Assembly: GCA_030425045.1 (NCBI GenBank)
Contig: JAUHVL010000004.1
Coordinates: 62,001 to 126,000, forward strand
Reading direction: 5' to 3'
Source of the DNA: a bacterium
Lineage (GTDB): Bacteria > Bdellovibrionota > Bacteriovoracia > Bacteriovoracales > Bacteriovoracaceae
Length of the DNA: 64,000 nucleotides
Shown here: positions 1 through 64,000 of the stretch, one piece after another
Layout of the letters: each line of letters starts with the position of its first letter
Position numbering within the stretch: the first letter of the stretch is position 1
The notes under the pieces: generated by a model
What the model saw: the letters and a program-made list of their open reading frames with translations, nothing else
Told to the model about the DNA's origin: nothing
Databases searched by the model: none
Program-made: the position numbers and the translations under genes

Positions 1-1
1 A

Positions 2-2497
2 GAAGCAGGAGCAATTACAGGAAGTAAGTCTGGAAAACTGTTAGCCGAGGTTGTTGAGGCGAGAGGAAACTATAAAGCGCTTAACTTTATTGACGTCAAC
101 CAAAAAAATACGGCTCATTTTGACGAAGGCTTTTTACCTACTGGTATTTATGTAAAAGAAAATCTCAAACTTTCTTTTAAGAAGTTTGATAACGAAACAA
201 CCACTGAAAGAGATGTTATTTTTGATGTAACAGCATGTCTTGGAAGAAAAGATGGTAAATCAATAGGCCTTAGGAATATTGAAGTTCATAAGATTAGAAG
301 AGAACTTGATCAAAACACAGGACGTCTTCCTCTTGTTGATAGTGAGCAATTTACGAGAAGTGAACGAGTTACAACGAAAATCAATCTCCAAACATCACAA
401 TGTCTCACTTGGGAAGATAGTTTTCGCCACAAATACTTTGTACCCGAAAGAAAGGCCATCGTTAGCTTTATTTTAAAAAATGAAGATATAGGTCTCAATG
501 AAGAAGTCGATGTCATGATCAACCCGTGGGACTTTGGTTGGACCTTTGGGAGAGACGCTCGAATTCAAGAAGAAGAAGCCAAGTTAAGAGAATCAGAAGA
601 AACCAGACCCGCTTCAAAATTCTTCCTTCGTAATTATCGCTTTATAGAACAAGGTACATCATACAAGATTGATAAATTTATGAACCTTCATCAAGTGGCG
701 CACATGAGGTTTTCTCTTGATCCAAAAGTGGAGAGGCCAAGTTCTCAAACGAAAGGGATTAATCAAGTTGAAGATCTTCGTAAAGGTCCCTACTTGCTAA
801 GAATATTAATCCGAAGAAATGATGTTGAAGATCAAGATGCTGTTCACGAATATATTGCCCATGCACAAACGATTGCGACTGTTACCAAAGGTAGTATGAC
901 GGCGGACTTAGATCTTGTTTTAAGCGAACAAGAACTTTTTAGATCACGTAATAGAATTCTTATCGAATTTGCCACTGTAGATGAGAATAAAATTGAACCT
1001 ATTAATGCAACTCACTTCAAACCTAAAGACGGCGAAACTTATGAAAGTGTAATCGACTATTCCTCGGGATTAAAGCCTGCCATATTTGAAGGACCCGTAA
1101 TCCTGTCTAGTTCCTCAGGTGCTAATAGGGTTGAGCCCTTTACAATAAAAAATCTTTCAAGACTCAAAGAAACAATGAACCGTCGTTTTAATCCGACCTT
1201 TCCTGATAATTATGTCGAGAAGCTTATTGATAATGTCTCAGATGAGTATGTAACGTTAAAGTCACTTATTGATTTAGGTGAAGTAAAAAAAGCTGCTGAT
1301 CGTGAGTTCCACCAAAGACTTGTAAATGACTATGTTAAGTTTAATAATTACCAACCAATCTATCTTGAGAATCAGGATGTTAGGTCAGACTTTTTGACGA
1401 CATTAAGAGACTTAGAAAGAAAATATCCCTATAAATCAACCAGAGCGAGAGAACATCAAAACGATATTCTTGATAAGTTTTTAGATGATCCTCATGGACA
1501 ATCCAAGTTCCAAGAGTCTCTTTGTTATTATTTTTTAAATGAGATGATCTACAACCACGAGTATGAAGGAAAAAGACTTGGGGATATTTTAGGAAGAAGT
1601 AGACGATCTTCTTTTATGATGAATTGTATCAACTGGACAAAAGCTCCCCTCTTTGATCGATGGATGCATAATGATGAGGGAATTAACGATACACCTATTT
1701 TAAAGCGACTCGGATCTATCATTAAACCTAGCTTTAATTTTACAAGAATTTATATGCCAGATCATGTGGAACAAATTCATCACGAAGGTGGCATCCCCTA
1801 CAGTTATGGTATTAAAACAGGTTATTCACTCAGTAGATCCTATGGCTGGAAAACAAGCTTCAGTTTTGGGGGAAAAAGTCCAACAATTGGCGGTATCTTC
1901 GGTCTCTCTGGCGGAACGGGACCTGGATGGGGATGGTCTCGAGGATCATCAACAGGAACAGGTTTTGGACTTAGTCTTGATATTGAAGAAAATATTGAAC
2001 TTGTTAAAATGAGTAAGACGAGACAATGTCTTTCTGTGAGACTATCACCACATCTTATCAATTCATCACTACTAAGGCCTACACGTAAGTCGCTATCAGG
2101 GGATGAAAGTCTTGATGAATATATTGAAGGACTCATCAGAACAAAGGGTCTGCTCTTTTGTTCGGCTAAACAAGATAAGCCCATAGAGAAAATTGAGTAT
2201 TATTATTACATGGAGCAAAAGAAAGGCCCAGGAATTCTACAAGACCCAACAGATATCAGAAACAGACAAATAAAAATTAAAATTCGAGGTCGTAACGAGT
2301 TTTATACTTTTATAAAGAATTTCGAAGGGGAGCTCAAAACTCCTGAAAATATCTTTGCAACAACGGAGCCTGAAATGTTTGGACGAGTTTATCTCTACAT
2401 GAAAGATAACGTAAACAGTGTTCCTGCAAGTTATCCCGGTGTCTACGTTGACCTGAATGAATCATCAGACATTTATCGTTCTTTCTATGCGCGATAA
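2..2497 (+). CDS. 5'-truncated large protein of unknown function with Gly-rich segment
   Basis: The reading frame is open from base 2 to a TAA at 2497, so the start lies outside the window and 831 residues are visible. An in-frame ATG at 515 is not a likely start because the 171 codons before it read as normal protein. I recognise no named family. The visible part is largely hydrophilic beta/alpha sequence. A Gly/Ser/aromatic-rich stretch (about visible residues 595-660) has repeated GFG/GYG-type motifs, as in surface or secreted proteins, and is followed by a charged C-terminal domain. No membrane segment is visible, so a surface or periplasmic location is only an inference. The next gene, on the same strand, is 37 bp downstream. 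Confidence 0.8.
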   Translation, partial: EAGAITGSKSGKLLAEVVEARGNYKALNFIDVNQKNTAHFDEGFLPTGIYVKENLKLSFKKFDNETTTERDVIFDVTACLGRKDGKSIGLRNIEVHKIRRELDQNTGRLPLVDSEQFTRSERVTTKINLQTSQCLTWEDSFRHKYFVPERKAIVSFILKNEDIGLNEEVDVMINPWDFGWTFGRDARIQEEEAKLRESEETRPASKFFLRNYRFIEQGTSYKIDKFMNLHQVAHMRFSLDPKVERPSSQTKGINQVEDLRKGPYLLRILIRRNDVEDQDAVHEYIAHAQTIATVTKGSMTADLDLVLSEQELFRSRNRILIEFATVDENKIEPINATHFKPKDGETYESVIDYSSGLKPAIFEGPVILSSSSGANRVEPFTIKNLSRLKETMNRRFNPTFPDNYVEKLIDNVSDEYVTLKSLIDLGEVKKAADREFHQRLVNDYVKFNNYQPIYLENQDVRSDFLTTLRDLERKYPYKSTRAREHQNDILDKFLDDPHGQSKFQESLCYYFLNEMIYNHEYEGKRLGDILGRSRRSSFMMNCINWTKAPLFDRWMHNDEGINDTPILKRLGSIIKPSFNFTRIYMPDHVEQIHHEGGIPYSYGIKTGYSLSRSYGWKTSFSFGGKSPTIGGIFGLSGGTGPGWGWSRGSSTGTGFGLSLDIEENIELVKMSKTRQCLSVRLSPHLINSSLLRPTRKSLSGDESLDEYIEGLIRTKGLLFCSAKQDKPIEKIEYYYYMEQKKGPGILQDPTDIRNRQIKIKIRGRNEFYTFIKNFEGELKTPENIFATTEPEMFGRVYLYMKDNVNSVPASYPGVYVDLNESSDIYRSFYAR

Positions 2498-2534
2498 TCT
2501 TGACTAAACTCTAAGCATCAAGTCTACTAGGCCT

Positions 2535-4031
2535 ATGCAAAAACTTGATGCTTTGTTTGATTGGATAATTCAAAATCAAAAGATAATTTTAATCTCACTT
2601 TTTACGATTATTTTCATTTACTGTTATTGGTGTACATATTCGCTCTATGCCAGAGGTGGATTTAATTATCATGATCTCGGTTTTATTAATGATTTTGCCG
2701 GCAATGCTGCTCATATGGGAAAGCCTTTTTATTTATCAGTAAAAGCTCTCGGGCAACAAAACCATTTAGCAACGCACGCAACATTTTCTCTCTTAATCCT
2801 CGTTCCTTTTTATATGTTTATTCATTCACCTTTTTTACTACTAGGGGCAGGTTTAATTTTTATTTTTTTAACTATTCCCTTTATATTTAGACAATTTGAA
2901 TATTTCGTTGGTGATCTCTATAAAAACTTCAAATTTCAAAATGCGATACTACCAATCGTTTTTCTCATTTCAATTTCTCTTAATAAGTATTTAAAGTCAG
3001 TTATGACTTCAGGGCATTTTGAGTTCTTCTTTTTCTTTTTTGCCTGTATCTACCTCACTGCACTAATTAAAAAATGGAATATTTGGATAACTCTTTTATG
3101 TTTTATTGGAGCCGTTGGAACACGAGAAGATCATGGTATCTATTTAGGATTAACGACCCTCTCACTATTCTTCTTACCTCAAGATCTCAAGCCTCAGGAT
3201 TCAAACTTCAATAAAAAAGTTGGACTCTTCGCTTTCTCATCTTTCTTGTTTACGATTTTATGTTTTAAAGTTTTTATGCCCTACTTTTCAATTGTTGAAG
3301 CCGAACCAGGTAAAATAAGTAAAGCGGTGGCCCTTTACTGGAGCCACTGGGGAACAAGCTATAAAGAAATTGTTCTTAATATGCTCTTGAACCCTCACAA
3401 AGTTTTTATGGCCGCTTGGTCGGGTGACGGCTTTTATCAAATCAATAGATCATTTTGTTTTGCAACACTCATAAATCCCTTTATGTTCTTTTTTAATAAT
3501 GTAGGAGCTTTTATTCAATATACATCATCCGATGTCTACAAAGTTGACTTAGCCTTTTACAACTCGGCCATGTTTTTGCCAGGGCATATTCTTTGCTACT
3601 TAGTTGGAATGAGAAAAATTCTTCAGTGGTTTTCGCAGTATAAGAATATTCTACTTCGAGCTGTTTTTATTTTCGTTCTTTACTCTCCTGCAGCAGTAAA
3701 CATTTGGAAAATCGACAAACTCGTTTATCTCTCTCCAGGTCCCTTTCTTCCACTTCCCACTAATGAATTTACAAAAGATATTTCAAATATTAGCGACTAT
3801 TTTAAAGAAAACCCTCATCTCAAAACCGCTTATTCAACGTTTAACTACCTTGCTTATATTCCAAATAATATCCAAAAATTTGATGATCAAAGAGTTTATG
3901 ATGCCGATGTTATGGTAATTCCAGAAAGCCAAATCGACCATTATTCTCGTAATTTCAATTTAACTGCCTATTCTGAATTCAAAAGAGGTAGGTTAATCTT
4001 CCTCACCAAGTCTAATAGAACAAAAAATTAA
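2535..4031 (+). CDS. DUF2079-type polytopic membrane protein
   Basis: A 498-residue protein with roughly ten hydrophobic segments spread along its length. An early loop containing FNYHDLGFINDF and a GTREDHGIYLG motif near the middle match the acidic-loop signatures of DUF2079 membrane proteins, which are thought to be distant GT-C glycosyltransferase relatives. The last ~80 residues are soluble, as in that family. The substrate cannot be deduced. It follows the Gly-rich gene by 37 bp and may be co-transcribed with it, since no terminator is visible between them. It converges on the gamma-glutamyltransferase gene 23 bp downstream. Confidence 0.75.
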   Translation: MQKLDALFDWIIQNQKIILISLFTIIFIYCYWCTYSLYARGGFNYHDLGFINDFAGNAAHMGKPFYLSVKALGQQNHLATHATFSLLILVPFYMFIHSPFLLLGAGLIFIFLTIPFIFRQFEYFVGDLYKNFKFQNAILPIVFLISISLNKYLKSVMTSGHFEFFFFFFACIYLTALIKKWNIWITLLCFIGAVGTREDHGIYLGLTTLSLFFLPQDLKPQDSNFNKKVGLFAFSSFLFTILCFKVFMPYFSIVEAEPGKISKAVALYWSHWGTSYKEIVLNMLLNPHKVFMAAWSGDGFYQINRSFCFATLINPFMFFFNNVGAFIQYTSSDVYKVDLAFYNSAMFLPGHILCYLVGMRKILQWFSQYKNILLRAVFIFVLYSPAAVNIWKIDKLVYLSPGPFLPLPTNEFTKDISNISDYFKENPHLKTAYSTFNYLAYIPNNIQKFDDQRVYDADVMVIPESQIDHYSRNFNLTAYSEFKRGRLIFLTKSNRTKN

Positions 4032-4054
4032 AGAAGCGGTAATCTCGATACGAG

Positions 4055-5755
4055 CTATTCACCTACAGCGATTCCTCGCCCTCGAGCATCGCTAACACCG
4101 ATGAGTTTAGAATTTTCTCTAGCGATCGCTTGGACTTTACACCAGATTCCACCCTCTTTAAATTGATGGCCACGAGTCTTTAAATCAGCAAGAGTTTTCT
4201 CTGGAAAACCCTCCTCAATCCAAATTTTATCGGGATGCCATTGATGATGGTACCGTAAGGCCATTACTGAGTCATAAAGAGGTAACTTATGTTCAATATA
4301 ATTTAAGATTGTTTGTGCAACACAAGTCAGAATTCGAGTTCCGTTTGGCGTCCCTAAGGCCATAACAACTTCTCCATCTTTCATCACAATAGATGGTGAC
4401 ATACTACTCAAGGGTCTTTTTTCAGGCTCCACGAGATTTTTACTTCCCCCCACAGCTCCAAAAAGATTAATCGCACCTGGCTTCGTTGAAAAATCATCCA
4501 TTTCATTATTTAAAAAGAATCCAGCACCTGAAACGACAAGTCCGGACCCAAAAAAGCCATTCACTGTTTGAGTGGAAGAAATAACATTTCCTTTGTCATC
4601 CATGATTGTGAAATGAGTTGTATGATCAGCTTCTTTTTTTGAAAATTTTCCAGGATAAACATCTTCTTTGCTTCTTGCTTTATCAGTTAACTTACTACGA
4701 ACTTCCTCTGCATAACCTTTCGAAGTCAAACCATACACAGGCACATGAACGAAGTCAGCGTCACCCAAATGTTTCGCTCGATCGGCAAAAGCTTGCTGCA
4801 TTGCTGATGCTGTGTAGTGAATCGTTTTAGGATTTTGGATTCCCCATGACTTCAAATCAAATTTTTCTAAAATATTCAATATTTGAATAATGTGAATCCC
4901 TCCAGAACTTGGAGGTGGCATCGAAATTATTTTATACCCTTTATACTCTCCTGTAATTGGAGTTCTCTGTTTAACATTATATAAATCAAGATCTTTTTGA
5001 GAAATAAGACCATTCCATTTTTTATTTTCATTTATTATCTGTCTTGCAACTTGCCCACGATAAAAACCATCTCTTCCAAAAACGGCTATTGACCTTAAGG
5101 TATTAGCTAAATCTTTTTGAATCAGCCTATCTCCCTCTTTTAAAACATTACCACTTTTAAAAAATATTTTTCTTGTACTTGGATATGAGAATAACACTTT
5201 CTCTCTAACCTCAAGAGCAAAGGCTAACTCCGGGTATACTGTAAATCCATTTTCGGCTAAATCAATTGCTGGTGCAATAACATCCTTCAAAGGTAAGGCA
5301 CCTTCTTTTTGATGTATTTCTAAAATCCCTGCAACTAAGCCCGGAACACCTGCTGCAAATATTCCATCACGAGATTTATTTTTAATTTCATTGCCTTTTT
5401 TATCTAAGAATATTTTTGAATGTGATCTCAAAGGAGCTTTCTCACGAAAATCCCATGCTTTAATTTTATCTGCTGATTTTTGCAGAAGAAAACCGCCACC
5501 ACCAATACCCGTCGACTGTGGCCGCTCTACGGACAAAACAAATGTGATCGCCGTTGCTGCATCTACAATATTCCCACCTTTTTCAAACATCTTTTTTCCG
5601 GCCAAAGATGCATGTTTCCCAGGAGTCGTAATCATATATTTAGAGCCAACAGCTTCATGCTCTTTTCGAGTTTGATTTTTACCTAATTTTGCAAGTTTGT
5701 AATTTGTAGAGCAAGAGACAAGAGAGACAAGAATAATTAACGTTTTTAAATACAT
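4055..5755 (-). CDS. ggt: Gamma-glutamyltransferase, predicted lipoprotein
   Basis: This enzyme hydrolyses or transfers the gamma-glutamyl group of glutathione and related peptides in the periplasm or at the membrane. The protein is 566 residues from the ATG at 5755, normal for the family. The N-terminus is hydrophobic and ends in a lipobox, LVSC at residues 12-15, so it is probably a lipoprotein; most family members are soluble. The autoprocessing nucleophile is visible as Thr379 in TTHFTIMDD, followed by PLSSMSPS and GTPNGTRI loops of the small subunit. The start overlaps the stop of the HAD gene by 10 bp (ATGTATTTAA), which suggests translational coupling. A longer in-frame start at 5788 would bury the signal peptide and is less likely. 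Confidence 0.93.
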   Translation of the reverse strand: MYLKTLIILVSLVSCSTNYKLAKLGKNQTRKEHEAVGSKYMITTPGKHASLAGKKMFEKGGNIVDAATAITFVLSVERPQSTGIGGGGFLLQKSADKIKAWDFREKAPLRSHSKIFLDKKGNEIKNKSRDGIFAAGVPGLVAGILEIHQKEGALPLKDVIAPAIDLAENGFTVYPELAFALEVREKVLFSYPSTRKIFFKSGNVLKEGDRLIQKDLANTLRSIAVFGRDGFYRGQVARQIINENKKWNGLISQKDLDLYNVKQRTPITGEYKGYKIISMPPPSSGGIHIIQILNILEKFDLKSWGIQNPKTIHYTASAMQQAFADRAKHLGDADFVHVPVYGLTSKGYAEEVRSKLTDKARSKEDVYPGKFSKKEADHTTHFTIMDDKGNVISSTQTVNGFFGSGLVVSGAGFFLNNEMDDFSTKPGAINLFGAVGGSKNLVEPEKRPLSSMSPSIVMKDGEVVMALGTPNGTRILTCVAQTILNYIEHKLPLYDSVMALRYHHQWHPDKIWIEEGFPEKTLADLKTRGHQFKEGGIWCKVQAIARENSKLIGVSDARGRGIAVGE

Positions 5756-6339
5756 AACTCTTTGTAGCCCTCTTCTAAATTTTTCCAAACATAATCTGGT
5801 TCGATTTTTTCATCATTATGGCCGCCCTCAAAATTAACCAAAGCCGTCTTCACGCCCACAAGCTTTCCAACTTGGACATCTGAGATAAGACTATCACCAA
5901 CCATCAGAGTTCTATCTTTATCTAGGTTCATTTTTTCTACTATTATCTCTAACCCTTGAGGATGTGGCTTAGGAATCGAACAATCACGACCCATGATCAT
6001 ATCAACGGACAACTGTTTTGCATTTAAAACTGCTTCAATATTTTTTTTCGTATTACGAGAGTAAATAGCACATTTAATATTATGATTTCTCAAATAAGAA
6101 AACCACTCAACAGCTCCGGGATAGAGTTCCGTTTGGGCCATCTGTTGTTCTTCAAGCCTAAGTAAACCTCTCGTTTTCTCAGCCTGTATTTCTGAAGGTA
6201 ATGTATGAAGGTATTCTATAATTTCAAAATATTCACAATCTAAACTCAATTGTTCACACCATGAAACAAGAACATCACGAGATATTCCGCTATCACCCAA
6301 AGTTCCATCGAAGTCAAAAACGATGGCATCAAACTTCAT
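5746..6339 (-). CDS. HAD-superfamily phosphatase, phosphoglycolate phosphatase-like
   Basis: A 197-residue cytosolic hydrolase. The nucleophile motif is FDFDGTLGD at residues 8-16, with the two Asp of motif I. Motif II is the SRN of AIYSRN, the Lys is in SIPKPHPQG, and the Asp motif is LMVGDSLISD. An alpha-helical cap lies between motifs I and II, as in subfamily I (Gph/PpaX-like) enzymes. The likely reaction is dephosphorylation of a small phosphometabolite; the substrate cannot be read from sequence. The start overlaps the upstream RelA/SpoT-like gene by 11 bp and the stop overlaps the ggt start, so the three genes form one tightly coupled unit. Confidence 0.88.
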   Translation of the reverse strand: MKFDAIVFDFDGTLGDSGISRDVLVSWCEQLSLDCEYFEIIEYLHTLPSEIQAEKTRGLLRLEEQQMAQTELYPGAVEWFSYLRNHNIKCAIYSRNTKKNIEAVLNAKQLSVDMIMGRDCSIPKPHPQGLEIIVEKMNLDKDRTLMVGDSLISDVQVGKLVGVKTALVNFEGGHNDEKIEPDYVWKNLEEGYKELCI

Positions 6340-7537
6340 CTGGAATTAAACCTTTAAAAAGTCTTTTGGCCGCAGATTGCAACTGATTCTTTTTATATTC
6401 GACGTGAGAAGCCTCACCTTCTGAATTAATTTGATGTGCTTTTTCATCAACAATTTGCACTTCATAAGGATAAAAGAATCGAACATCTCTAGAAATTAAC
6501 GACATATCCATATCTAATACTTTTTTAGCTAGTTCGTTATCTTCGTCCTCTTTAGCGATTGCTTTCGCATCTTTCCTAAGTTCACTAAAGTCATTTAGAA
6601 ATGGATTTTTATATTTTATCAAGTGCCGGCAAGTAAATTGAATACTTTGATATGAGCTCGAGCTATGTCGATTCATCCGATCATCAGTTAAACCAACCGG
6701 GGACTTATCAATCGCTTTTTCCATAGCAACTAAAAAGTCTTCTTCGCTTAATTTCTCTCGCATTGCTTTTTTCATTAAACGAGTATGCTTTTCTTTAAAC
6801 TTTTCAAAGTCAAACATAGTATTTACAGAACGACTTGGCTTAATATTGTGAGGAATAACAACGAAGTTTTCTATTAAAAACTTCATTACACGTACGGTAT
6901 CATACCTGTTCTTAGTAATAATCCTGACTCCAACTCGATCAAAGAGTTCTTCTGCAACATTCTCCGCTTTATGAAGAAGTTTAATAATCACACTATCTCT
7001 AGTTTTTTTAGATTTTGTTGAAAAATCTTCTAACTCAATCCACGTAGAAGAGTCATTTGTCCCAATAAAAAGTCTCTCATCTTGCCGATGAATATATTTA
7101 TAAAATCGATCAAAAATTTGAGTTTGAATAATTGAAAAGTATCCACTTCTCAAATCCTTATCAACATGAAGAATCGTATGCATAATTTTCAGTAAGACTT
7201 CTGCCCACTGAGCGATTTCTCCATGCTCACCCTTTCTTCCCTTTGTTGCCAAAAGAAATAACTTACTCACATCCGTCAAATGAAGAATTTCATCAGGAAT
7301 CGTAAGATTTAGACCATCTTCATTTCCCTCTTTTAGAAAGTATCTTTTTACAAATTGAATCGCTTCTTGAAAGTTTCCAAAAAGCTCTGCTTGAATAATA
7401 GGATCAGAGTAATTTAGGCCATAACCTTGAAGAAACTCTTTAACACTACTTTCTTCAGCCGCAAAGCCGACAAAGAATTTTGCATCTATGGCAGAACGAC
7501 CACCAAGGACTGCGTCCATAGCGTCCCAATCGAACAT
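6329..7537 (-). CDS. RelA/SpoT-fold protein, probable TIGR04552 family
   Basis: A 402-residue soluble protein. The N-terminus (WDAMDAVLGGRSAID) resembles TIGR04552, a family of unknown function in deltaproteobacteria; that assignment is from memory. The second half contains, in order, FDRVGVRII (Asp200), SSYQSIQF (Tyr296), YEVQIV (Glu359) and EGEASHVEYKK. These line up with the (p)ppGpp synthetase core motifs D-x-I-x-x-R, G-Y-x-S-x-H, E-x-Q-x-R-T and A-E-x-G-x-A-A-H-W. Both acidic residues equivalent to the catalytic Asp and Glu of RelSeq are present. The usual RT after E-x-Q is replaced by VD, so activity may differ. No HD hydrolase, TGS or ACT domain is seen. It is first in a unit with the HAD gene and ggt. 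Nucleotide synthesis is an inference. Confidence 0.75.
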   Translation of the reverse strand: MFDWDAMDAVLGGRSAIDAKFFVGFAAEESSVKEFLQGYGLNYSDPIIQAELFGNFQEAIQFVKRYFLKEGNEDGLNLTIPDEILHLTDVSKLFLLATKGRKGEHGEIAQWAEVLLKIMHTILHVDKDLRSGYFSIIQTQIFDRFYKYIHRQDERLFIGTNDSSTWIELEDFSTKSKKTRDSVIIKLLHKAENVAEELFDRVGVRIITKNRYDTVRVMKFLIENFVVIPHNIKPSRSVNTMFDFEKFKEKHTRLMKKAMREKLSEEDFLVAMEKAIDKSPVGLTDDRMNRHSSSSYQSIQFTCRHLIKYKNPFLNDFSELRKDAKAIAKEDEDNELAKKVLDMDMSLISRDVRFFYPYEVQIVDEKAHQINSEGEASHVEYKKNQLQSAAKRLFKGLIPDEV

Positions 7538-7636
7538 ATAATTTGATAAATAGTCCGGTCTTTTAATACAATCCTCTCATAGAAAATTTGCTACCCTATA
7601 TAACGATAGCTGCGGAATGCATTATAGCGATTACGA

Positions 7637-8134
7637 ATGAAAGATAAAAACGCACCAAGTCTGTGGAAACCTGAAATCCTTTTTCTCTCATTATTTGGAA
7701 TTGGATTTATTCCTAAGGCCCCAGGCACATGGGGCACTGTAGCAATGCTCCCTTTTCTCTACCTTTTAACCGTACTCGAAACGCCGCCCTTTCTCCTCGT
7801 TCCCTTTATTATTGTCGTGACTATTATTAGCTCTTTTCTTTCCGAGTATGTTCAAAAGCAAAATGAACTTCACGACCCGGGGTGGATCGTTATTGATGAA
7901 GCACTTGGCATTAGTGTCGCTTGGCTTTTTATGAGTGGTAATCAACCACACCATCTTCTCTTTATTTTCGCTCTGTTCCGTTTCTTCGATATTGTTAAAC
8001 CTTTTCCCATAAACTATCTCGATAAAAATATTAAACACGGTGCAGGAGTCATCATTGATGATATCGTGAGTGGTTTATTTGCAGGTTTAATCTACTCACT
8101 CGGCAATTTTATCTTTCTTCACTTTTACGCTTGA
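7637..8134 (+). CDS. pgpA: Phosphatidylglycerophosphatase A
   Basis: PgpA removes the phosphate from phosphatidylglycerophosphate to give phosphatidylglycerol at the inner membrane. The 165-residue length and motifs fit the family: FIPKAPGTWGT near the N-terminus, DPGWIVIDEALG in the middle, and RFFDIVKPFPI followed by HGAGVIIDDIVSG towards the C-terminus. The acidic residues of these motifs are the expected metal ligands. Three or four hydrophobic helices are visible. No good Shine-Dalgarno sequence precedes the ATG, but the next Met is too far inside. It is divergent from the RelA/SpoT-like gene (99-bp spacer) and ends 187 bp before recA. Confidence 0.93.
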   Translation: MKDKNAPSLWKPEILFLSLFGIGFIPKAPGTWGTVAMLPFLYLLTVLETPPFLLVPFIIVVTIISSFLSEYVQKQNELHDPGWIVIDEALGISVAWLFMSGNQPHHLLFIFALFRFFDIVKPFPINYLDKNIKHGAGVIIDDIVSGLFAGLIYSLGNFIFLHFYA

Positions 8135-8227
8135 CTTACGCATAAATTACGCAGAAAATTTTCTTATAAGACAGACGATCAGTTTTTTAAAGAGCTGGAG
8201 CTTTTTAGTAGGTTTGTTCATTTTTAA

Positions 8228-8245
8228 AGTCTATAATTTTAGACT
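8228..8245 (+). promoter_or_regulatory. Dyad overlapping a -10 box in the recA leader
   Basis: A perfect inverted repeat, AGTCTA-N6-TAGACT, contains TATAAT at 8232-8237, 84 bp upstream of the recA ATG. No convincing -35 lies 16-18 bp upstream. A repressor binding here would cover the -10. Known LexA boxes of Bdellovibrio (TTAC-N3-GTAA) and of Gram-positives are different, so a LexA role is an inference. Confidence 0.4.
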
Positions 8246-8321
8246 ATTAAAAGCTCAAGCACACACAACAGCTGCAAGGGATCCAGCATAGAAAACCACA
8301 TCACAGGAACGAGGAGTTAAG

Positions 8322-9431
8322 ATGGCCCTTTCAAAACAAACCGGTAACGATCAAAAACAAAAAGCTCTTGATCTAGCACTTTCCACAATTGAGAAACAAT
8401 TTGGAAAAGGCGCAATCATGAAACTAGATGGCGACAAAAAAGAAGATAGAATTCCTGCCATCCCAACAGGGTGCCTAGGGTTAGACTTGGCCCTCGGAAT
8501 TGGTGGTATCCCCAAAGGAAGAATTGTAGAAATTTATGGCCCAGAATCATCTGGTAAAACGACACTTACCCTTCATATTGCAGCTGAATGCCAAAAGATG
8601 GGTGGAACCGTTGCTTTCGTTGATGCTGAACATGCTCTCGATACCAACTATGCTGAAAAACTTGGCATGGATATACCTGCTACTTTAATTTCTCAGCCTG
8701 ACTCGGGAGAGCAAGCTTTAGAAATTGCTGATATGCTCGTTCGCTCTGGAGCGGTTGATCTCCTTATCGTTGACTCTGTTGCAGCCCTTACTCCGCGTGC
8801 GGAACTTGAAGGCGACATGGGTGATTCTCATATGGGACTTCAAGCGAGATTAATGTCTCAGGCATTAAGAAAACTTACCGGGTCTATTTCACGTTCAAAC
8901 TGTACTGTTATTTTCATTAACCAATTACGTATGAAAATTGGTGTTATGTTCGGTAACCCAGAGACGACAACTGGTGGTAATGCTCTTAAATTCTATTCAT
9001 CAGTAAGAATTGATATTAGAAGAACTGGCGCTATTAAAGATGGTGATGAGGTTGTTGGAAATAAAACAAAAATAAAAATTGTGAAGAATAAAGTAGCTCC
9101 TCCTTTTAGAGTTATAGAGTTCGATATCATGTATGGAAAAGGGATCTCTAGAGAAGGAGATATTCTAGACTTGGCCGTACAAAATCAAATTGTTGAAAAA
9201 GCTGGAGCATGGTTCTCCTATGAAAATGCTAAGATTGGACAAGGACGTGAAAACGCCAAAACATTCTTAATGGAGCATCCTGAGATTCAGCATGAAATTC
9301 ATCAAAAAATTCTTGCTAAGCATGGGCTAGCAGAAATGCCTATGCCTCAAGAGGGTATTAACGCTGAAACAGGTGAAATCATAGAAGAGGAAGAAGCTCC
9401 TAAAAAGCGTGGAAAGAAAAAACTTCAGTAA
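8322..9431 (+). CDS. recA: Recombinase A
   Basis: RecA forms ATP-dependent filaments on single-stranded DNA for homologous recombination and activates SOS repressor self-cleavage. The 369-residue sequence is the standard protein with a slightly long acidic/basic tail. Walker A is GPESSGKTT (around residue 70), Walker [11 protein letters not shown], loop L1 contains [20 protein letters not shown], and loop L2 contains [15 protein letters not shown]. The tail ends in [13 protein letters not shown]. Strong Shine-Dalgarno GAGGAG lies 7 bp before the ATG. A perfect terminator follows the stop, and recX lies just beyond it. Confidence 0.99.
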
Positions 9432-9447
9432 AAAACCTAAATAGTAT

Positions 9448-9472
9448 GGCCCTTCTTTGAAGGGCCTTTTTT
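9448..9472 (+). terminator. recA terminator overlapping recX initiation region
   Basis: A perfect 8-bp stem (GGCCCTTC / GAAGGGCC) with a TTT loop is followed by six T. It ends 2 bp before the recX ATG at 9475. The right arm holds AAGGG, the only Shine-Dalgarno-like sequence for recX, so transcripts that read through would carry a buried ribosome-binding site. Confidence 0.9.
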
Positions 9473-9474
9473 GT

Positions 9475-9912
9475 ATGAATTGTTACCAAGCATCATTAAG
9501 ATTATTAACTAAAAGAGATTATTCAATTTATAAACTTTCAAAGAAGTTACTTGAGAAGGGTTATGATCAAATTGAAGTCGACGAAACAATCGATGAACTT
9601 CTTGCGAAAAAGTACCTGAAAGAAGAGTTTTATATTGAGGCTTTTGTAAAAGGTCATATGAGAAAAGGTTATGCCCCTTCATATATCCAACAAAAACTGG
9701 CCCAAGAAAACTGCTCTTGTAGTCTAGAGTTTATCTACGAAATCTTTGATGAGTATAAATTTAGTGAAGAAAAACAAATCAGAGATTTGATCGATAAAAA
9801 GTATTCCCGAATCGATACAAAAGAATTTAAAAATAAAGCAAAAATCATGCGCTTTCTTCTCAGCAAAGGGCATGAATCACAGTTAGCACAACACATTCTA
9901 AGCAATTTATGA
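9475..9912 (+). CDS. recX: RecX-family regulatory protein
   Basis: RecX caps or dissociates RecA filaments. The 145-residue, mainly helical protein shows the three-helix RecX repeats: an N-terminal unit with ASLRLLTKRDYSIYKLSKKL, then YLKEEFYIEAFVKGHMRKGYA, which matches the family's 'D-x-x-F-A-x-x-x-V-x-x-x-x-x-x-G' pattern. It directly follows recA, its usual position. The ATG at 9475 sits 2 bp after the T-tract of the recA terminator. A TTG at 9457 inside the hairpin is an alternative but lacks a ribosome-binding site. Expression probably depends on readthrough, as reported for E. coli recA-recX. Confidence 0.88.
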   Translation: MNCYQASLRLLTKRDYSIYKLSKKLLEKGYDQIEVDETIDELLAKKYLKEEFYIEAFVKGHMRKGYAPSYIQQKLAQENCSCSLEFIYEIFDEYKFSEEKQIRDLIDKKYSRIDTKEFKNKAKIMRFLLSKGHESQLAQHILSNL

Positions 9913-9917
9913 TAGCG

Positions 9918-9942
9918 TAGACTCCATAATGAATGGAGTTTA
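9918..9942 (+). promoter_or_regulatory. Hairpin sequestering the alaS Shine-Dalgarno
   Basis: The repeat ACTCCAT-N5-ATGGAGT (9921-9939) extends by one G-T and two A-T pairs to about 10 bp. Its right arm contains GGAG (9935-9938), the Shine-Dalgarno for the alaS ATG at 9948 with 9-nt spacing. Folding would block initiation. There is no T-tract, so it is not a terminator. Confidence 0.55.
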
Positions 9943-9947
9943 AAGCG

Positions 9948-12563
9948 ATGAGTCAAACCATAACGGCCAAGGAAATAAGAGAAAAGTTTATTAAGTTTTT
10001 CGAAAACAAAGGACATAAACATTGCCCTTCTTCGAGCTTAATTCCCCATAATGATCCAACTTTACTTTTTGCCAATGCAGGAATGAATCAGTTTAAGGAA
10101 TATTTTACCGGCCAAGCCAAATCAGATTTTTCGAGAGCAGTTACATCACAAAAATGTGTTCGAGCTGGAGGTAAACATAATGATTTAGAAAATGTTGGAT
10201 TAACGGCAAGACACCACACTTTTTTTGAAATGCTTGGTAACTTTTCTTTTGGTGATTATTTTAAGAAAGATGCAATTTCATTTGCCTGGGAATTTTTAAC
10301 TGAAGAGTTAAAGATACATAAGGATAAACTCTATGTAACAGTTCACTATACCGATGATGAGGCTGAAGAAATATGGAATAAAGAAATTGGTGTTCCAAAA
10401 GAGAAAATCTTCAAAAAGGGGGACAAAGATAATTTTTGGGAAATGGGTGAATTTGGACCATGCGGCCCTTGTTCTGAAATCTTTTATGATCACGGTGAAA
10501 AATATAGTACTCCAAACTTTAAACCATCTGAAGGTCAAGACCTGTTAGATGATGAAATGAGATATGTCGAAGTTTGGAATTTAGTGTTCATGCAGTATGA
10601 AAAAACACCAGAGGGTACTAAAAATCTTCCCAAGCCATCTGTCGACACAGGCATGGGACTAGAAAGAATTTCTGCTGCTCTCCAAGGTAAATATTGGAAT
10701 TACGATACAGATCTTTTTATGCCCATCATAAACGAGATTGAAAAAATTAGTGGCAAATCTTACGACGATAAAAAATATACAACACATATGAGAGTCGTTG
10801 CCGATCATATTAGATCTGGAGTTATGTTAATTACGGATGGAGTAATTCCTTCAAACGAAGGTAGAGGCTATGTACTCCGTCGTATCTTGAGACGAGCAAT
10901 ACGCCATCTCAAAGATTTAGAAATCAAAAAGCCACTTCTTTATAAACTAGCTCCAATAGTTTTAGACCTATTAGGTGACGAGCACCCTCAAAACAAAAAG
11001 AACCAAGTTCTTGCAGAAAAATATTTAAAACTAGAAGAAGAGAAGTTTTTAGAAACATTAGACAATGGTCTCAAGTTTTTAAATGATGCCATTAAGAAAA
11101 TGGGAAATATTAAAACCTTTTCTGGTGAAGAAGCTTTCAAGCTTTACGATACCTATGGATTCCCTCTCGATCTAACTGAAATTATTTTACTAGAAAGAGA
11201 ACTGACTCTTGATATCGAAGGCTTTGAGCAAGCGATGGAAAAGAGAAAAGAAGATTCTCGTAAGTCGTGGAAGGGACAGGCTAACCTAGACAATAAGATA
11301 TTCCATGAACTAAAAGAAAAATATGGCGCTACCAAATTTACTGGTTATAAATCAACATCAAGTGATGCAACTTTATTAAATGTCGTTACTCTTGGTGAAA
11401 ATAAAATTGTTCTTTTTGATCAAACACCTTTTTATGGTGAATCAGGTGGTCAGTGTGGAGATAGTGGTTTTATATATCAAGACAATAAAATAATCGCTGA
11501 AATCATTGATACTCAAAAGCCAGTTGATGATCTGATTATTCATTTTGTTAAAGTTGCAGAGGGTATGCAACTTAGTGAAGGAACACAATACCAACTAAAT
11601 GTAGAAGAAGATAAAAGAAACCTTATTGCGAGAAATCACAGTGCCACCCACCTTCTCCATTCCGCTCTTATCAATGTTTTAGGAGATCACGTAAAACAAG
11701 CGGGCTCGTCTGTGACAGATCAAAGGTTACGTTTTGACTTTACTCATACTCAGGCAATGACCCAAGATGAAATTCTTGAAGTTGAACATCTCGTCAATAA
11801 ACAAATACAAAACTCACTCCCCGTTAAAGCAAACATCATGACCATGGACGAAGCGATGAACTCTGGAGCGATGGCCCTTTTCGGTGAAAAGTATGGAGAT
11901 GAAGTGAGGGTTCTTAAGATGGGTGAATTCTCAACTGAGCTTTGTGGTGGAACTCATGTTGAAAATACTTCTGAAATAGGACTGTTCACAATCATTAGTG
12001 AAGGATCACTCAGTACAGGGATCAGAAGAATTGAAGCGACTGCATCACAAAGTGCACTTAAAAGACTTCAGACGAGAAGTCGTTACTTTGGTGAATTAGA
12101 AATTTTAGTAAATGGCAAAAATAAAGTTGTTGTCGATAAAGTTCAGGACTTATTCAACACCATCAAGAATTTGAAAAAAGAAGTACAGCAACTTGAAAAC
12201 AAAATTAATCAAGAAAAAGGAAAAGAAATCTTTGAAAATGCCAAGCTATTAAAAGATAAGTTTTCTTTTGTCGAAGCAGAAGCTCCTGCAAATTCAAACT
12301 TACGTGACTTAAGCGACCAGTTTATAGATAAGTTTCCAGAAGGAATTGTTCTGCTCTATTCTAAAAGTAATGATAAAGTCTCGGCCATTATTCGCTGTGG
12401 AAAAAAAGTACCTTTAAAATGTAATGATATTTTAAAAACGTCTTTAGCAGAAATTAATGGTCGAGGTGGCGGAAGACCAGATATGGCGCAAGGAGCAGGT
12501 GAAGTTGCTCAGTTTGAAAAGTTTTTAAATAAAGCAAAAACACTCATAGAAGATTCATTATGA
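9948..12563 (+). CDS. alaS: Alanyl-tRNA synthetase
   Basis: AlaRS charges tRNA-Ala and clears mischarged Ser/Gly. The ATG at 9948 is chosen because GGAG lies 9 bp upstream; an in-frame ATG at 9933 overlaps that site. The protein is 871 residues, the usual size. The N-terminal class II core includes FANAGMNQFK and TGMGLERI. The editing domain carries the zinc ligands H564-x3-H568 (HSATH) and C666-G-G-T-H670. A coiled coil (about residues 740-775) precedes the C-Ala domain ending NGRGGGRPDMAQG. The stop overlaps the next gene's ATG by 4 bp (ATGA). Confidence 0.98.
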   Translation: MSQTITAKEIREKFIKFFENKGHKHCPSSSLIPHNDPTLLFANAGMNQFKEYFTGQAKSDFSRAVTSQKCVRAGGKHNDLENVGLTARHHTFFEMLGNFSFGDYFKKDAISFAWEFLTEELKIHKDKLYVTVHYTDDEAEEIWNKEIGVPKEKIFKKGDKDNFWEMGEFGPCGPCSEIFYDHGEKYSTPNFKPSEGQDLLDDEMRYVEVWNLVFMQYEKTPEGTKNLPKPSVDTGMGLERISAALQGKYWNYDTDLFMPIINEIEKISGKSYDDKKYTTHMRVVADHIRSGVMLITDGVIPSNEGRGYVLRRILRRAIRHLKDLEIKKPLLYKLAPIVLDLLGDEHPQNKKNQVLAEKYLKLEEEKFLETLDNGLKFLNDAIKKMGNIKTFSGEEAFKLYDTYGFPLDLTEIILLERELTLDIEGFEQAMEKRKEDSRKSWKGQANLDNKIFHELKEKYGATKFTGYKSTSSDATLLNVVTLGENKIVLFDQTPFYGESGGQCGDSGFIYQDNKIIAEIIDTQKPVDDLIIHFVKVAEGMQLSEGTQYQLNVEEDKRNLIARNHSATHLLHSALINVLGDHVKQAGSSVTDQRLRFDFTHTQAMTQDEILEVEHLVNKQIQNSLPVKANIMTMDEAMNSGAMALFGEKYGDEVRVLKMGEFSTELCGGTHVENTSEIGLFTIISEGSLSTGIRRIEATASQSALKRLQTRSRYFGELEILVNGKNKVVVDKVQDLFNTIKNLKKEVQQLENKINQEKGKEIFENAKLLKDKFSFVEAEAPANSNLRDLSDQFIDKFPEGIVLLYSKSNDKVSAIIRCGKKVPLKCNDILKTSLAEINGRGGGRPDMAQGAGEVAQFEKFLNKAKTLIEDSL

Positions 12564-14281
12564 AAAAAATTCTCATTTTATGTAGCTTTTTAATACTGAC
12601 ATCGTGTTTTAAGCAAGATTCAAAAAGCACAAGGAATATTTTAAAAGTTCCCCTCTCGGGTGAAATACGCTCTCTTGATCCAGCAAATGCTTATGACTCT
12701 ATTTCATCAACGGTTATCTACCAATGTTACGAACAACTTTACGAGTATCACTATTTAAAGAGACCATATACTGTGACTCCTCTCTTAGCGAAAGAACTTC
12801 CTATGGTGAGCAATGACAGCTTAACCTATACCATAAAACTAAAAGAAAATATTCTCTACCATCCCCACCCTGTCTTCAAAGGACAGAAGCGTTACGTTAA
12901 AGCACAAGATTTCATCACTCAAATTAAAAGATTGGCCTACATCCCAACAAACTCCAATGGCTCGTGGCTTTTCAGTGGAAAAATTGTAGGTATCGATGAG
13001 TGGAGAAAAAAAGTCGGATCAGACTTTGAAAAATTTAAATCGACAAAGATACCAGGCCTATCTGCTCCCAATGACCACACGCTTGTTTTTAAATTTAACA
13101 AGCCATACCCACAAGTACTTTACGCTCTAACCATGAGCTTTGTTTCTCCTATGCCTATTGAAGTAATTGAATATCACGATAATATTCTCAATAATGTCGA
13201 GATAGGAACAGGTCCCTTTACGCTTAACAGTAATAGCAATCTTGCCAATATAAAACTCGATAAATTCAAAGACTATAGAGACAGTCGTTATCCTGCTCAA
13301 GGTGATCGACTTGCTTATAGTAAAGGTCTTTTAAAAGACGCTGGTAAACAAATCCCTTTTTTAGACGGTATTCATTTTAAAATTATTAAAGAAGCACAAA
13401 CACGTTGGCTTAACTTTATGTCACAAAAAATTGATTATCTTGATATTCCAAAAGATAATTATGAGACCGCTGTTGGACCGACAGGTGAAATTACTCCTGA
13501 ACTAAAAAGTAAAAATATTCACCTGCAAATTTATCCAAGTCTTACGTATTGGTGGATTTCATTCAATATGCGAGATCCACTTCTTGGTAAAAATAAAAAA
13601 CTACGTTTGGCGATTGCTCATGCTATTGATTATGACAAGTTCATAGAAATCTTCACCAATAATATTGGTCAAAGGGCAAACTCTATTTTTCCTCCTGGAA
13701 TTCCAGGATACTCTCCTAGTAGTAAACTTCCCTATGAATTTAATATTGAAAAAGCAAAAAGACTTTTAGCATCCGCTGGCTTCCCAGAAGGAAAAGGTTT
13801 ACCTGTTCTTAATTTTGATACAAGAGGTACGAGCACCTCTCATAGGCAACAAGCAGAGTTTATTCAAAAACAGCTTGAGCAAATAGGTATTCGAATGAAT
13901 ATCATTACAAATCCTTTTCCTACTTTTTTATCTAAAGCAGAAAATGGGAAGCTACAATTTTGGCAAGATGGTTGGATTTTAGATTATCCCGATGTTGAAA
14001 ATGTTTTACAGTTACTTGATTCTAAAAATCATAGTCCAGGACCCAATGCTACTTTTTATTCAAACCCTGAGTTTGATCGTGTATTTAGCGAATTAAAAGA
14101 GCTACCCGATGGGCCTGCAAAATTTAGAAATATGAAAAAGCTAGAGCAAATGGTTATAGAGGATATGCCTTGGGTAATGCAATATTACACGAGAAAGTAT
14201 GTCCTTTATCATGATCATTTAAAGAACTTTAGACCTAGTGATTTGATCTACAATAGCTTTAAGTATCTAAAAATTAAGTAA
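12560..14281 (+). CDS. ABC transporter solute-binding lipoprotein, family 5 (Opp/Dpp-like)
   Basis: This is a periplasmic peptide- or opine-binding protein of an ABC importer. The 573 residues start with a signal sequence and lipobox LTSC (Cys16). The family 5 signature GEIRSLDPANAYDS follows the signal, and internal blocks such as GTGPFTLN, LRLAIAHAIDYDKF and the C-terminal WQDGWILDYPDVENVLQLL are typical. The start overlaps the alaS stop (ATGA), so it is translated in the same unit. No permease or ATPase gene is adjacent, so its transporter partners are elsewhere. The ligand cannot be inferred. Confidence 0.93.
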   Translation: MKKILILCSFLILTSCFKQDSKSTRNILKVPLSGEIRSLDPANAYDSISSTVIYQCYEQLYEYHYLKRPYTVTPLLAKELPMVSNDSLTYTIKLKENILYHPHPVFKGQKRYVKAQDFITQIKRLAYIPTNSNGSWLFSGKIVGIDEWRKKVGSDFEKFKSTKIPGLSAPNDHTLVFKFNKPYPQVLYALTMSFVSPMPIEVIEYHDNILNNVEIGTGPFTLNSNSNLANIKLDKFKDYRDSRYPAQGDRLAYSKGLLKDAGKQIPFLDGIHFKIIKEAQTRWLNFMSQKIDYLDIPKDNYETAVGPTGEITPELKSKNIHLQIYPSLTYWWISFNMRDPLLGKNKKLRLAIAHAIDYDKFIEIFTNNIGQRANSIFPPGIPGYSPSSKLPYEFNIEKAKRLLASAGFPEGKGLPVLNFDTRGTSTSHRQQAEFIQKQLEQIGIRMNIITNPFPTFLSKAENGKLQFWQDGWILDYPDVENVLQLLDSKNHSPGPNATFYSNPEFDRVFSELKELPDGPAKFRNMKKLEQMVIEDMPWVMQYYTRKYVLYHDHLKNFRPSDLIYNSFKYLKIK

Positions 14282-14306
14282 GAAGCTCAAAAGATTGACG
14301 GAACAC

Positions 14307-14325
14307 AGGGGAATTTTTTTCCCCT
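14307..14325 (+). terminator. Possible terminator after the solute-binding protein gene
   Basis: AGGGGAA and TTCCCCT form a 7-bp stem with a T5 loop, 26 bp after the stop codon. Only three T follow the stem (the last is part of it), so the U-tract is weak. It may be a weak terminator or an mRNA 3' end. Confidence 0.35.
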
Positions 14326-14416
14326 TTGTGAGATCCCGGCAAATTCTTCACTTTAGTTCAATTCTTCCGATCAGATTATTACTAGCAGCTTTAAGCTGAT
14401 AGTGAAGGAACCTGCT

Positions 14417-14815
14417 ATGAAAACAAACCTGCAAAAATTATTAAGTGTAGTCTGCTTACTCTTAATTACACCTGCACTTGCCAATAACTACGTTATCTAT
14501 TCTGTATCTCAGAATATTCCCATGGGTTATGATAACGAAGTCGTTAAGAAAAATTATTACGTAAATATGGGCTTAAATCAGGGTGTGAAGGAAGGAACAA
14601 TTCTAGCTGTTTATCGAAGGATCGTTAAACAAGATCCCTATGAAACAAAAACACGATATTCTCATAAAGTTAAATTAGGTGAAGTTAAAGTTCTTCATGC
14701 TGAAAATAATACTGCCATAACGACAATTCAAGATTTGGACATTGGAACATCGAGACCGATGATTGAAATTGAAGCTCCTATGATTGGAGACTCCGTTGAA
14801 GTGGTTACCCAATAA
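14417..14815 (+). CDS. Small secreted protein with FlgT C-terminal-like motif
   Basis: The ATG at 14417 has Shine-Dalgarno AAGGAA 6 bp upstream and gives 132 residues; an in-frame GTG at 14402 would overlap that site. A signal peptide (KLLSVVCLLLITPALA, cleavage after ALA) is clear. The mature part contains MGLNQGVKEGTILAVYRR. This resembles the G-x-x-x-G-V-x-x-G-x-x-x-x-V segment of the FlgT C-terminal and related beta-rich periplasmic domains. That similarity is weak and the function is unknown. It may sit in the periplasm or outer-membrane inner face. Its 3' end overlaps the convergent 79-residue gene by 11 bp. Confidence 0.8.
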   Translation: MKTNLQKLLSVVCLLLITPALANNYVIYSVSQNIPMGYDNEVVKKNYYVNMGLNQGVKEGTILAVYRRIVKQDPYETKTRYSHKVKLGEVKVLHAENNTAITTIQDLDIGTSRPMIEIEAPMIGDSVEVVTQ

Positions 14816-15044
14816 GTATTTTATTTATCGCTCTATATCTTTTTATAAATCCATATAAATAATTATCTTCAATTTTATCGACTTCAATATGAAGAATATA
14901 ATCTTCACCAAGAATAAGCTTTTCATCAGTTTTTAAATATAAAGAGTGAATTTTTACTCCTTTATAAAACCCTTTAAAGTGAAACAAGCAAAATCCTTCT
15001 TTTGATGGGCCCTTCAAGAATCGACTAACAGCAACAATTTCCAT
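14805..15044 (-). CDS. Small hypothetical protein, 79 residues
   Basis: A 79-residue reading frame with ordinary protein-like composition (alternating charged and hydrophobic residues such as KLILGEDYILHIEVDKI) and no signal peptide or membrane segment. I recognise no family. The short beta-rich pattern could fit a small OB- or PilZ-like fold, but I cannot support that. The ATG at 15044 has no clear Shine-Dalgarno sequence, and the gene stands alone on the minus strand between two plus-strand genes. It could be a real small gene or a chance frame; composition favours a gene. Confidence 0.5.
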   Translation of the reverse strand: MEIVAVSRFLKGPSKEGFCLFHFKGFYKGVKIHSLYLKTDEKLILGEDYILHIEVDKIEDNYLYGFIKRYRAINKILIG

Positions 15045-15148
15045 AACAATATTAATTCAAACATAAATAAACCAATAGCCATAAACCACTGTAATTACGT
15101 AGTTCTAAAACTAGTAAATTCTCGAGTTTCCGCTAGAATAGGACAATA

Positions 15149-15177
15149 TTGACTATCTAAGCCAGATAGCATATCTA
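15149..15177 (+). promoter_or_regulatory. rpoZ promoter with dyad in the spacer
   Basis: TTGACT (15149-15154), a 17-bp spacer and TATCTA (15172-15177) make a good sigma-70-type promoter 32 bp ahead of the rpoZ ATG. The spacer holds the inverted repeat CTATCT-N5-AGATAG (15153-15169), and a second dyad CATAT-N4-ATATG (15170-15183) covers the -10. Either could be an operator. Confidence 0.6.
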
Positions 15178-15208
15178 AATATGTTCAATCACTTAAAAGG
15201 ATCGATAA

Positions 15209-15421
15209 ATGGCCAGAATCACTATTGAAGACTGTCTTGAAAAAGTTGAAAACAGATACGAGCTCGTGCATCTCGCTTCAAAAAGAGTAAAGCAACTTCG
15301 TGAAGGTTCAGACTCTCTTGTTAGTAGCAAAAATAAAGAAGTTGTTACGGCCCTTAGAGAAATCGCAGCTGGAAAAGTTAAACATGCTCCAGCTAACGAG
15401 TACGACTCAGACGAATTCTAG
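15209..15421 (+). CDS. rpoZ: RNA polymerase omega subunit
   Basis: Omega assists assembly of beta-prime into RNA polymerase. The 70-residue protein begins [20 protein letters not shown], continues with [12 protein letters not shown], and ends in an acidic tail (EYDSDEF), all typical. Shine-Dalgarno AAGGA lies 8 bp upstream of the ATG. In some bacteria omega also helps bind ppGpp, which is of interest because a RelA/SpoT-like gene lies about 8 kb away, but no direct link is visible. It is alone, with its own promoter, and ends 6 bp before the convergent lon stop. Confidence 0.95.
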
Positions 15422-15427
15422 TTCATT

Positions 15428-17878
15428 CTACTTTTTAGAAAAAGCAACCTTTAAAACTTCATCAAAGTGCGAAACGGGGTAGAACTTTAATCCCTTTCTA
15501 TGATTTTCTGGGACTTCCTTGAGATCTTTTTTGTTATCTTCAGGAAGAATAATATGCTTAATTCCTGCTCTCTTTGCAGCAAGAACTTTTTCCTTAATTC
15601 CACCAACAGGTAGAACTCGTCCTGTTAAACTCAACTCTCCAGTCATTGCAAGACTTGGTTTAATTTTCTTATTTGAGGCTAAGCTATACAATGCCGTTGC
15701 CATTGTAATCCCTGCACTTGGTCCATCCTTAGGTGTTGCACCAGCAGGTAAATGCAAATGCACCTCATGGTTAGAAAGATAATCTGAATCCTCCTCAACA
15801 ACTTTCTTTTTTGAAGTACTCGCTTCTTTTTGTAAAAGTGTTTTTACGTAGCTGTATGCAATATTGGCAGACTCATTCATGACATCACCGAGCTGGCCCG
15901 TAAGTTTAAATGTTCCTTTCCCTGCAAGAGGGATCGTTTCAATATATAAAATCTCACCACCAAAAGAGGTCCAGGCAAGTCCGGTTACCACTCCAGGCTG
16001 AAGACCTTTTTGAGCACGCTCTGTTTGAAAACGAGCACTCCCCAAAATTCCTTCTAAGTCGTTAGGAGTTGGCTTAAATAATTTGTGTCTCTTTCTACTT
16101 ACTTTCTCTAAAGCTGCTCGACGACAAATTTTTGCAATATTTTGCTCCATCACACGAACACCTGGCTCTCTTGCATAATCAGAGATGAGCTTTTTAATTG
16201 TCGCAACAGGAAGAGTTAGATCTTTTTTTGTTAAACCATGTTTTTCGAGCTGTTTTGGTATAACCCATTTATTAGCAATCGAAATTTTCTCTTCAATTGT
16301 ATAACCACTTAATTCGATAATTTCCATTCTATCGAGAAGTGGAGCTGGAATGTTTCCAATATAGTTTGCAGTGGCAATAAAAAGAACCTTTGATAAATCA
16401 AAAGGTACATCTAAATAATGATCTATAAATGAATTATTTTGTTCGGGATCGAGTACTTCTAATAATGCTGATGCAGGATCGCCTTGGTAAGAAGTTCCCA
16501 ACTTATCAATTTCATCTAACATTAAAACAGGGTTATTAACTTCTACCCTCTTAAGGGCCTGCATAATTCGACCAGGCATTGCCCCAACATAAGTTCGACG
16601 ATGACCTTTAATTTCTGCTTCGTCTCTCATACCACCCAAACTAAAACGATAAAACTTTCGACCAAGAGATTCTGCGATTGATCTCCCCAGAGATGTTTTA
16701 CCGACACCAGGAGGCCCCGAAAGGCAAAGAATAGTTCCATCATATTTAGGTTTTAACTGCCTTACCGCCAAGAACTCTAGAATTCTTTCCTTGGCCTTTT
16801 CTAAACCATAGTGATCTTTATCTAAAACTTTTCTGGCGTTTGAGATATCAACCTTCTCTTCTGTTGAGTTTGACCATGGAAGATCAACCATCCAGTTTAA
16901 ATATGTCCTTGTGACATTATACTCAGGACTGGTATCGGGAATTGTCTCCAAACGTTCAAGTTCTTCGTTAACAGACTTGAGTGCCTCTTCTGGTAATTCC
17001 ATTGTTTCGAGCTTTTCTCTAATCCGATTGATATCACGAGACTTTTCATCCTCATCCATACCTAATTCACTACGAATAACTTTTAATTGCTCTCTTAAAA
17101 AATACTCTCTTTGGTATTTATTAACCTTATCGTTAACCTCATCTGATATTTTCTTTTGTATATCGGCTACATCTTTTTCTCGTCTCAAATAAACAAGCAA
17201 TTTTGCAAATCTCTTCTTAACCACTAACGTTTCGAGAAAGTCCTGGGCTTCAGGAATATCAAGACTAATTGCAAACGCAACTAAGTCAGCGAGAGCTCCT
17301 GGTGAGGGTGAATTAAAAATTGCTAATTTCATCTCCTCATTAAAATAAGGATTAATCTCACTAATTTTCTTAACTTGATTTATAACTGAGCGAGTATAGG
17401 CGTCTAGCTCATCATCAGCTTCGAGAATATCTTCAAAGACTTCATATTTAGCGCAAAGTAGTTTCGAGTCTTCAAGAAACTCAAAAGCACGATAACGTTT
17501 GATTCCATGTACGAGTATATTTACCGAGCCATCTGGCAACTTGAGTTTCTTAACCACTTTGCACAGAACACCAACTTTATAAATATCACCAGATCTAATC
17601 ACTCTATTTTCTAAGTCTATCTCTTCCTCAGGTACAAACTTTCCATCTTCATCTTTAAGGTCAGACTTTACCAAGTTTAAAGCAACAAACCCTGAACTAA
17701 GCAGTTTATCATCAAGTTCTTTTGTGAACTTGTCTTGAGTCAAAATAATTGGAGCAATCATCCCCGGAAAGATTGGACTATTCATTATCGGGATAATAAC
17801 GACAGTCTCAGGTAAATCTAAGTTTTCATCTGTATCGGCACCGACTTGAACTTGGTATTCATTTTCTATATCTGACAT
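15428..17878 (-). CDS. lon: ATP-dependent protease Lon (LonA)
   Basis: Lon degrades misfolded and regulatory proteins in the cytosol. At 816 residues it has the full LonA layout: an N-terminal substrate-binding domain, a coiled coil with EYFLREQLKVIRSELG, an AAA+ module with Walker A GPPGVGKTS and Walker B VLMLDEIDKL, and the protease domain with the catalytic pair Ser721 (DGPSAG) and Lys764 (IKEKV). The gene starts 20 bp after a secreted-protein gene and is probably co-transcribed with it. No promoter is visible in that gap. It converges on rpoZ. Confidence 0.98.
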   Translation of the reverse strand: MSDIENEYQVQVGADTDENLDLPETVVIIPIMNSPIFPGMIAPIILTQDKFTKELDDKLLSSGFVALNLVKSDLKDEDGKFVPEEEIDLENRVIRSGDIYKVGVLCKVVKKLKLPDGSVNILVHGIKRYRAFEFLEDSKLLCAKYEVFEDILEADDELDAYTRSVINQVKKISEINPYFNEEMKLAIFNSPSPGALADLVAFAISLDIPEAQDFLETLVVKKRFAKLLVYLRREKDVADIQKKISDEVNDKVNKYQREYFLREQLKVIRSELGMDEDEKSRDINRIREKLETMELPEEALKSVNEELERLETIPDTSPEYNVTRTYLNWMVDLPWSNSTEEKVDISNARKVLDKDHYGLEKAKERILEFLAVRQLKPKYDGTILCLSGPPGVGKTSLGRSIAESLGRKFYRFSLGGMRDEAEIKGHRRTYVGAMPGRIMQALKRVEVNNPVLMLDEIDKLGTSYQGDPASALLEVLDPEQNNSFIDHYLDVPFDLSKVLFIATANYIGNIPAPLLDRMEIIELSGYTIEEKISIANKWVIPKQLEKHGLTKKDLTLPVATIKKLISDYAREPGVRVMEQNIAKICRRAALEKVSRKRHKLFKPTPNDLEGILGSARFQTERAQKGLQPGVVTGLAWTSFGGEILYIETIPLAGKGTFKLTGQLGDVMNESANIAYSYVKTLLQKEASTSKKKVVEEDSDYLSNHEVHLHLPAGATPKDGPSAGITMATALYSLASNKKIKPSLAMTGELSLTGRVLPVGGIKEKVLAAKRAGIKHIILPEDNKKDLKEVPENHRKGLKFYPVSHFDEVLKVAFSKK

Positions 17879-17898
17879 AAAATTTCCTAATGATTTAA

Positions 17899-18375
17899 TT
17901 ATCTTTTTGCATCTATAACAAATCGACCGGGGTTTTTTAAATAAAAGATATCAACTAAGACATCTTTATGAAAAATAATTTCAGCGGACAACATTTTATT
18001 ATGAATGGGAAAAAAATCTATCGACTTAACTAATTCACTCTTTCCAAAAGTTGCAAAACTTTCTCCAAGATCAGTATTGAACATATCAATATACATCTTT
18101 CGTTCGCCCTTTGACATATGTCCGTAAATTCTTGGGATCGAAGTCGTTTTGAAATCGAGAACAATGCGTTCTGTTTTTGTCCCTTTTCTATAATGCTGAC
18201 GAATCGACTTTAAGCTTGATTTAGTCTTATTGGATCCAGTATGAAAAATCCCCTTATCTAGAAATATCGACGTTTTTTGATCTGTAACTTTTCTAATTCT
18301 TTCTTGAAATAGGTTTTGTGAAAACGAGTTTGTAGATAAGACTGAAAACAAAAAAACTATAAAGCAAATACGCAC
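17899..18375 (-). CDS. Secreted AMIN-like protein upstream of lon
   Basis: The GTG at 18375 is preferred because AAAGGA lies 6 bp upstream and the signal peptide then starts at once (RICFIVFLFSVLSTNSFSQ). This gives 158 residues; the open frame extends upstream to 18420. The mature part includes RIVLDF and ends NPGRFVIDAKR, the pattern of AMIN domains that target periplasmic or outer-membrane machines such as PilQ and AmiC to the wall. The similarity is suggestive only. It has no other domain. It lies 20 bp ahead of lon in the same direction, an unusual pairing of a periplasmic protein with a cytosolic protease. Confidence 0.75.
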   Translation of the reverse strand: MRICFIVFLFSVLSTNSFSQNLFQERIRKVTDQKTSIFLDKGIFHTGSNKTKSSLKSIRQHYRKGTKTERIVLDFKTTSIPRIYGHMSKGERKMYIDMFNTDLGESFATFGKSELVKSIDFFPIHNKMLSAEIIFHKDVLVDIFYLKNPGRFVIDAKR

Positions 18376-18462
18376 AAAAAATCCTTTTTTTATAGTAATC
18401 TCATCATACCATGACCACACCCCATCTTGGGAAGCTTTTCGCTGCTGACACTGTGCTAAATC

Positions 18463-19197
18463 TTATTCTTGTTCTTCTTGATATTTACCAAATAACGAAA
18501 ACAATCCACCTAGTGCCCCGAGAATAAAAACCAACCAAGAAGTTTCAACTTTATACTCAGAATTATCGCTCTCGCTTTGGTAGACTGCTGCAGGATGCCT
18601 ATTATTTTTCCCGTGCTTTAACTGGGAAGAACTCGTATTAATTTTGTTATTAAAGTATGAACCGACTCTCATTCCAAAGTGCTGCTCTACAATTTTATTA
18701 AACTCATTCCAAGAAATTACACCAACACCGTTTTTTTCTTTGAAATACTTTGAATAAATATAGAGCTCACCATCTCTTTTTTTAAAGTTAAATTTTGACA
18801 AGGCCTGATAAGGCAACTCATAACCGAACTTACCTTTTTTCAAGATCAAGACAACTTTTTCCCCCTCTTCGAAACTTGGAGACTCTTTAACTTTGTACTT
18901 AATCCCTTGCCAGTCTCCTCCTGGATACTCAACACGAAAACTATAGCGGTTTAATATTTTCTTTTCAGGTATGCCAGCAACCTTTTCAATAAAAAAACTC
19001 CCCACTGTCGTCACATTCCCCTCTCGATTTTTAGTATTACTACTACCTTGAAAAGTCGCAATGATGACTCCATCAGCAGACGAAATCTGATCCTTAATGG
19101 CGATTGGAAAAATTGGCTTAGACTTCAAAGCATAACTAGATAATGAAAAAAACACGAGTTTCAGCAAAATAAAAACTCTCAAGAAGCTTACCAACAT
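18463..19197 (-). CDS. Periplasmic protein with signal peptide and C-terminal membrane anchor
   Basis: A 244-residue protein of unknown function. It starts with a signal peptide (FLRVFILLKLVFFSLSSYA), has a ~190-residue beta-rich mature domain with FIEKVAGIPEK and PGGDWQGIKYKV, then a polar linker. One transmembrane helix (WLVFILGALGGLFSLFG) follows, and the charged tail KYQEEQE. The layout is that of a periplasmic domain anchored by its C-terminus; the arrangement of signal, globular domain, helix and charged tail also recalls proteins processed at the C-terminus. Shine-Dalgarno AGGGGA precedes the ATG. It sits between rpsI and the AMIN-like gene. Confidence 0.75.
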   Translation of the reverse strand: MLVSFLRVFILLKLVFFSLSSYALKSKPIFPIAIKDQISSADGVIIATFQGSSNTKNREGNVTTVGSFFIEKVAGIPEKKILNRYSFRVEYPGGDWQGIKYKVKESPSFEEGEKVVLILKKGKFGYELPYQALSKFNFKKRDGELYIYSKYFKEKNGVGVISWNEFNKIVEQHFGMRVGSYFNNKINTSSSQLKHGKNNRHPAAVYQSESDNSEYKVETSWLVFILGALGGLFSLFGKYQEEQE

Positions 19198-19282
19198 ATG
19201 TTCCCCTAAAAGGTCTACCGAATACCTGATCGGAGAACGCGGCTAAAAACTTGAGTAAAACCGTCAATATTAAAAATAAAGC

Positions 19283-19310
19283 AAAAAAAATCCGGCTAAG
19301 TAGCCGGATT
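19283..19310 (-). terminator. rpsI terminator
   Basis: A perfect 9-bp stem (AATCCGGCT / AGCCGGATT) with a 4-nt loop lies 31 bp after the rpsI stop. On the minus strand it is followed by eight T (19283-19290). It ends the rplM-rpsI transcript. Confidence 0.92.
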
Positions 19311-19340
19311 TCCTTATATAAAATGATAATAAATTTCGAA

Positions 19341-19760
19341 TTAACGTTTAGAGAATTGAAATCTCTTACGAGCTCCTGGCTGACCAGGCTTCTTTCTTTC
19401 AACTTTACGAGGATCACGAGTAAGGAAACCTTGCTCCTTAAGATCTCCACGAACAGTTGGATCCAACTTTAAAATTGCTCTACAGATGGCCAATCTAATA
19501 GCACCAGCCTGACCTGTTGTACCGCCACCATTAACGTTGATTTTAATGTCATATTTATCAGCTACTTTTAATAAGTTTAATGGCTGTCCAACAACATAAC
19601 GGTTAGTTGCTTTTGGAAAATAATCTTTGATATCTCTCTTATTGATCTCAATTTTTCCACTTCCAGATTCAGCAATATAAACTCTAGCCGTAGAAGACTT
19701 TCTTCTTCCTACTGCGTGAGCGTCCCATTTTTTACCTTTTGAAATATCTTTCGCTGCCAT
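19341..19760 (-). CDS. rpsI: 30S ribosomal protein S9
   Basis: S9 is a small-subunit head protein whose C-terminal tail reaches the P-site tRNA. The 139 residues contain [31 protein letters not shown] and [14 protein letters not shown], and end in the diagnostic FQFSKR. Shine-Dalgarno AAGGAAA precedes the ATG at 19760. It follows rplM by 13 bp, the almost universal L13-S9 operon, and is closed by a strong terminator. Confidence 0.99.
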
Positions 19761-19773
19761 CTAAGTTTCCTTC

Positions 19774-20214
19774 TTATGCTAATTCTAAAGCCTGAGGCTT
19801 TTGTGATTCATGAGTATGCTCGTTTCCGTTAAATACTCTAAGTTTAGTTAGTTGTTGTCTTCCCAAAGAGTTTTTCGGAAGCATACCTTTTACAGCTTTC
19901 ATTAAAACTTCACTAGCGTTCTTATCCATCAACTCACCAGCAGTTCTTTCTTTTAAGCCACCAACATATCCACTATGTTTGTAGTATTTTTTATCACTCA
20001 ATTTATTTCCAGTGAAAACCATTTTGTCGGCATTAATAACAACAACAAAATCACCAGAATCGGTATGAGGAGTAAACTGAGGCTTTGTTTTACCTCTTAA
20101 TACATCAGCAATTCTTGTGGCCAAGCGACCAACCGTTTTTCCGCTAGCATCAACAAGAAACCATTCTTTTTGAGCTTCAGCAGGCTTTAATACAAAAGAT
20201 TTTTGAGTAAACAT
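19774..20214 (-). CDS. rplM: 50S ribosomal protein L13
   Basis: L13 is an early-assembly large-subunit protein. The ATG at 20214 gives 146 residues and has GGAA 8 bp upstream; a TTG at 20226 is less likely because it overlaps that site. Typical blocks are WFLVDASGKTVGRLAT, DFVVVINADK, YYKHSGYVGG and GMLPKNSLGRQ. It leads the rplM-rpsI operon. A good promoter lies 50-79 bp upstream. Confidence 0.99.
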   Translation of the reverse strand: MFTQKSFVLKPAEAQKEWFLVDASGKTVGRLATRIADVLRGKTKPQFTPHTDSGDFVVVINADKMVFTGNKLSDKKYYKHSGYVGGLKERTAGELMDKNASEVLMKAVKGMLPKNSLGRQQLTKLRVFNGNEHTHESQKPQALELA

Positions 20215-20263
20215 AATATTTTCCAATAATTCAGTGGTTCTAAAATTTACACACAGTCTGGGG

Positions 20264-20293
20264 TTTATATAAAAAAAGCGAGCACCTAGTCAA
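20264..20293 (-). promoter_or_regulatory. rplM-rpsI promoter
   Basis: On the minus strand TTGACT (20288-20293) is followed at 18 bp by TATAAA (20264-20269), or at 16 bp by TATATA (20266-20271). It lies just after the tamA stop and 50 bp before the rplM ATG, so the ribosomal genes are independent of tamBA. Confidence 0.75.
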
Positions 20294-20303
20294 GGGCCAG
20301 AAC

Positions 20304-23162
20304 TTAAAATAATCCGATAGATAGGTGAAATCTACCAAAGCCCTCTTTCCCTCCGTCATTCAAACGATTTCGCTCGGTTTTTATTCCGTAGTCAAAATCG
20401 AGAGATCCCACTGGAGTCAGAAACTTAAAACTTCCCCCAACAGAAGTTCTGAGAGATAAGGGCTGGAAATGATTGACATAAACACGGCCAGCGTCAAAAA
20501 ATAGTCCTAATCCAATACTGTCGCTCAAGTAATACCTTGGTTCAAACTTCAAGTTAGTAAAATAGGCCGTATTTTGAACACGTACATCACTAATCCCAAT
20601 CCCATTATTGAGGCGGTTGATTTCACTGTTTGAAAAGCCTCTCACCGTATCCTGACCATCAAGCCGAAAGACTTTGATACTAGGAATATACCCCTTCGTT
20701 TGGAAAGTATCATCAGAGTTTAAAACTCTAGAGCCATCTGCATTTAACCTCAACTCGTCTGCGTAATTAACCTGATAACCCATAGAAACAGATAAAGCGA
20801 AAACGACAATTTTATTTTTTAGAGGATAATAAAAACGGTTTCGAGAAACGATCTTCGAATAATTAATTTCAAAATTTTTACCTTTTTGTGCTCCAAAATA
20901 AGGGTTACCAAACTCCCATGATAGATTGAAATAAGTACCAGACTTTGGAGCGACAGCGCTATCTCTAAAATCAAAAGTAATAGAAGGAGTTAAACTCCCA
21001 ATCCTAAAACGAGCGTCATCTTTTTCGTTAGTCGCATCTGTTTGGCGAATATCTTCTAATTGATATCTAAGTGAACTTGAAAAGTAGTCATTAAACTGTT
21101 TTGAAAGCCTTGGAGATAGTCTTAATATATCAGCATCAAAAGAAAAGGCTCTTCTTCTTTGGAAACTACTACCAATATCAAAATCAAAGTAATCTAAAAA
21201 ATAAGGCCAACTATAGTTTAGGTTTAATGAAGTCTCTATAAAATGATGTTTATCGGCTTTTCTCCGAGCATCAAGATCACCAAGAGTAAATCTTCTATTG
21301 AACTGTGTTTTCAAAGACACGGCATGGTTGAGACCATAGAGATTTCTATATAATAATGAGAACGAAAATTTTGCACCAAGGTCTGTTCTGTATCCCGGAG
21401 CAATAATTCCAGTCCCTGGGTTTTTCTCATTTAAGAAGAGATTTAAATTTGTTTTATACTCTTCAGCATTAGTAAATTTATTCAGTACATTTGGTTTTAT
21501 ACTGATTGAAGAGAAAAGACCAAGAGATGTAATTTTACCTGATAGCTTTTCAATTTTAGTCGGTGTAATAGTCTCACCCACTTCAAAAAAGTTTTCTCGA
21601 CGAACAGTTTTATTTTCTGTTTTCACTAATCCTTGAATATTCAAATCATTATAAACAAGTTTTTTTCCCGTTTTAAAATCAAGGTTTATTTCGACCAATG
21701 AATAATTTGCAAAATAACTTAAAATTTTGTCAGGGGTATAGTTTCTTAGAGAGGCAAAGAAGAAACCTTTCTCTTTTATCTCAAAGATAACTTTCTTAAT
21801 GTCTTCTTCCAAGGCGAGAACATTAAATGCCTTTCCGCCTTTATTGATCAATTTAGATTTAATTTCATTTGCTAATTCAGTGCTAATTCCTGAGATATTA
21901 ATATCTCTCACAACACAACGTTGCCCTTCAATAATTGTATACATTATTTCAGCACCATCATCAGAAAGAGAGATATTTGACTTTACACTTGATAAAAGAA
22001 ATCCTCTCTCTAGGTAAAAGTTTTTTACGAGCTCATTAAACTTAGTTATATATTTCTCATCGAAATAACCTCTACCAACAACAACAGAAGCATTATCATA
22101 AAAAAGTTCCTCCAACTCCGCTAAACGTATTCTTTGATTACCTTTAAAAAATAACTTTGAAATACGAAGTTTTTTTCCTTCGACAACTTTTATATAGTAA
22201 TTTTCAAGAGGAACCTTATTTCGGTAAGCGCCTTCTCGCTTAGCAATAGATACTTTTGAGTTATAAACAGAAATTTCTTCATATAGTTTTACAATAGCGT
22301 TTTTAATTTCACTTTTCTCTAGAACAAGATTACCCGCAACAATTTCTCTTTTTAAAGACGTTATTAAATCAATAGTACTTAAACTTTTATTCCCCTCGAA
22401 GCTAAAATTAAACCTCTTGCCTAAATTTATATCTATCTGAAGAAGGACGTTATTATTGTCTAAGGAAACTTCACGAAAATCTAACTTTGCATTGTAATGA
22501 CCATTTTCAACTAGATCTCTCTGAATCTCTTCAATCCTCTGGCCGATTTTTAATTTATCATAAGCCTCACCTTGAAATGACATCAGTCTATTTTCTATTT
22601 CAAAGTCTAACATTTGCTGAGTATTACTTAATTCAACTTTTTCAACTTTACGTTGGCCAGAAGCAGTCACATTTACAATAACTGATACATCATCCCCCTC
22701 TTCAAGGAACCTAAAATTAACAGTGGGCTTAAGATAACCTCTTTGCACAAGGTTTTCTAAAATCCTTTTTTTACTCATATCAACTAGCTGAGAATTGAAG
22801 TATTGATCTACCTTAAATACAAGAAATGACTCTAACTCATCAGAATAACCACCAGGGAAGTTTATTTCGATATCATTAATTTTCTTTTTAAAAACAATAT
22901 CAAGTTGATAAACAACGTTATTTGAAGCTCTAAATGATTTTATCTCAAAGCGTTTAATTGATTCATTAACTGACAACGTTTTTAGCTTTTCCCAGATATC
23001 TTGATGACTTTTCAGACTTTTTATTGCTAATGCATTATTCTCCTTAAATGATTCACAACGATCACCGTTACCACAATTAATTCTCAGCTCTGCCCCGTAA
23101 ACAAAAGCTGATCCGAAAAAAATTAATAGAAGTAGCTGTAATCTTAGAATGAAAACCTCCAC
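20304..23162 (-). CDS. tamA: Omp85-family outer-membrane assembly protein (TamA/BamA-like)
   Basis: This outer-membrane protein has a periplasmic POTRA array and a 16-strand barrel that inserts other outer-membrane proteins. The ~950 residues begin with a signal peptide. At least five POTRA-like units follow (for example KVEKVELSN, RISKLFFKGNQRIR, CVVRDINISGIS, YNDLNIQGLVK). The C-terminal barrel has the VRGF lid motif (LDGQDTVRGFSN) and ends in a terminal Phe. It overlaps the upstream tamB-like gene by 19 bp, which argues for TamA rather than BamA. The start is uncertain: GTG at 23162 puts Glu at position 2, whereas an ATT at 23150 has a perfect GGAGG 5 bp upstream and gives a cleaner signal peptide. 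Confidence 0.9.
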   Translation of the reverse strand: MEVFILRLQLLLLIFFGSAFVYGAELRINCGNGDRCESFKENNALAIKSLKSHQDIWEKLKTLSVNESIKRFEIKSFRASNNVVYQLDIVFKKKINDIEINFPGGYSDELESFLVFKVDQYFNSQLVDMSKKRILENLVQRGYLKPTVNFRFLEEGDDVSVIVNVTASGQRKVEKVELSNTQQMLDFEIENRLMSFQGEAYDKLKIGQRIEEIQRDLVENGHYNAKLDFREVSLDNNNVLLQIDINLGKRFNFSFEGNKSLSTIDLITSLKREIVAGNLVLEKSEIKNAIVKLYEEISVYNSKVSIAKREGAYRNKVPLENYYIKVVEGKKLRISKLFFKGNQRIRLAELEELFYDNASVVVGRGYFDEKYITKFNELVKNFYLERGFLLSSVKSNISLSDDGAEIMYTIIEGQRCVVRDINISGISTELANEIKSKLINKGGKAFNVLALEEDIKKVIFEIKEKGFFFASLRNYTPDKILSYFANYSLVEINLDFKTGKKLVYNDLNIQGLVKTENKTVRRENFFEVGETITPTKIEKLSGKITSLGLFSSISIKPNVLNKFTNAEEYKTNLNLFLNEKNPGTGIIAPGYRTDLGAKFSFSLLYRNLYGLNHAVSLKTQFNRRFTLGDLDARRKADKHHFIETSLNLNYSWPYFLDYFDFDIGSSFQRRRAFSFDADILRLSPRLSKQFNDYFSSSLRYQLEDIRQTDATNEKDDARFRIGSLTPSITFDFRDSAVAPKSGTYFNLSWEFGNPYFGAQKGKNFEINYSKIVSRNRFYYPLKNKIVVFALSVSMGYQVNYADELRLNADGSRVLNSDDTFQTKGYIPSIKVFRLDGQDTVRGFSNSEINRLNNGIGISDVRVQNTAYFTNLKFEPRYYLSDSIGLGLFFDAGRVYVNHFQPLSLRTSVGGSFKFLTPVGSLDFDYGIKTERNRLNDGGKEGFGRFHLSIGLF

Positions 23163-26100
23163 TTTAAATCCGCTCCAATCGAATCGGGGTTCTCCTCTTC
23201 CAATTCATCAGTTGAACGCATTTCATAGACTCCCTCAAGTGAGAAAGAGTCATTTATTTTTACATCGACATTCATTTCTTGTTTTTGTTTAGCAGCACCA
23301 CCAACAGTACTAGAAAGAGAGAGATCAACCTTATCAGCCAACTCTTTCTTTACCTGAATTTTAGTACCAGTCTTCATACTTGTTTCGCTTCCCGCATTTT
23401 CAGCACGTCCTCTTAGCAAACTACCGTCATCTTCTTCAATTTCTGGAGCTACGCTTACCTTAAGACCAAAGGACTTGTTTAAATTTTGATTTATTCCCAG
23501 CTGATCAAGAACGATTCCCCCAAGTCCTAGAGTTGTAACCGATTGTCTTTCTCTCTCGCCCAAGTTCTGTGAAACATCGCTTGTTACCCCCAAGGTTACT
23601 AGAGAAAGAAGGTCACCTTGTGAAAGATCCGGTCGTGAATACATCTCAACAATTAAATCATCTGTTGTACCTTTAATATCTGTAAAAACATCATACTCAT
23701 TAATTTTTGATGATGCTAAAAAATCTAGTTTTATTTTCTGTTCTTCCTGAGATGGCACCAGCATAATTTTTCCGTTACTAAATTCAAACTCATGTCCCTT
23801 AAGATACAAAAGGTTTTTGTTTGAAGCTAAATCGACATCTCCAGAATAAAGAGTATTTTTAAGAGTATTAGAGACATTAACCTTGCCTGTAAGCTTAATG
23901 TCTAAAAGACTATTTTTAACGACAATAGGCTCACTGATTATTGCATCAATGTTCAACTTGAAAGGTGCATTTTCTTTGTCAATTGCGGCCTTTGGAATAT
24001 ATTTACGATATCCTTGATTGACGAGACTATCATCTTTCATATCTTTTAACTCATCTCGAACCAAAGCATTTTTAACATTAGCTTTGCCTGTGACAAGATA
24101 TGGTAACTCATCTCCCTCAAGAGTTAATGTAGAGTCAAAGACAAAATAAGACTTCTTGAAGAGTGGTTGACGAATATTCTTGCCATCCATGATTATTTTT
24201 AACCTTGGATAAGGAAACTTCAACGTACCATTTCCTGTTGCAAGAAGTTTACCTCCACCGAGATTAGATTCAAGACTATTAATATTAATATTTTCTCCGT
24301 CGAGGATAACTTTAAAGTTTAAATCATTTAGAGGTGTACGTAAGCCAATTGGCTTTAAAACCATTCTCTCTCCTGATAGATCTAAATAAGTTGAAAATCT
24401 TCCCCTTTCCCCGATAATACGAAGTCTTCCGTCTAAAATCCCTTCTCTAAAATTTAGCTTCTCAGTAAGAACGTCCGCGAAAATACTTGATATCTTAAAG
24501 TCTGAATCTATTTTTACTTTCTTACTTAGATTCCCCTCTCCTTTCATTTTAAAGTAATTACGACTTAGTGAGTTTGTTTGTAAATCCCACTGCTTTATCT
24601 CACCTTTTTCGATTTTAATATCAATCGGGTTATCAATCTCTAGTAGCTCCTTTTTCTTGTACCACCTCAAGAAGTCTAGTTTTATCGATGCATCCATAGA
24701 CAAGATATCATTAGCATCAAACTCAGCATCACCGAAAAGTTTAATTGCACCGCTCATATCTCTATCGTCTAAATTATGAAGTGAAAGAACCCCAAGCATC
24801 TTGCGTAAATTCATGGTATCAACCTTTAAGCTTAAGGTACTCTTTTTGTTTTTCTTTTTATTAAAGTCGATAAAAGAATTAAAAACTATTTCTCCTTGAA
24901 ATATATTTGAACGAACGAAGTACTCTTCCCCTGTACGATGGAGAGAAACGATGCTATCAGCAACACTATTCTCACCAATCTTTCCGTTAGTAATTTTAAG
25001 GTCTATTTTGGTATCGGGAGTTTTTGTTGTACCGGCACCTGAAACTTTTCCATTTAAGAGGCCATCATACCCTAGCCCAATATCATTAATATTTTGGAAA
25101 TCTCTTAAAAGTATATTTCGAACATTAAAAAGATAGTTATAGTTATCTTCAATAAAATTAAAGTTTGCGTTTCCAGATACATTGCCACGAGTTTTATTGA
25201 GAACGATATTGTTCATCTTTAATTTTTCTTTGTGATAATTAAAGTTTAAACGATAAGAATCTATTAATTCTTTTTGATATTTACCACTTCCTTCGACATG
25301 CCCCTTTACTCCAAGCAAGTTCTTCTTAAACCCTCCAAAAAGTTTCATTTTACCCTTTATCGTCGCATTAAAAGGATTGGTATACTGTTTTATATTTTCA
25401 AAAACTAATGGCGCCATTTCCTCAATGTCTTTATAGCTACCATTTGTAACCGTCACATCTATATCTAGATTTTCATCACCTTCAAAACGCATATTTCCAG
25501 AACCGTTATACAAACTCGAAAGGTAACGACCATCGTTAATTTTGATATTGAGAAGTAGCTCTTCTAAACCAAAAGTAAAGTCTCCTTTTATTTCACCAAG
25601 GTTTATATCAACGACATTAAAGTTCTTTATATCAAAATTGCTAATAAAGAATACGTTCTCTGGTGGTCCTGATATTTTCATTTCCATCTTTCCGTCCCCT
25701 CTTAAGCTGGTTCCAGAAATCGGACCTATATCGTATAAATTTAGATATTCTGACTTGGTTTCGATTTCAATCTCTTCAATAATCTTACCCTTTACTGCCA
25801 AGTCACTTTCATTGATTTTTATACCTGCATCGAAAAGAACTCCTTTCTCAAACAAGACCACAAGACCTCTTCCCTTGTCCCAAACTAAATCAGATCGCGG
25901 CTCGATAATAATTTCATTTTCTCTTTTATTAAAAAGCTTGACGTCTATCAACCTCGCACCAATTTTCGGTTGAATACGAACACCTAAATTTTCTTCATGA
26001 AAAAGTTCAACATCTCCATTAAACTTCAACTTCAATGGATTTAGATCTTCTTTAATGGCATATAAAAAATCATTAGAATGAAGATTTTTTACATTTGCAG

Positions 26101-27154
26101 TGATTGAATTTAGCAAGACCTCTTTTGTTTTAATATTATAAGCTGGTTTGTTTATATTCGACTCAGCAAGACCACCGTTTACTTCAGCTCTTATTGAATT
26201 GATAGATACAATATTGTCTTCAAAATCTACATTAACAACAAGCTTATCAAGGAGGACAAACTCTGTAACAAGGTCACTGAAAACTAGCTTTGTTTTAACC
26301 TTAGGGCTTTTTGCTGTACCACTGATTTTTCCATCAATGCTGATATTTCCATCAGATTCTACAAGTTCTTTAGGTATATCTTTTAACAGAGATAATGCTT
26401 TTATATTTTTATCACCAACATATTGAAAAATTAGGTTCAAGCCGATGTTCTTTTCGAGTAAAGCTTTACCCATAATATCAAACTTGTTAATGCCATCTAG
26501 TATTGTGAACTTTTTTATACGAAGCCCTTCTTCATTAAGCTGAACATCGTAGCTAAGTTGATCAAGAACCGGGCCTCTTTTATCTTTAAGAATTACATTT
26601 TCAACAATTCCTTCAGAGGTGAGGAGGTCTGGAAAAAGAGATGCCTTAAAGTTTCTAATATTTAATTCATGTCCATCAATCACAAGATGAGCATCTTCGA
26701 CCTTAAGTCTCTTAACTCTAACTTGCATTTTTTTTGTATAAATCTCATTATACATCTTAAAAATTTCTTCAATCTTTACTTCGTCTTTTTTCTTATTACT
26801 TTTTCTACTTTCAGAAATTATTTTTGCGTCTTTTAGAAAAACTTCACCAAAACTCAAATTTGGAGAAATCAGGTCACTCAAACCAAAAGAAACCCCTAAA
26901 TAGTTAGCTTTTAAGGTCGTCTTTGTTTCTTTTTCAAAAACTTCAAATGACCTCATGGTGGTCGAGGGTGGGAACAGTGAAATATCAACTCTTTCGAATG
27001 AAACGTTTAAGCCTGCTTTACTATAAACTGTTTTTTTAATTTTATTTGAAAGATAAAGACCAAACTGTTCTGTTTGTACAGCTCTCCAAAGAATCCAAAA
27101 GAATGTACTCATCAAAATTAGAAAAAGAAGGAGAACCTTATTTACTTTTTTCAA
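23144..27154 (-). CDS. tamB: TamB-like translocation/lipid-transfer protein (DUF490)
   Basis: TamB-type proteins are inner-membrane-anchored and span the periplasm as a long beta-taco groove, working with TamA in outer-membrane assembly or phospholipid transport. The 1336 residues start with one transmembrane helix (VLLLFLILMSTFFWILW) and continue as repetitive beta-rich sequence with many V-x-G-x-x-x-I patterns. They end in the conserved DUF490 domain (RPDLSQGDLLSLVTLGV, then LGLGGIVLDQLGINQNL). The start is TTG immediately after the stop of the 447-residue gene (TGATTG), with GGAG 8 bp upstream, and the 3' end overlaps tamA. The three genes are therefore one operon. Confidence 0.92.
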   Translation of the reverse strand: MKKVNKVLLLFLILMSTFFWILWRAVQTEQFGLYLSNKIKKTVYSKAGLNVSFERVDISLFPPSTTMRSFEVFEKETKTTLKANYLGVSFGLSDLISPNLSFGEVFLKDAKIISESRKSNKKKDEVKIEEIFKMYNEIYTKKMQVRVKRLKVEDAHLVIDGHELNIRNFKASLFPDLLTSEGIVENVILKDKRGPVLDQLSYDVQLNEEGLRIKKFTILDGINKFDIMGKALLEKNIGLNLIFQYVGDKNIKALSLLKDIPKELVESDGNISIDGKISGTAKSPKVKTKLVFSDLVTEFVLLDKLVVNVDFEDNIVSINSIRAEVNGGLAESNINKPAYNIKTKEVLLNSITANVKNLHSNDFLYAIKEDLNPLKLKFNGDVELFHEENLGVRIQPKIGARLIDVKLFNKRENEIIIEPRSDLVWDKGRGLVVLFEKGVLFDAGIKINESDLAVKGKIIEEIEIETKSEYLNLYDIGPISGTSLRGDGKMEMKISGPPENVFFISNFDIKNFNVVDINLGEIKGDFTFGLEELLLNIKINDGRYLSSLYNGSGNMRFEGDENLDIDVTVTNGSYKDIEEMAPLVFENIKQYTNPFNATIKGKMKLFGGFKKNLLGVKGHVEGSGKYQKELIDSYRLNFNYHKEKLKMNNIVLNKTRGNVSGNANFNFIEDNYNYLFNVRNILLRDFQNINDIGLGYDGLLNGKVSGAGTTKTPDTKIDLKITNGKIGENSVADSIVSLHRTGEEYFVRSNIFQGEIVFNSFIDFNKKKNKKSTLSLKVDTMNLRKMLGVLSLHNLDDRDMSGAIKLFGDAEFDANDILSMDASIKLDFLRWYKKKELLEIDNPIDIKIEKGEIKQWDLQTNSLSRNYFKMKGEGNLSKKVKIDSDFKISSIFADVLTEKLNFREGILDGRLRIIGERGRFSTYLDLSGERMVLKPIGLRTPLNDLNFKVILDGENININSLESNLGGGKLLATGNGTLKFPYPRLKIIMDGKNIRQPLFKKSYFVFDSTLTLEGDELPYLVTGKANVKNALVRDELKDMKDDSLVNQGYRKYIPKAAIDKENAPFKLNIDAIISEPIVVKNSLLDIKLTGKVNVSNTLKNTLYSGDVDLASNKNLLYLKGHEFEFSNGKIMLVPSQEEQKIKLDFLASSKINEYDVFTDIKGTTDDLIVEMYSRPDLSQGDLLSLVTLGVTSDVSQNLGERERQSVTTLGLGGIVLDQLGINQNLNKSFGLKVSVAPEIEEDDGSLLRGRAENAGSETSMKTGTKIQVKKELADKVDLSLSSTVGGAAKQKQEMNVDVKINDSFSLEGVYEMRSTDELEEENPDSIGADLKWRFSF

Positions 27155-28498
27155 TCAAGTCTCCAACTGCCTTAATATCTTCTTATTAGATGCAGCTTCT
27201 TTTTCAAAACTCAATGCTTCAAGACATTTAATCTTCATTCTCAGCAGGGCTTTCTTCTCGCTAAGGTGCACTGGTATCTCATCAAACAACTTATCAATAT
27301 AATCATTTGCCTTTAGAAATCTCTTCATGGCCATATAGGTTTTCGCCTTTAACATCATTCCGTTTATTAGCTCTGCGTTTGTTAAACTAATTTGAATGAC
27401 TTTATCCGCTATATCCATACATTGAGGGAAGAGACCTAATGTGAAGCTCATAAAATACAAGTCTGAAAGTGTTAAGATATTCGCCTCTTTAGACAAATCT
27501 AATATTTCTCGCTCTATTGTTTTTGTTCTTAAAGGTTCACTATGTTGTTCTAAAAGTGAGTCATAAGATTTAAATATTCTTTTTCTCTCTTTATCCGATA
27601 TTGCTATTAATTCTTCATTTGTATTTAAGTAGTCTAACCACGCATTATTTTCATCAATGCTTCTTAATTCAAACAAAACTTGTTCTAGAAGATCTTTTCT
27701 TTTTAAATTTGAAAGAACTTTTGATTTTCCAATCAGCTTTTTCGTTTCAGCAAGTTTCTTCTGATCTTCTTCATCATGAGACTTGTATATAGTAATTTTG
27801 TTAGTTTTTATATTTGATAATACGTACTTAATATCAACGATTAAGTCATTTACATCATTTGTCTCCATGTAAGTTAAAACAACAAATAACAGAGAAGCTA
27901 ATGTTCTTGGAGATCCTTTTTGAACAACATCCAACAAATTTTCATTGCGAATAAATTTTTCAAACTGCTCTTTTGTAAAATGATAGAAGCTTTTCTCATA
28001 ACACCTCAATAACAAAGCAGTAAGCATTTCTTCTTTTAGGTCTAGAGTCAGTTGACTTAAGTCTCCTTCGAGTAGAGAAAATTGTGATTTAAAACCATTT
28101 GATATATTTCTTTTGAAAATATAATCACCATGCTCGTTTAAGAATGCCAACGCCTTTGAATACAATCTTCTTTCATAGCAATAATCTAAAAGTTGTTTCG
28201 CTAAGGTTTTAGAATAACTTAAATCACCATCTTCAATAAATTTCAGAATCAAATCTTTTGATTTATCAAACTTTAAAAATTCAATTATTTTTCTATTTAG
28301 AAAATTGTTTTTAATCTTTAGAATGATTTTTTTAATTTCGGTATTACTAGAATTAGCAAAGTTTGTTTCATAAAAAAAAGATTGAAAACTATCAGCTAGA
28401 TCTAAATCATCAAAGCTAGATTTTTTTAATCTTTCTGTTAGTTTAAAAAGTTGATCGCATTTATCGCCGTAACTCAAAGTCTCTAACTTTTCGCTCAT
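27155..28498 (-). CDS. Helical repeat protein of unknown function, upstream of tamBA
   Basis: A 447-residue soluble, almost wholly helical protein without signal peptide or membrane segment. The C-terminal half has paired-helix units with spacing like TPRs (for example AELINGMMLKAKTYMAMKR then FLKANDYIDKLFDEIP), but no canonical TPR consensus. It is Lys/Leu/Asn-rich. I recognise no family. Its stop touches the TTG start of tamB, so translation is probably coupled, and a cytosolic or inner-face partner of TamB is a reasonable but unproven guess. accC ends 48 bp upstream. Confidence 0.8.
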   Translation of the reverse strand: MSEKLETLSYGDKCDQLFKLTERLKKSSFDDLDLADSFQSFFYETNFANSSNTEIKKIILKIKNNFLNRKIIEFLKFDKSKDLILKFIEDGDLSYSKTLAKQLLDYCYERRLYSKALAFLNEHGDYIFKRNISNGFKSQFSLLEGDLSQLTLDLKEEMLTALLLRCYEKSFYHFTKEQFEKFIRNENLLDVVQKGSPRTLASLLFVVLTYMETNDVNDLIVDIKYVLSNIKTNKITIYKSHDEEDQKKLAETKKLIGKSKVLSNLKRKDLLEQVLFELRSIDENNAWLDYLNTNEELIAISDKERKRIFKSYDSLLEQHSEPLRTKTIEREILDLSKEANILTLSDLYFMSFTLGLFPQCMDIADKVIQISLTNAELINGMMLKAKTYMAMKRFLKANDYIDKLFDEIPVHLSEKKALLRMKIKCLEALSFEKEAASNKKILRQLET

Positions 28499-28546
28499 AA
28501 AGAGTTCCCAAGTTCTTAAAATTAAAAGGTTTTACCTAACTTAATT

Positions 28547-29887
28547 TTACTTTAGTTTACTGGCGAGGAAATTAGTCGAGTAATTATTTCCTATGAAAGC
28601 TTCGTCATGAATTATCTCTTGATGTAACTCTTTATTGGTCTTGATTCCCTCGATTACCATTTCACTTAATGCTCGATCCATTCTTTTCAAGCAAACAGTT
28701 CGATCACTTCCATGAACGATTACTTTTGACAACATAGAGTCATAAAAAGGAAGCACAGAGTAGCCAGAATAGATAAAATCATCTACACGAACACCAATAC
28801 CCGCTGGCCGATGATAATAGTCAATCTTTCCAGGAGAAGGCATGGCCGTTTTTGGATCTTCTGCATTTATTCGGCACTCAATTGAGTGACCAAAAAACTC
28901 AATATCTTCTTGAGTGATATCCAACTTTTCACCATTCGCCACTCGAATTTGGTAAGAGATTAAATCAATTCCAGTTCGGATTTCACTTACGGGATGTTCA
29001 ACCTGAATTCTTGTATTCATCTCCATAAAGTAAAACTTTTGAGTGTCGAGATCATAAAGATATTCAACTGTACCCACAGAGTCATATCCAACATACTTAG
29101 CTAAATTTACAGCAGACTGACAGATTTCTTCTCTTTTTTCAGGTGTGAGAACAGGACAAGGCGCCTCTTCAATAATTTTTTGAAACCTTCTTTGAACCGT
29201 ACAGTCTCTTTCTCCTAAGTGGACAACATTTCCATGTTTATCCGCAAGAACTTGAACCTCGACGTGACGTGGATTTGTAATATATTTTTCAATAAAAAGG
29301 GTATCGTCACCAAAGCCTGCAAGAGCTTCAGTTTTTAATCTTTCAATGGAGTGCAGAAGATCAGACTCTTCATCAATTCTCTTCATTCCACGACCGCCAC
29401 CACCAGCAGAAGCCTTAATCAAAACAGGGTAGGTCATTTCTTTTGCAGCTGCCAAAATTTCACCGTCGCTTAGTTCTTTCACCTTAATTGGTTTCAAAAC
29501 AGGTAGGCCCGCAGCTTCAGCAATTTCTTTAGATAAAATTTTATCGCCCATTTTTTCAATACAAGATTCACTTGGACCAATAAAATCCACTTCCCACTTT
29601 TTACATAATTCAGCAAATTCCTTATTTTCTGAAAGAAAGCCAAAACCAGGATGGATAGCCTCAGCGCCTGTTATTTCGGCAGCAGATAGAATTGCTGGAA
29701 TGTTTAGATAACTTAATGATGGTTTTGCCGGACCAATGCAAACTGACTCATCGGCCATTTTTACATGAAGACTATGTTCATCAGCAGTAGAGTGAACGCT
29801 TACTGTTTGAATTCCCATCTCGCGACAAGTCCTTTGAACTCGAACAGCAATTTCGCCTCTATTAGCAATTAATATTTTTTTAAACAT
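28547..29887 (-). CDS. accC: Acetyl-CoA carboxylase, biotin carboxylase subunit
   Basis: AccC uses ATP and bicarbonate to carboxylate the biotin of AccB in the first step of fatty-acid synthesis. The 446 residues are standard. The N-terminal domain begins KKILIANRGEIAVRVQRTC. The ATP-grasp has the glycine-rich loop KASAGGGGRGMKR, then FIEKYITNPRHVEVQVLAD, GERDCTVQRRFQKIIEEAP and the catalytic EMNTRIQVEHPVSE. It follows accB by 9 bp in the aroQ-efp-accB-accC run. Confidence 0.99.
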   Translation of the reverse strand: MFKKILIANRGEIAVRVQRTCREMGIQTVSVHSTADEHSLHVKMADESVCIGPAKPSLSYLNIPAILSAAEITGAEAIHPGFGFLSENKEFAELCKKWEVDFIGPSESCIEKMGDKILSKEIAEAAGLPVLKPIKVKELSDGEILAAAKEMTYPVLIKASAGGGGRGMKRIDEESDLLHSIERLKTEALAGFGDDTLFIEKYITNPRHVEVQVLADKHGNVVHLGERDCTVQRRFQKIIEEAPCPVLTPEKREEICQSAVNLAKYVGYDSVGTVEYLYDLDTQKFYFMEMNTRIQVEHPVSEIRTGIDLISYQIRVANGEKLDITQEDIEFFGHSIECRINAEDPKTAMPSPGKIDYYHRPAGIGVRVDDFIYSGYSVLPFYDSMLSKVIVHGSDRTVCLKRMDRALSEMVIEGIKTNKELHQEIIHDEAFIGNNYSTNFLASKLK

Positions 29888-29896
29888 GTTAAACTC

Positions 29897-30343
29897 TTAT
29901 TTTTTTCTAACCTTAAATAGAACTTGTCCAAATTCAACATAAGTTTCATTTTCAACGCAAATTTCAGCAATTTCACCACTAACTTCACTTTCAATCTCAT
30001 TCATGATTTTCATCGCTTCAACAATACAAAGAATTTTACCAGGTGAAACAATATCACCTTCTTTTACGTAAGCCTCTGCATCGGGACTACTTGCTCTATA
30101 AAAAGTTCCAACAAAAGGTGACGTGACTTCAATTAAGTTTTCATCTTTTACTGGAGCTGGTGCAGTAGCTGAAGCTCCTGCTGAAGGTATCGCAGCTGGG
30201 GCGGCCATCATTGGTTGAGCAGCAACAGACTGACCATAAGGGAATTTTAATGTAACTCTATCGTCTTTGTGCTCGACAGTTAGTTCAGAAAGTCCCGATT
30301 CCTTAGCTAATTCAATTAAATTTTTTAATTTTTTAGTATCCAT
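29897..30343 (-). CDS. accB: Biotin carboxyl carrier protein
   Basis: AccB carries biotin between AccC and the carboxyltransferase. The ATG at 30343 is chosen because GGTGG lies 5 bp upstream and the upstream in-frame ATG at 30355 overlaps the efp stop. This gives 148 residues. An N-terminal helical domain is followed by an Ala/Pro linker (about residues 42-68) and the biotinyl domain, with the biotinylated Lys112 in VEAMKIMNE. The thumb region TSPFVGTFYRASSPDA is present. Confidence 0.98.
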   Translation of the reverse strand: MDTKKLKNLIELAKESGLSELTVEHKDDRVTLKFPYGQSVAAQPMMAAPAAIPSAGASATAPAPVKDENLIEVTSPFVGTFYRASSPDAEAYVKEGDIVSPGKILCIVEAMKIMNEIESEVSGEIAEICVENETYVEFGQVLFKVRKK

Positions 30344-30354
30344 AAATCCACCCA

Positions 30355-30927
30355 TTACTTATTTACCCTTTCTACATATTCTGAATTTCTAGTATCTATT
30401 TTCAAAACTTCCCCTTCTTTAATAAAGAGAGGAACATTCACTTGAAGACCGGTATCCATAATTGCCTTTTTCATTCCACCAGAAGCAGTATCACCTTTTA
30501 ATCCGGGATCTGTTTGCTGAACAATTAAATTCACGAAATTTGGAAGTTCAATTGAAATGGGAAGTCCTTTATAAAAAAAGACATTCAACTTGATACCTTC
30601 TTGAAGAAAGTTCTTCGCATCACCAACTCTTTCATTATCCATATGAACGGTTTCATAGGTAACCTGATCCATGAAGTTAAAACCATCAATGTCTGAGTAC
30701 ATGTACTCCACTTCTTTTTCTTCTAAGTCAGGTTTGAAAACACCTGTTGAAACGCCAGACTTAAAAGTACGTTCTATAACCAATCCTGATTCAAGATTTT
30801 TAAGTTTTACTTTTACAAACGCCGACCCCTTTCCTGGGTTGGTAAAGTCTGACTTAATAATGACAAAAGGCTTATCATCAATCGCGACTTTTAAACCCTT
30901 TTTTAAATCCGTTGTTTGAAACTCCAT
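30355..30927 (-). CDS. efp: Elongation factor P
   Basis: EF-P relieves ribosome stalling at polyproline. The 190 residues contain the three beta domains; the loop NPGKGSAF carries Lys33, the residue that is beta-lysylated, or otherwise modified, in many bacteria. The C-terminal signature GLQVNVPLFIKEGE.LKIDTR is also present (one residue masked). The start abuts the aroQ stop and the stop overlaps the region ahead of accB. A modification enzyme is not in this window. Confidence 0.98.
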   Translation of the reverse strand: MEFQTTDLKKGLKVAIDDKPFVIIKSDFTNPGKGSAFVKVKLKNLESGLVIERTFKSGVSTGVFKPDLEEKEVEYMYSDIDGFNFMDQVTYETVHMDNERVGDAKNFLQEGIKLNVFFYKGLPISIELPNFVNLIVQQTDPGLKGDTASGGMKKAIMDTGLQVNVPLFIKEGEVLKIDTRNSEYVERVNK

Positions 30928-31377
30928 TTATTGCTCTCTCTTCTTTTCCAAATGTTTTATCATTGCATTTACTGCCAAACGATATGATTCTTTTCCTAAT
31001 CCTTCAATAAGTGCGTCAGCTCGTTTTGCGGTCAACCTAGTTTGCCTGAAAAGTTCTCTTTTATGAACATTAGAAAGATGAACTTCAATAACAAATCCCT
31101 CAAAACAAAGCAGTGCATCAAGAAGAGCAACGCTTGTGTGGCCATAGGCTGCGGGATTTATAATTATTCCTGCAGCATTTGATAATACTGCCTGATGAAT
31201 GAATTCGATTAACTTTGACTCAGAAGATGATTGTAACCATTTAAAATTATAAGTATCTGATGGCTCTTCTTCGGCACAATATTTTTGAATTTCCTCAAGT
31301 GACTCTCCACCATAAAGGTTTTTTTCACGGTGCTGAAGCATTTCGAGGTTAGGTCCATTAATGACATAAATATCCAT
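30928..31377 (-). CDS. aroQ: 3-dehydroquinate dehydratase, type II
   Basis: AroQ dehydrates 3-dehydroquinate to 3-dehydroshikimate in the shikimate pathway. The 149 residues show NGPNLEML, the flexible lid with Arg and Tyr (REKNLYG), INPAAYGHTSVALLDAL with the catalytic His, and EVHLSNVHKRELFR. The usual NPGA is NPAA here, a mild change. It leads the aroQ-efp-accB-accC cluster, a common arrangement. Its Shine-Dalgarno AGGGAG sits in a small hairpin. Confidence 0.96.
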   Translation of the reverse strand: MDIYVINGPNLEMLQHREKNLYGGESLEEIQKYCAEEEPSDTYNFKWLQSSSESKLIEFIHQAVLSNAAGIIINPAAYGHTSVALLDALLCFEGFVIEVHLSNVHKRELFRQTRLTAKRADALIEGLGKESYRLAVNAMIKHLEKKREQ

Positions 31378-31382
31378 AAATT

Positions 31383-31397
31383 CTCCCTAAATGGGAG
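31383..31397 (-). promoter_or_regulatory. Small hairpin over the aroQ Shine-Dalgarno
   Basis: CTCCC-N5-GGGAG lies 6-20 bp upstream of the aroQ ATG. On the minus strand the right arm is GGGAG, the ribosome-binding site, with 5 nt to the start. The stem is only 5 bp, so its stability is modest. A possible promoter (TTGGCC, 18 bp, TAATAA) lies just upstream. Confidence 0.35.
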
Positions 31398-31466
31398 TTT
31401 ATTATTATCTTAATCTCTATCGTAAGGCCAATTATCGAGTATTTATGATCGCTCTAGGTGTAAAAA

Positions 31467-32498
31467 TTATAGGTGGTTATCGACGGAACCTCTTTCGCGC
31501 AGCGCCGTTAGGAATAATTCCAAACGCTCACTCACAATTTCTGCTTCGGTTTGGTTCATATGAGCAATTTTTTTATCATAAACTTCCATTAAGGAACCTG
31601 TATTAAAGTCAGACTCAACTCTCGACTCTTCACTTTCAAGTACTGCATCTTCTTCGTTTTGTTGAACCTCGGAAAGTTCGTGGCTTTCGATCTCTTGCTC
31701 ATCAGTTATAGAATGCGTTTCTTCTAAGTCTTGATCCAATAAACTATTTATTTCTTCCAGTTTTTGTAGTGTTTCTTGATCGTTTGGCTGTAGCTCAAGA
31801 ATTTTCTCTATCACCTCTTTTGCTTTTTCAATGTGACCTTGCTCAAGATAAATTTCAACAAGAGCATGGTTTAACCTTGGGCTTTCAGCATTAGTTTCTT
31901 TTGATTCTTTTTCATTAGAAACATTTATCGTTTCGATACTCCAATCCGACTCAATGTCTGTATTGTCTTCAACCTTATTTGCTGTGTTAACTTCAACCCA
32001 GTCACCATAATCTTCTTCTTCAATTTTTTGTGAATCAAGCGAGTCGACATTAAACTGAATCGGTTTTTCTTCGGGATGATCGGCTACTACCATTTCCTCT
32101 TTTTCGAGAATTTTGATTTTTTCAGCGATATCTTTATTTTTGGGATTGAGAAATAATAGGTATTTTAATGTATCGAGAGCTTCACTTTTATATTCGAGCT
32201 CGGTACAGCATTGAACAAAAAGATTTTGGAGTTTTAAGTTATCTCTATTTGAATTTACTAAAGGCCTTAATGTTGCGTGGGCCAAGTGTAATTCTCTTAG
32301 CTCAATATAATAATGAGCTAATTCAATATAACCTGGTATGTAATCAGGATTAAACCGAATCCCGTTTTGTAATACCTCTCTCGCTTTGTCCATAAGGCCA
32401 ATTTTTCGATAAAGTTCTGACAGGGGAGCAAATACTTGTGAACGCGGATTTCTCGCCAACGTTTTTTCGTATTTTACGATCATAGGAGAAACAGACAT
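31467..32498 (-). CDS. TPR protein at the end of the pil cluster
   Basis: A 343-residue cytosolic protein. The first ~125 residues are tandem TPRs (for example GLMDKAREVLQNGIRFNPDY and REL.LAHATLRPLV), followed by a very acidic linker, another TPR (LVEIYLEQGHIEKAKEVIEK, about residues 212-245) and an acidic C-terminal region. No signal peptide is present. It lies 6 bp downstream of pilQ and is therefore probably co-expressed with the pilus secretin, but an actual role in pilus biogenesis is only inferred from position; a PilF-type pilotin would be expected to be a lipoprotein, which this is not. Confidence 0.85.
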   Translation of the reverse strand: MSVSPMIVKYEKTLARNPRSQVFAPLSELYRKIGLMDKAREVLQNGIRFNPDYIPGYIELAHYYIELRELHLAHATLRPLVNSNRDNLKLQNLFVQCCTELEYKSEALDTLKYLLFLNPKNKDIAEKIKILEKEEMVVADHPEEKPIQFNVDSLDSQKIEEEDYGDWVEVNTANKVEDNTDIESDWSIETINVSNEKESKETNAESPRLNHALVEIYLEQGHIEKAKEVIEKILELQPNDQETLQKLEEINSLLDQDLEETHSITDEQEIESHELSEVQQNEEDAVLESEESRVESDFNTGSLMEVYDKKIAHMNQTEAEIVSERLELFLTALRERGSVDNHL

Positions 32499-32504
32499 GC
32501 TCTC

Positions 32505-34349
32505 TTATCCCTTATTAACTAGACCAGCTTCTTCTTGGTTTATAATTCTTGGTGTTAAGAAAATAATTACTTCTCGTTTACTCACACTCGGATTGTAAGG
32601 TGTTCTAAATAACCAACCGATAAGTGGAATATCCTTTAAAAAAGGTATCCCAGAGTGAGCCTCCTCATTTCTATATTCATAAAGACCACCGAGCACTATC
32701 GTACTTCCATTTTCTACAAGTACCGTAGTTGTTACAGCGTTACCAGTTTTTGTTGGTGGACCAGTTGCAAATGTCCTTCTACCAAAATCTTCTTTCGTTA
32801 GTTCAATTTCTAAAATGATCGAACCTTCGTTTGTAACCTGAGGAGTTACTCCCAGCTTTAACGAAGCTTGAACTTCTTCAAAAGAAGTTGTCGCTTCAGT
32901 ACCTGTACCACTAGTTACTTGGTAAGAATCAGTATTTGTTGCCGTTAATTCTGCCTTTTTTCTATTTTGTGTAATAACTTTTGGACTTGAAAGAACTTTA
33001 CCTTTTGATTCCGTCTCAAGTAACTGTAAGTTAAAATTTAAATTTGTTAATCGACCAAACCTTGTAACAGTTAAGCCAAAAGCTGTTCCTGCTGCATCAC
33101 CATCACTTGAAGGTGCGGTACTGAAAGCAAAACCAGGTCCACCATCGGTATCAGATGAAACCGTTTCCCCTACCGTTGTGGGTACTCTATCGCCAATTGC
33201 CCCTATGGGGTCATACCCAAAACTAAGACCATTTTCTAAGCCGATACTCTTACTATGACCTTCCGATACTTCAACAACTTTTGCTTCAATAAGAACTTGC
33301 GGTGTTTGTAAATCAAGAGTTTCAACAATCTTTTTAAGTTTATCCATGACAATTGGTGTATCTTTAATGATCAAAGAGTTTGTTCTCTTGTCTTCAGATA
33401 TACGACCTCTATCTTTGGTGAGATATTCTTTTAAAATTGCGATTAACTCTTGGGTATCTGCATAACTAATAGGAAAGATTTTCGTTACAAGAATTTCTCT
33501 ACTTTTCGCCGCCTGTTTAGCTTTTAACTCTTCTTCACGGTCTTTGGCAGCTGTCACATAAGATTGAACCATCAAAATGTTTCCATTCTTTTTGGCGACT
33601 AGCTTGTTTAGAGAGAGAATTGTATCGAGGGCTTGATCCCAAGGAGTATTGGTTAAATTTAGAGTTAATGGCTGAAGACCTTTCACTTCACTTGATAAAA
33701 TAATATTGAAACCAGATGCTTCAGCAATCATCTTTAGAGTATCTTCAACACTAACATCTCTAATATTTAAGGTAATTTTCTTACCAATATATTTTTTTCG
33801 TCCTGCAAGAGAGAGGTTATCAAGTATGTCTTCAATTGAATCCGATTTGGGGACGAGTAGTTTCCCAAGTCGAGTGCCCTCACCAATATTTTTATTGGCA
33901 ACCATATCATCTTCAACTTTAGTTTGAGTGAATACACCAAAACGATTTTCAACTTGAAGAAGAATTTTATTTTCTCTTTGGTTCATTAGAGAGCGCACAT
34001 TTTCTCTCAACTGAATCGCAACTCTAATATCTTTTGGCCGATCTGGTCTTTTATAGGCCGATACGAATACGATACTTCCTGTAAACTCAGAGGTATCAAA
34101 GGCCCTCATTGTTCTTTCAGAGGCAACCGTATTTTCAAGGTCAATAATAATTTGCCGGTCATCTTTTATATGGAATTTCTTAGCTTCAGCAACTCCATTT
34201 TCAAACATAAAAACAAGTTCACTAACCTCACCTCTTTGAACAAACTGAATTGACTTTAATAAATTTGTCTCTAAATCTTGTGCATAAAGAACTGATGCTG
34301 AAAGAATTAAAAATGAAGATATAATGAGGCGAAAAATTCCTTTTTTCAT
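32505..34349 (-). CDS. pilQ: Type IV pilus secretin PilQ
   Basis: PilQ forms the outer-membrane channel through which the pilus emerges. The 614 residues start with a signal peptide (LIISSFLILSASVLYA). Then come an AMIN domain (to about 135), a secretin/TonB N-domain (VSVEDTLKMIAEASGFNI), an N1-type domain with RTNSLIIKDTP, and the secretin core (LLETESKGKVLSSPKVITQN and VPLIGWLFRTP). A beta insertion rich in Gly/Asp/Thr separates the last two. It is preceded by its own promoter, 92 bp after pilP, and followed by the TPR gene. Confidence 0.97.
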   Translation of the reverse strand: MKKGIFRLIISSFLILSASVLYAQDLETNLLKSIQFVQRGEVSELVFMFENGVAEAKKFHIKDDRQIIIDLENTVASERTMRAFDTSEFTGSIVFVSAYKRPDRPKDIRVAIQLRENVRSLMNQRENKILLQVENRFGVFTQTKVEDDMVANKNIGEGTRLGKLLVPKSDSIEDILDNLSLAGRKKYIGKKITLNIRDVSVEDTLKMIAEASGFNIILSSEVKGLQPLTLNLTNTPWDQALDTILSLNKLVAKKNGNILMVQSYVTAAKDREEELKAKQAAKSREILVTKIFPISYADTQELIAILKEYLTKDRGRISEDKRTNSLIIKDTPIVMDKLKKIVETLDLQTPQVLIEAKVVEVSEGHSKSIGLENGLSFGYDPIGAIGDRVPTTVGETVSSDTDGGPGFAFSTAPSSDGDAAGTAFGLTVTRFGRLTNLNFNLQLLETESKGKVLSSPKVITQNRKKAELTATNTDSYQVTSGTGTEATTSFEEVQASLKLGVTPQVTNEGSIILEIELTKEDFGRRTFATGPPTKTGNAVTTTVLVENGSTIVLGGLYEYRNEEAHSGIPFLKDIPLIGWLFRTPYNPSVSKREVIIFLTPRIINQEEAGLVNKG

Positions 34350-34389
34350 AGCAGTCTCTTCCCTAAGATAATATGCTTTAACTACTTAA

Positions 34390-34419
34390 ATTATAGCATC
34401 TTTTGTCTTTTTAAGGCAA
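34390..34419 (-). promoter_or_regulatory. pilQ promoter with dyad at the -35
   Basis: On the minus strand TTGCCT (34414-34419), 18 bp and TATAAT (34390-34395), preceded by TGC (extended -10). It lies in the 92-bp pilP-pilQ gap. The -35 sits in an imperfect dyad with arms TTTTG-x-CTT and AAG-x-CAAAA, a possible operator. Confidence 0.7.
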
Positions 34420-34441
34420 AAATGTGACAGAAATCTAAAAC

Positions 34442-34978
34442 TTATTCGCTAGAAATGGGAAGAATGGTTTCTAAATATTCATCTTGATCGTAAACACTAA
34501 CAATTCTCTCGACCAGCACAACACCACCGGGGAGGATCGCCTTCACTTCAGCTTGATTTTCACCAATTTTCATCCCTTCTTTGATGATAAAGGTTTGGGT
34601 TTTTTGATCTTTACCAATACTTTTCGCAATGGCTCGCCGCGTCTTCCCTAAGAGAATTCCGACTATTCTAATATCGGCAAGCTTTAATCCATCAATAGTG
34701 GGAAGGTTTGAGAATGAATCATCAACAAGCTTTCCGTATTTTTTCTTCCTTCCTTTTATAATTTCTCTTTTTCTACGAAAGGGATCTCTCAAATTAAAGG
34801 GATCACGAATACTTGTTTTTGCATCTTGAAAGAAGGTGATTTCATTTTTTTTAGCTTTTTCTTCATTTACTACACGGAGTTCTGCTTCACTTTTTTTATT
34901 TTTATTATTTTCCTGAGCAAGTATTCCACTTGAAAAGAAGCTTAAGAGTATAAGAATTAAAAAACTTTTAATCATCAT
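34442..34978 (-). CDS. pilP: Type IV pilus assembly protein PilP
   Basis: PilP links the inner-membrane PilNO complex to PilQ. The 178 residues have a signal peptide (FLILILLSFFSSGILA), but no lipobox Cys, whereas many PilP are lipoproteins. A linker of charged residues with RDPFNLRDPFRRK follows, matching the Pro-Phe motif region that binds PilNO. The C-terminal beta domain contains LKLADIRIVGILLG and KEGMKIGENQAEVKAI. It overlaps pilO by 4 bp. Confidence 0.9.
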   Translation of the reverse strand: MMIKSFLILILLSFFSSGILAQENNKNKKSEAELRVVNEEKAKKNEITFFQDAKTSIRDPFNLRDPFRRKREIIKGRKKKYGKLVDDSFSNLPTIDGLKLADIRIVGILLGKTRRAIAKSIGKDQKTQTFIIKEGMKIGENQAEVKAILPGGVVLVERIVSVYDQDEYLETILPISSE

Positions 34979-35631
34979 TTTTTCCTTCTTCGCCTTTTCT
35001 TCACAGGCTCTTTTTTCTCAGTTTTAGTAAACTGCTTTTCAATATCAGCAATACCTCTTTCCTCTTGATGATTCGAGTTGTAGCGGAAAGCTTCAATAAT
35101 GATATTTGCATTTACTTTTTGAAACCGACCTCTTTGATCACGTTTCGGCCGAGTAATGGTCACTCTAGAGACGTTTAAAAGGGTGTTACTATCGGCGAGT
35201 TTCTCAAGCAGAATTAAAAACTGTAAAAACGTTCCAGAGCCCGTTAATTCATATTTTTTAGTATAATAGAAACCTTTATTCTCTTCACTTAGAGGAGAGA
35301 GGAAAATATTTTTAATATTTAAGGCATCTGAAATTTCTTTTACTCTTCTCAAGTTCGCAGCATCGTCAATAACGTCAGGAAGCTTCTTTTGTACATTTTC
35401 AACTTCTTGAGCAACGAGCTCAATTTGACCTCTCGCCTTTTCAATATCTTTTAAATATTGCTCAATTTGCTTTTTCTCATTTCTTTTCTTTCTTAGTTCT
35501 TGCTTCTTTTTTGGTATCTGAGCTTCAAGAGTACTGAGTTTATCATTGTGATCAATATACATTTCCCAGATCATAAATCCGGTATATAACAAAATTAATA
35601 GCCAAGCTTTTCCAACTAAACCTGCTAACAT
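34975..35631 (-). CDS. pilO: Type IV pilus assembly protein PilO
   Basis: PilO pairs with PilN in the inner membrane to align the motor with the secretin. At 218 residues it has one N-terminal membrane helix (AWLLILLYTGFMIWEMYI), a long coiled coil (about residues 30-90) and a ferredoxin-like periplasmic domain (ELTGSGTFLQFLILLEKLA, SRVTITRP). The C-terminus is strongly basic (KKEPVKKRRRRKK), which is unusual for PilO and lies in the periplasm by prediction. It overlaps pilP and lies 6 bp after pilN. Confidence 0.92.
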   Translation of the reverse strand: MLAGLVGKAWLLILLYTGFMIWEMYIDHNDKLSTLEAQIPKKKQELRKKRNEKKQIEQYLKDIEKARGQIELVAQEVENVQKKLPDVIDDAANLRRVKEISDALNIKNIFLSPLSEENKGFYYTKKYELTGSGTFLQFLILLEKLADSNTLLNVSRVTITRPKRDQRGRFQKVNANIIIEAFRYNSNHQEERGIADIEKQFTKTEKKEPVKKRRRRKK

Positions 35632-35637
35632 ATCTTC

Positions 35638-36252
35638 CTATTGCATAAAGGGGTCATAGACCGAAATCGTTCCCTTAATCGAGAATGTTTCGACACGTAT
35701 TTCGACACCTTGTTTTTCTTCTTTTATCGTTTTCGAGTCACCTAACTGGAGACTCTTATTAAAAAATGGTGACTCGTTAGCCTCTACAATAAAGTCACCA
35801 ATTGACTTATAGTCTGTACTACCACCATTAATTGTAATTTCTTTTTTTTCGTTAATATTTAATTCTTCTAACCAAACATTTTCTGGAGCACTTCTGGCAA
35901 TCTTTTCTAAAATATGCCTTGGATTCGTTCTGGTCCTAATAATTTTATCAACAAACTGTGATCTTTCTTTTAGTTTTGCAATCTGCTTATTAAAGGCAAC
36001 GAGTTTGTCTTTGATATTTCTATTTTTCTTTAAATCTTTTCTGAGGTCTTTTACCTTCTTATCTAGATCATCAACTTGACTCTGAACCAACGCTCTTTCC
36101 TCTGTCCAAAAATCTTCAACGAGAGGTGGAACGAAATACATAATCAAAAAAGTAAAGATCAATGGCTTCCAATTAATTTCAGCGAGATCAACCCCGAGTA
36201 CGACGGGAACTTTAAGAGATCTTTTCTTTTCTAATAGGTTAATTTCTATCAT
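35638..36252 (-). CDS. pilN: Type IV pilus assembly protein PilN
   Basis: PilN binds PilM through its cytoplasmic N-terminus. That motif is here as MIEINLLEKKR. A membrane segment (LIFTFLIMYFVPPLV), a coiled coil (residues ~50-100) and a periplasmic domain with VWLEELNINEKKEITINGGS complete the 204-residue protein. The start overlaps the pilM stop by 4 bp. Confidence 0.94.
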   Translation of the reverse strand: MIEINLLEKKRSLKVPVVLGVDLAEINWKPLIFTFLIMYFVPPLVEDFWTEERALVQSQVDDLDKKVKDLRKDLKKNRNIKDKLVAFNKQIAKLKERSQFVDKIIRTRTNPRHILEKIARSAPENVWLEELNINEKKEITINGGSTDYKSIGDFIVEANESPFFNKSLQLGDSKTIKEEKQGVEIRVETFSIKGTISVYDPFMQ

Positions 36253-37361
36253 CTGAATCTTCTCATCCCTAAGCCAAGTGCGACAACACCTCTAAAGGCA
36301 ATATCGTTTATCACACCTTCTGGAAAATTCTTTTCTTTATAACTAATCACCTTGAAAGGATTTAAGAGTTCTACTTCAACACCTAAAAGATTGCTCAATC
36401 CTTCAGTTACTCCTGGTAGCTGAGCACTACCACCTGTAATAAAACATAAGCTCAGTGATTCATCGGAAGTACTACTAATATAAAAGTCCAACGTCTTTTT
36501 AATCTCAGTAAAGAAAGCTTCCATCATTTCATCAATAATTTCGACAACCTCTTCGGGTAAATTACCTTTTTCATCACCAACAATTTTGAGCTCTTCAGCT
36601 TCGTAATAGTTTACACCTAATTGTCTTTGAATTTCTTCTGTGATGACAACGCCGCCGATATTTACTTCCTTATTGAAAGTGATCATTCCATTTTTATAAA
36701 TAACAAAAGATGTTTTCTGTGCTCCGATATCGAGAATAAGGAAACTATCTTGAGATTCAGCAATAAGCTGGGACTCAACAATTTCAAAAACATTAACTAA
36801 AGCCAAAATACCAAGGTCCATAATTTTTGGTTTTAATTCACATTCATCAACTAATTCTTTAAAACCAAAGACAACATCATTTTTTGCAGCCGCAACCACA
36901 ACATCGATACCACCACCATCATTTTCTCCCAGAACTTGATAAGAAACCTTCGAGTCTTCGATATCAAATGGTAGGTATTGTTCAGACTCCCAAAGAACCT
37001 GATCTTCGACTTCTTCATCTGAGCCACCAGCAAGCTGCAGTCTTCTTGCAACAGTACTTGGCCCAGAAATTCCCATTGCACAGAACTTTGTACCAATACC
37101 TGCTTTACTTAGTGCTTTTTCAATTGCTGAAATTATTTCTTCTGGCTTTTGTATTTCATCTTCAATAATTGCACCTTCAGGAAGGGCGACAGAAGCATAT
37201 TTTAGTAGAGTAAAATTATTGTCTTTATGTCGGCAATCTAAATAGGAAACTTTGACAGAACTCATCCCAATATCTAGTCCAAAGAGTGTTTTCTTTTGAA
37301 AACTAAAAACATCTTTCAAGACATCGACGAATTTAAATACATCTTTGCTAGATAAGGCCAC
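36249..37361 (-). CDS. pilM: Type IV pilus assembly protein PilM
   Basis: PilM is an actin-like cytosolic ATP-binding protein that docks PilN. The 370 residues begin with GTG at 37361. The phosphate-1 region is LFGLDIGMSSVKVSYLD, phosphate-2 LILDIGAQKTSFVIYKNG, and the adenosine site ITGGSAQLPGVTEGLS; these are diagnostic of the PilM/FtsA-like fold. It opens pilM-N-O-P with short overlaps. Its own promoter lies 34 bp upstream. Confidence 0.97.
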   Translation of the reverse strand: MALSSKDVFKFVDVLKDVFSFQKKTLFGLDIGMSSVKVSYLDCRHKDNNFTLLKYASVALPEGAIIEDEIQKPEEIISAIEKALSKAGIGTKFCAMGISGPSTVARRLQLAGGSDEEVEDQVLWESEQYLPFDIEDSKVSYQVLGENDGGGIDVVVAAAKNDVVFGFKELVDECELKPKIMDLGILALVNVFEIVESQLIAESQDSFLILDIGAQKTSFVIYKNGMITFNKEVNIGGVVITEEIQRQLGVNYYEAEELKIVGDEKGNLPEEVVEIIDEMMEAFFTEIKKTLDFYISSTSDESLSLCFITGGSAQLPGVTEGLSNLLGVEVELLNPFKVISYKEKNFPEGVINDIAFRGVVALGLGMRRFR

Positions 37362-37394
37362 TTAGCTTCGTTCCTTTAAATATAACCAACTAAA

Positions 37395-37424
37395 ATTATA
37401 CCCGTAGTCAATAGCTAAATACAA
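37395..37424 (-). promoter_or_regulatory. pilMNOP promoter
   Basis: On the minus strand TTGTAT (37419-37424), an 18-bp spacer and a perfect TATAAT (37395-37400) lie in the 75-bp gap between pilD and pilM, 33 bp from the pilM start. The -35 is weak. Confidence 0.55.
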
Positions 37425-37436
37425 GAAAAGCTTAAA

Positions 37437-38198
37437 TTAATAACTAAAAATCAATTTAAAAACCTGTGGAAAAAAAACCTGAACAAAGGAAGTTAAAATT
37501 ATAAAAGGGCCAAAGGGGATATGTTGATTTGATTTAATAATTTTTAAAGCAATCAAGGCAACACCAATGATAGCACCAACAGCGCAGCTTACCGTGATAT
37601 TATAAACAATTCCCAAGGGACCTAGAAAAATTCCAAGTGCAGTGAAAAGTTTAATATCCCCACCCCCTAATCCAATTTGACCTTTTAGTTTATAGAATAT
37701 CCACGTAACGCCAAACGTTATACCAAAACCAATCCCCGCCCCAATTAGCGAGTCGACCCAATTGAGATAGAGAAAACTATAAATAAAAAATAAAAGTCCT
37801 AAATAGATATTCAGCCCATCTGGAATGATCTTATGCTTGATATCAATCATAAAAATACAGAGAAAAATACTAAAGACAGCTAATTTAAAAATAAAGATAA
37901 GAAAGCTTTGGTGCTCAAGCCAGTCAAAAAATAAGAATAACGAAAATAATCCCGTCACAAATTCGACTAGAGGATATTGAATAGAAATTCCTGTTTTGCA
38001 ATTACTACATTTACCTCTTAAAAAAAGATAACTGATCATAGGTACATTTTCGTACCAATAGACAATTTTATTACAATTGGTACATCGGCTTCTTGGCAAT
38101 CCAAGCGGCATTAAACGTGGCATTCTATAGATGACCACATTTAAAAAACTTCCGATGATGGCCCCAAAGATAAAAAAGAAGAAGGCCAATAAATTCAA
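37437..38198 (-). CDS. pilD: Prepilin peptidase/N-methyltransferase
   Basis: PilD cleaves prepilin leader peptides and N-methylates the new Phe. The 253 residues show the domain with two CxxC pairs (CTNCNK and CSNCKT), then about seven membrane helices. The two catalytic Asp are in IDIKHKIIPD and GGGDIKLFTALG. An upstream ABC permease gene overlaps it by 4 bp, so it belongs to the exporter transcription unit. The three pilin substrates are encoded about 5 kb away. Confidence 0.97.
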   Translation of the reverse strand: MNLLAFFFFIFGAIIGSFLNVVIYRMPRLMPLGLPRSRCTNCNKIVYWYENVPMISYLFLRGKCSNCKTGISIQYPLVEFVTGLFSLFLFFDWLEHQSFLIFIFKLAVFSIFLCIFMIDIKHKIIPDGLNIYLGLLFFIYSFLYLNWVDSLIGAGIGFGITFGVTWIFYKLKGQIGLGGGDIKLFTALGIFLGPLGIVYNITVSCAVGAIIGVALIALKIIKSNQHIPFGPFIILTSFVQVFFPQVFKLIFSY

Positions 38199-38962
38199 GT
38201 TAATTCCTTTTTATTAAATGCAATACAAGAAAGAACAATCAGAAGTAAGCAATAACAAATAACATAAGCATAAGATGACGCAATAAAATCAATTTTTACG
38301 AGGTCTTCATAAAAGACAAATCGTTTCATATTTAGCTTTGTAAAATTAGGCATTACTGTTGAATATAAATCAATAAATGATGCTAATAACTTATTTACTT
38401 TTACAACGGAGGTGCTTTTCACTGCTTCAATGGCATGTCCACTTACATAAATTGTTAGAGTAAATAAAACACTAATAACCGTATTTGAAAAAAGCGAAAA
38501 GAGTACGACGACTAACATTACCAAGAGGCCCTCTAGGTAAGAAAAAGCTATGGAGTGAAAAATCAAACTGGAAAGCTTTCCATCTAAGAAAAGATATAAC
38601 GAAAGAGTAAAGATAGACAGAATCAAAGCGTTGACGAACAAGATACCACTCAGGCCTAAAATTCTACCTACTAGAAAAACATAACGATCTACGGGACGAC
38701 TTAAAATCATATAGAGAGTACGATTTTCCATTTCTCTAGAAACTAAGGTAGCTCCCATAAACGTTGCGACTGCAACCAAACTCAAGCTTAATAAACCTAA
38801 GCCAAAATTCAAGGCAACTTTCTCTGGGACGCCATAAGTAAATTCAGAAGCCACACTGGCCATAACCAAAAGAAAAAAACCTAAAATAAGTACATTTAAT
38901 AGGATTCTACTTTTATACAATTCTAAAAATGCATATTTACTGACAGTAATGAGATTTTTCAT
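38195..38962 (-). CDS. ABC-2 type exporter permease
   Basis: A 255-residue inner-membrane protein with six hydrophobic segments and the ABC-2 region SREMENRTLYMILSRPVDR, typical of NodJ/YhaP-like permeases. It overlaps the ATPase gene upstream and pilD downstream (4 bp each). The substrate is unknown. In Myxococcus, pilG-H-I genes near pilA encode an ABC exporter needed for pili, so a pilus-related role is conceivable but only by position. Confidence 0.88.
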   Translation of the reverse strand: MKNLITVSKYAFLELYKSRILLNVLILGFFLLVMASVASEFTYGVPEKVALNFGLGLLSLSLVAVATFMGATLVSREMENRTLYMILSRPVDRYVFLVGRILGLSGILFVNALILSIFTLSLYLFLDGKLSSLIFHSIAFSYLEGLLVMLVVVLFSLFSNTVISVLFTLTIYVSGHAIEAVKSTSVVKVNKLLASFIDLYSTVMPNFTKLNMKRFVFYEDLVKIDFIASSYAYVICYCLLLIVLSCIAFNKKELT

Positions 38963-39891
38963 AGTTTTTGACTACTCTCCTGTGAGGTATAAACAATTTC
39001 TTCTAAAGTAGGTCGAAGGGCCTTTAAAGACTTTAAATCGACATCTTTTTGAACAATCTCTTTTAAGAATTGGTCTTTTTCATTTGCATCAATTGTCACC
39101 GAAATGAGATCACTACCTGCGACACGATTTTCAAGTACGGCTAAATTTAGTTTAGAGGAATCTGCTTTAGATATAAGAAGCTCGTAACGTCCTTTATGGT
39201 TTTCATCAATCAATTGATCAATATTACCTTGATAGAATGTTTTTCCCTCCATAAGAACAACGACATTATTACAAATTTCTTCAACATCTGAGACAATATG
39301 ACTACTAAAAAAGACGGTCGTTCCCTCTTGGGATAAATCAACCATAATCCTCTTAAAGTCTCTTCTTCCAATTGGATCGAGACCAGATAGTGGTTCATCG
39401 AGAATCAAAAATTTTGGACTATGAATAATTGAAACAACAAAGCCAAGCCTTTGAAGCATACCCTTAGAATAAGAGTTAATTTTTCTATCGAGTGCAAATT
39501 TGATACTTAGTTTTTCGGCCCAATAATTTGTTTTTTCGTTAATTTCTGAAGGACTCATTCCTTGAAGACTTCCAATATAATTTGCAAACTCCATTCCCTT
39601 AAGATGGGGATAGAAATAAGGACGTTCAGGAAAATAACCGATACTCTTTCGTACTTCATTGAAGTTTTTCCCGAGTTTATCACTAAAGATTATTTCGCCA
39701 CTATCTGAGCTAATAAAACGTAGAAGGATTTTGATAGTCGTTGTCTTTCCCGCTCCATTCGGCCCAAGGAAACCACAAAGTCCTCCCTCTTCTACATCAA
39801 AAGTTAGATCTTTTAGAACATGATGAGCTTCTTTCCAAAAATCTGATTTAAATGATTTATTTAGTCGGTTAATTGTTAATATTGATTTCAT
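38959..39891 (-). CDS. ABC transporter ATP-binding protein
   Basis: A 310-residue ATPase for the adjacent permease. Walker A is GPNGAGKTTT, the signature is YSKGMLQRLGF, Walker B is FLILDEPLSGLDPIG, and the H-loop is FFSSHIVSD. The C-terminal ~80 residues form an extra regulatory domain of the CcmA/YxlF type. It is the first gene of the ATPase-permease-pilD unit and is divergent from the TPR-containing membrane protein by 54 bp. Confidence 0.95.
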   Translation of the reverse strand: MKSILTINRLNKSFKSDFWKEAHHVLKDLTFDVEEGGLCGFLGPNGAGKTTTIKILLRFISSDSGEIIFSDKLGKNFNEVRKSIGYFPERPYFYPHLKGMEFANYIGSLQGMSPSEINEKTNYWAEKLSIKFALDRKINSYSKGMLQRLGFVVSIIHSPKFLILDEPLSGLDPIGRRDFKRIMVDLSQEGTTVFFSSHIVSDVEEICNNVVVLMEGKTFYQGNIDQLIDENHKGRYELLISKADSSKLNLAVLENRVAGSDLISVTIDANEKDQFLKEIVQKDVDLKSLKALRPTLEEIVYTSQESSQKL

Positions 39892-39945
39892 AATAAATAT
39901 ATTACATCTAGAAACCTGTTCGAGGAAAGATTAAAATCTAAAGAT

Positions 39946-40761
39946 ATGAATTTAAAATCGATACAACTTTATTTGCTATCTTCACTGCTTTTAGTTTTTA
40001 TTGTTTTACTCTACAAGCCTTCAACAGCGCCTATTATCAAAAGCAAGCAAGAAGGTCTTATTGCTCTTAAGCTTGATAAAGAACTCGTCAACGTTCTTGC
40101 CGTTGGACAACAACGTTTGCTTTCTAGTTTTTTTTGGATTGAAAGCATGCTTAATGCCGATCATGAGCACCACAATGACGAAAAAGATATGTCTGCGCTC
40201 TACTATAAATATAAAACGATTGTAGACCTCGATCCTTATTTTTATGAGCTTTATTATAACGGTGGAATTTACTTATCGATTATCAAAGATGACGAGGAAG
40301 GTGCTACCCGAATTTATGAAAGAGGTTTAAGCATTTACCCAGAAGATTATTATCTACTTATGAATACTGGTTTTCACTATTATTTTGAACTTGGAGACAG
40401 TGAAAATTCTCAAATTTATTTTCAAAAAGTACTCGATCTTCACAGTAAGACGGCTCCTACTTATATCACAGTCTTATTAGCAAAGATGAAGGCCCAAAAT
40501 GAGGGTGGCCTTGAAGCGGCAAGACTCATCATCTATGAAACTTGGAAGAATAGTCCCGAAGATAGTCCTCAAAGAAAAAAGTTATTTCACCGTCTCTATG
40601 CTATTCAAGCAGAGATGGATTTAGAATGTCTTAATAACTCTGGAGCAAAGTGTAACCCAAAAGATATTGAAGGTAATCCATATATTCTCAAAGATGGTAG
40701 TTACGTCGCTCAAAAGCCATGGAAAAAATTTCGTTTAAAAAAGAGAAAGAATAAGAATTAA
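39946..40761 (+). CDS. Membrane-anchored TPR-like protein
   Basis: A 271-residue protein with one N-terminal membrane helix (LYLLSSLLLVFIVLLY). The rest is helical and TPR-like (YELYYNGGIYLSIIKDDEEGA, then RIYERGLSIYPEDYYLLM and FHYYFELGDSENSQIYF). The C-terminus is very basic (KKFRLKKRKNKN). Most likely it faces the periplasm as a scaffold. It is the only plus-strand gene between 15.4 and 63 kb, and it converges on the GT-C-like gene with the two stop codons overlapping (4 bp). Confidence 0.82.
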   Translation: MNLKSIQLYLLSSLLLVFIVLLYKPSTAPIIKSKQEGLIALKLDKELVNVLAVGQQRLLSSFFWIESMLNADHEHHNDEKDMSALYYKYKTIVDLDPYFYELYYNGGIYLSIIKDDEEGATRIYERGLSIYPEDYYLLMNTGFHYYFELGDSENSQIYFQKVLDLHSKTAPTYITVLLAKMKAQNEGGLEAARLIIYETWKNSPEDSPQRKKLFHRLYAIQAEMDLECLNNSGAKCNPKDIEGNPYILKDGSYVAQKPWKKFRLKKRKNKN

Positions 40762-42515
40762 AATCTTTCTAGGTCAAATACCATTATGCTTTCTTTAGTT
40801 TCTCCAAGTAAGCATTCATGACATTTTATTAACTCACTTTTAATTGCCCGTTCTATTTTTGGATTATAATAAGGATCAAAATGATAAGCACTCCAGACAA
40901 AATAACGAATATTATATTTTTTTAGGACCATCACTAACTCTTTTGGAGTCCTTGATCGATACAAATCCTTATCTAGTGCTGAATAGTCCCAAATTTTAAT
41001 AAAAGGATTACTAAAATAATAGGGGGTAAGATCACCATTGGTCGCCATAATTCCGTTTTTATCTTTCAAAAACTTAGATGATGACATTCCATAAAAATCA
41101 TTAAGGATGTATTCGTTTACATCTGAGTAAGAAAAGTAATTTAGCATTTTTTTATTAACCACCTTTAACTGCTCAGGAGAATAAAGGATTGTTTTAGAAA
41201 TATTAACAAATACGAGTAGGTAAACGAGAGGTAAATATTTTTTAATATTAAAACGTTGAAAAACCTCAATAACGAAATAAAGAGAAAGCATCGGGATTAA
41301 TGCCGAAGCAACACCTATTGCTCGCAATTCAGATGACGGGCCTGTAATAAAAGAGAAAAACAAAATGATCAAAGTGTTATAAAACCACAAATATCTTAAC
41401 TCTCTTTTACGAATGAGAAAGCCAACAAAATAAAAAACATTCAACCATTGGTGGCCCACAATATTATAAATTTTTCCAATTAACAGATCAGCACTGACGT
41501 ACGTTCCCTCAAAGCGAGTAAACCCAAATGCCCATGTCTGTGAAAGCAAGGAGCTATCAAAGAGATTATTAAAAACCGGAAATAATGGGTTATCTGTCCA
41601 AAAGTAATTTCGAGTCAAAAACAAAGAAGCTCCCAATGCAGCTGGAAGCAAATATTTTAATATTACTTTAGGGTTTTTTAATTTTTTAATCCCCAATAAA
41701 AGAAACGGGATGGCCCCTAAAATGCTTGTAAACTTTATTGAAAAAACAAGTCCATGAAGAAAACCTGCTAAAAATACGTTACTACTTTTTTTCATCGATG
41801 TGAGATAAAGATAGGCACCTAATAAAGTTAGATAGATAGCCGCCCAATCATTTTTTGCAATAAAAGCTTTATGCTGTAATGATCCTCTCGATATAAAAAC
41901 AAGAATTAAAAATAAGAGTTCGAACCTAAACCTAATATTAAACAACCTTAATATACGTTTTAAAATAAGAGCACTAGGGAAAATACCAAAAAAGAAATGA
42001 ATCAATTGAGAGCTTATTTGGGCATAGGCCAAACTACTTATTGATTTAACTCCAAATATCCCCATTGGATACATAAAGAGATAATCAAAAATACTATTAT
42101 GATAAAACGCAATCGACTTAACGGGATTTGCGACTTCTTTATTTTCAATCCAAAATTTTCCCGCAGCTAAATGATAATTAAGTGGATCAAAGTAGGGAGA
42201 AGGTATCAAGCATACAAGAAAGCCAAAAATTAAGTAAATCCATATTAAATCAAACTTTTTTGGCAATGTGGGTAGCTTAATTTTTTTATAATTAAAACTT
42301 ATTAACAATAATTCAAGGATTAGTAGCCCATTGAGATAATTTGGAGAAAGAAAGTGAGCAACAACAAAGCTACACAGTAGCTGAAGCGTTAAGCCTAAGC
42401 CTAAGTTAATTTCAAAAGAGTCATTAGATTTTATTAATACTGAGTTAAGTATTAGTCCTAATACATACGTTATGAGAACAAAAACTAGCGTATATATTAG
42501 GACTAAAGCGCTCAT
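40758..42515 (-). CDS. GT-C-like polytopic membrane glycosyltransferase candidate
   Basis: A 585-residue protein with about 11-12 hydrophobic helices and a C-terminal soluble domain of ~120 residues. The first large loop has DPLNYHLAAGKFW, resembling the acidic catalytic loop (D-x-x-x-Y-H) of dolichyl-phosphate-mannose transferase and other GT-C enzymes. No diagnostic family signature beyond that is visible. It begins 7 bp after the stop of the third-in-order pilin gene (42522-43073), with no terminator between, so pilin and enzyme share a transcript. Pilin O-glycosylation is an attractive hypothesis, unsupported by direct motif evidence. Confidence 0.7.
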   Translation of the reverse strand: MSALVLIYTLVFVLITYVLGLILNSVLIKSNDSFEINLGLGLTLQLLCSFVVAHFLSPNYLNGLLILELLLISFNYKKIKLPTLPKKFDLIWIYLIFGFLVCLIPSPYFDPLNYHLAAGKFWIENKEVANPVKSIAFYHNSIFDYLFMYPMGIFGVKSISSLAYAQISSQLIHFFFGIFPSALILKRILRLFNIRFRFELLFLILVFISRGSLQHKAFIAKNDWAAIYLTLLGAYLYLTSMKKSSNVFLAGFLHGLVFSIKFTSILGAIPFLLLGIKKLKNPKVILKYLLPAALGASLFLTRNYFWTDNPLFPVFNNLFDSSLLSQTWAFGFTRFEGTYVSADLLIGKIYNIVGHQWLNVFYFVGFLIRKRELRYLWFYNTLIILFFSFITGPSSELRAIGVASALIPMLSLYFVIEVFQRFNIKKYLPLVYLLVFVNISKTILYSPEQLKVVNKKMLNYFSYSDVNEYILNDFYGMSSSKFLKDKNGIMATNGDLTPYYFSNPFIKIWDYSALDKDLYRSRTPKELVMVLKKYNIRYFVWSAYHFDPYYNPKIERAIKSELIKCHECLLGETKESIMVFDLERF

Positions 42516-42521
42516 TAATTT

Positions 42522-43073
42522 TTAATAACCAATTCTAACCTGCACTAAGTTTTTATTATTATCCATAGTCCAAATACTTCCTGTTGCAGCAGTATTGTTA
42601 TTTGAGTCAATATAACCAAGAGCGCCGGCAGTAAATGTTTCCCCTGTGTTATTTACAGTTGCACTTGCAACTTGAGCACTAAAAGTACCAACAAATGCCC
42701 TAACACCTCCAACGTTCTTAGCAGCTGCCCATCTAAACGTAGCACCATCAGGACAGTCGCCACCTTCTCCTCTCACAAGTGCATTTGCCGTGTTGTTAGT
42801 AGCTGCATGTCCTACAGCATAGTAATTATTAACAGGAGCAGTAAATCCAGCTTTCAATAAACAAGTAGCGAAGTGATCATAATCAGACTGCATTGTTGTT
42901 TGAGCTGAATAAATCCCCGCCAACTGAATTTTTGCTTCTGACGTTTTTGATTTCGCTTGATACCTTCTAAAGTTTGGAATAGCGACAGATGTGAGAACTC
43001 CAATAATGGCAACAACCACCATAAGTTCAACAAGAGTAAAACCAGATACATTACTTAAGTTTCGTACTTTCAT
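42522..43073 (-). CDS. Type IV pilin, paralog 1 (divergent, GT-linked)
   Basis: A 183-residue prepilin. The ATG at 43073 has AAAGGAG 7 bp upstream; the open frame continues to a TTG at 43094 without such a site. The 11-residue leader ends in Gly, cleaved before FTLVELMVVVAIIGVL with Glu5. Mature residues 1-58 are identical to the other two copies. The globular head has two Cys (ATCLLKAG, GGDCPD) for one disulfide, and its middle (RAFVGTFSAQVASATVNNTG) is quite different from the other copies. The C-terminus RIGY is shared. Its own promoter and leader are present and the GT-C-like gene follows. Confidence 0.95.
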   Translation of the reverse strand: MKVRNLSNVSGFTLVELMVVVAIIGVLTSVAIPNFRRYQAKSKTSEAKIQLAGIYSAQTTMQSDYDHFATCLLKAGFTAPVNNYYAVGHAATNNTANALVRGEGGDCPDGATFRWAAAKNVGGVRAFVGTFSAQVASATVNNTGETFTAGALGYIDSNNNTAATGSIWTMDNNKNLVQVRIGY

Positions 43074-43087
43074 GTTTAATCTCCTTT

Positions 43088-43106
43088 GGATCAATTGAGA
43101 TGACCC
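43088..43106 (-). ncRNA. Leader hairpin of pilin paralog 1
   Basis: In the mRNA sense, GGGTCA and TGATCC pair (one G-U) around the 7-nt loop TCTCAAT. The hairpin abuts AAAGGAG directly. The same structure with compensating base changes and identical loop occurs before paralog 2. Confidence 0.6.
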
Positions 43107-43229
43107 TTTCCTATTTCTAAAAATTCATTAAGAGAAGATTTAGCATTAGGTTTCGATTATTAAATTTTCAAAAAAGAGTTCTTTAACGAATGAAAGTTAT
43201 TCAATTAAATCACTCTAATTCTTAAGTTC

Positions 43230-43238
43230 ATTATACCA
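43230..43238 (-). promoter_or_regulatory. Extended -10 promoter of pilin paralog 1
   Basis: TGGTATAAT on the minus strand is a perfect extended -10. It is about 157 bp before the ATG, implying a leader near 150 nt. No -35 is evident. The same element (TGGTAAAAT) lies at the matching position before paralog 2. Confidence 0.6.
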
Positions 43239-43285
43239 TGAAACCAAGATTCAATTTAACTTTTCTACTTTTACATTTTCTGAGC

Positions 43286-43319
43286 AAAAAAAAAGGAAGC
43301 GTATTCACGCTTCCTTTTT
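43286..43319 (-). terminator. Terminator of pilin paralog 2
   Basis: GGAAGCGT-N4-ACGCTTCC flanked by A and T tracts forms a long stem 30 bp after the paralog 2 stop. The minus-strand T-tract is nine bases. It also has T5 in the other direction. Confidence 0.92.
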
Positions 43320-43348
43320 CCATTTCTTTACGAAAACAATTTTGAATC

Positions 43349-43897
43349 TTAGTAACCAATACGGTCCTGGCTAACAGCTTTAGTATCGTCAATTGACCAA
43401 ATACTTGCTGTGGCCGCAGTGTTGTTGTTCGAGTCGATGTAACCAACAGCACTAGCCGTAAAAGTTTCACCTGTAGCATCAACAACAGCTGTTAATTGCG
43501 CTGTATGTACCGCTGTCGTTACAGCAACACCACCAACGTTCTTAGCAGCGGCCCATTGAAAAGTTGCAGCGTTTGGACAATCTCCACCCTCACCTCTAAC
43601 AAGTGTGTTTGCTGCGTTTGTTGCAGCTGAGTGTCCTACAGCATAGTAGTTATTTACCGGAGCAGTGAAACCAGCATTTTCTAAACAATGTGCAAAGTGA
43701 TCGTAATCAGATTGCATAGTTGTTTGTGCTGAATAAATCCCCGCTAATTGGATTTTTGCTTCTGACGTCTTCGACTTAGCTTGGTATCTCCTAAAATTAG
43801 GAATAGCTACAGAAGTCAAAACTCCAATAATGGCAACAACCACCATTAACTCAACAAGTGTAAAACCTTCGCTTCTACGTAAAATACGTGTTTTCAT
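43349..43897 (-). CDS. Type IV pilin, paralog 2
   Basis: A 182-residue prepilin. The ATG at 43897 has AAAGGAG 5-6 bp upstream. The leader MKTRILRRSEG is cut before FTLVELMVVV. The protein differs from paralog 3 mostly in the leader and about a dozen head positions (for example AHCLENAG versus ATCLLKAG), so the two are recent duplicates. One disulfide pair is expected. It forms its own transcription unit, with a ~150-nt leader upstream and a strong terminator downstream. Confidence 0.95.
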   Translation of the reverse strand: MKTRILRRSEGFTLVELMVVVAIIGVLTSVAIPNFRRYQAKSKTSEAKIQLAGIYSAQTTMQSDYDHFAHCLENAGFTAPVNNYYAVGHSAATNAANTLVRGEGGDCPNAATFQWAAAKNVGGVAVTTAVHTAQLTAVVDATGETFTASAVGYIDSNNNTAATASIWSIDDTKAVSQDRIGY

Positions 43898-43910
43898 AAA
43901 ATCTCCTTTG

Positions 43911-43929
43911 AGGACAATTGAGATGTCCC
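43911..43929 (-). ncRNA. Leader hairpin of pilin paralog 2
   Basis: In the mRNA sense, GGGACA and TGTCCT pair (one G-U) around loop TCTCAAT, one base before AAAGGAG. Compared with paralog 1, one base pair changes from T-A to A-T and the G-U position moves while pairing is kept. Confidence 0.6.
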
Positions 43930-44056
43930 GTTTCCCTCCAGTGAATTAGCCATTGAGAGACTAAGTACCTTTGGGTTTTGATTAAACTATGAATTAAAAC
44001 AAAACTTTTACTTGGAGAGAGTTACCAAATAAACTTTTATTCTTCTTCACTCTTTA

Positions 44057-44065
44057 ATTTTACCA
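44057..44065 (-). promoter_or_regulatory. Extended -10 promoter of pilin paralog 2
   Basis: TGGTAAAAT on the minus strand, about 160 bp before the ATG, is the counterpart of TGGTATAAT before paralog 1. No -35 is evident. Confidence 0.45.
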
Positions 44066-44209
44066 CCAATTGATTTTTCAACACCTCATTTATAACTATT
44101 TTTGTAAAAATACAGAAAATTAAGTACTTAGGTTTACAATGATAAAGCTTATCCTACCTGAAAGAGTTTATCTGATGATCACTTTTCACGAATTATTGGC
44201 AGTTTTATA

Positions 44210-44234
44210 AAAAAAGGGAGACATAAGTCTCCCA
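44210..44234 (-). terminator. Terminator of pilin paralog 3
   Basis: GGGAGAC-N4-GTCTCCC, a 7-bp stem, is followed on the minus strand by seven T (44210-44216). It lies 28 bp after the paralog 3 stop and ends the pilB-T-C-pilin unit. Confidence 0.92.
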
Positions 44235-44262
44235 AAATTTAGATAACCTATTTAATTTATGC

Positions 44263-44811
44263 TTAATAACCAATACGATTTTGTGTTACCGCTTTTGTAT
44301 CATCGATTGACCAAATACTTGCGGCACCAGCAGTGTTGTTATTTGAATCAATATATCCAACCGCACTTGCTGTAAATGTTTCCCCTGTAGCATCAACGAT
44401 CGCCGCCAGCTGAGCAGTATGCACCGCTGTCGTTACAGCAACACCACCAACGTTCTTAGCTGCGGCCCACTGAAATGTATCACCATTAGGACAATCTCCG
44501 CCTTCACCTCTTACAAGAGTATTAGCCGCGTTAGCAGTAGCAGAGTGTCCAACAGCATAATAATTGTTAACAGGAGCAGTAAAGCCAGCTTTAAGTAAAC
44601 AAGTAGCAAAATGATCATAATCAGATTGCATCGTTGTTTGTGCTGAATAAATCCCCGCTAATTGGATTTTTGCTTCTGATGTTTTTGATTTCGCTTGATA
44701 CCTTCTAAAATTAGGAATAGCGACAGAAGTGAGAACTCCGATAATGGCCACAACCACCATGAGCTCAACAAGTGTAAAACCTTTTTTCGACTTTAAATTT
44801 TTCTTATTCAT
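44263..44811 (-). CDS. Type IV pilin, paralog 3 (in the pilBTC operon)
   Basis: A 182-residue prepilin. The ATG at 44811 has AAGGAG 9 bp upstream; the open frame runs on to a GTG at 44844 that would overlap pilC. Leader MNKKNLKSKKG, then FTLVELMVVV with Glu5. The head has the Cys pair and ends TQNRIGY. It starts 22 bp after the pilC stop, so it is the pilin expressed with the motor genes and perhaps the major subunit; that is an inference from position. It lacks the leader hairpin seen in the other two copies. Confidence 0.95.
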   Translation of the reverse strand: MNKKNLKSKKGFTLVELMVVVAIIGVLTSVAIPNFRRYQAKSKTSEAKIQLAGIYSAQTTMQSDYDHFATCLLKAGFTAPVNNYYAVGHSATANAANTLVRGEGGDCPNGDTFQWAAAKNVGGVAVTTAVHTAQLAAIVDATGETFTASAVGYIDSNNNTAGAASIWSIDDTKAVTQNRIGY

Positions 44812-44833
44812 ATATGATCTCCTTATCATTTTT

Positions 44834-46051
44834 TTAAGCTCCACCTGCAGTCATGAATACCGGTAGGTACATGGCCACAAGAACAAATGCAATCAAACCA
44901 CCAAGTACGACAATAATGAGTGGTTCGATGAGTTTGGTCATCCCTTCAACGAGAGTATTCACTTCCTCTTCAAAAACATTTGCTACTCTTTCGAGCATTT
45001 GATCAAGCTGACCGGTTTGCTCCCCGACACGAATCATTTGAGCAACCATCGGTGGGAAATAGGCAATCTTTTCAACGGGCTCAGCAAGTGTTTTCCCTTC
45101 AACAATTTTCTTTTTTACTTGTTTTAAATCTTTTGCCACCACACCGTTATCAATTGTCTCAGTACAAATATCGAGAGCATCAATAAGAGAGACACCGGCA
45201 CTTAACATTGTGGCGAGAGTTCTTGTAAAAGAGCTCAAGTTCCCTTTAACAACAATCGGCCCAAAGATAGGCATATGCATTGTCACTTGATCGAATATTA
45301 CTTTACCAGAAGGTGTTTTTACCCAAGCCATTAAGAACGTTACACCTGCAATAAAAGCAGGAACCATGACGATCGAGTTATTAATTAAAAACTCTGATGT
45401 ATCCATCACGATTTGTGTGATAGCGGGAACCTCTTGACCGGTATCAGCTAACATATCAACAAATTGAGGCACGACAAAAACCATTAGACCCCAAACAACA
45501 CCAATACCAACTAATGTTACGATGAAGGGATAGGCCATCGCCGACTTAATCTGTTTAGACGTCTTCACTTGCTTTTCTAAGTGAATGGCAAGTTTATTTA
45601 GAATTTCATTTAAAATACCACCAGCTTCTCCGGCTTTAATTAAATTACAATAAAGTTTGCTAAAACCTTTTTGAGATTGCATCGCTTCTGCAATTGTTTT
45701 CCCTTCACCAACATCACTGGCCACTTTTTTGATCGTCTTTTTTAATACTAAGTGTTTTTCTTGCTTGTAGAGAATTTCTAGCGCCTGAATAATGGGTATA
45801 CCCGCATCAATCATTGTTGATAACTGTTTCGTAAAGCCCATAAGTTCTTTAACTCCAAAGGGAGCTGCAAAACCGTTATCAACCATCCACTCTGTGATAT
45901 CAAATTCTAGAATCGATGGAGGGGTTAACCTTTTGACCCTTACGCCTCTGGCACGCAAAAGTTTACGAACCTCGCGCTCTGATGAAGCCTGAATTACACC
46001 GACTTCTCTTTTTCCATCTTTATGTACACCTTCAAATCGCCAATTTCCCAT
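44834..46051 (-). CDS. pilC: Type IV pilus platform protein PilC
   Basis: PilC is the inner-membrane platform rotated by the motor ATPases. The 405 residues include two T2SSF domains (first around MGFTKQLSTMIDAGIPIIQAL, second around SSFTRTLATMLSAGVSLIDAL), each with the family's cytoplasmic helices. Three membrane segments end with IIVVLGGLIAFVLVAMYLPV. Start ATG at 46051. It follows pilT by 5 bp. Confidence 0.98.
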   Translation of the reverse strand: MGNWRFEGVHKDGKREVGVIQASSEREVRKLLRARGVRVKRLTPPSILEFDITEWMVDNGFAAPFGVKELMGFTKQLSTMIDAGIPIIQALEILYKQEKHLVLKKTIKKVASDVGEGKTIAEAMQSQKGFSKLYCNLIKAGEAGGILNEILNKLAIHLEKQVKTSKQIKSAMAYPFIVTLVGIGVVWGLMVFVVPQFVDMLADTGQEVPAITQIVMDTSEFLINNSIVMVPAFIAGVTFLMAWVKTPSGKVIFDQVTMHMPIFGPIVVKGNLSSFTRTLATMLSAGVSLIDALDICTETIDNGVVAKDLKQVKKKIVEGKTLAEPVEKIAYFPPMVAQMIRVGEQTGQLDQMLERVANVFEEEVNTLVEGMTKLIEPLIIVVLGGLIAFVLVAMYLPVFMTAGGA

Positions 46052-46056
46052 ACTAT

Positions 46057-47169
46057 TTAATCACCTGCTTTTTTAACACCTAATTGTTTTGCTAACTCGT
46101 CCGGGTTTGTAGAATATCTCAAAGCAGTGTCTGAATCGATAGCACCACTTTCAACAAACCTTTTTAAACTTTGATTCATCGTCACCATGCCCGTTTTATC
46201 TTGACCAATCTGCATTTGAGAATAAATCTGGTGAATTTTATCCTCTCTTACAAGGTTTTTAATGGCCGGAGTAGATCTCATTATTTCAACAGCACAAACT
46301 CGACCAGGCTCAAAAGACTTTGGAATTAACTGCTGGGCCACAACTCCTTGAAGAACGAACGATAAGAGGGTTCTTACCTGGTCCTGTTGGTGAGCCGGGA
46401 AAACGTTAATAATTCTGTTAATTGTCTGCACTGTAGAGTTGGTGTGAAGAGTTCCAAAAACAAGGTGACCTGTTTCTGCAATTGTCAGAGCGGCTTCGAT
46501 TGTTTCAGGATCTCGAAGCTCCCCAACGAGAACAATATCTGGATCTTGTCTTAAAAGAGACTTCATGGCGTTAGCAAATGTATGTGTATCACTTCCCACT
46601 TCTCTTTGATTCACGATACAACCTTTGTTCTGATGAACAAATTCTATCGGATCTTCAAGTGTAATAATATGTCCCGCTTCTGTCTCATTTAGTTTATCAA
46701 TAAGTGCTGCAAGTGTAGTTGATTTACCAGAACCAGTTGGCCCTGTTACCAAGATGAGTCCATTGGAGACATCTGTCATTTCCATCAAAATATAAGGAAG
46801 GTTAAGTGCTTTAAAGTCAGGGATCAAACTTGGAATTACCCTGAAAACTCCAGAAACTCCACCTTTTGAGTAAAAGACATTAGCACGAAATCGAGCGAGA
46901 CCTTTAATACCAAAAGAAAAATCCAGCTCCATATTTTTTTCAAAGTCACTAACTTGTTCTTCAGTTAAAATTTGATAAATTAAACGCTTCGTATCTGAAG
47001 AGGTAAGGGCAGGAATTTTAACTCTTACAATTTCACCGTTAATTCTCAAGCCTGGAGGCGTTCCTACTGTCATATGTAAATCGGAGCCCTTACTTTCCAC
47101 CAACAGTTTAAATAGCTGTTGGATTTTTAGTTCTCCGGGAGTAATTGTCTTTTTTCCTAAATCCGCCAT
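46057..47169 (-). CDS. pilT: Pilus retraction ATPase PilT
   Basis: PilT powers pilus retraction. The 370 residues have a PAS-like N-domain, Walker A GPTGSGKSTTLAALID, Asp box ITLEDPIEF, Walker B DPDIVLVGELRD, His box GHLVFGTLHTNS, and the C-terminal AIRNLIRE-type motif as AIKNLVRE, diagnostic of PilT against PilB. It follows pilB by 8 bp. Confidence 0.98.
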   Translation of the reverse strand: MADLGKKTITPGELKIQQLFKLLVESKGSDLHMTVGTPPGLRINGEIVRVKIPALTSSDTKRLIYQILTEEQVSDFEKNMELDFSFGIKGLARFRANVFYSKGGVSGVFRVIPSLIPDFKALNLPYILMEMTDVSNGLILVTGPTGSGKSTTLAALIDKLNETEAGHIITLEDPIEFVHQNKGCIVNQREVGSDTHTFANAMKSLLRQDPDIVLVGELRDPETIEAALTIAETGHLVFGTLHTNSTVQTINRIINVFPAHQQDQVRTLLSFVLQGVVAQQLIPKSFEPGRVCAVEIMRSTPAIKNLVREDKIHQIYSQMQIGQDKTGMVTMNQSLKRFVESGAIDSDTALRYSTNPDELAKQLGVKKAGD

Positions 47170-47177
47170 AAATATTC

Positions 47178-48854
47178 CTAAAACTTATCTGAAGCAGAGT
47201 TCATAATGGCCTCATCTAAAGTAGTTAAGCCTTGGGCCACTTTTGTTAATGCTGACATTCTCAAAGTTTTCATTCCGTCTTTAATCGCCTGTTTTTTAAT
47301 ATCATCAGCAGAAGCATTTCTTAAAATTAACTCCTTTAACATCGGTGTTAAGGTCATGACTTCGTAAATAGCAAGTCGACCTTTATATCCGGTATTATCG
47401 CAACTTACACAACCTGAGCCTTTATACACTTTTATTTTATCAGCAGAGGTTGGTGCAATACCACAAGCAATCAATTCATCTTTTTTTGTTGGAACAACTT
47501 CTCTACATTCCAAACAAATCTTTCTACATAACCTTTGAGCGACAACGACATTAAGTGCGCCCACGACTAGAAATGGTTCTATTCCCATATTCAATAGTCT
47601 CGTTACAGTTGAGGGAGCATCATTAGTATGAAGAGTTGATAAAACTAAGTGACCTGTTAAGGCCGCTTCAACGGCAATCTCCCCAACTTCTAAATCTCTA
47701 ATCTCCCCTACCATTATTATATCAGGATCTTGTCTTAAAAAGGCTTTTAATGCTGAGGCAAATGTTAAACCGACTTCACGCCTAACGTTTACTTGATTAA
47801 TCCCCTCAAGGTTAAATTCAACCGGATCTTCTGCGGTAGAGATATTTTTATCAACTCTATTTAGATCTGCTAGAGCTGAATAAAGAGTTGTTGTTTTACC
47901 AGAACCAGTTGGGCCAGTAACCAAGCACATTCCGTAGGGTTGATGAATCCCTTCTTTAAAGATTTCTAGCTGCTTGCTTTCAAAGCCAAGCTTTGTCATA
48001 TCAAGCTGAAGGTTTGATTGATCTAATAGTCGAAGAACAACTTTTTCACCAAATAGAGTTGGTAAACTTGAAACCCTGTAATCAATCGGATTACCACCAA
48101 TAGACATTTTTATTCTTCCATCTTGTGGTTTTCTTTTCTCGGAAATATCCATTTGGGCCAAAATTTTTAGTCTTGAAATGATCGGTTTCATCAACTTAAC
48201 TGGTGGTCTATCTAATTCGTGAAGAGCTCCGTCAATTCTTAATCGTATTCTAAATAATTTTTCATAATTTTCTACGTGAATATCGGACGCTTTTTTAATA
48301 AAAGCTTCAGCAAGAATTTTATTCACAAAGCTTATAACATCTTCACCAATATCCTGCTCGCGAACATCTCCTTCTTCACTATCAAGTTGATCCGTTTTTA
48401 CTTCTTTTATGGTTTGTAAAAGCTCATCTATCGATTCTGTCACGCGTTCATAGATTTTTTTCCATGAACCAACGTTAGTAAGAATAAACTCCACATTACT
48501 TTGAAAGACAGTCTGTAACTCTTTTTTAAAATCCAGAATAGTTGGATCATATATTGCCACGATCACAGCAGACGAAGTTCTTTGTATTGGCAATGCTCTA
48601 TATTTTATAGCATCACTTTTTCGAATTAGTCGTATTGTACTTTCTTTAATTTTTGCTTTAGATAAATCAACAAATGTTAACTTATGATTTTGTGAAAGCT
48701 GCTTTGCAAATTTTATATCATCAAAAAAATCAAGCGTTAGTAAACTTAACTCAGAAATGACTCCTGGTTTTTTATCGACAAGAAGTGGACGCAAGTCTTT
48801 CGCAGGTACCATACCCGTCTTACTAATGACATCTGCGAACTCTTTTCTAAACAT
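47178..48854 (-). CDS. pilB: Pilus extension ATPase PilB
   Basis: PilB powers pilus extension. The 558 residues carry an MshEN-type N-domain (the region that binds c-di-GMP in some homologs; key residues cannot be judged by eye). Walker A is GPTGSGKTTTLYSALAD, followed by Asp box STAEDPVEFNLEG, Walker B DPDIIMVGEIRD and His box GHLVLSTLHTNDAPS. A zinc site is present with CRKICLEC and GCVSCDNTGYKGR. It opens the pilB-T-C-pilin operon; the 142-bp upstream gap is AT-rich with no clear promoter. Confidence 0.97.
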   Translation of the reverse strand: MFRKEFADVISKTGMVPAKDLRPLLVDKKPGVISELSLLTLDFFDDIKFAKQLSQNHKLTFVDLSKAKIKESTIRLIRKSDAIKYRALPIQRTSSAVIVAIYDPTILDFKKELQTVFQSNVEFILTNVGSWKKIYERVTESIDELLQTIKEVKTDQLDSEEGDVREQDIGEDVISFVNKILAEAFIKKASDIHVENYEKLFRIRLRIDGALHELDRPPVKLMKPIISRLKILAQMDISEKRKPQDGRIKMSIGGNPIDYRVSSLPTLFGEKVVLRLLDQSNLQLDMTKLGFESKQLEIFKEGIHQPYGMCLVTGPTGSGKTTTLYSALADLNRVDKNISTAEDPVEFNLEGINQVNVRREVGLTFASALKAFLRQDPDIIMVGEIRDLEVGEIAVEAALTGHLVLSTLHTNDAPSTVTRLLNMGIEPFLVVGALNVVVAQRLCRKICLECREVVPTKKDELIACGIAPTSADKIKVYKGSGCVSCDNTGYKGRLAIYEVMTLTPMLKELILRNASADDIKKQAIKDGMKTLRMSALTKVAQGLTTLDEAIMNSASDKF

Positions 48855-48996
48855 CCAACCTCTTTAATCTAGCCACTATGCTAAGTTATGAAAATTAAAT
48901 TAATACTTTTCTAAATAATCGGAATTTCAAAGGAGCTTATTTAATAAAGTCAGGCTTTTATAAAAGAATTCGGCAAATTTAACCCGTCTAAAGCAG

Positions 48997-49671
48997 TTAG
49001 TTATTAGTGAAAAAATCCACGGCATAACGTGCTTGAAGTTCGAGAAGTCCCTCTCCATCAATATAATGCGGAATTGTAGTACTGTGTTCATCCATTTTAT
49101 AATTCATATCCCAAAAAACAATATCAGAGCGAAGTGGTCCCTTATAAACATAATCTCGAGAGCAAGCATTAATAATTAATGTCATTTTGGTTACTATTGA
49201 AGAGTCTAGGTTTTCTATATTTCCATTTTTTCTTCTGGATAAAAATTGAATATCTCCGGGATAATCTTCCGTTACTATTGTTATCATTTTGGCCATAGTG
49301 CCACTACCCAGAACAATAACTTTTCGAGGATTATATTCAGAAATCAATTTATTAAAAAGATCCCTAAAAGCCATTTCATCAGTGTTTTCACCAATAAAAT
49401 GATCATCATTTTTTTTTATACAATTGATACCACCAATTTTTTTTAAGCACTCTCGTTGTAATACGACTTTATCAATGAAGGTTGTTTTATACGGAGCAGT
49501 TATATTTAATCCATCTAACTGCTTGTCGAGAAATATAGATTCAAGAGAAGGTATTTCATCTTCTAGAGAATAGTCTAGTAGTTGATAGTTAACTTGTTCA
49601 CCAATGATTTTATTATAGAGAGAGGGAGATAAGGAGTGCTGAATATTTTTACCAAGCAACGCCAGGTTCAA
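48997..49671 (-). CDS. aroE: Short, divergent shikimate dehydrogenase
   Basis: AroE reduces 3-dehydroshikimate with NADPH. This copy has 224 residues, about 50 fewer than usual. The substrate domain is complete: SLSPSLYN, NITAPYKT with the catalytic Lys, GENTDEMAF with the Asp, and C-terminal GEGLLELQARYAVDFF. The NADP domain is short and its loop is GSGTMA rather than GAGGA. It may be a minimal enzyme or have altered cofactor use. The TTG start overlaps the ribF stop and has AAAGGAG 5 bp upstream. Confidence 0.8.
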   Translation of the reverse strand: MNLALLGKNIQHSLSPSLYNKIIGEQVNYQLLDYSLEDEIPSLESIFLDKQLDGLNITAPYKTTFIDKVVLQRECLKKIGGINCIKKNDDHFIGENTDEMAFRDLFNKLISEYNPRKVIVLGSGTMAKMITIVTEDYPGDIQFLSRRKNGNIENLDSSIVTKMTLIINACSRDYVYKGPLRSDIVFWDMNYKMDEHSTTIPHYIDGEGLLELQARYAVDFFTNN

Positions 49672-50600
49672 TTCATCTCCTTTCTTTTTGCTACATCAAT
49701 TTGAATTTGTTCAATCAAATCATTAACCGTATTAAACTTCTTCTCATCTCTTATTCTGTGAAGAAACTCAATTTTGATTTTTTCTCCATAAATAAACTCA
49801 TCAAAGTCTAATATATGAGTTTCAATTTTTAGATCCTCTTTATTTTCAAAAGTAGGATTGAGACCGACGTTTGTAACACTTTTATACTTAGCTCCCTGCC
49901 AAGAGACTTGACTAGCATAAACACCATTTTTGGGGAATAACCTTAATGGATCAACTTCTAAGTTTGCTGTGGGAAAGCCAATTGTGCGCCCTCTTTCAAC
50001 TCCTTTTTTAACAAGAGCACAAACAGAGAAGGGACGACCGAGATAATCATTAACTTTTTCAATATTACCGTTAGTTAGCTCTTGTCTAATTAGCGAAGAA
50101 CTGAATGTCCCCTGATCCCCTTTAAAGCTTTGAAAAGAGATCACATTAATATCGAGGTTTCTTTCATCAACAATTTTTTGCAAATCCTCGATATTTCCAG
50201 ACTTATTACTACCAAAGGCAAAATCATATCCAATATAGACGTTTCCTATAACATCGCTAAAAGGCTCGATAAAACGCTTAACGAAAGACTCCGGTGTCTG
50301 AATACTAAAATCTCTTGTGAATTCTTCTTCAAGTAAGTAATCAACTCCAATGGTGTCTAAAAGGTCTCTTCTTTCATCATAACTATTTAAAAGAAAGTTT
50401 TTTTTCGCGTTCAATACAACCAGCGGATGAGGGACAAAAGTCATCACCAAAAGTTTTTTATTATCTTTTTTACATGTGGTCATCATTTCACCGAGTAATT
50501 GACGATGGCCGCGATGAACTCCGTCAAAGTTACCAATAGTTAGGCCTATAGAGTTTCTTTGATTAGTTTTTAATTCTTCAAGTGACTTTATTATTTTCAT
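49668..50600 (-). CDS. ribF: Bifunctional riboflavin kinase/FAD synthetase
   Basis: RibF makes FMN and then FAD. The 310 residues have the nucleotidyltransferase site GNFDGVHRGHRQLL, with ISGTS-like SFQSFKGDQGTFSSSLIRQ later. The kinase domain has GRTIGFPTANLEVD and GVYAS, then NVGLNPTFENK and ETHILDFDEFIYGEKI. It overlaps batD upstream by 23 bp and aroE downstream. Confidence 0.97.
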   Translation of the reverse strand: MKIIKSLEELKTNQRNSIGLTIGNFDGVHRGHRQLLGEMMTTCKKDNKKLLVMTFVPHPLVVLNAKKNFLLNSYDERRDLLDTIGVDYLLEEEFTRDFSIQTPESFVKRFIEPFSDVIGNVYIGYDFAFGSNKSGNIEDLQKIVDERNLDINVISFQSFKGDQGTFSSSLIRQELTNGNIEKVNDYLGRPFSVCALVKKGVERGRTIGFPTANLEVDPLRLFPKNGVYASQVSWQGAKYKSVTNVGLNPTFENKEDLKIETHILDFDEFIYGEKIKIEFLHRIRDEKKFNTVNDLIEQIQIDVAKRKEMN

Positions 50601-52269
50601 TTATCAGTTTTAATAAATCGTTAAATTTTGTTTTATTCAATTTATGTTTTTTCTCTTTCGAAGATTCGTTAGAGAATTTACTTTTTTCTAACTTTCTTAG
50701 TAAATTTAAAAAGTACTCTTTTAATTCAGAGGGGATATTTGTCTTCTCTATTTCTTCTGCCAAATCTAAAACCTTTTTATCTCTGAAAAGCATCAAAAGT
50801 AAAGAGTAGAGTTTAGAGTAGGTAATTCCGTTACTCTTTATATCCCGATAGAGTAGTTCTGCCCTAGATATTTCTCCTCTCATACCACTCATCAGTTTAA
50901 ATAATAGCTCGAATAAAAGAATTACCGTAATAAGAGCAAGAAAGTAGACCGTGGACTTTACTAAATTTAATCCTCTCAAAGAAAGACTCGTTTGAGAAAA
51001 CAATGGAGCAACGATATCTATTCCACCACCAAAATCTTTAGCAATATTGCTCGTTTGCTCATTATCATTATTTTTTCCCTTTCCATTAATGGCATATCCG
51101 CCACCTGCAACAATAAGAGGTGGTACTTTCACAACGACACCGACATATTCTTTTTTCTCAGGGTCAAAGTAATACAATTTTAAATCACGTTCTTTTATTG
51201 AAAATGCACTCCGTCCTAAATAAGTATAATCTACCTTTTTAAATGGTGGTTTTGCACCGACGTTTAAATCTGATGTCGTGTTAAACTCTTCTAATTCAGG
51301 ATGAAAATAAATTTCAGGAATTTCTAGTTTTTCAAGGGCACCCGGCCCCTTGGCTTCTAGTTTGAGTTCAATAGCCTCATTTACTAAAAACTTAGATTTA
51401 TTAATCGATAAATTAAAGTCATGTTTTCCCACCAATCCAGTATAGTTTCCAGGAAAACCATCTTCAGGCAGAGGCAAGACATTAATCTTTATCTTTTCAC
51501 TCACAAGACTTTTGCTATATCTTTGGCCTCCAAAAAAGGGAGATGATCCAAAGGGGAAGCTTGACGATCGACTTTCGTAAACCACATTTAGGGTAATGGG
51601 GTCTATATATAAATTACCAGGTTTTTCGGGATAAAGACGAACGGAGTAAACCAACACTTTTTCATACACCTTCCCGCCATAATTTACTCTAGTCTCTTGT
51701 TTTTCTTTTAAGAAGTCTCTTTTTAAAAATCCGTTGAACGTTGGAAATTTTTTAATCTCTGTAGCAACGACAGGGACTCTGAAATATAAGAAGTATTTAA
51801 CATCAACACCTTCTCCTACATATAGGTTTTCCTTCGACATTTCTGCTTGGACAAAAACTTCTCTATTCTTTCTAGCAAAGTTAAAGATTTTTATGCGTAC
51901 CTTGGGATGCTTTAATACTTTATCACCAACTTCTACCTCAATATTCCTAAGCCAAGCAACTCCCTCTTTACTCGCCACAATATCATAGGCAATAATTTTT
52001 TCTCTTTTTGTCTGAATCTTTCCATTAACGAAGGATGTTTGGATCGAAAGCCCTTGATTTCTTTTACCTAAAACTTCAACCCCCTCGGGATCAAAAGAGA
52101 TATAAGCTTCCTCGTTTCCTGTAACACTTATTTTAAATTGAACTGAAAACTGTTCTCCCTTAACTGGGTGCTTATTTACAACATTGACCTCAACACCATT
52201 ACCATATGTATTAAAACCAAATGACAAGGCCATCGTTATCCAAAGGAGAATTTTACCAATCTTTGTCAC
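50578..52269 (-). CDS. batD: BatD-like protein
   Basis: BatD is an inner-membrane protein of the Bat (Bacteroides aerotolerance) system. The 563 residues begin with GTG and a signal peptide. Ig-like beta domains follow with VEVNVVNKHPVKGEQFSVQF, FPTFNGFLKRDFLKEKQETR and PLPEDGFPGNYTGLVGK, all typical of BatD. One membrane helix (STVYFLALITVILLFELLFK) and a cytosolic helical tail complete it. The start overlaps the BatB-BatC gene by 17 bp. Confidence 0.9.
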   Translation of the reverse strand: MTKIGKILLWITMALSFGFNTYGNGVEVNVVNKHPVKGEQFSVQFKISVTGNEEAYISFDPEGVEVLGKRNQGLSIQTSFVNGKIQTKREKIIAYDIVASKEGVAWLRNIEVEVGDKVLKHPKVRIKIFNFARKNREVFVQAEMSKENLYVGEGVDVKYFLYFRVPVVATEIKKFPTFNGFLKRDFLKEKQETRVNYGGKVYEKVLVYSVRLYPEKPGNLYIDPITLNVVYESRSSSFPFGSSPFFGGQRYSKSLVSEKIKINVLPLPEDGFPGNYTGLVGKHDFNLSINKSKFLVNEAIELKLEAKGPGALEKLEIPEIYFHPELEEFNTTSDLNVGAKPPFKKVDYTYLGRSAFSIKERDLKLYYFDPEKKEYVGVVVKVPPLIVAGGGYAINGKGKNNDNEQTSNIAKDFGGGIDIVAPLFSQTSLSLRGLNLVKSTVYFLALITVILLFELLFKLMSGMRGEISRAELLYRDIKSNGITYSKLYSLLLMLFRDKKVLDLAEEIEKTNIPSELKEYFLNLLRKLEKSKFSNESSKEKKHKLNKTKFNDLLKLINENNKVT

Positions 52270-53959
52270 TTGCCCTTCCCTTTTTCTTTCCTCTTGAGGT
52301 ATCTAATAACTTCTTTTGCAACTTTTTATCATCATTTAATATTTCTTTCATTAAAGCAGACATTTTTTTTCTTTCCACTTTTCCTTCTTTCTTTTTTTTC
52401 TCTTCTTCCTTTTTATCGCCGTCGCCTTCTTTCTTTTCGTTATTCTTTTCTTCTTTATTATCTTTATTTTTCTTATCGTCTTTCTTTTTATCGCCGTCTT
52501 TATTATCCTGATTTTTGTTTTTATCTTTTTTATCTTTCTTTTTATTTTTATCTTTGTTCTTTTTTTGCTTTTTTCTTTGTTCTTCTTGTTTTAAGGCCAA
52601 TAAGATATTTTGCTTAATTTGCTCTTTTGTCTCTTCGTCATCATCTCTTACCTTACTTAAAGCAAGCTCTAACATATCCACACCCTTGGACAGTTTTTGA
52701 GAGCCAATAAGAGATGTTCCATAATTCATTAAGGTATCTAAACTCTCATGTTCGGGGAAACTTATTGCATCTTCGTAAACAGCAGCAGCCTTTCCAAACT
52801 CTTTTTGCTTTAAAAACTTACCTGCTAGGTATTTTTCTTCCCCCTTAGATAGACGCCCTTTTTTATGCTTTTCAATCAACTCGTCAAACTCTCGCTGCTC
52901 TGTCTCGCTCAGTTTAACTTTTTGCTCTTCATTTTCAGGCTGTGGAAACGTTTTAAATGAAATAAAAAAAGCTAAAGCAATTGTCGTGACGCCTTTTACT
53001 AATCTAAAATGTCCAAGAAGATAAGATAATAAAACAAAAAGACAAGCGGGAACCATTAATAAATTTGCATAGACGGGACTCACTCTCTGAATACCTTCTT
53101 TTTGTTTTTTCACGAAGCTACTTTTAAAGAAGTTTAAAATTTGATCCGTTGGGATCGCATATCCACTAACAATCCAATAATTATAATTTTCTACATCACT
53201 AAAAGAAGACTTCAAGAATTCCTCGTTCAACTTAGACACAACTTCATTTCCATTAAATTTTTTATGTCCTCGAAGAATATTATAATTATCTCTTATAGGG
53301 ATTCTGCCCCCTTTTGCTGTTCCAATACCGACGATACCTAAACTTATCGAATCATCGAGTTCTGTTTTCATGGATTTAGAATGTTCTTCTCCATCGGTAA
53401 AGACCAATATGTTACCACCTTCTTCACCTTCGCCTTTAAAATAGTTAGAAACCTCATTAATAGCTAGTGAAAGGTTTGATGTACCAGAGAGCGTTCTGTA
53501 CTGATTTAATGCTTCAATTCTGGCATTGATATGATCTATATCGTCAGTAAATGGTACAACTTGTTTTGTTTCGTTTGAAAAAATAAAAACCGCTATTTTA
53601 TGGCCAACAGATTTTTTTACAAAATGCATAGCAACCATAAGCGCTTTTTCAAAACGATTTGGGCGAATGTCTTCTACTGCCATAGATGCTGAAACATCAA
53701 TCAAGACAACCGTTTTCTGCGTCCTCATCTCCACTTTCACAGACTCTTCGGGCCCTCTGAGATCAAGAGCTGCTAGTAACATAAGTCCGATCCCAAGATA
53801 CAAAAAAATATTTTTTAACTTATAAATATTCGTCGGCTCTTTAAAGAAGTATTTAGATATCCAGTTAACAGATTTTTTTTCAAACCTTTTATATAAAGTG
53901 ATGAACAATATAAACACTATTAACGAGTAATAGATAAGATTCCATTCTTTAAAGCTCAC
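52253..53959 (-). CDS. BatB-BatC fusion: VWA domain plus TPR and Lys-rich tail
   Basis: A 568-residue protein. Two N-terminal membrane segments frame a VWA domain with the MIDAS motif DVSASMAVEDIRPNRFEKAL and VFTDGEEHSKSM; this is BatB. A third membrane segment (residues ~300-340) leads to TPR-like repeats (about 370-450), the BatC part. The tail (about residues 455-530) is almost only Lys, Asp, Asn and Glu, encoded by a purine-rich low-complexity stretch near 52370-52590. BatB and BatC are separate genes in Bacteroides and Leptospira, so the fusion is notable. Overlaps batA and batD. Confidence 0.88.
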   Translation of the reverse strand: MSFKEWNLIYYSLIVFILFITLYKRFEKKSVNWISKYFFKEPTNIYKLKNIFLYLGIGLMLLAALDLRGPEESVKVEMRTQKTVVLIDVSASMAVEDIRPNRFEKALMVAMHFVKKSVGHKIAVFIFSNETKQVVPFTDDIDHINARIEALNQYRTLSGTSNLSLAINEVSNYFKGEGEEGGNILVFTDGEEHSKSMKTELDDSISLGIVGIGTAKGGRIPIRDNYNILRGHKKFNGNEVVSKLNEEFLKSSFSDVENYNYWIVSGYAIPTDQILNFFKSSFVKKQKEGIQRVSPVYANLLMVPACLFVLLSYLLGHFRLVKGVTTIALAFFISFKTFPQPENEEQKVKLSETEQREFDELIEKHKKGRLSKGEEKYLAGKFLKQKEFGKAAAVYEDAISFPEHESLDTLMNYGTSLIGSQKLSKGVDMLELALSKVRDDDEETKEQIKQNILLALKQEEQRKKQKKNKDKNKKKDKKDKNKNQDNKDGDKKKDDKKNKDNKEEKNNEKKEGDGDKKEEEKKKKEGKVERKKMSALMKEILNDDKKLQKKLLDTSRGKKKGRASDKDW

Positions 53960-54918
53960 ATCGCCACCTTTAAGTAGTATTTTCTACTAAATTCCATCAG
54001 TAAAAGAAGCGACAACCCAATCCAAAGGTACTCAAGATAGTTCTCTTTATATATTGTTTTAGAGTGAGTCTTAATTTCAATTTTTTCTAGATTCTGTATT
54101 TCAGTGAATACATCCTCTAAAGCTTTCTCATTTGCAGCGTAATAACTTTTTCCTTTTGTAATTTTAGAAATCTTTTGCAATGTTTCAAGATCAACACTAC
54201 CGCCGGGTAATGACTGATAGGCTCCAAGGCTATTTCTTAGCACGCGCTTACTGTCTTTTTTCCCAATTCCAATTGAATAAATTTTAATTTTCTTTGCTGC
54301 TGCTTGCTCTGCCGCCTGAAGAGGAGTAAGTCTGCCCATCATGCTTACTCCATCTGTGAGGAGAACAATGACTTTATTTTTTGTTTTAGAAAAAGTTGCT
54401 CTCGCCACAGCTAAACTTAGTGCATCTCCAATATTTGTTCCCGCACCGAGAGGGCCAATAACAATATCATCGACAGACTTTTTAACCAGTTCATGATCAA
54501 GGGTTAAAGGTAATAATGTAAATGGCTTTTCTGAGAACATAATGATGCCCATTCTATCGGTGGGCCTTAAACTAACGAAATCAAAAATTTTCTTTTTTGC
54601 GACGACTAATCTATTTGGTTTAAAATCTACAGCTTCCATCGACTTGGAAACGTCGACCACGAAAAAAATATCATTCACCTTAACGGTATCTTTCGCGTTT
54701 GTTAAAGCAGTTCTAGGCTGCATCATTGAAAAGGTGATAAATCCCCACGCAGCACAGCCAATCAAGTAAACGAGTAGAAAAGGAAATGTTGATGTTTTTT
54801 TTCTATAAGCTTCTGGTAGATAAATTACCTCTGTTCTTTTAAAACCCCAAAAGTAACTACTCCAGACGGCCAGTACTATAATACCCAATATTGCCATATA
54901 AGGATGAGCAAAGTTCAT
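53956..54918 (-). CDS. batA: BatA: membrane VWA-domain protein
   Basis: BatA forms a complex with BatB and others at the inner membrane. The 320 residues have two N-terminal membrane segments, a VWA domain with MIDAS DVSKSMEAVDFKPNRLVVAK and GTNIGDALSL plus VIVLLTDGVSMMG, and a C-terminal membrane helix (YLEYLWIGLSLLLLMEF). It overlaps the BatB-BatC gene and the one-TM gene by 4 bp each. Confidence 0.93.
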   Translation of the reverse strand: MNFAHPYMAILGIIVLAVWSSYFWGFKRTEVIYLPEAYRKKTSTFPFLLVYLIGCAAWGFITFSMMQPRTALTNAKDTVKVNDIFFVVDVSKSMEAVDFKPNRLVVAKKKIFDFVSLRPTDRMGIIMFSEKPFTLLPLTLDHELVKKSVDDIVIGPLGAGTNIGDALSLAVARATFSKTKNKVIVLLTDGVSMMGRLTPLQAAEQAAAKKIKIYSIGIGKKDSKRVLRNSLGAYQSLPGGSVDLETLQKISKITKGKSYYAANEKALEDVFTEIQNLEKIEIKTHSKTIYKENYLEYLWIGLSLLLLMEFSRKYYLKVAM

Positions 54919-55664
54919 TTACTCTCCCTATTTTCAAAAAACACTGACTCATATTGTTTTTTGATATGCCCCAGCTCTTCTTCAGACCAATTGGGTTTAT
55001 ATTGAATATTATTGATTTGAGTTAGAAGTTTTTTTATACGAGTTTCTTTTTCTGGATAGTTTGCCAATAGTCGATCTCGATCTTGATATATTTTCTCAAA
55101 CTCTTCTCTTTTATCTATTCTTTTTATTACATATGGCTCTTCATCAACATCCTCTTTTTTCATTTTTCTTATGAAGAGAAAAATTATTCCCAAAAGAAGT
55201 AATACTAAGGGCGCTGTATAAAGAAGATAGCGAGCATCACCTGATACTTTTTTTTCATCACGAACAAAAAACTCCATTGTTTTAAGTTGTCTGCGCTCAG
55301 GTTTAATATTCACTATTTCAACAGGAATATTAATATCTTTATGCGTGAATATATAAAAGCTCTCTACAATAAAAAATTTTTTTAGCACCAAGGTCAAGTA
55401 AACCTCAAGGGCCAAGTTATTATTTACGGAGCGCTGAACCTTACTCACTCTCGAAACAAAGAAAAAGTCTAGAAAGTCTTTTCCTTCCAACTCATAAAAA
55501 GATTCTTCATCTTCTGCCTCATAAGGCCACAAAACCAGCTTTGCAGAAAATGTATCCGCTTCTTTGACTATATTATTTTCCGTTAAATTTTCTAATTTTC
55601 CCTGTACCTCATAGGCATTTAAGCTACATGAAAATATGGTGATTATTATTAAAACAATTTTCAT
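54915..55664 (-). CDS. One-TM protein of the Bat operon, unknown function
   Basis: A 249-residue protein with a signal peptide (IVLIIITIFSCSLNA), a ~120-residue periplasmic beta domain, one membrane helix (LLYTAPLVLLLLGIIFLFI) and a ~75-residue charged cytosolic helical tail. In many Bat operons a protein of this layout (a DUF4381-like or small membrane component) sits between DUF58 and BatA; I cannot assign it firmly. The 4-bp overlaps on both sides show that it is an integral part of the operon. Confidence 0.82.
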   Translation of the reverse strand: MKIVLIIITIFSCSLNAYEVQGKLENLTENNIVKEADTFSAKLVLWPYEAEDEESFYELEGKDFLDFFFVSRVSKVQRSVNNNLALEVYLTLVLKKFFIVESFYIFTHKDINIPVEIVNIKPERRQLKTMEFFVRDEKKVSGDARYLLYTAPLVLLLLGIIFLFIRKMKKEDVDEEPYVIKRIDKREEFEKIYQDRDRLLANYPEKETRIKKLLTQINNIQYKPNWSEEELGHIKKQYESVFFENRESK

Positions 55665-56491
55665 ATCATATTCTTAATGAAGTCCTCTAGGTACCGATCT
55701 TCTAATTTGAGGTTATGATATCTTCTACTTTTCATCTCTTTATCTTTATCTTCAAATTTAATTTCATTAAAGTTTGAAAACAGACCTTTGCTTTTAAAAT
55801 TAAATCTATAAGGTGTTTTGATGGCACGATCTAGAGGTGATGTTATTCGAAAACTATGTAAATTTGAGTAAGATGAAAAATTATTTAACGTTTCCCAATT
55901 TATAGCATTATTAAAATCAGAAAAGACTACAACCTCTCTCTTCTTTTTAAGATGCCTCAAAATGTCTTTAGTAATATCTTGATTATGGTTTATGGCGATG
56001 TCATCCGTAATAAACTCGCCTCTACTATTAACAATCCCATTTTCTTCAAGCACAGAAAATAACCTTGCAATACCTTTTTCACCATTAAGTTTTGGTAAAT
56101 TAATTATCTTTTCATAAGAAATTACAGCGTGAATAAAGTCTTTTGTTTCAGCAGCGATTAAATAAAGTAAACAACAAAGCTCCACGGCGGCTTGCAGCTT
56201 CGATTTCTTATCAACGCCAGAGAACATCGTAGGCCCAGCATCAATGAGCACCGCTATTTCAATATTTCTTTCTTCGTCAAATGTTTTGATATAGGGCTCT
56301 GATGTTTTTGCTAAAATTTTCCAATCAATAAATCGGACATCGTCACCATGAGTGTAAACTCGATGTTCTTTAAACTTTAAACCTGATCCCCTGAAGTGTG
56401 ATTTTAATACGCCAATGCTATAGAAGTTAGAATTCTTAAAAAGATTTGTTTTAATCCTGGCTACTAAGTTTCTTAATTCTACAACATCCAT
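55661..56491 (-). CDS. DUF58 protein
   Basis: A 276-residue cytosolic protein with the family's core HGDDVRFIDWKILAKTSEPY, then NIEIAVLIDAGPTMF, a VWA-like region with a modified MIDAS (DAGPTM in place of DxSxS), and the C-terminal helical part. DUF58 proteins pair with MoxR ATPases and Bat proteins as a chaperone-like module. It starts 1 bp after the moxR stop. Confidence 0.93.
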   Translation of the reverse strand: MDVVELRNLVARIKTNLFKNSNFYSIGVLKSHFRGSGLKFKEHRVYTHGDDVRFIDWKILAKTSEPYIKTFDEERNIEIAVLIDAGPTMFSGVDKKSKLQAAVELCCLLYLIAAETKDFIHAVISYEKIINLPKLNGEKGIARLFSVLEENGIVNSRGEFITDDIAINHNQDITKDILRHLKKKREVVVFSDFNNAINWETLNNFSSYSNLHSFRITSPLDRAIKTPYRFNFKSKGLFSNFNEIKFEDKDKEMKSRRYHNLKLEDRYLEDFIKNMI

Positions 56492-56492
56492 T

Positions 56493-57443
56493 TTAAATTA
56501 ACGATTGCGCTATTTCAGTTGCGAGTGTTCTTGCGTTGATATTATCTATACTTGCTTCATAAGTTAAAATCATTCTGTGGCCTAAAACGTCAGGGATAAT
56601 TTTAATCACATGGGAAGGTGAAACATAATCAGAACCTTCCATATAAGCAATATACTTTGAGATACGATATAACCAAATAGCACCACGTGGTGATGCACCA
56701 GCTTGAATCATTCCATTGTACTTTTTATTGAACAGTTTATTACCAGGCCTTGTTGCATGAACAACCTTTACAATAAAATCCTTAATTTTATCATCAACAT
56801 AAACTTTCTCTATTTCATCTTTTGCCAAAAGTAAGTCATCAGTCGAAAGCTCAGAGTCTAAACCATCGAGAAAATTACTTTTTAAATCCAGAATATTCTT
56901 TTCCGCTTCAAGCTCAGGGTAATCCACATAGATCTTCATCATAAATCTATCCATCTGTGCTTCTGGCAGTGGATAGGTTCCCTCTTGCTCAATCGGATTT
57001 TGGGTCGCAAGAACAACAAAAGGACTTGAGAGTTTATGGGAATTTTCGCCAATCGTTACCTGCTTTTCGGCCATTGCCTCTAAAAGCGCAGCTTGAACCT
57101 TCGCCGGAGACCTATTGATCTCGTCAGCTAAGAGTAGCTGAGTAAATATAGGTCCAAACTTGGTAGTAAACTGCTCTGATCGTTGACTGTAAACCATTGT
57201 TCCAATCAGGTCTGATGGTAGTAAATCTGGCGTAAACTGAATTCTCTTAAACGATAAATCACATAGCTTACTCATCGTAGAGACACTCATCGTTTTTCCT
57301 AAACCAGGCATACCTTCAATCAATAAATGTCCCTCACATACTAAGCCAGCGACAATACCTTCAAGTAAATCATCTTGACCAAAAATTACTGATTTTGCAG
57401 TATCAAGTGACTTTTTAATTTTATCTCTAACTTCGTTACTCAT
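56493..57443 (-). CDS. MoxR-family AAA+ ATPase
   Basis: A 316-residue AAA+ chaperone. Walker A is GMPGLGKTMS, Walker B LLLADEINRSPAKVQAALLE, sensor 1 LATQNPIEQEGTYPLPEAQ and the Arg finger region DRFMMKI. The C-terminal lid has GASPRGAIWLYR. Preceded by AAAGG. It follows the LolA-like gene by 13 bp and leads DUF58-BatA-BatBC-BatD, the classic MoxR-Bat order. Confidence 0.96.
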   Translation of the reverse strand: MSNEVRDKIKKSLDTAKSVIFGQDDLLEGIVAGLVCEGHLLIEGMPGLGKTMSVSTMSKLCDLSFKRIQFTPDLLPSDLIGTMVYSQRSEQFTTKFGPIFTQLLLADEINRSPAKVQAALLEAMAEKQVTIGENSHKLSSPFVVLATQNPIEQEGTYPLPEAQMDRFMMKIYVDYPELEAEKNILDLKSNFLDGLDSELSTDDLLLAKDEIEKVYVDDKIKDFIVKVVHATRPGNKLFNKKYNGMIQAGASPRGAIWLYRISKYIAYMEGSDYVSPSHVIKIIPDVLGHRMILTYEASIDNINARTLATEIAQSLI

Positions 57444-57456
57444 ATTTTACCTTTCG

Positions 57457-58290
57457 CTATTCTTTTTTCTGCTTTCTAAAATAGTTTCTGGCGAGACCCT
57501 CATTAACTTTATAATTAGAAAATTCAACAGTTTGAAAATCTTCAACTCTATTTTTCTTAACTTCTTTACCATCGGAAAACTGCATTTCACTGACTGAAGA
57601 AATTTCGATTTCTTTCACAAATCCCATCCCTGCTACCTTTCCATAATCTAACTTATAGTTTGTAGCTGTCTTCTTAAGACCAGAGATTGTTATTACCTTC
57701 AATTCGTCCAATACCCACTTATTATGACTCCAACTTTTAGTACTCATGTCCTTTTCAAAAGACTCATACCCTGCAGGAGAGCTCGTTTCTATTTTTTTAA
57801 GCATCCCTGTGTCTATAAAGTGAAGTTTAATTTCATTTATTGTTTTGATATTTGTTTTGTCTTTTGCCAGAACAAGTAAACGATCACCTTTTTGTCCGGC
57901 TAGTGATAGCTTATAACTTCTTAACGTATTTCCTAATTTTTGTGGAATAATAAAATCTAATCTTTGAAGAACCATATTTTTGAGATTTGTCTTAATTCTC
58001 TCAAAACCATTGGGTAATCCATTAACTTCAATAGCCGCTTTCCCTGGGAACATCCAATAAAAAGTGAATGACACATCTTTTATATCTGCAGTAGCTATCA
58101 ACTTTTTAACCTGCTTGGTGATTTCATCACTTTTTAAAGTAAAGACGAGATCTTTTAGATCAAATTTAACTGGACTATAAGTCCGTAAATCATAAGTTTT
58201 TACAAGCGACTCTGGACTTTTATTTTTTCCCCAAGTAGCGCTACTCAGAGTTAAAAATACAATTAATATCGGGATATAAGTTTTTACCAT
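57457..58290 (-). CDS. Secreted protein, possibly LolA/LolB-like fold, first gene of the Bat operon
   Basis: A 277-residue protein with signal peptide (YIPILIVFLTLSSATWG). The mature part alternates strands and short turns, and has patterns like KAAIEVNGLPNGF and LLVLAKDKTNIKTINEIKLHF, reminiscent of LolA-type outer-membrane lipoprotein-sorting folds; I judge this weak. No lipobox is present. It is the first gene after a good promoter and lies 13 bp ahead of moxR, so it is expressed with the Bat proteins. Confidence 0.78.
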   Translation of the reverse strand: MVKTYIPILIVFLTLSSATWGKNKSPESLVKTYDLRTYSPVKFDLKDLVFTLKSDEITKQVKKLIATADIKDVSFTFYWMFPGKAAIEVNGLPNGFERIKTNLKNMVLQRLDFIIPQKLGNTLRSYKLSLAGQKGDRLLVLAKDKTNIKTINEIKLHFIDTGMLKKIETSSPAGYESFEKDMSTKSWSHNKWVLDELKVITISGLKKTATNYKLDYGKVAGMGFVKEIEISSVSEMQFSDGKEVKKNRVEDFQTVEFSNYKVNEGLARNYFRKQKKE

Positions 58291-58325
58291 AATTCTCTTT
58301 TTTATAACTAACCTTAGTATTTTCC

Positions 58326-58354
58326 ATCATATATCGAATCAATACCACTCGCAA
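58326..58354 (-). promoter_or_regulatory. Promoter of the MoxR-Bat operon
   Basis: On the minus strand TTGCGA (58349-58354), 17 bp, TATGAT (58326-58331), 36 bp ahead of the first gene of the operon. It follows the lepB stop side of the 109-bp gap. Confidence 0.6.
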
Positions 58355-58399
58355 TTACAGCAAATAAGTCTATGTCACAAATTTATCAGATTAAAAAAG

Positions 58400-59173
58400 T
58401 CAGAGAATGGGAGCGCCAATACGGCCATAACGAATTTTAAAGTTTTCATCGTTTTTTTCATCTTCTGGAAGGATCATGGAAAACCACACAAGAGAAGCTT
58501 TGCCTTTAATAAAATTTTTAGGAACCATGCCCCAAAATCTAGAGTCATGAGAGAAATCTCTATTATCTCCTAGAACAAAATAATACCCTTTTGGTATTCT
58601 TTTTTTCTCTAAGTCAGCTCTATAAAAATTATCTTGATCGTACTGCACAACATGAGTGTTATCACCAAGCTTAGACTTATAGAATTTAAGATTAAAGTCG
58701 CTATATTTTCCACCCAAATCATTTTTAAAATTATCACCGCTAATCTCTTCAACGGGAACCATTTCGTCATTTATGTAAACCATCTTATTTTTAATTTCGA
58801 TGTAGTCTCCAGGCACACCAACGATTCTTTTAATAAAGTGAATACTTGGGTCTTTTGGAAATTTAAAAACAACAACATCACCTCTTTCAGGCTCACCCCA
58901 TGTCGTAAGATAAACGGGATCGAAGTTGTATCCTAAAATATTCCCTCCAGAAAAAGGAACTTTTAATCCATAAGACAGTTTATCAACAAGAATGAAATCA
59001 CCAACCATAAGCGTTGGAATCATAGACCCTGAAGGTATTCGAAAAGGTTCATAACAAGTAGATTTGATCGCAAAAAATAAGACGAGAAGAGTACCTACAA
59101 AAGAGATCTCTTTCCAATATCTTCTCTTTGGAACTTCTTTGCTTTTTTCTTCCATTAATGCAGCTTCAGACAT
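58400..59173 (-). CDS. lepB: Signal peptidase I
   Basis: LepB removes signal peptides at the inner membrane. The 257 residues have one N-terminal membrane helix (FVGTLLVLFFAIKS), the catalytic Ser50 in IPSGSMIPTLMVGD, Lys115 in FIKRIVGVPGDYI, and box E GDNRDFSHDSRFWG. It follows the penicillin-binding protein gene by 2 bp with no clear Shine-Dalgarno. The order rlmE-PBP-lepB shows an envelope-related unit. Confidence 0.97.
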   Translation of the reverse strand: MSEAALMEEKSKEVPKRRYWKEISFVGTLLVLFFAIKSTCYEPFRIPSGSMIPTLMVGDFILVDKLSYGLKVPFSGGNILGYNFDPVYLTTWGEPERGDVVVFKFPKDPSIHFIKRIVGVPGDYIEIKNKMVYINDEMVPVEEISGDNFKNDLGGKYSDFNLKFYKSKLGDNTHVVQYDQDNFYRADLEKKRIPKGYYFVLGDNRDFSHDSRFWGMVPKNFIKGKASLVWFSMILPEDEKNDENFKIRYGRIGAPIL

Positions 59174-59175
59174 TT

Positions 59176-60423
59176 CTATTTAGAGCGATAAGACAGTAGG
59201 TGCTCATCACTTCCATAATAATATTCCGTTATTTTTTTTGCTAAAAATGTAGACTTAACATACCACTTTTTTACATTCACATTCATGACGGCGATCGAGA
59301 TCCCCTTATCATTCTCAATAGAATGTCGAGGAATAGCATACATGGTAAACCAGTCTCTTTTACCAAATGGAATCCCGCCAGTGATACTGCCTGTTTTGCC
59401 ACCCATTATAAGGCCACTTTTAAGAGTGCTTTTCATTCTTCTGAAGCTACCCCGTGCTGTTCCACGTTTGACCGTAAGGTTCATCATTTTTTTGAGCTCT
59501 CTACTCGTATCAGTTGAGAGAACTTTTCTTTTTTCTATCTCGTTTTCATAAATTGTTTCATTTTCACTAAGGTCATCAATTTTTACAATCAGGCGCGGCT
59601 CAACAAGATGTCCGTCATTTGCGACGATAGAGGAAAGAACAGCTGCATGAATCGGACTCATCATCGTTTTACGATTAAAGCCCGATGCTATTTCTGCCAT
59701 ATTGTATTGATCCTCAGGCATTTTAAACGTCGACTTAGAAAGTAAGCCCTCATCCATCAGATCTTTGTTAAATCCCATTTTAGTCGCGGTATTATAGATG
59801 CTTGAAGCACTCGATCTATTAATCGCCGCTTTTCCAAATACAACATTATTAGAGTGCGCGAAGGCCATTTTAAATGAAATAGATCTGGTCCATCTATCAG
59901 TTTTATTTTTTAACTGATACTTATATAAAGTTGTACCTTTACCACGATAAGAAAATCTTGAATCAGTGTGAACTCGATCATTTTCTAAAAGATCAACACT
60001 TGTAATGATTTTAACCAAGCTGGCCGATGGATGGGTTGATGAAAAATTTAATGAATAACTAGGTCCAAGCTCTCTCGCCCATCCTGAGTTCGCTAGAATT
60101 TCACCAGTGTTATTATCAATAATCACAACAGACGAATAATCTGAACGATATCTTTTTAATAGTTTTTCTACATAAGCTTGAAGGTCTTCGTCGATAGTAT
60201 AGGTTACCCCGTACTGCTTATCGCCGAGGTTAACTTTCGAAGAATACTCGTTTCCATAGATAATTTTTTCAGTTGCAATGGTTTGAACTTTTTCTAGCTC
60301 TATAATTCTTTTGGCTTCTTTGATGCTCTCTTCGTTTTGATGCCAGAAATATCCAGCGGCGGCAAAAGCAGTGAAAACGATCGGTGACAAAAATGTAATT
60401 AACTTTAGTCTCGACCTATTCAC
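59176..60423 (-). CDS. Penicillin-binding protein transpeptidase
   Basis: A peptidoglycan cross-linking enzyme with one N-terminal membrane helix. The GTG at 60423 has AAAGGA 7 bp upstream and gives 415 residues; the open frame extends to a TTG at 60441. The transpeptidase motifs are SLVK (Ser135-Lys138), SNN (Ser191) and KTG (Lys343). There is no glycosyltransferase domain and no PBP dimer domain, and the region before the catalytic core is short (about 60 residues), so this is a small class B-like or FtsI/MrdA-unlike enzyme. The start overlaps the rlmE stop by 8 bp. Confidence 0.9.
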   Translation of the reverse strand: MNRSRLKLITFLSPIVFTAFAAAGYFWHQNEESIKEAKRIIELEKVQTIATEKIIYGNEYSSKVNLGDKQYGVTYTIDEDLQAYVEKLLKRYRSDYSSVVIIDNNTGEILANSGWARELGPSYSLNFSSTHPSASLVKIITSVDLLENDRVHTDSRFSYRGKGTTLYKYQLKNKTDRWTRSISFKMAFAHSNNVVFGKAAINRSSASSIYNTATKMGFNKDLMDEGLLSKSTFKMPEDQYNMAEIASGFNRKTMMSPIHAAVLSSIVANDGHLVEPRLIVKIDDLSENETIYENEIEKRKVLSTDTSRELKKMMNLTVKRGTARGSFRRMKSTLKSGLIMGGKTGSITGGIPFGKRDWFTMYAIPRHSIENDKGISIAVMNVNVKKWYVKSTFLAKKITEYYYGSDEHLLSYRSK

Positions 60424-61012
60424 CCTTAAATCCTTTCGCAATCAAAAAGAACTCTTTACTAACAGAGCGAGTTGACTTGGGTTTAAAGTAATCAAAAGAA
60501 TGAAACCTCTTCTTCTGAGACTTGAGAAAAACTTGAGCATCATTAGAATCAAAAACTTTTATAACAAAGTTCCCCTCAACTTTAAGCATTCTAGGTAACA
60601 GTTCAAAAACAGACTCCACTAGCGCCAAACTCCTATCCTGATCAACAGACTTTATCCCTGTAGTGTTTGGTGCCATATCAGACAGCACCACATCGAAGTA
60701 TTTATTATCACCTAAGAACTCACTTGGATCAAACTCGAAAACATCTTGTTCGTATAAGTTGATATTATCCAAGTGAACTAGTTTTTTATTAACAGGTTTG
60801 ATGTCGATTCCTATAACACTTCCCTTTCTACCAACCTTAGTGGCCGCATACTGCACCCATGAGCCTGGATGATAACCAAGATCAATAAGGTTATCTCCGG
60901 CCTTTAATACCTTATATTTTTTGTCAATTTCTTCTAGCTTATAAATACTTCTGGCCAAGAAACTTTCTTTCTTTGCTTTCTTATAAAAATGATCTTTCAC
61001 TTTGAAAGACAT
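60416..61012 (-). CDS. rlmE: 23S rRNA 2'-O-methyltransferase RlmE (FtsJ)
   Basis: RlmE methylates U2552 of 23S rRNA. The 198 residues have YKLEEIDKKYKVLK with the first catalytic Lys region, the SAM site DLGYHPGSWVQYA, acidic DIKPVNKKLVH, catalytic Asp in VVLSDMAPNTTG and Lys in VIKVFDSND, and Glu near the C-terminus (SKEFFLIA). The spacer ahead of it holds DnaA-box matches and a hairpin. Confidence 0.96.
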   Translation of the reverse strand: MSFKVKDHFYKKAKKESFLARSIYKLEEIDKKYKVLKAGDNLIDLGYHPGSWVQYAATKVGRKGSVIGIDIKPVNKKLVHLDNINLYEQDVFEFDPSEFLGDNKYFDVVLSDMAPNTTGIKSVDQDRSLALVESVFELLPRMLKVEGNFVIKVFDSNDAQVFLKSQKKRFHSFDYFKPKSTRSVSKEFFLIAKGFKGE

Positions 61013-61335
61013 GATAGCTCCTAAAGGCTTTTATAAAACATAAACCGAGTACAGAACTCGGTTAATATAGCATCTAACAAAACCTTAATAAATCATACAT
61101 TCGTATACGTTTTAACTTTTTATCCACAAATTCTCACAAGTTTTCCACATTTTTAAAATCAAGTGAAAAAAATATAAGTTTTAATTATGTCCATATTTTT
61201 AGCTATTTAGCGGACAAAATTTTAACTTTTCCAATTTTTTTAAATTTTTTCTTTTCAAATTGAATTTTTCTCACAGAGTTATTCACATTCTGACTAAACC
61301 TTAACTCTCCAAAGCTAAATACTCATATATTGGGT
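61013..61335. other. AT-rich spacer with DnaA-box cluster
   Basis: No gene is seen in these 323 bp. Three matches to TTWTNCACA lie on the plus strand: TTATCCACA (61120-61128, the perfect E. coli consensus), TTTTCCACA (61141-61149) and TTATTCACA (61279-61287). The stretch between the second and third is extremely AT-rich (61195-61268), like a DNA unwinding element. The spacer separates genes that run leftwards, and fliD runs rightwards from 63.05 kb. It could be a replication origin, a secondary DnaA-binding cluster, or chance. Confidence 0.45.
61043..61063 (-). terminator. Possible terminator before rlmE
   Basis: AACCGAGT and ACTCGGTT form a perfect 8-bp stem with a 5-nt loop, 30 bp before the rlmE ATG on the minus strand. 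The following T-richness is broken (TATGTTTTAT). It may end transcripts from the upstream membrane-protein gene or regulate rlmE. Confidence 0.4.
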
Positions 61336-62841
61336 TTAAAAGGGTATTTCCTTAAAGATTCTTAGAAAAATCTTCACCCTTCCTTCAAAGTGACTGTCTA
61401 ATAAACAAATTAAAATGTAGATCAAATAGATCATATTTCTTGAAGAACGTAGCTTACTAATGGTCTGAAAAAGAAGTTCAAGTGGCGTTAAGCTTAGTAA
61501 AACGATCATCCATTGGATTTGAAAATAGCCAAAAACCGACTGATCAACTGTTAATGAAAAGATAAGCAAAATGAGGCAACCAATTGCTAATTGCTTGAAG
61601 CGCTCCATGTCATACTTAAAGTTGGTCAGTAGTTTCAACGAAGGTAAAAAGGCTTTTAGTAACAAGACAGCTACGCCAAAGAATGAAAGTGAATAAAATG
61701 CTTTTCTGGTGAAAACAGCATGAAAAGTTTCAACAAGTTCATCAACAGGCCATCCACTTCCAAAGCGAAAATTTAAAAACATCGAGATGAAGGTGAGTAC
61801 TAAACCAAAAGATGCATATCTAAAGATCTGTCTATTAAACCATCTTGTGTTGTGCTTGGTACTGATGACAAAAAAGAGAGCTATCAGCGCTACCGATAAT
61901 AAACTCCAACTTTTATTTAATAAGCAGGCATAGTAACCAACAAGGCCAAGAAAAAGCCCTGTTCTATAAGTCGCACTTTTTAATACCCAAAGTAATACCC
62001 ATATCCATAATATCCCATATGTCTGAATCAATGTTGCCCCGGGATCTCCTACTAAAACCTTCGAAAAACCCCAGGAAGAAATGAAGGCAAAGGTTCCTAG
62101 GAGAGATAACCTCCGTGAGACAAAGTATCGTAAAAGGGCATAAAACGTGAGTAAGAATAAACTTGTTCCTACAAAATAAAAATAAATTGACCAAGCAACT
62201 TTAAAAAGATGGGGGTAGCGATAAAAAGGATAATAACTAACTTTTAAAAAAGTCCAAAACTGAGAAGTGATATTATCGTTGGGATCAAATATTAATTTTA
62301 ACGCTTCTTGATTATTTAGTTTAGGAAGTTCTGGTAATGAAAAAACCAATAAGGCGATAACGAGACCGACGAGCGTTTTTTCAAAAGAGTCCAAATAACG
62401 AAACTCAGAGAAGTTTGTGGAAACTGACTCTTCAATGATCTTTCCTCTTGTTGGCCATGAATAAAAAAGACCCAGAATGACCCACGTTATCCAAAAGAAA
62501 TTATAAATCCACTTTGACGGCAACAAGGCCAGCATATTGAAATACAAAACAAAAAAGAACATGCCCAAGTACAGGCGATAAACAACTCGATCGATAGAGG
62601 AATTTACTCGGAAATAAATTTTTAAACGGTGATCAATCTCTTTTCCAAGCATGAACCATTGCCCGCATATAAAGAGAGCATAGAGAATCATAATAAATAC
62701 TTGAATGCCTTGGTTTAGATAAAGAGACTTCTGAATCCAGACTGGTAATAAGAGAAAACCAAAGTATGTAAGTGCCCGAATTAAAAAGAATTTTGACTTT
62801 AAAACGACAATTTTTGACTCTTTTACTAAAGTTTTATCCAT
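61336..62841 (-). CDS. Polytopic membrane protein of unknown function
   Basis: A 501-residue protein with about 11 hydrophobic segments (for example FVLYFNMLALLPSKWIYNFF and YFVGTSLFLLTFYALLRYFV), short loops and a basic C-terminus. Some spacing recalls GT-C or O-antigen polymerase-like proteins, but no catalytic motif is recognisable. The ATG has GGGA a few bases upstream. It stands alone, divergent from fliD and 323 bp from rlmE. Confidence 0.8.
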   Translation of the reverse strand: MDKTLVKESKIVVLKSKFFLIRALTYFGFLLLPVWIQKSLYLNQGIQVFIMILYALFICGQWFMLGKEIDHRLKIYFRVNSSIDRVVYRLYLGMFFFVLYFNMLALLPSKWIYNFFWITWVILGLFYSWPTRGKIIEESVSTNFSEFRYLDSFEKTLVGLVIALLVFSLPELPKLNNQEALKLIFDPNDNITSQFWTFLKVSYYPFYRYPHLFKVAWSIYFYFVGTSLFLLTFYALLRYFVSRRLSLLGTFAFISSWGFSKVLVGDPGATLIQTYGILWIWVLLWVLKSATYRTGLFLGLVGYYACLLNKSWSLLSVALIALFFVISTKHNTRWFNRQIFRYASFGLVLTFISMFLNFRFGSGWPVDELVETFHAVFTRKAFYSLSFFGVAVLLLKAFLPSLKLLTNFKYDMERFKQLAIGCLILLIFSLTVDQSVFGYFQIQWMIVLLSLTPLELLFQTISKLRSSRNMIYLIYILICLLDSHFEGRVKIFLRIFKEIPF

Positions 62842-62859
62842 AATTCCCGATCAATTAAG

Positions 62860-62881
62860 TACACTAACCAAGGTTGGTGTA
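62860..62881 (+). repeat. Inverted repeat in the fliD upstream region
   Basis: TACACTAACC and GGTTGGTGTA pair over 10 positions with one G-T, around a 2-nt centre, 14 bp ahead of the terminator hairpin. As DNA it is an operator candidate; as RNA it is the first of two hairpins. Confidence 0.5.
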
Positions 62882-62894
62882 TTCCTCGAATCAC

Positions 62895-62924
62895 AAAAGC
62901 CGGTCCCCACAGCCGGCTTTTTTT
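62895..62924 (+). terminator. Terminator without an obvious gene, upstream of fliD
   Basis: AAAAGCCGG-N9-CCGGCTTTT is followed by further T on the plus strand (seven T in all from 62918). No plus-strand gene lies before it, because the neighbour at 61336-62841 is divergent. It should therefore end a short RNA or attenuate transcription towards fliD. The A-tract on the left gives weak bidirectional potential. Confidence 0.75.
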
Positions 62925-63050
62925 ATTCCCATGCAATTCATGCCCCTTCTAGAGCCTCTTTTGCGCCCCACACAAATCATGTTATTCTGTTTATTGGGGT
63001 ATAGTGCTTAAAGCTATTGTAACCTCAAATGCACTCATGGAGGAGTAAGT

Positions 63051-64000
63051 TTGGGTATTTCTTTTGGTTCCATTAATACCGGTCTTCCCAAAGACATCGT
63101 AAAGCAAATTGTTGCTGCCGAAAAGATTCCTTTGCAAAAAATGGAAGCTCGTAAGGAAAAAATCAAAAATAAGAAAAAGCTCGTTCAAGAACTCATCGAC
63201 ATGATGAAAAACGTCAAAACAAATCTCAATAATAATGCCAGTGCAAGATCACTTAGAGAATTGAAAGTCGACACCAATAGCGACCTCGTTGATGTTGCAT
63301 TCGATAAGAATAAGGTAAACCCAGGTAACTATCGTTTTGAAGTTGTCAGGCTAGCTCAAAAGTCTTCAGCTGTAAGCTCTGGCTTTAGTAGCAAGGATGA
63401 TACATATACCGGTGTTGGTTTTATTCAATACTTTATGCCAAATGGTGATAGCAGAGAAATTTATATCGATGAAAACAATGCTACCCTTCAGGGAATCGCC
63501 AATCTTATTAATAAAGATGCTGACAATGGACTTAATGCAACTGTTATCGATGATGGTTCTGGTAGTGAAACTCCATGGAGATTACTTCTTAGTTTGAATG
63601 GAACCGGAGACAACGAAAGAGCAGAGTTTCCTTACTTTTACTTTGTGGATGGTGAAGAAGATTTTTATATCGATGAAGAAAGGCCTGCTCAGGATGCCAT
63701 TGTTAAGATTGATGGTTTTGAAGTTGAAGTACCTGGTAATAAAGTTGATGAGCTCATTCCTGGAGTCACCCTAGATCTGAAAAAAGCTCAGCCTGGTGAG
63801 GAATTCTCTATTAATATTGCCGATGATGGCGAAGCAGTTTCTGCCAAAATTACAGATTTTGTCGATATCGTGAATGAAGTTTTAAAATTTATTAATGAGC
63901 AAAACAGGCTTGATGAAAACTCCGATACAGCATCAACCCTTGGTGGTGACCTTCTTTTACAAAACCTAGAATCAAGGATTCGCTCTGTCGTTTTTAAAGA
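63051..64000 (+). CDS. fliD: Flagellar hook-associated protein 2 (filament cap), 3'-truncated
   Basis: FliD caps the flagellum and guides flagellin assembly outside the cell. The frame is open from TTG at 63051 to the window end (316 codons). GGAGGAG lies 5 bp upstream. The start ISFGSINTGLPKDIVKQIV matches the FliD N-terminus, followed by EKIPLQKMEARKEKIKNKK. The domain with VDTNSDLVDVAFDKNKVNPG and FEVVRLAQ is the FliD D-region, and ATLQGIANLINKDADNGLNA is the conserved segment. No clear sigma-28 or sigma-54 promoter is visible; a TTGCGC-16-TATTCT pair at 62961-62988 is a weak sigma-70 candidate. Confidence 0.95.
   Translation, partial: MGISFGSINTGLPKDIVKQIVAAEKIPLQKMEARKEKIKNKKKLVQELIDMMKNVKTNLNNNASARSLRELKVDTNSDLVDVAFDKNKVNPGNYRFEVVRLAQKSSAVSSGFSSKDDTYTGVGFIQYFMPNGDSREIYIDENNATLQGIANLINKDADNGLNATVIDDGSGSETPWRLLLSLNGTGDNERAEFPYFYFVDGEEDFYIDEERPAQDAIVKIDGFEVEVPGNKVDELIPGVTLDLKKAQPGEEFSINIADDGEAVSAKITDFVDIVNEVLKFINEQNRLDENSDTASTLGGDLLLQNLESRIRSVVFK

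Follow-up and report, generated by a model that had tools for sequence, protein, structure and literature searches.

The window, by which we mean the whole 64,000-nucleotide stretch of DNA that was analysed, carries three pilin genes on the minus strand. Two of them, pilin 1 and pilin 2, are preceded by leaders containing two short hairpins each, the nearer of which lies beside the Shine-Dalgarno (SD) sequence. The third, pilin 3, begins about 20 nt after pilC without a hairpin leader, and its closest relative is pilin 2 (92% identity). The hairpins, SD sequences and candidate −10 elements listed below were read from the sequence, with additional support from the hairpin listing or from R1, a single-hairpin covariance model, where indicated.

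42525..43073, minus strand: pilin 1 coding sequence, type IV pilin, 182 aa, ATG at 43073-43071
43080..43087, minus strand: pilin 1 Shine-Dalgarno, AAAGGAGA
43088..43106, minus strand: pilin 1 proximal hairpin GGGUCA-UCUCAAU-UGAUCC, loop 43100..43094, double changes at six pairs across relatives
43119..43141, minus strand: pilin 1 distal hairpin AAAUCUUC-UCUUAAU-GAAUUUUU, loop 43133..43127 (also in the hairpin listing)
43230..43235, minus strand: pilin 1 candidate −10 element TATAAT, roughly 100 nt upstream of the distal loop
43290..43319, minus strand: terminator-like stem-loop after pilin 2 (found on the plus strand, with a T-run on both strands)
43352..43897, minus strand: pilin 2 coding sequence, type IV pilin, 181 aa
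43902..43909, minus strand: pilin 2 Shine-Dalgarno, AAAGGAGA
43911..43929, minus strand: pilin 2 proximal hairpin GGGACA-UCUCAAU-UGUCCU, loop 43923..43917 (also an R1 match)
43946..43964, minus strand: pilin 2 distal hairpin UUAGUC-UCUCAAU-GGCUAA, loop 43958..43952 (also an R1 match)
44057..44062, minus strand: pilin 2 candidate −10 element TAAAAT
44216..44233, minus strand: terminator-like stem-loop between pilin 3 and the pilin 2 leader
44266..44811, minus strand: pilin 3 coding sequence, adjoining pilC, without the element

The pilin 1 leader spans about 43223 to 43074 on the minus strand. Its proximal hairpin directly abuts the SD on the 5′ side, while a single nucleotide separates the stem end from the SD in pilin 2. 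The distal stem of pilin 1 is weaker, consisting of 3 + 3 bp interrupted by a 2 × 2 internal loop. The mechanical ORF call placed the pilin 1 start at a TTG inside the hairpin (43094, minus strand); the ATG at 43073, which is suitably spaced from the SD, is the likely start and was favoured over it.

The initial annotation, made from the sequence alone, had described the proximal hairpin beside the SD of pilins 1 and 2, with an identical UCUCAAU loop, a stem ending 0-1 nt before the SD, and a U-A to A-U swap together with a displaced G-U wobble between the copies. All of these observations held. The description of one hairpin per leader was incomplete, as a distal hairpin with the same type of loop had been overlooked in both. 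Its further argument, that the ~150-nt leaders align throughout and are thus under selection, proved weak. The two leaders are 60% identical (89 of 148 aligned bases), compared with 56% at the fourfold-degenerate sites of the same two genes, and conservation of the whole leader was rejected as evidence of selection. What stands out in these leaders is confined to the hairpins and the SD.

A sigma-70 consensus scan of the pilin strand returned no promoter match, so the evidence for promoters rests on the −10-like elements alone. In the source genome, each of the four leaders with the element has a TATAAT or TAAAAT at a distance of 96-103 nt above the distal loop. Over 48 leaders, TATAAT was present upstream of the hairpin array in 21, where 7.2 were expected. 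On the minus strand, the stem-loop at 43290..43319 reads GGAAGCGTGAATACGCTTCC followed by T9. As this terminator-like structure follows pilin 2, pilin 1 needs a promoter of its own. Taken together, the −10-like elements above the distal loop and the terminators before the leaders make it likely that transcription begins above both hairpins, which bears on the objection that a start further downstream would exclude them from the message. This was inferred from sequence, and no start site has been measured.

Covarying stems, loop consensus and tandem layout

Pilin-like proteins were encoded in 47 of 59 relatives, and were also found in contigs named Bacteriovorax, Halobacteriovorax and Bacteriovoracaceae. 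The same loop recurred in the leaders of these relatives on quite different stems. For the first set, every UCUYAAY within 220 nt upstream of a pilin was collected with its flanks disregarded, giving 60 sites. Four consecutive flanking pairs were present at 42 of the 60; over every 7-nt window of these leaders the figure was 3.6%. In the gap-free alignment of the 60 hairpins, double changes occurred at all six stem pairs; 83.6% of cells were paired, against 43% after shuffling and at most 48% when the partners were slid, and the covariation reached 0.977 (0.233 shuffled, at most 0.324 slid). The second set comprised leaders of further genomes, none of which had been used in the first alignment. 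The loop was present in 24 of these 27 leaders, and four flanking pairs in 35 of 42 hairpins over a background of 3.8%. Here 88.9% of cells were paired, with a covariation of 1.140 (0.235 shuffled, at most 0.290 slid). The shuffle counts are not probabilities, because the sequences are related; the slid controls preserve that relatedness. The paired flanks in relatives thus exclude chance as the source of the hairpin. Loss of pairing in relatives would have refuted the covarying hairpin proposed in the initial annotation, and pairing was in fact retained in most relatives that retain the loop. G-U pairs outnumbered A-C combinations on the mRNA strand (30 versus 11), and the folding strand is therefore that of the pilin mRNA.

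The loop was also determined without assuming its sequence, by a count, across 84 pilin leaders, of every hairpin whose loop is 7 nt and whose stem has 6 bp or more. UCUUAAU occurred 39 times, UCUCAAU 12, UCUUAAC 7 and UCUAAAU 5 (63 UCUHAAY in all), and the next listed loops were found once each. No comparable excess of any word was seen among the loops of 4, 5, 6 or 8 nt in the same 84 leaders. This census establishes UCUHAAY as the loop consensus. The element as a whole reads N6-UCUHAAY-N6′, where H is U more often than C and C more often than A, and its stems vary freely yet pair.

The hairpins are arranged in tandem. With imperfect closing pairs and rare single-occurrence loops accepted alongside UCUHAAY, two to four hairpins were counted in 44 of the 84 leaders, one in 10 and none in 30. 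The leaders without a hairpin belonged to secondary paralogs, to some main pilins closely following pilC, and to distant lineages. From the end of the proximal loop to the start codon there are 17-26 nt, and from the end of the 6-bp proximal stem to the SD −1 to 8 nt; for most distal loops the distance to the start codon is 50-100 nt. The base at loop position 4 can be mixed within single leaders (C, A, C in genome G094; U, U, A in G193), and its concordance within leaders was borderline (29 of 39 versus 24.4 expected, p about 0.05). In the pilA leader of G112 (L290), all three loops read UCUAAAU, each on a different stem. Such a concerted change was considered as a sign of coevolution between loop and reader, and is no more than suggestive, as UCUAAAY also occurs singly in other leaders.

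Specificity, distribution and gene context

In the source genome, four pilin genes carry tandem hairpins, the two beyond pilins 1 and 2 being located on contigs C60 and C37. The four proximal stems are GGGUCA, GGGACA, GCGAUC and GGCCA. Within this genome the element is absent from pilin 3, from the pilin at the end of contig C75, which follows another pilin, and from the divergent pilin of contig C66. The genome holds at least seven copies of the same-family pilin (contigs C72, C75/C37, C60 and C66), and the other sampled genomes mostly hold 1-3. The start of C37 and the end of C75 resemble two halves of one pilin, and a tandem pilin pair was therefore probably divided by the assembly at this point.

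The absence of the element from pilin 3, which had been noted initially, was confirmed, but it is a local feature. Relatives usually show the order pilB-pilT-pilC-pilA-(divergent gene)-ABC transporter-pilD, with the element between pilC and pilA, and the absence at pilin 3 is regarded as local because the pilC-linked pilA of relatives usually bears the element. In the studied genome, the leaderless pilin 3 has come to occupy the pilC-adjacent place that is held in relatives by a leader-bearing pilA.

When the whole source genome was searched with R1, the five best matches were pilin leaders, and the non-pilin matches lay inside or antisense to reading frames. Across 33 relatives, all matches in readable contexts that were located directly before an SD preceded pilins. 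The other readable matches were mostly inside reading frames, and the few noncoding ones had no SD in place. The search of relatives scored 150 candidates per genome, and weak sites may have been missed. A pattern combining the tandem loops and the SD was also run on 291 genomes. Without a stem filter it was unspecific, as the reversed control matched about as often, and it served for finding candidates only.

The tandem array precedes the main pilin gene in most Bacteriovoracaceae genera examined, a family which includes well-known predators. It was not found at 20 pilin regions from other families of the phylum or at the pilin loci of other phyla that were inspected (L054-L111). In the pilin tree, bearers of the element fall on either side of the family's midpoint root, with about 20 changes required; the element is therefore likely to be old within the family and to have been lost or gained repeatedly. 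Rfam 15 gave no match in the window at the gathering score, a permissive Rfam scan of the leaders returned no family at E ≤ 5, and no description of the element was found in the literature searched. The element is thus a strongly supported structured RNA without an Rfam model, tied to one gene of one family, and it suggests that type IV pilin synthesis in this family is set post-transcriptionally.

A proposed translational operator and its alternatives

Computation shows how the RNA folds, that its loop is fixed, that its hairpins lie in tandem and keep a fixed distance to the start codon, that in the genomes searched the element is confined to pilins, and that it is spread through one family. 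How the element acts is a matter of interpretation. On balance, and by a modest margin, we favour a tandem translational operator read by a trans-acting RNA-binding protein, for which there are no binding or expression data. In this model, two and sometimes three or four hairpins would each display a single-stranded UCUHAAY, the stems merely holding the loop, and a dimeric or multi-site protein is inferred to grip two loops together. Binding would block the access of ribosomes to the pilin mRNA, which is the most likely outcome since the proximal hairpin falls within the expected 30S footprint. An active protein would keep pilin synthesis switched off, and its modification or titration would switch synthesis on. 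That the effect is repression and not activation is assumed by analogy with the thrS and CsrA operators, and the sign of regulation is unknown. The supply of pilin for surface attachment or predation is an obvious, untested context. The initial annotation had suggested that a protein, a small RNA or a metabolite might act on pilin translation. A trans-acting factor was supported, and a protein fits best among the three. A metabolite is inferred to be an unlikely ligand because no base of the stems is fixed and because, for an aptamer, a loop of 7 nt is small. Against the operator stand the 10 leaders with one hairpin and the 30 with none, which include those of some main pilins.

Known systems offer partial parallels. 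In Escherichia coli thrS, the 30S subunit is kept from binding by ThrRS, which attaches to two hairpins that precede the start codon (PMC3858243). The pilin element likewise has two like-looped hairpins with 7-nt loops and short stems, one of them at the SD. However, UCUHAAY is not a mimic of the tRNA-Thr anticodon and lacks U33 (position 33 would be C), and the element precedes a pilin with no synthetase link seen, and does not qualify as an autogenous synthetase system. CsrA/RsmA leaders show a short loop motif, often at two sites with one at the SD, and belong to motility and surface genes. In contrast, the pilin loops counted in the census contain no GGA, and an involvement of CsrA has not been shown. 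The pilA1 gene of Clostridioides difficile carries the c-di-GMP riboswitch Cdi-2-4 in its 5′ leader, which acts by transcription read-through (PMC6200980). Both are structured leader RNAs on a major type IV pilin, but the leaders described here consist of two tiny hairpins without a ligand-binding fold, a GEMM-type fold or an Rfam match. RRM proteins of the U1A type read a 7-nt single-stranded loop word, with tandem copies on the regulated RNA. The pilin element also presents a 7-nt loop word in tandem copies, and small RRM proteins are near-universal in the phylum; it differs in the word and the loop size, and neither RRM subgroup examined tracks it.

The most serious alternative, which remains possible, is a signal for mRNA stability or processing, in which a nuclease or an end-binding factor reads the loops and translation is not the target. 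The abundant pilin message would then outlive, or be cut from, the pilBTC part of the operon. Hairpins at 5′ ends often stabilise mRNA, and a stability boundary would be of use at the place the element takes in relatives, between pilC and pilA. Nevertheless, a loop-specific factor would still be required, the 17-26 nt lock of the proximal hairpin to the start codon would not, and pilins 1 and 2 carry the element even though terminators separate both from pilC. It is less probable that a trans-acting small RNA with a seed near RUUDAGA pairs with the loops and blocks or opens the ribosome-binding site, and we consider this unlikely. A 7-nt loop that is exposed offers a seed a good target, and G could pair with C or U at position 4. 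However, the seed is broken by UCUAAAY, and single leaders can combine C, U and A at position 4; a protein rejecting only G at this position would accept such mixed loops and a single seed would not. Moreover, the loop is near-constant throughout the family, whereas a seed and its target can drift together, and Hfq was detected in none of the 59 genomes, with control genomes positive.

Three further explanations carry still less weight. CsrA might act through the AAGGA of the SD, the hairpins merely presenting that site. It is encoded in 48 of the 59 genomes, including the source genome, and the SD reads AAAGGAG. We regard this as very unlikely, as UCUHAAY contains no GGA and its conservation would be unneeded, the distal loop also lacks GGA, and genome G033 bears the element without a CsrA match. 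There is similarly little to recommend an intramolecular switch, such as a thermometer, in which the UCU of the loop pairs with the purine-rich SD in a hiding pseudoknot with no outside factor. The loop UCUC can indeed pair with GAGA of the SD in the window, but UCU would find a partner in nearly every SD, and UCUUAAU and UCUAAAU pair worse with GAGA than UCUCAAU does. Nor does such a switch account for the constant AAY portion of the loop or for the identical loop of the distal hairpin. Finally, a DNA operator for a transcription factor can be practically ruled out. Inverted repeats near promoters are often operators, but here it is the arms that vary freely while the asymmetric centre stays constant, opposite to what a DNA operator would show; in addition, the excess of G-U over A-C lies on the mRNA strand and the position is locked to the start codon.

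For the protein-read operator, the two short hairpins provide a defined bait for an RNA-binding regulator in a phylum where none of 59 genomes yielded an Hfq. Small RRM proteins were encoded in 58 of the 59 genomes, and two types were separated, one rich in Gly and the other with a K-rich tail. High scores for the latter were confined to Bacteriovoracaceae, where by score it is present in about 21 of the 37 family genomes. The Gly-rich type was not found in the element-bearing genomes G002, G007 and G018, nor the K-rich-tail type in G000, G014, G015 and G033. As neither is present in every element-bearing genome, co-occurrence does not support either subgroup as the reader, which has not been identified and remains hypothetical. 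A bolder reading proposes a family-wide RNA-protein pair dedicated to pilin, with UCUHAAY as a new word and a reader of a class not so far known in such a bacterial role, possibly an RRM protein; we consider it less likely than not. Small single-RRM proteins often occur several per genome in the 59 genomes of this phylum, where no Hfq was detected, and it is possible that they fill the role of RNA chaperones. The K-rich-tail type, restricted to Bacteriovoracaceae, often ends in GLxxLFxxLxK (L222, L223, L224, L234, L245, L256 and others).
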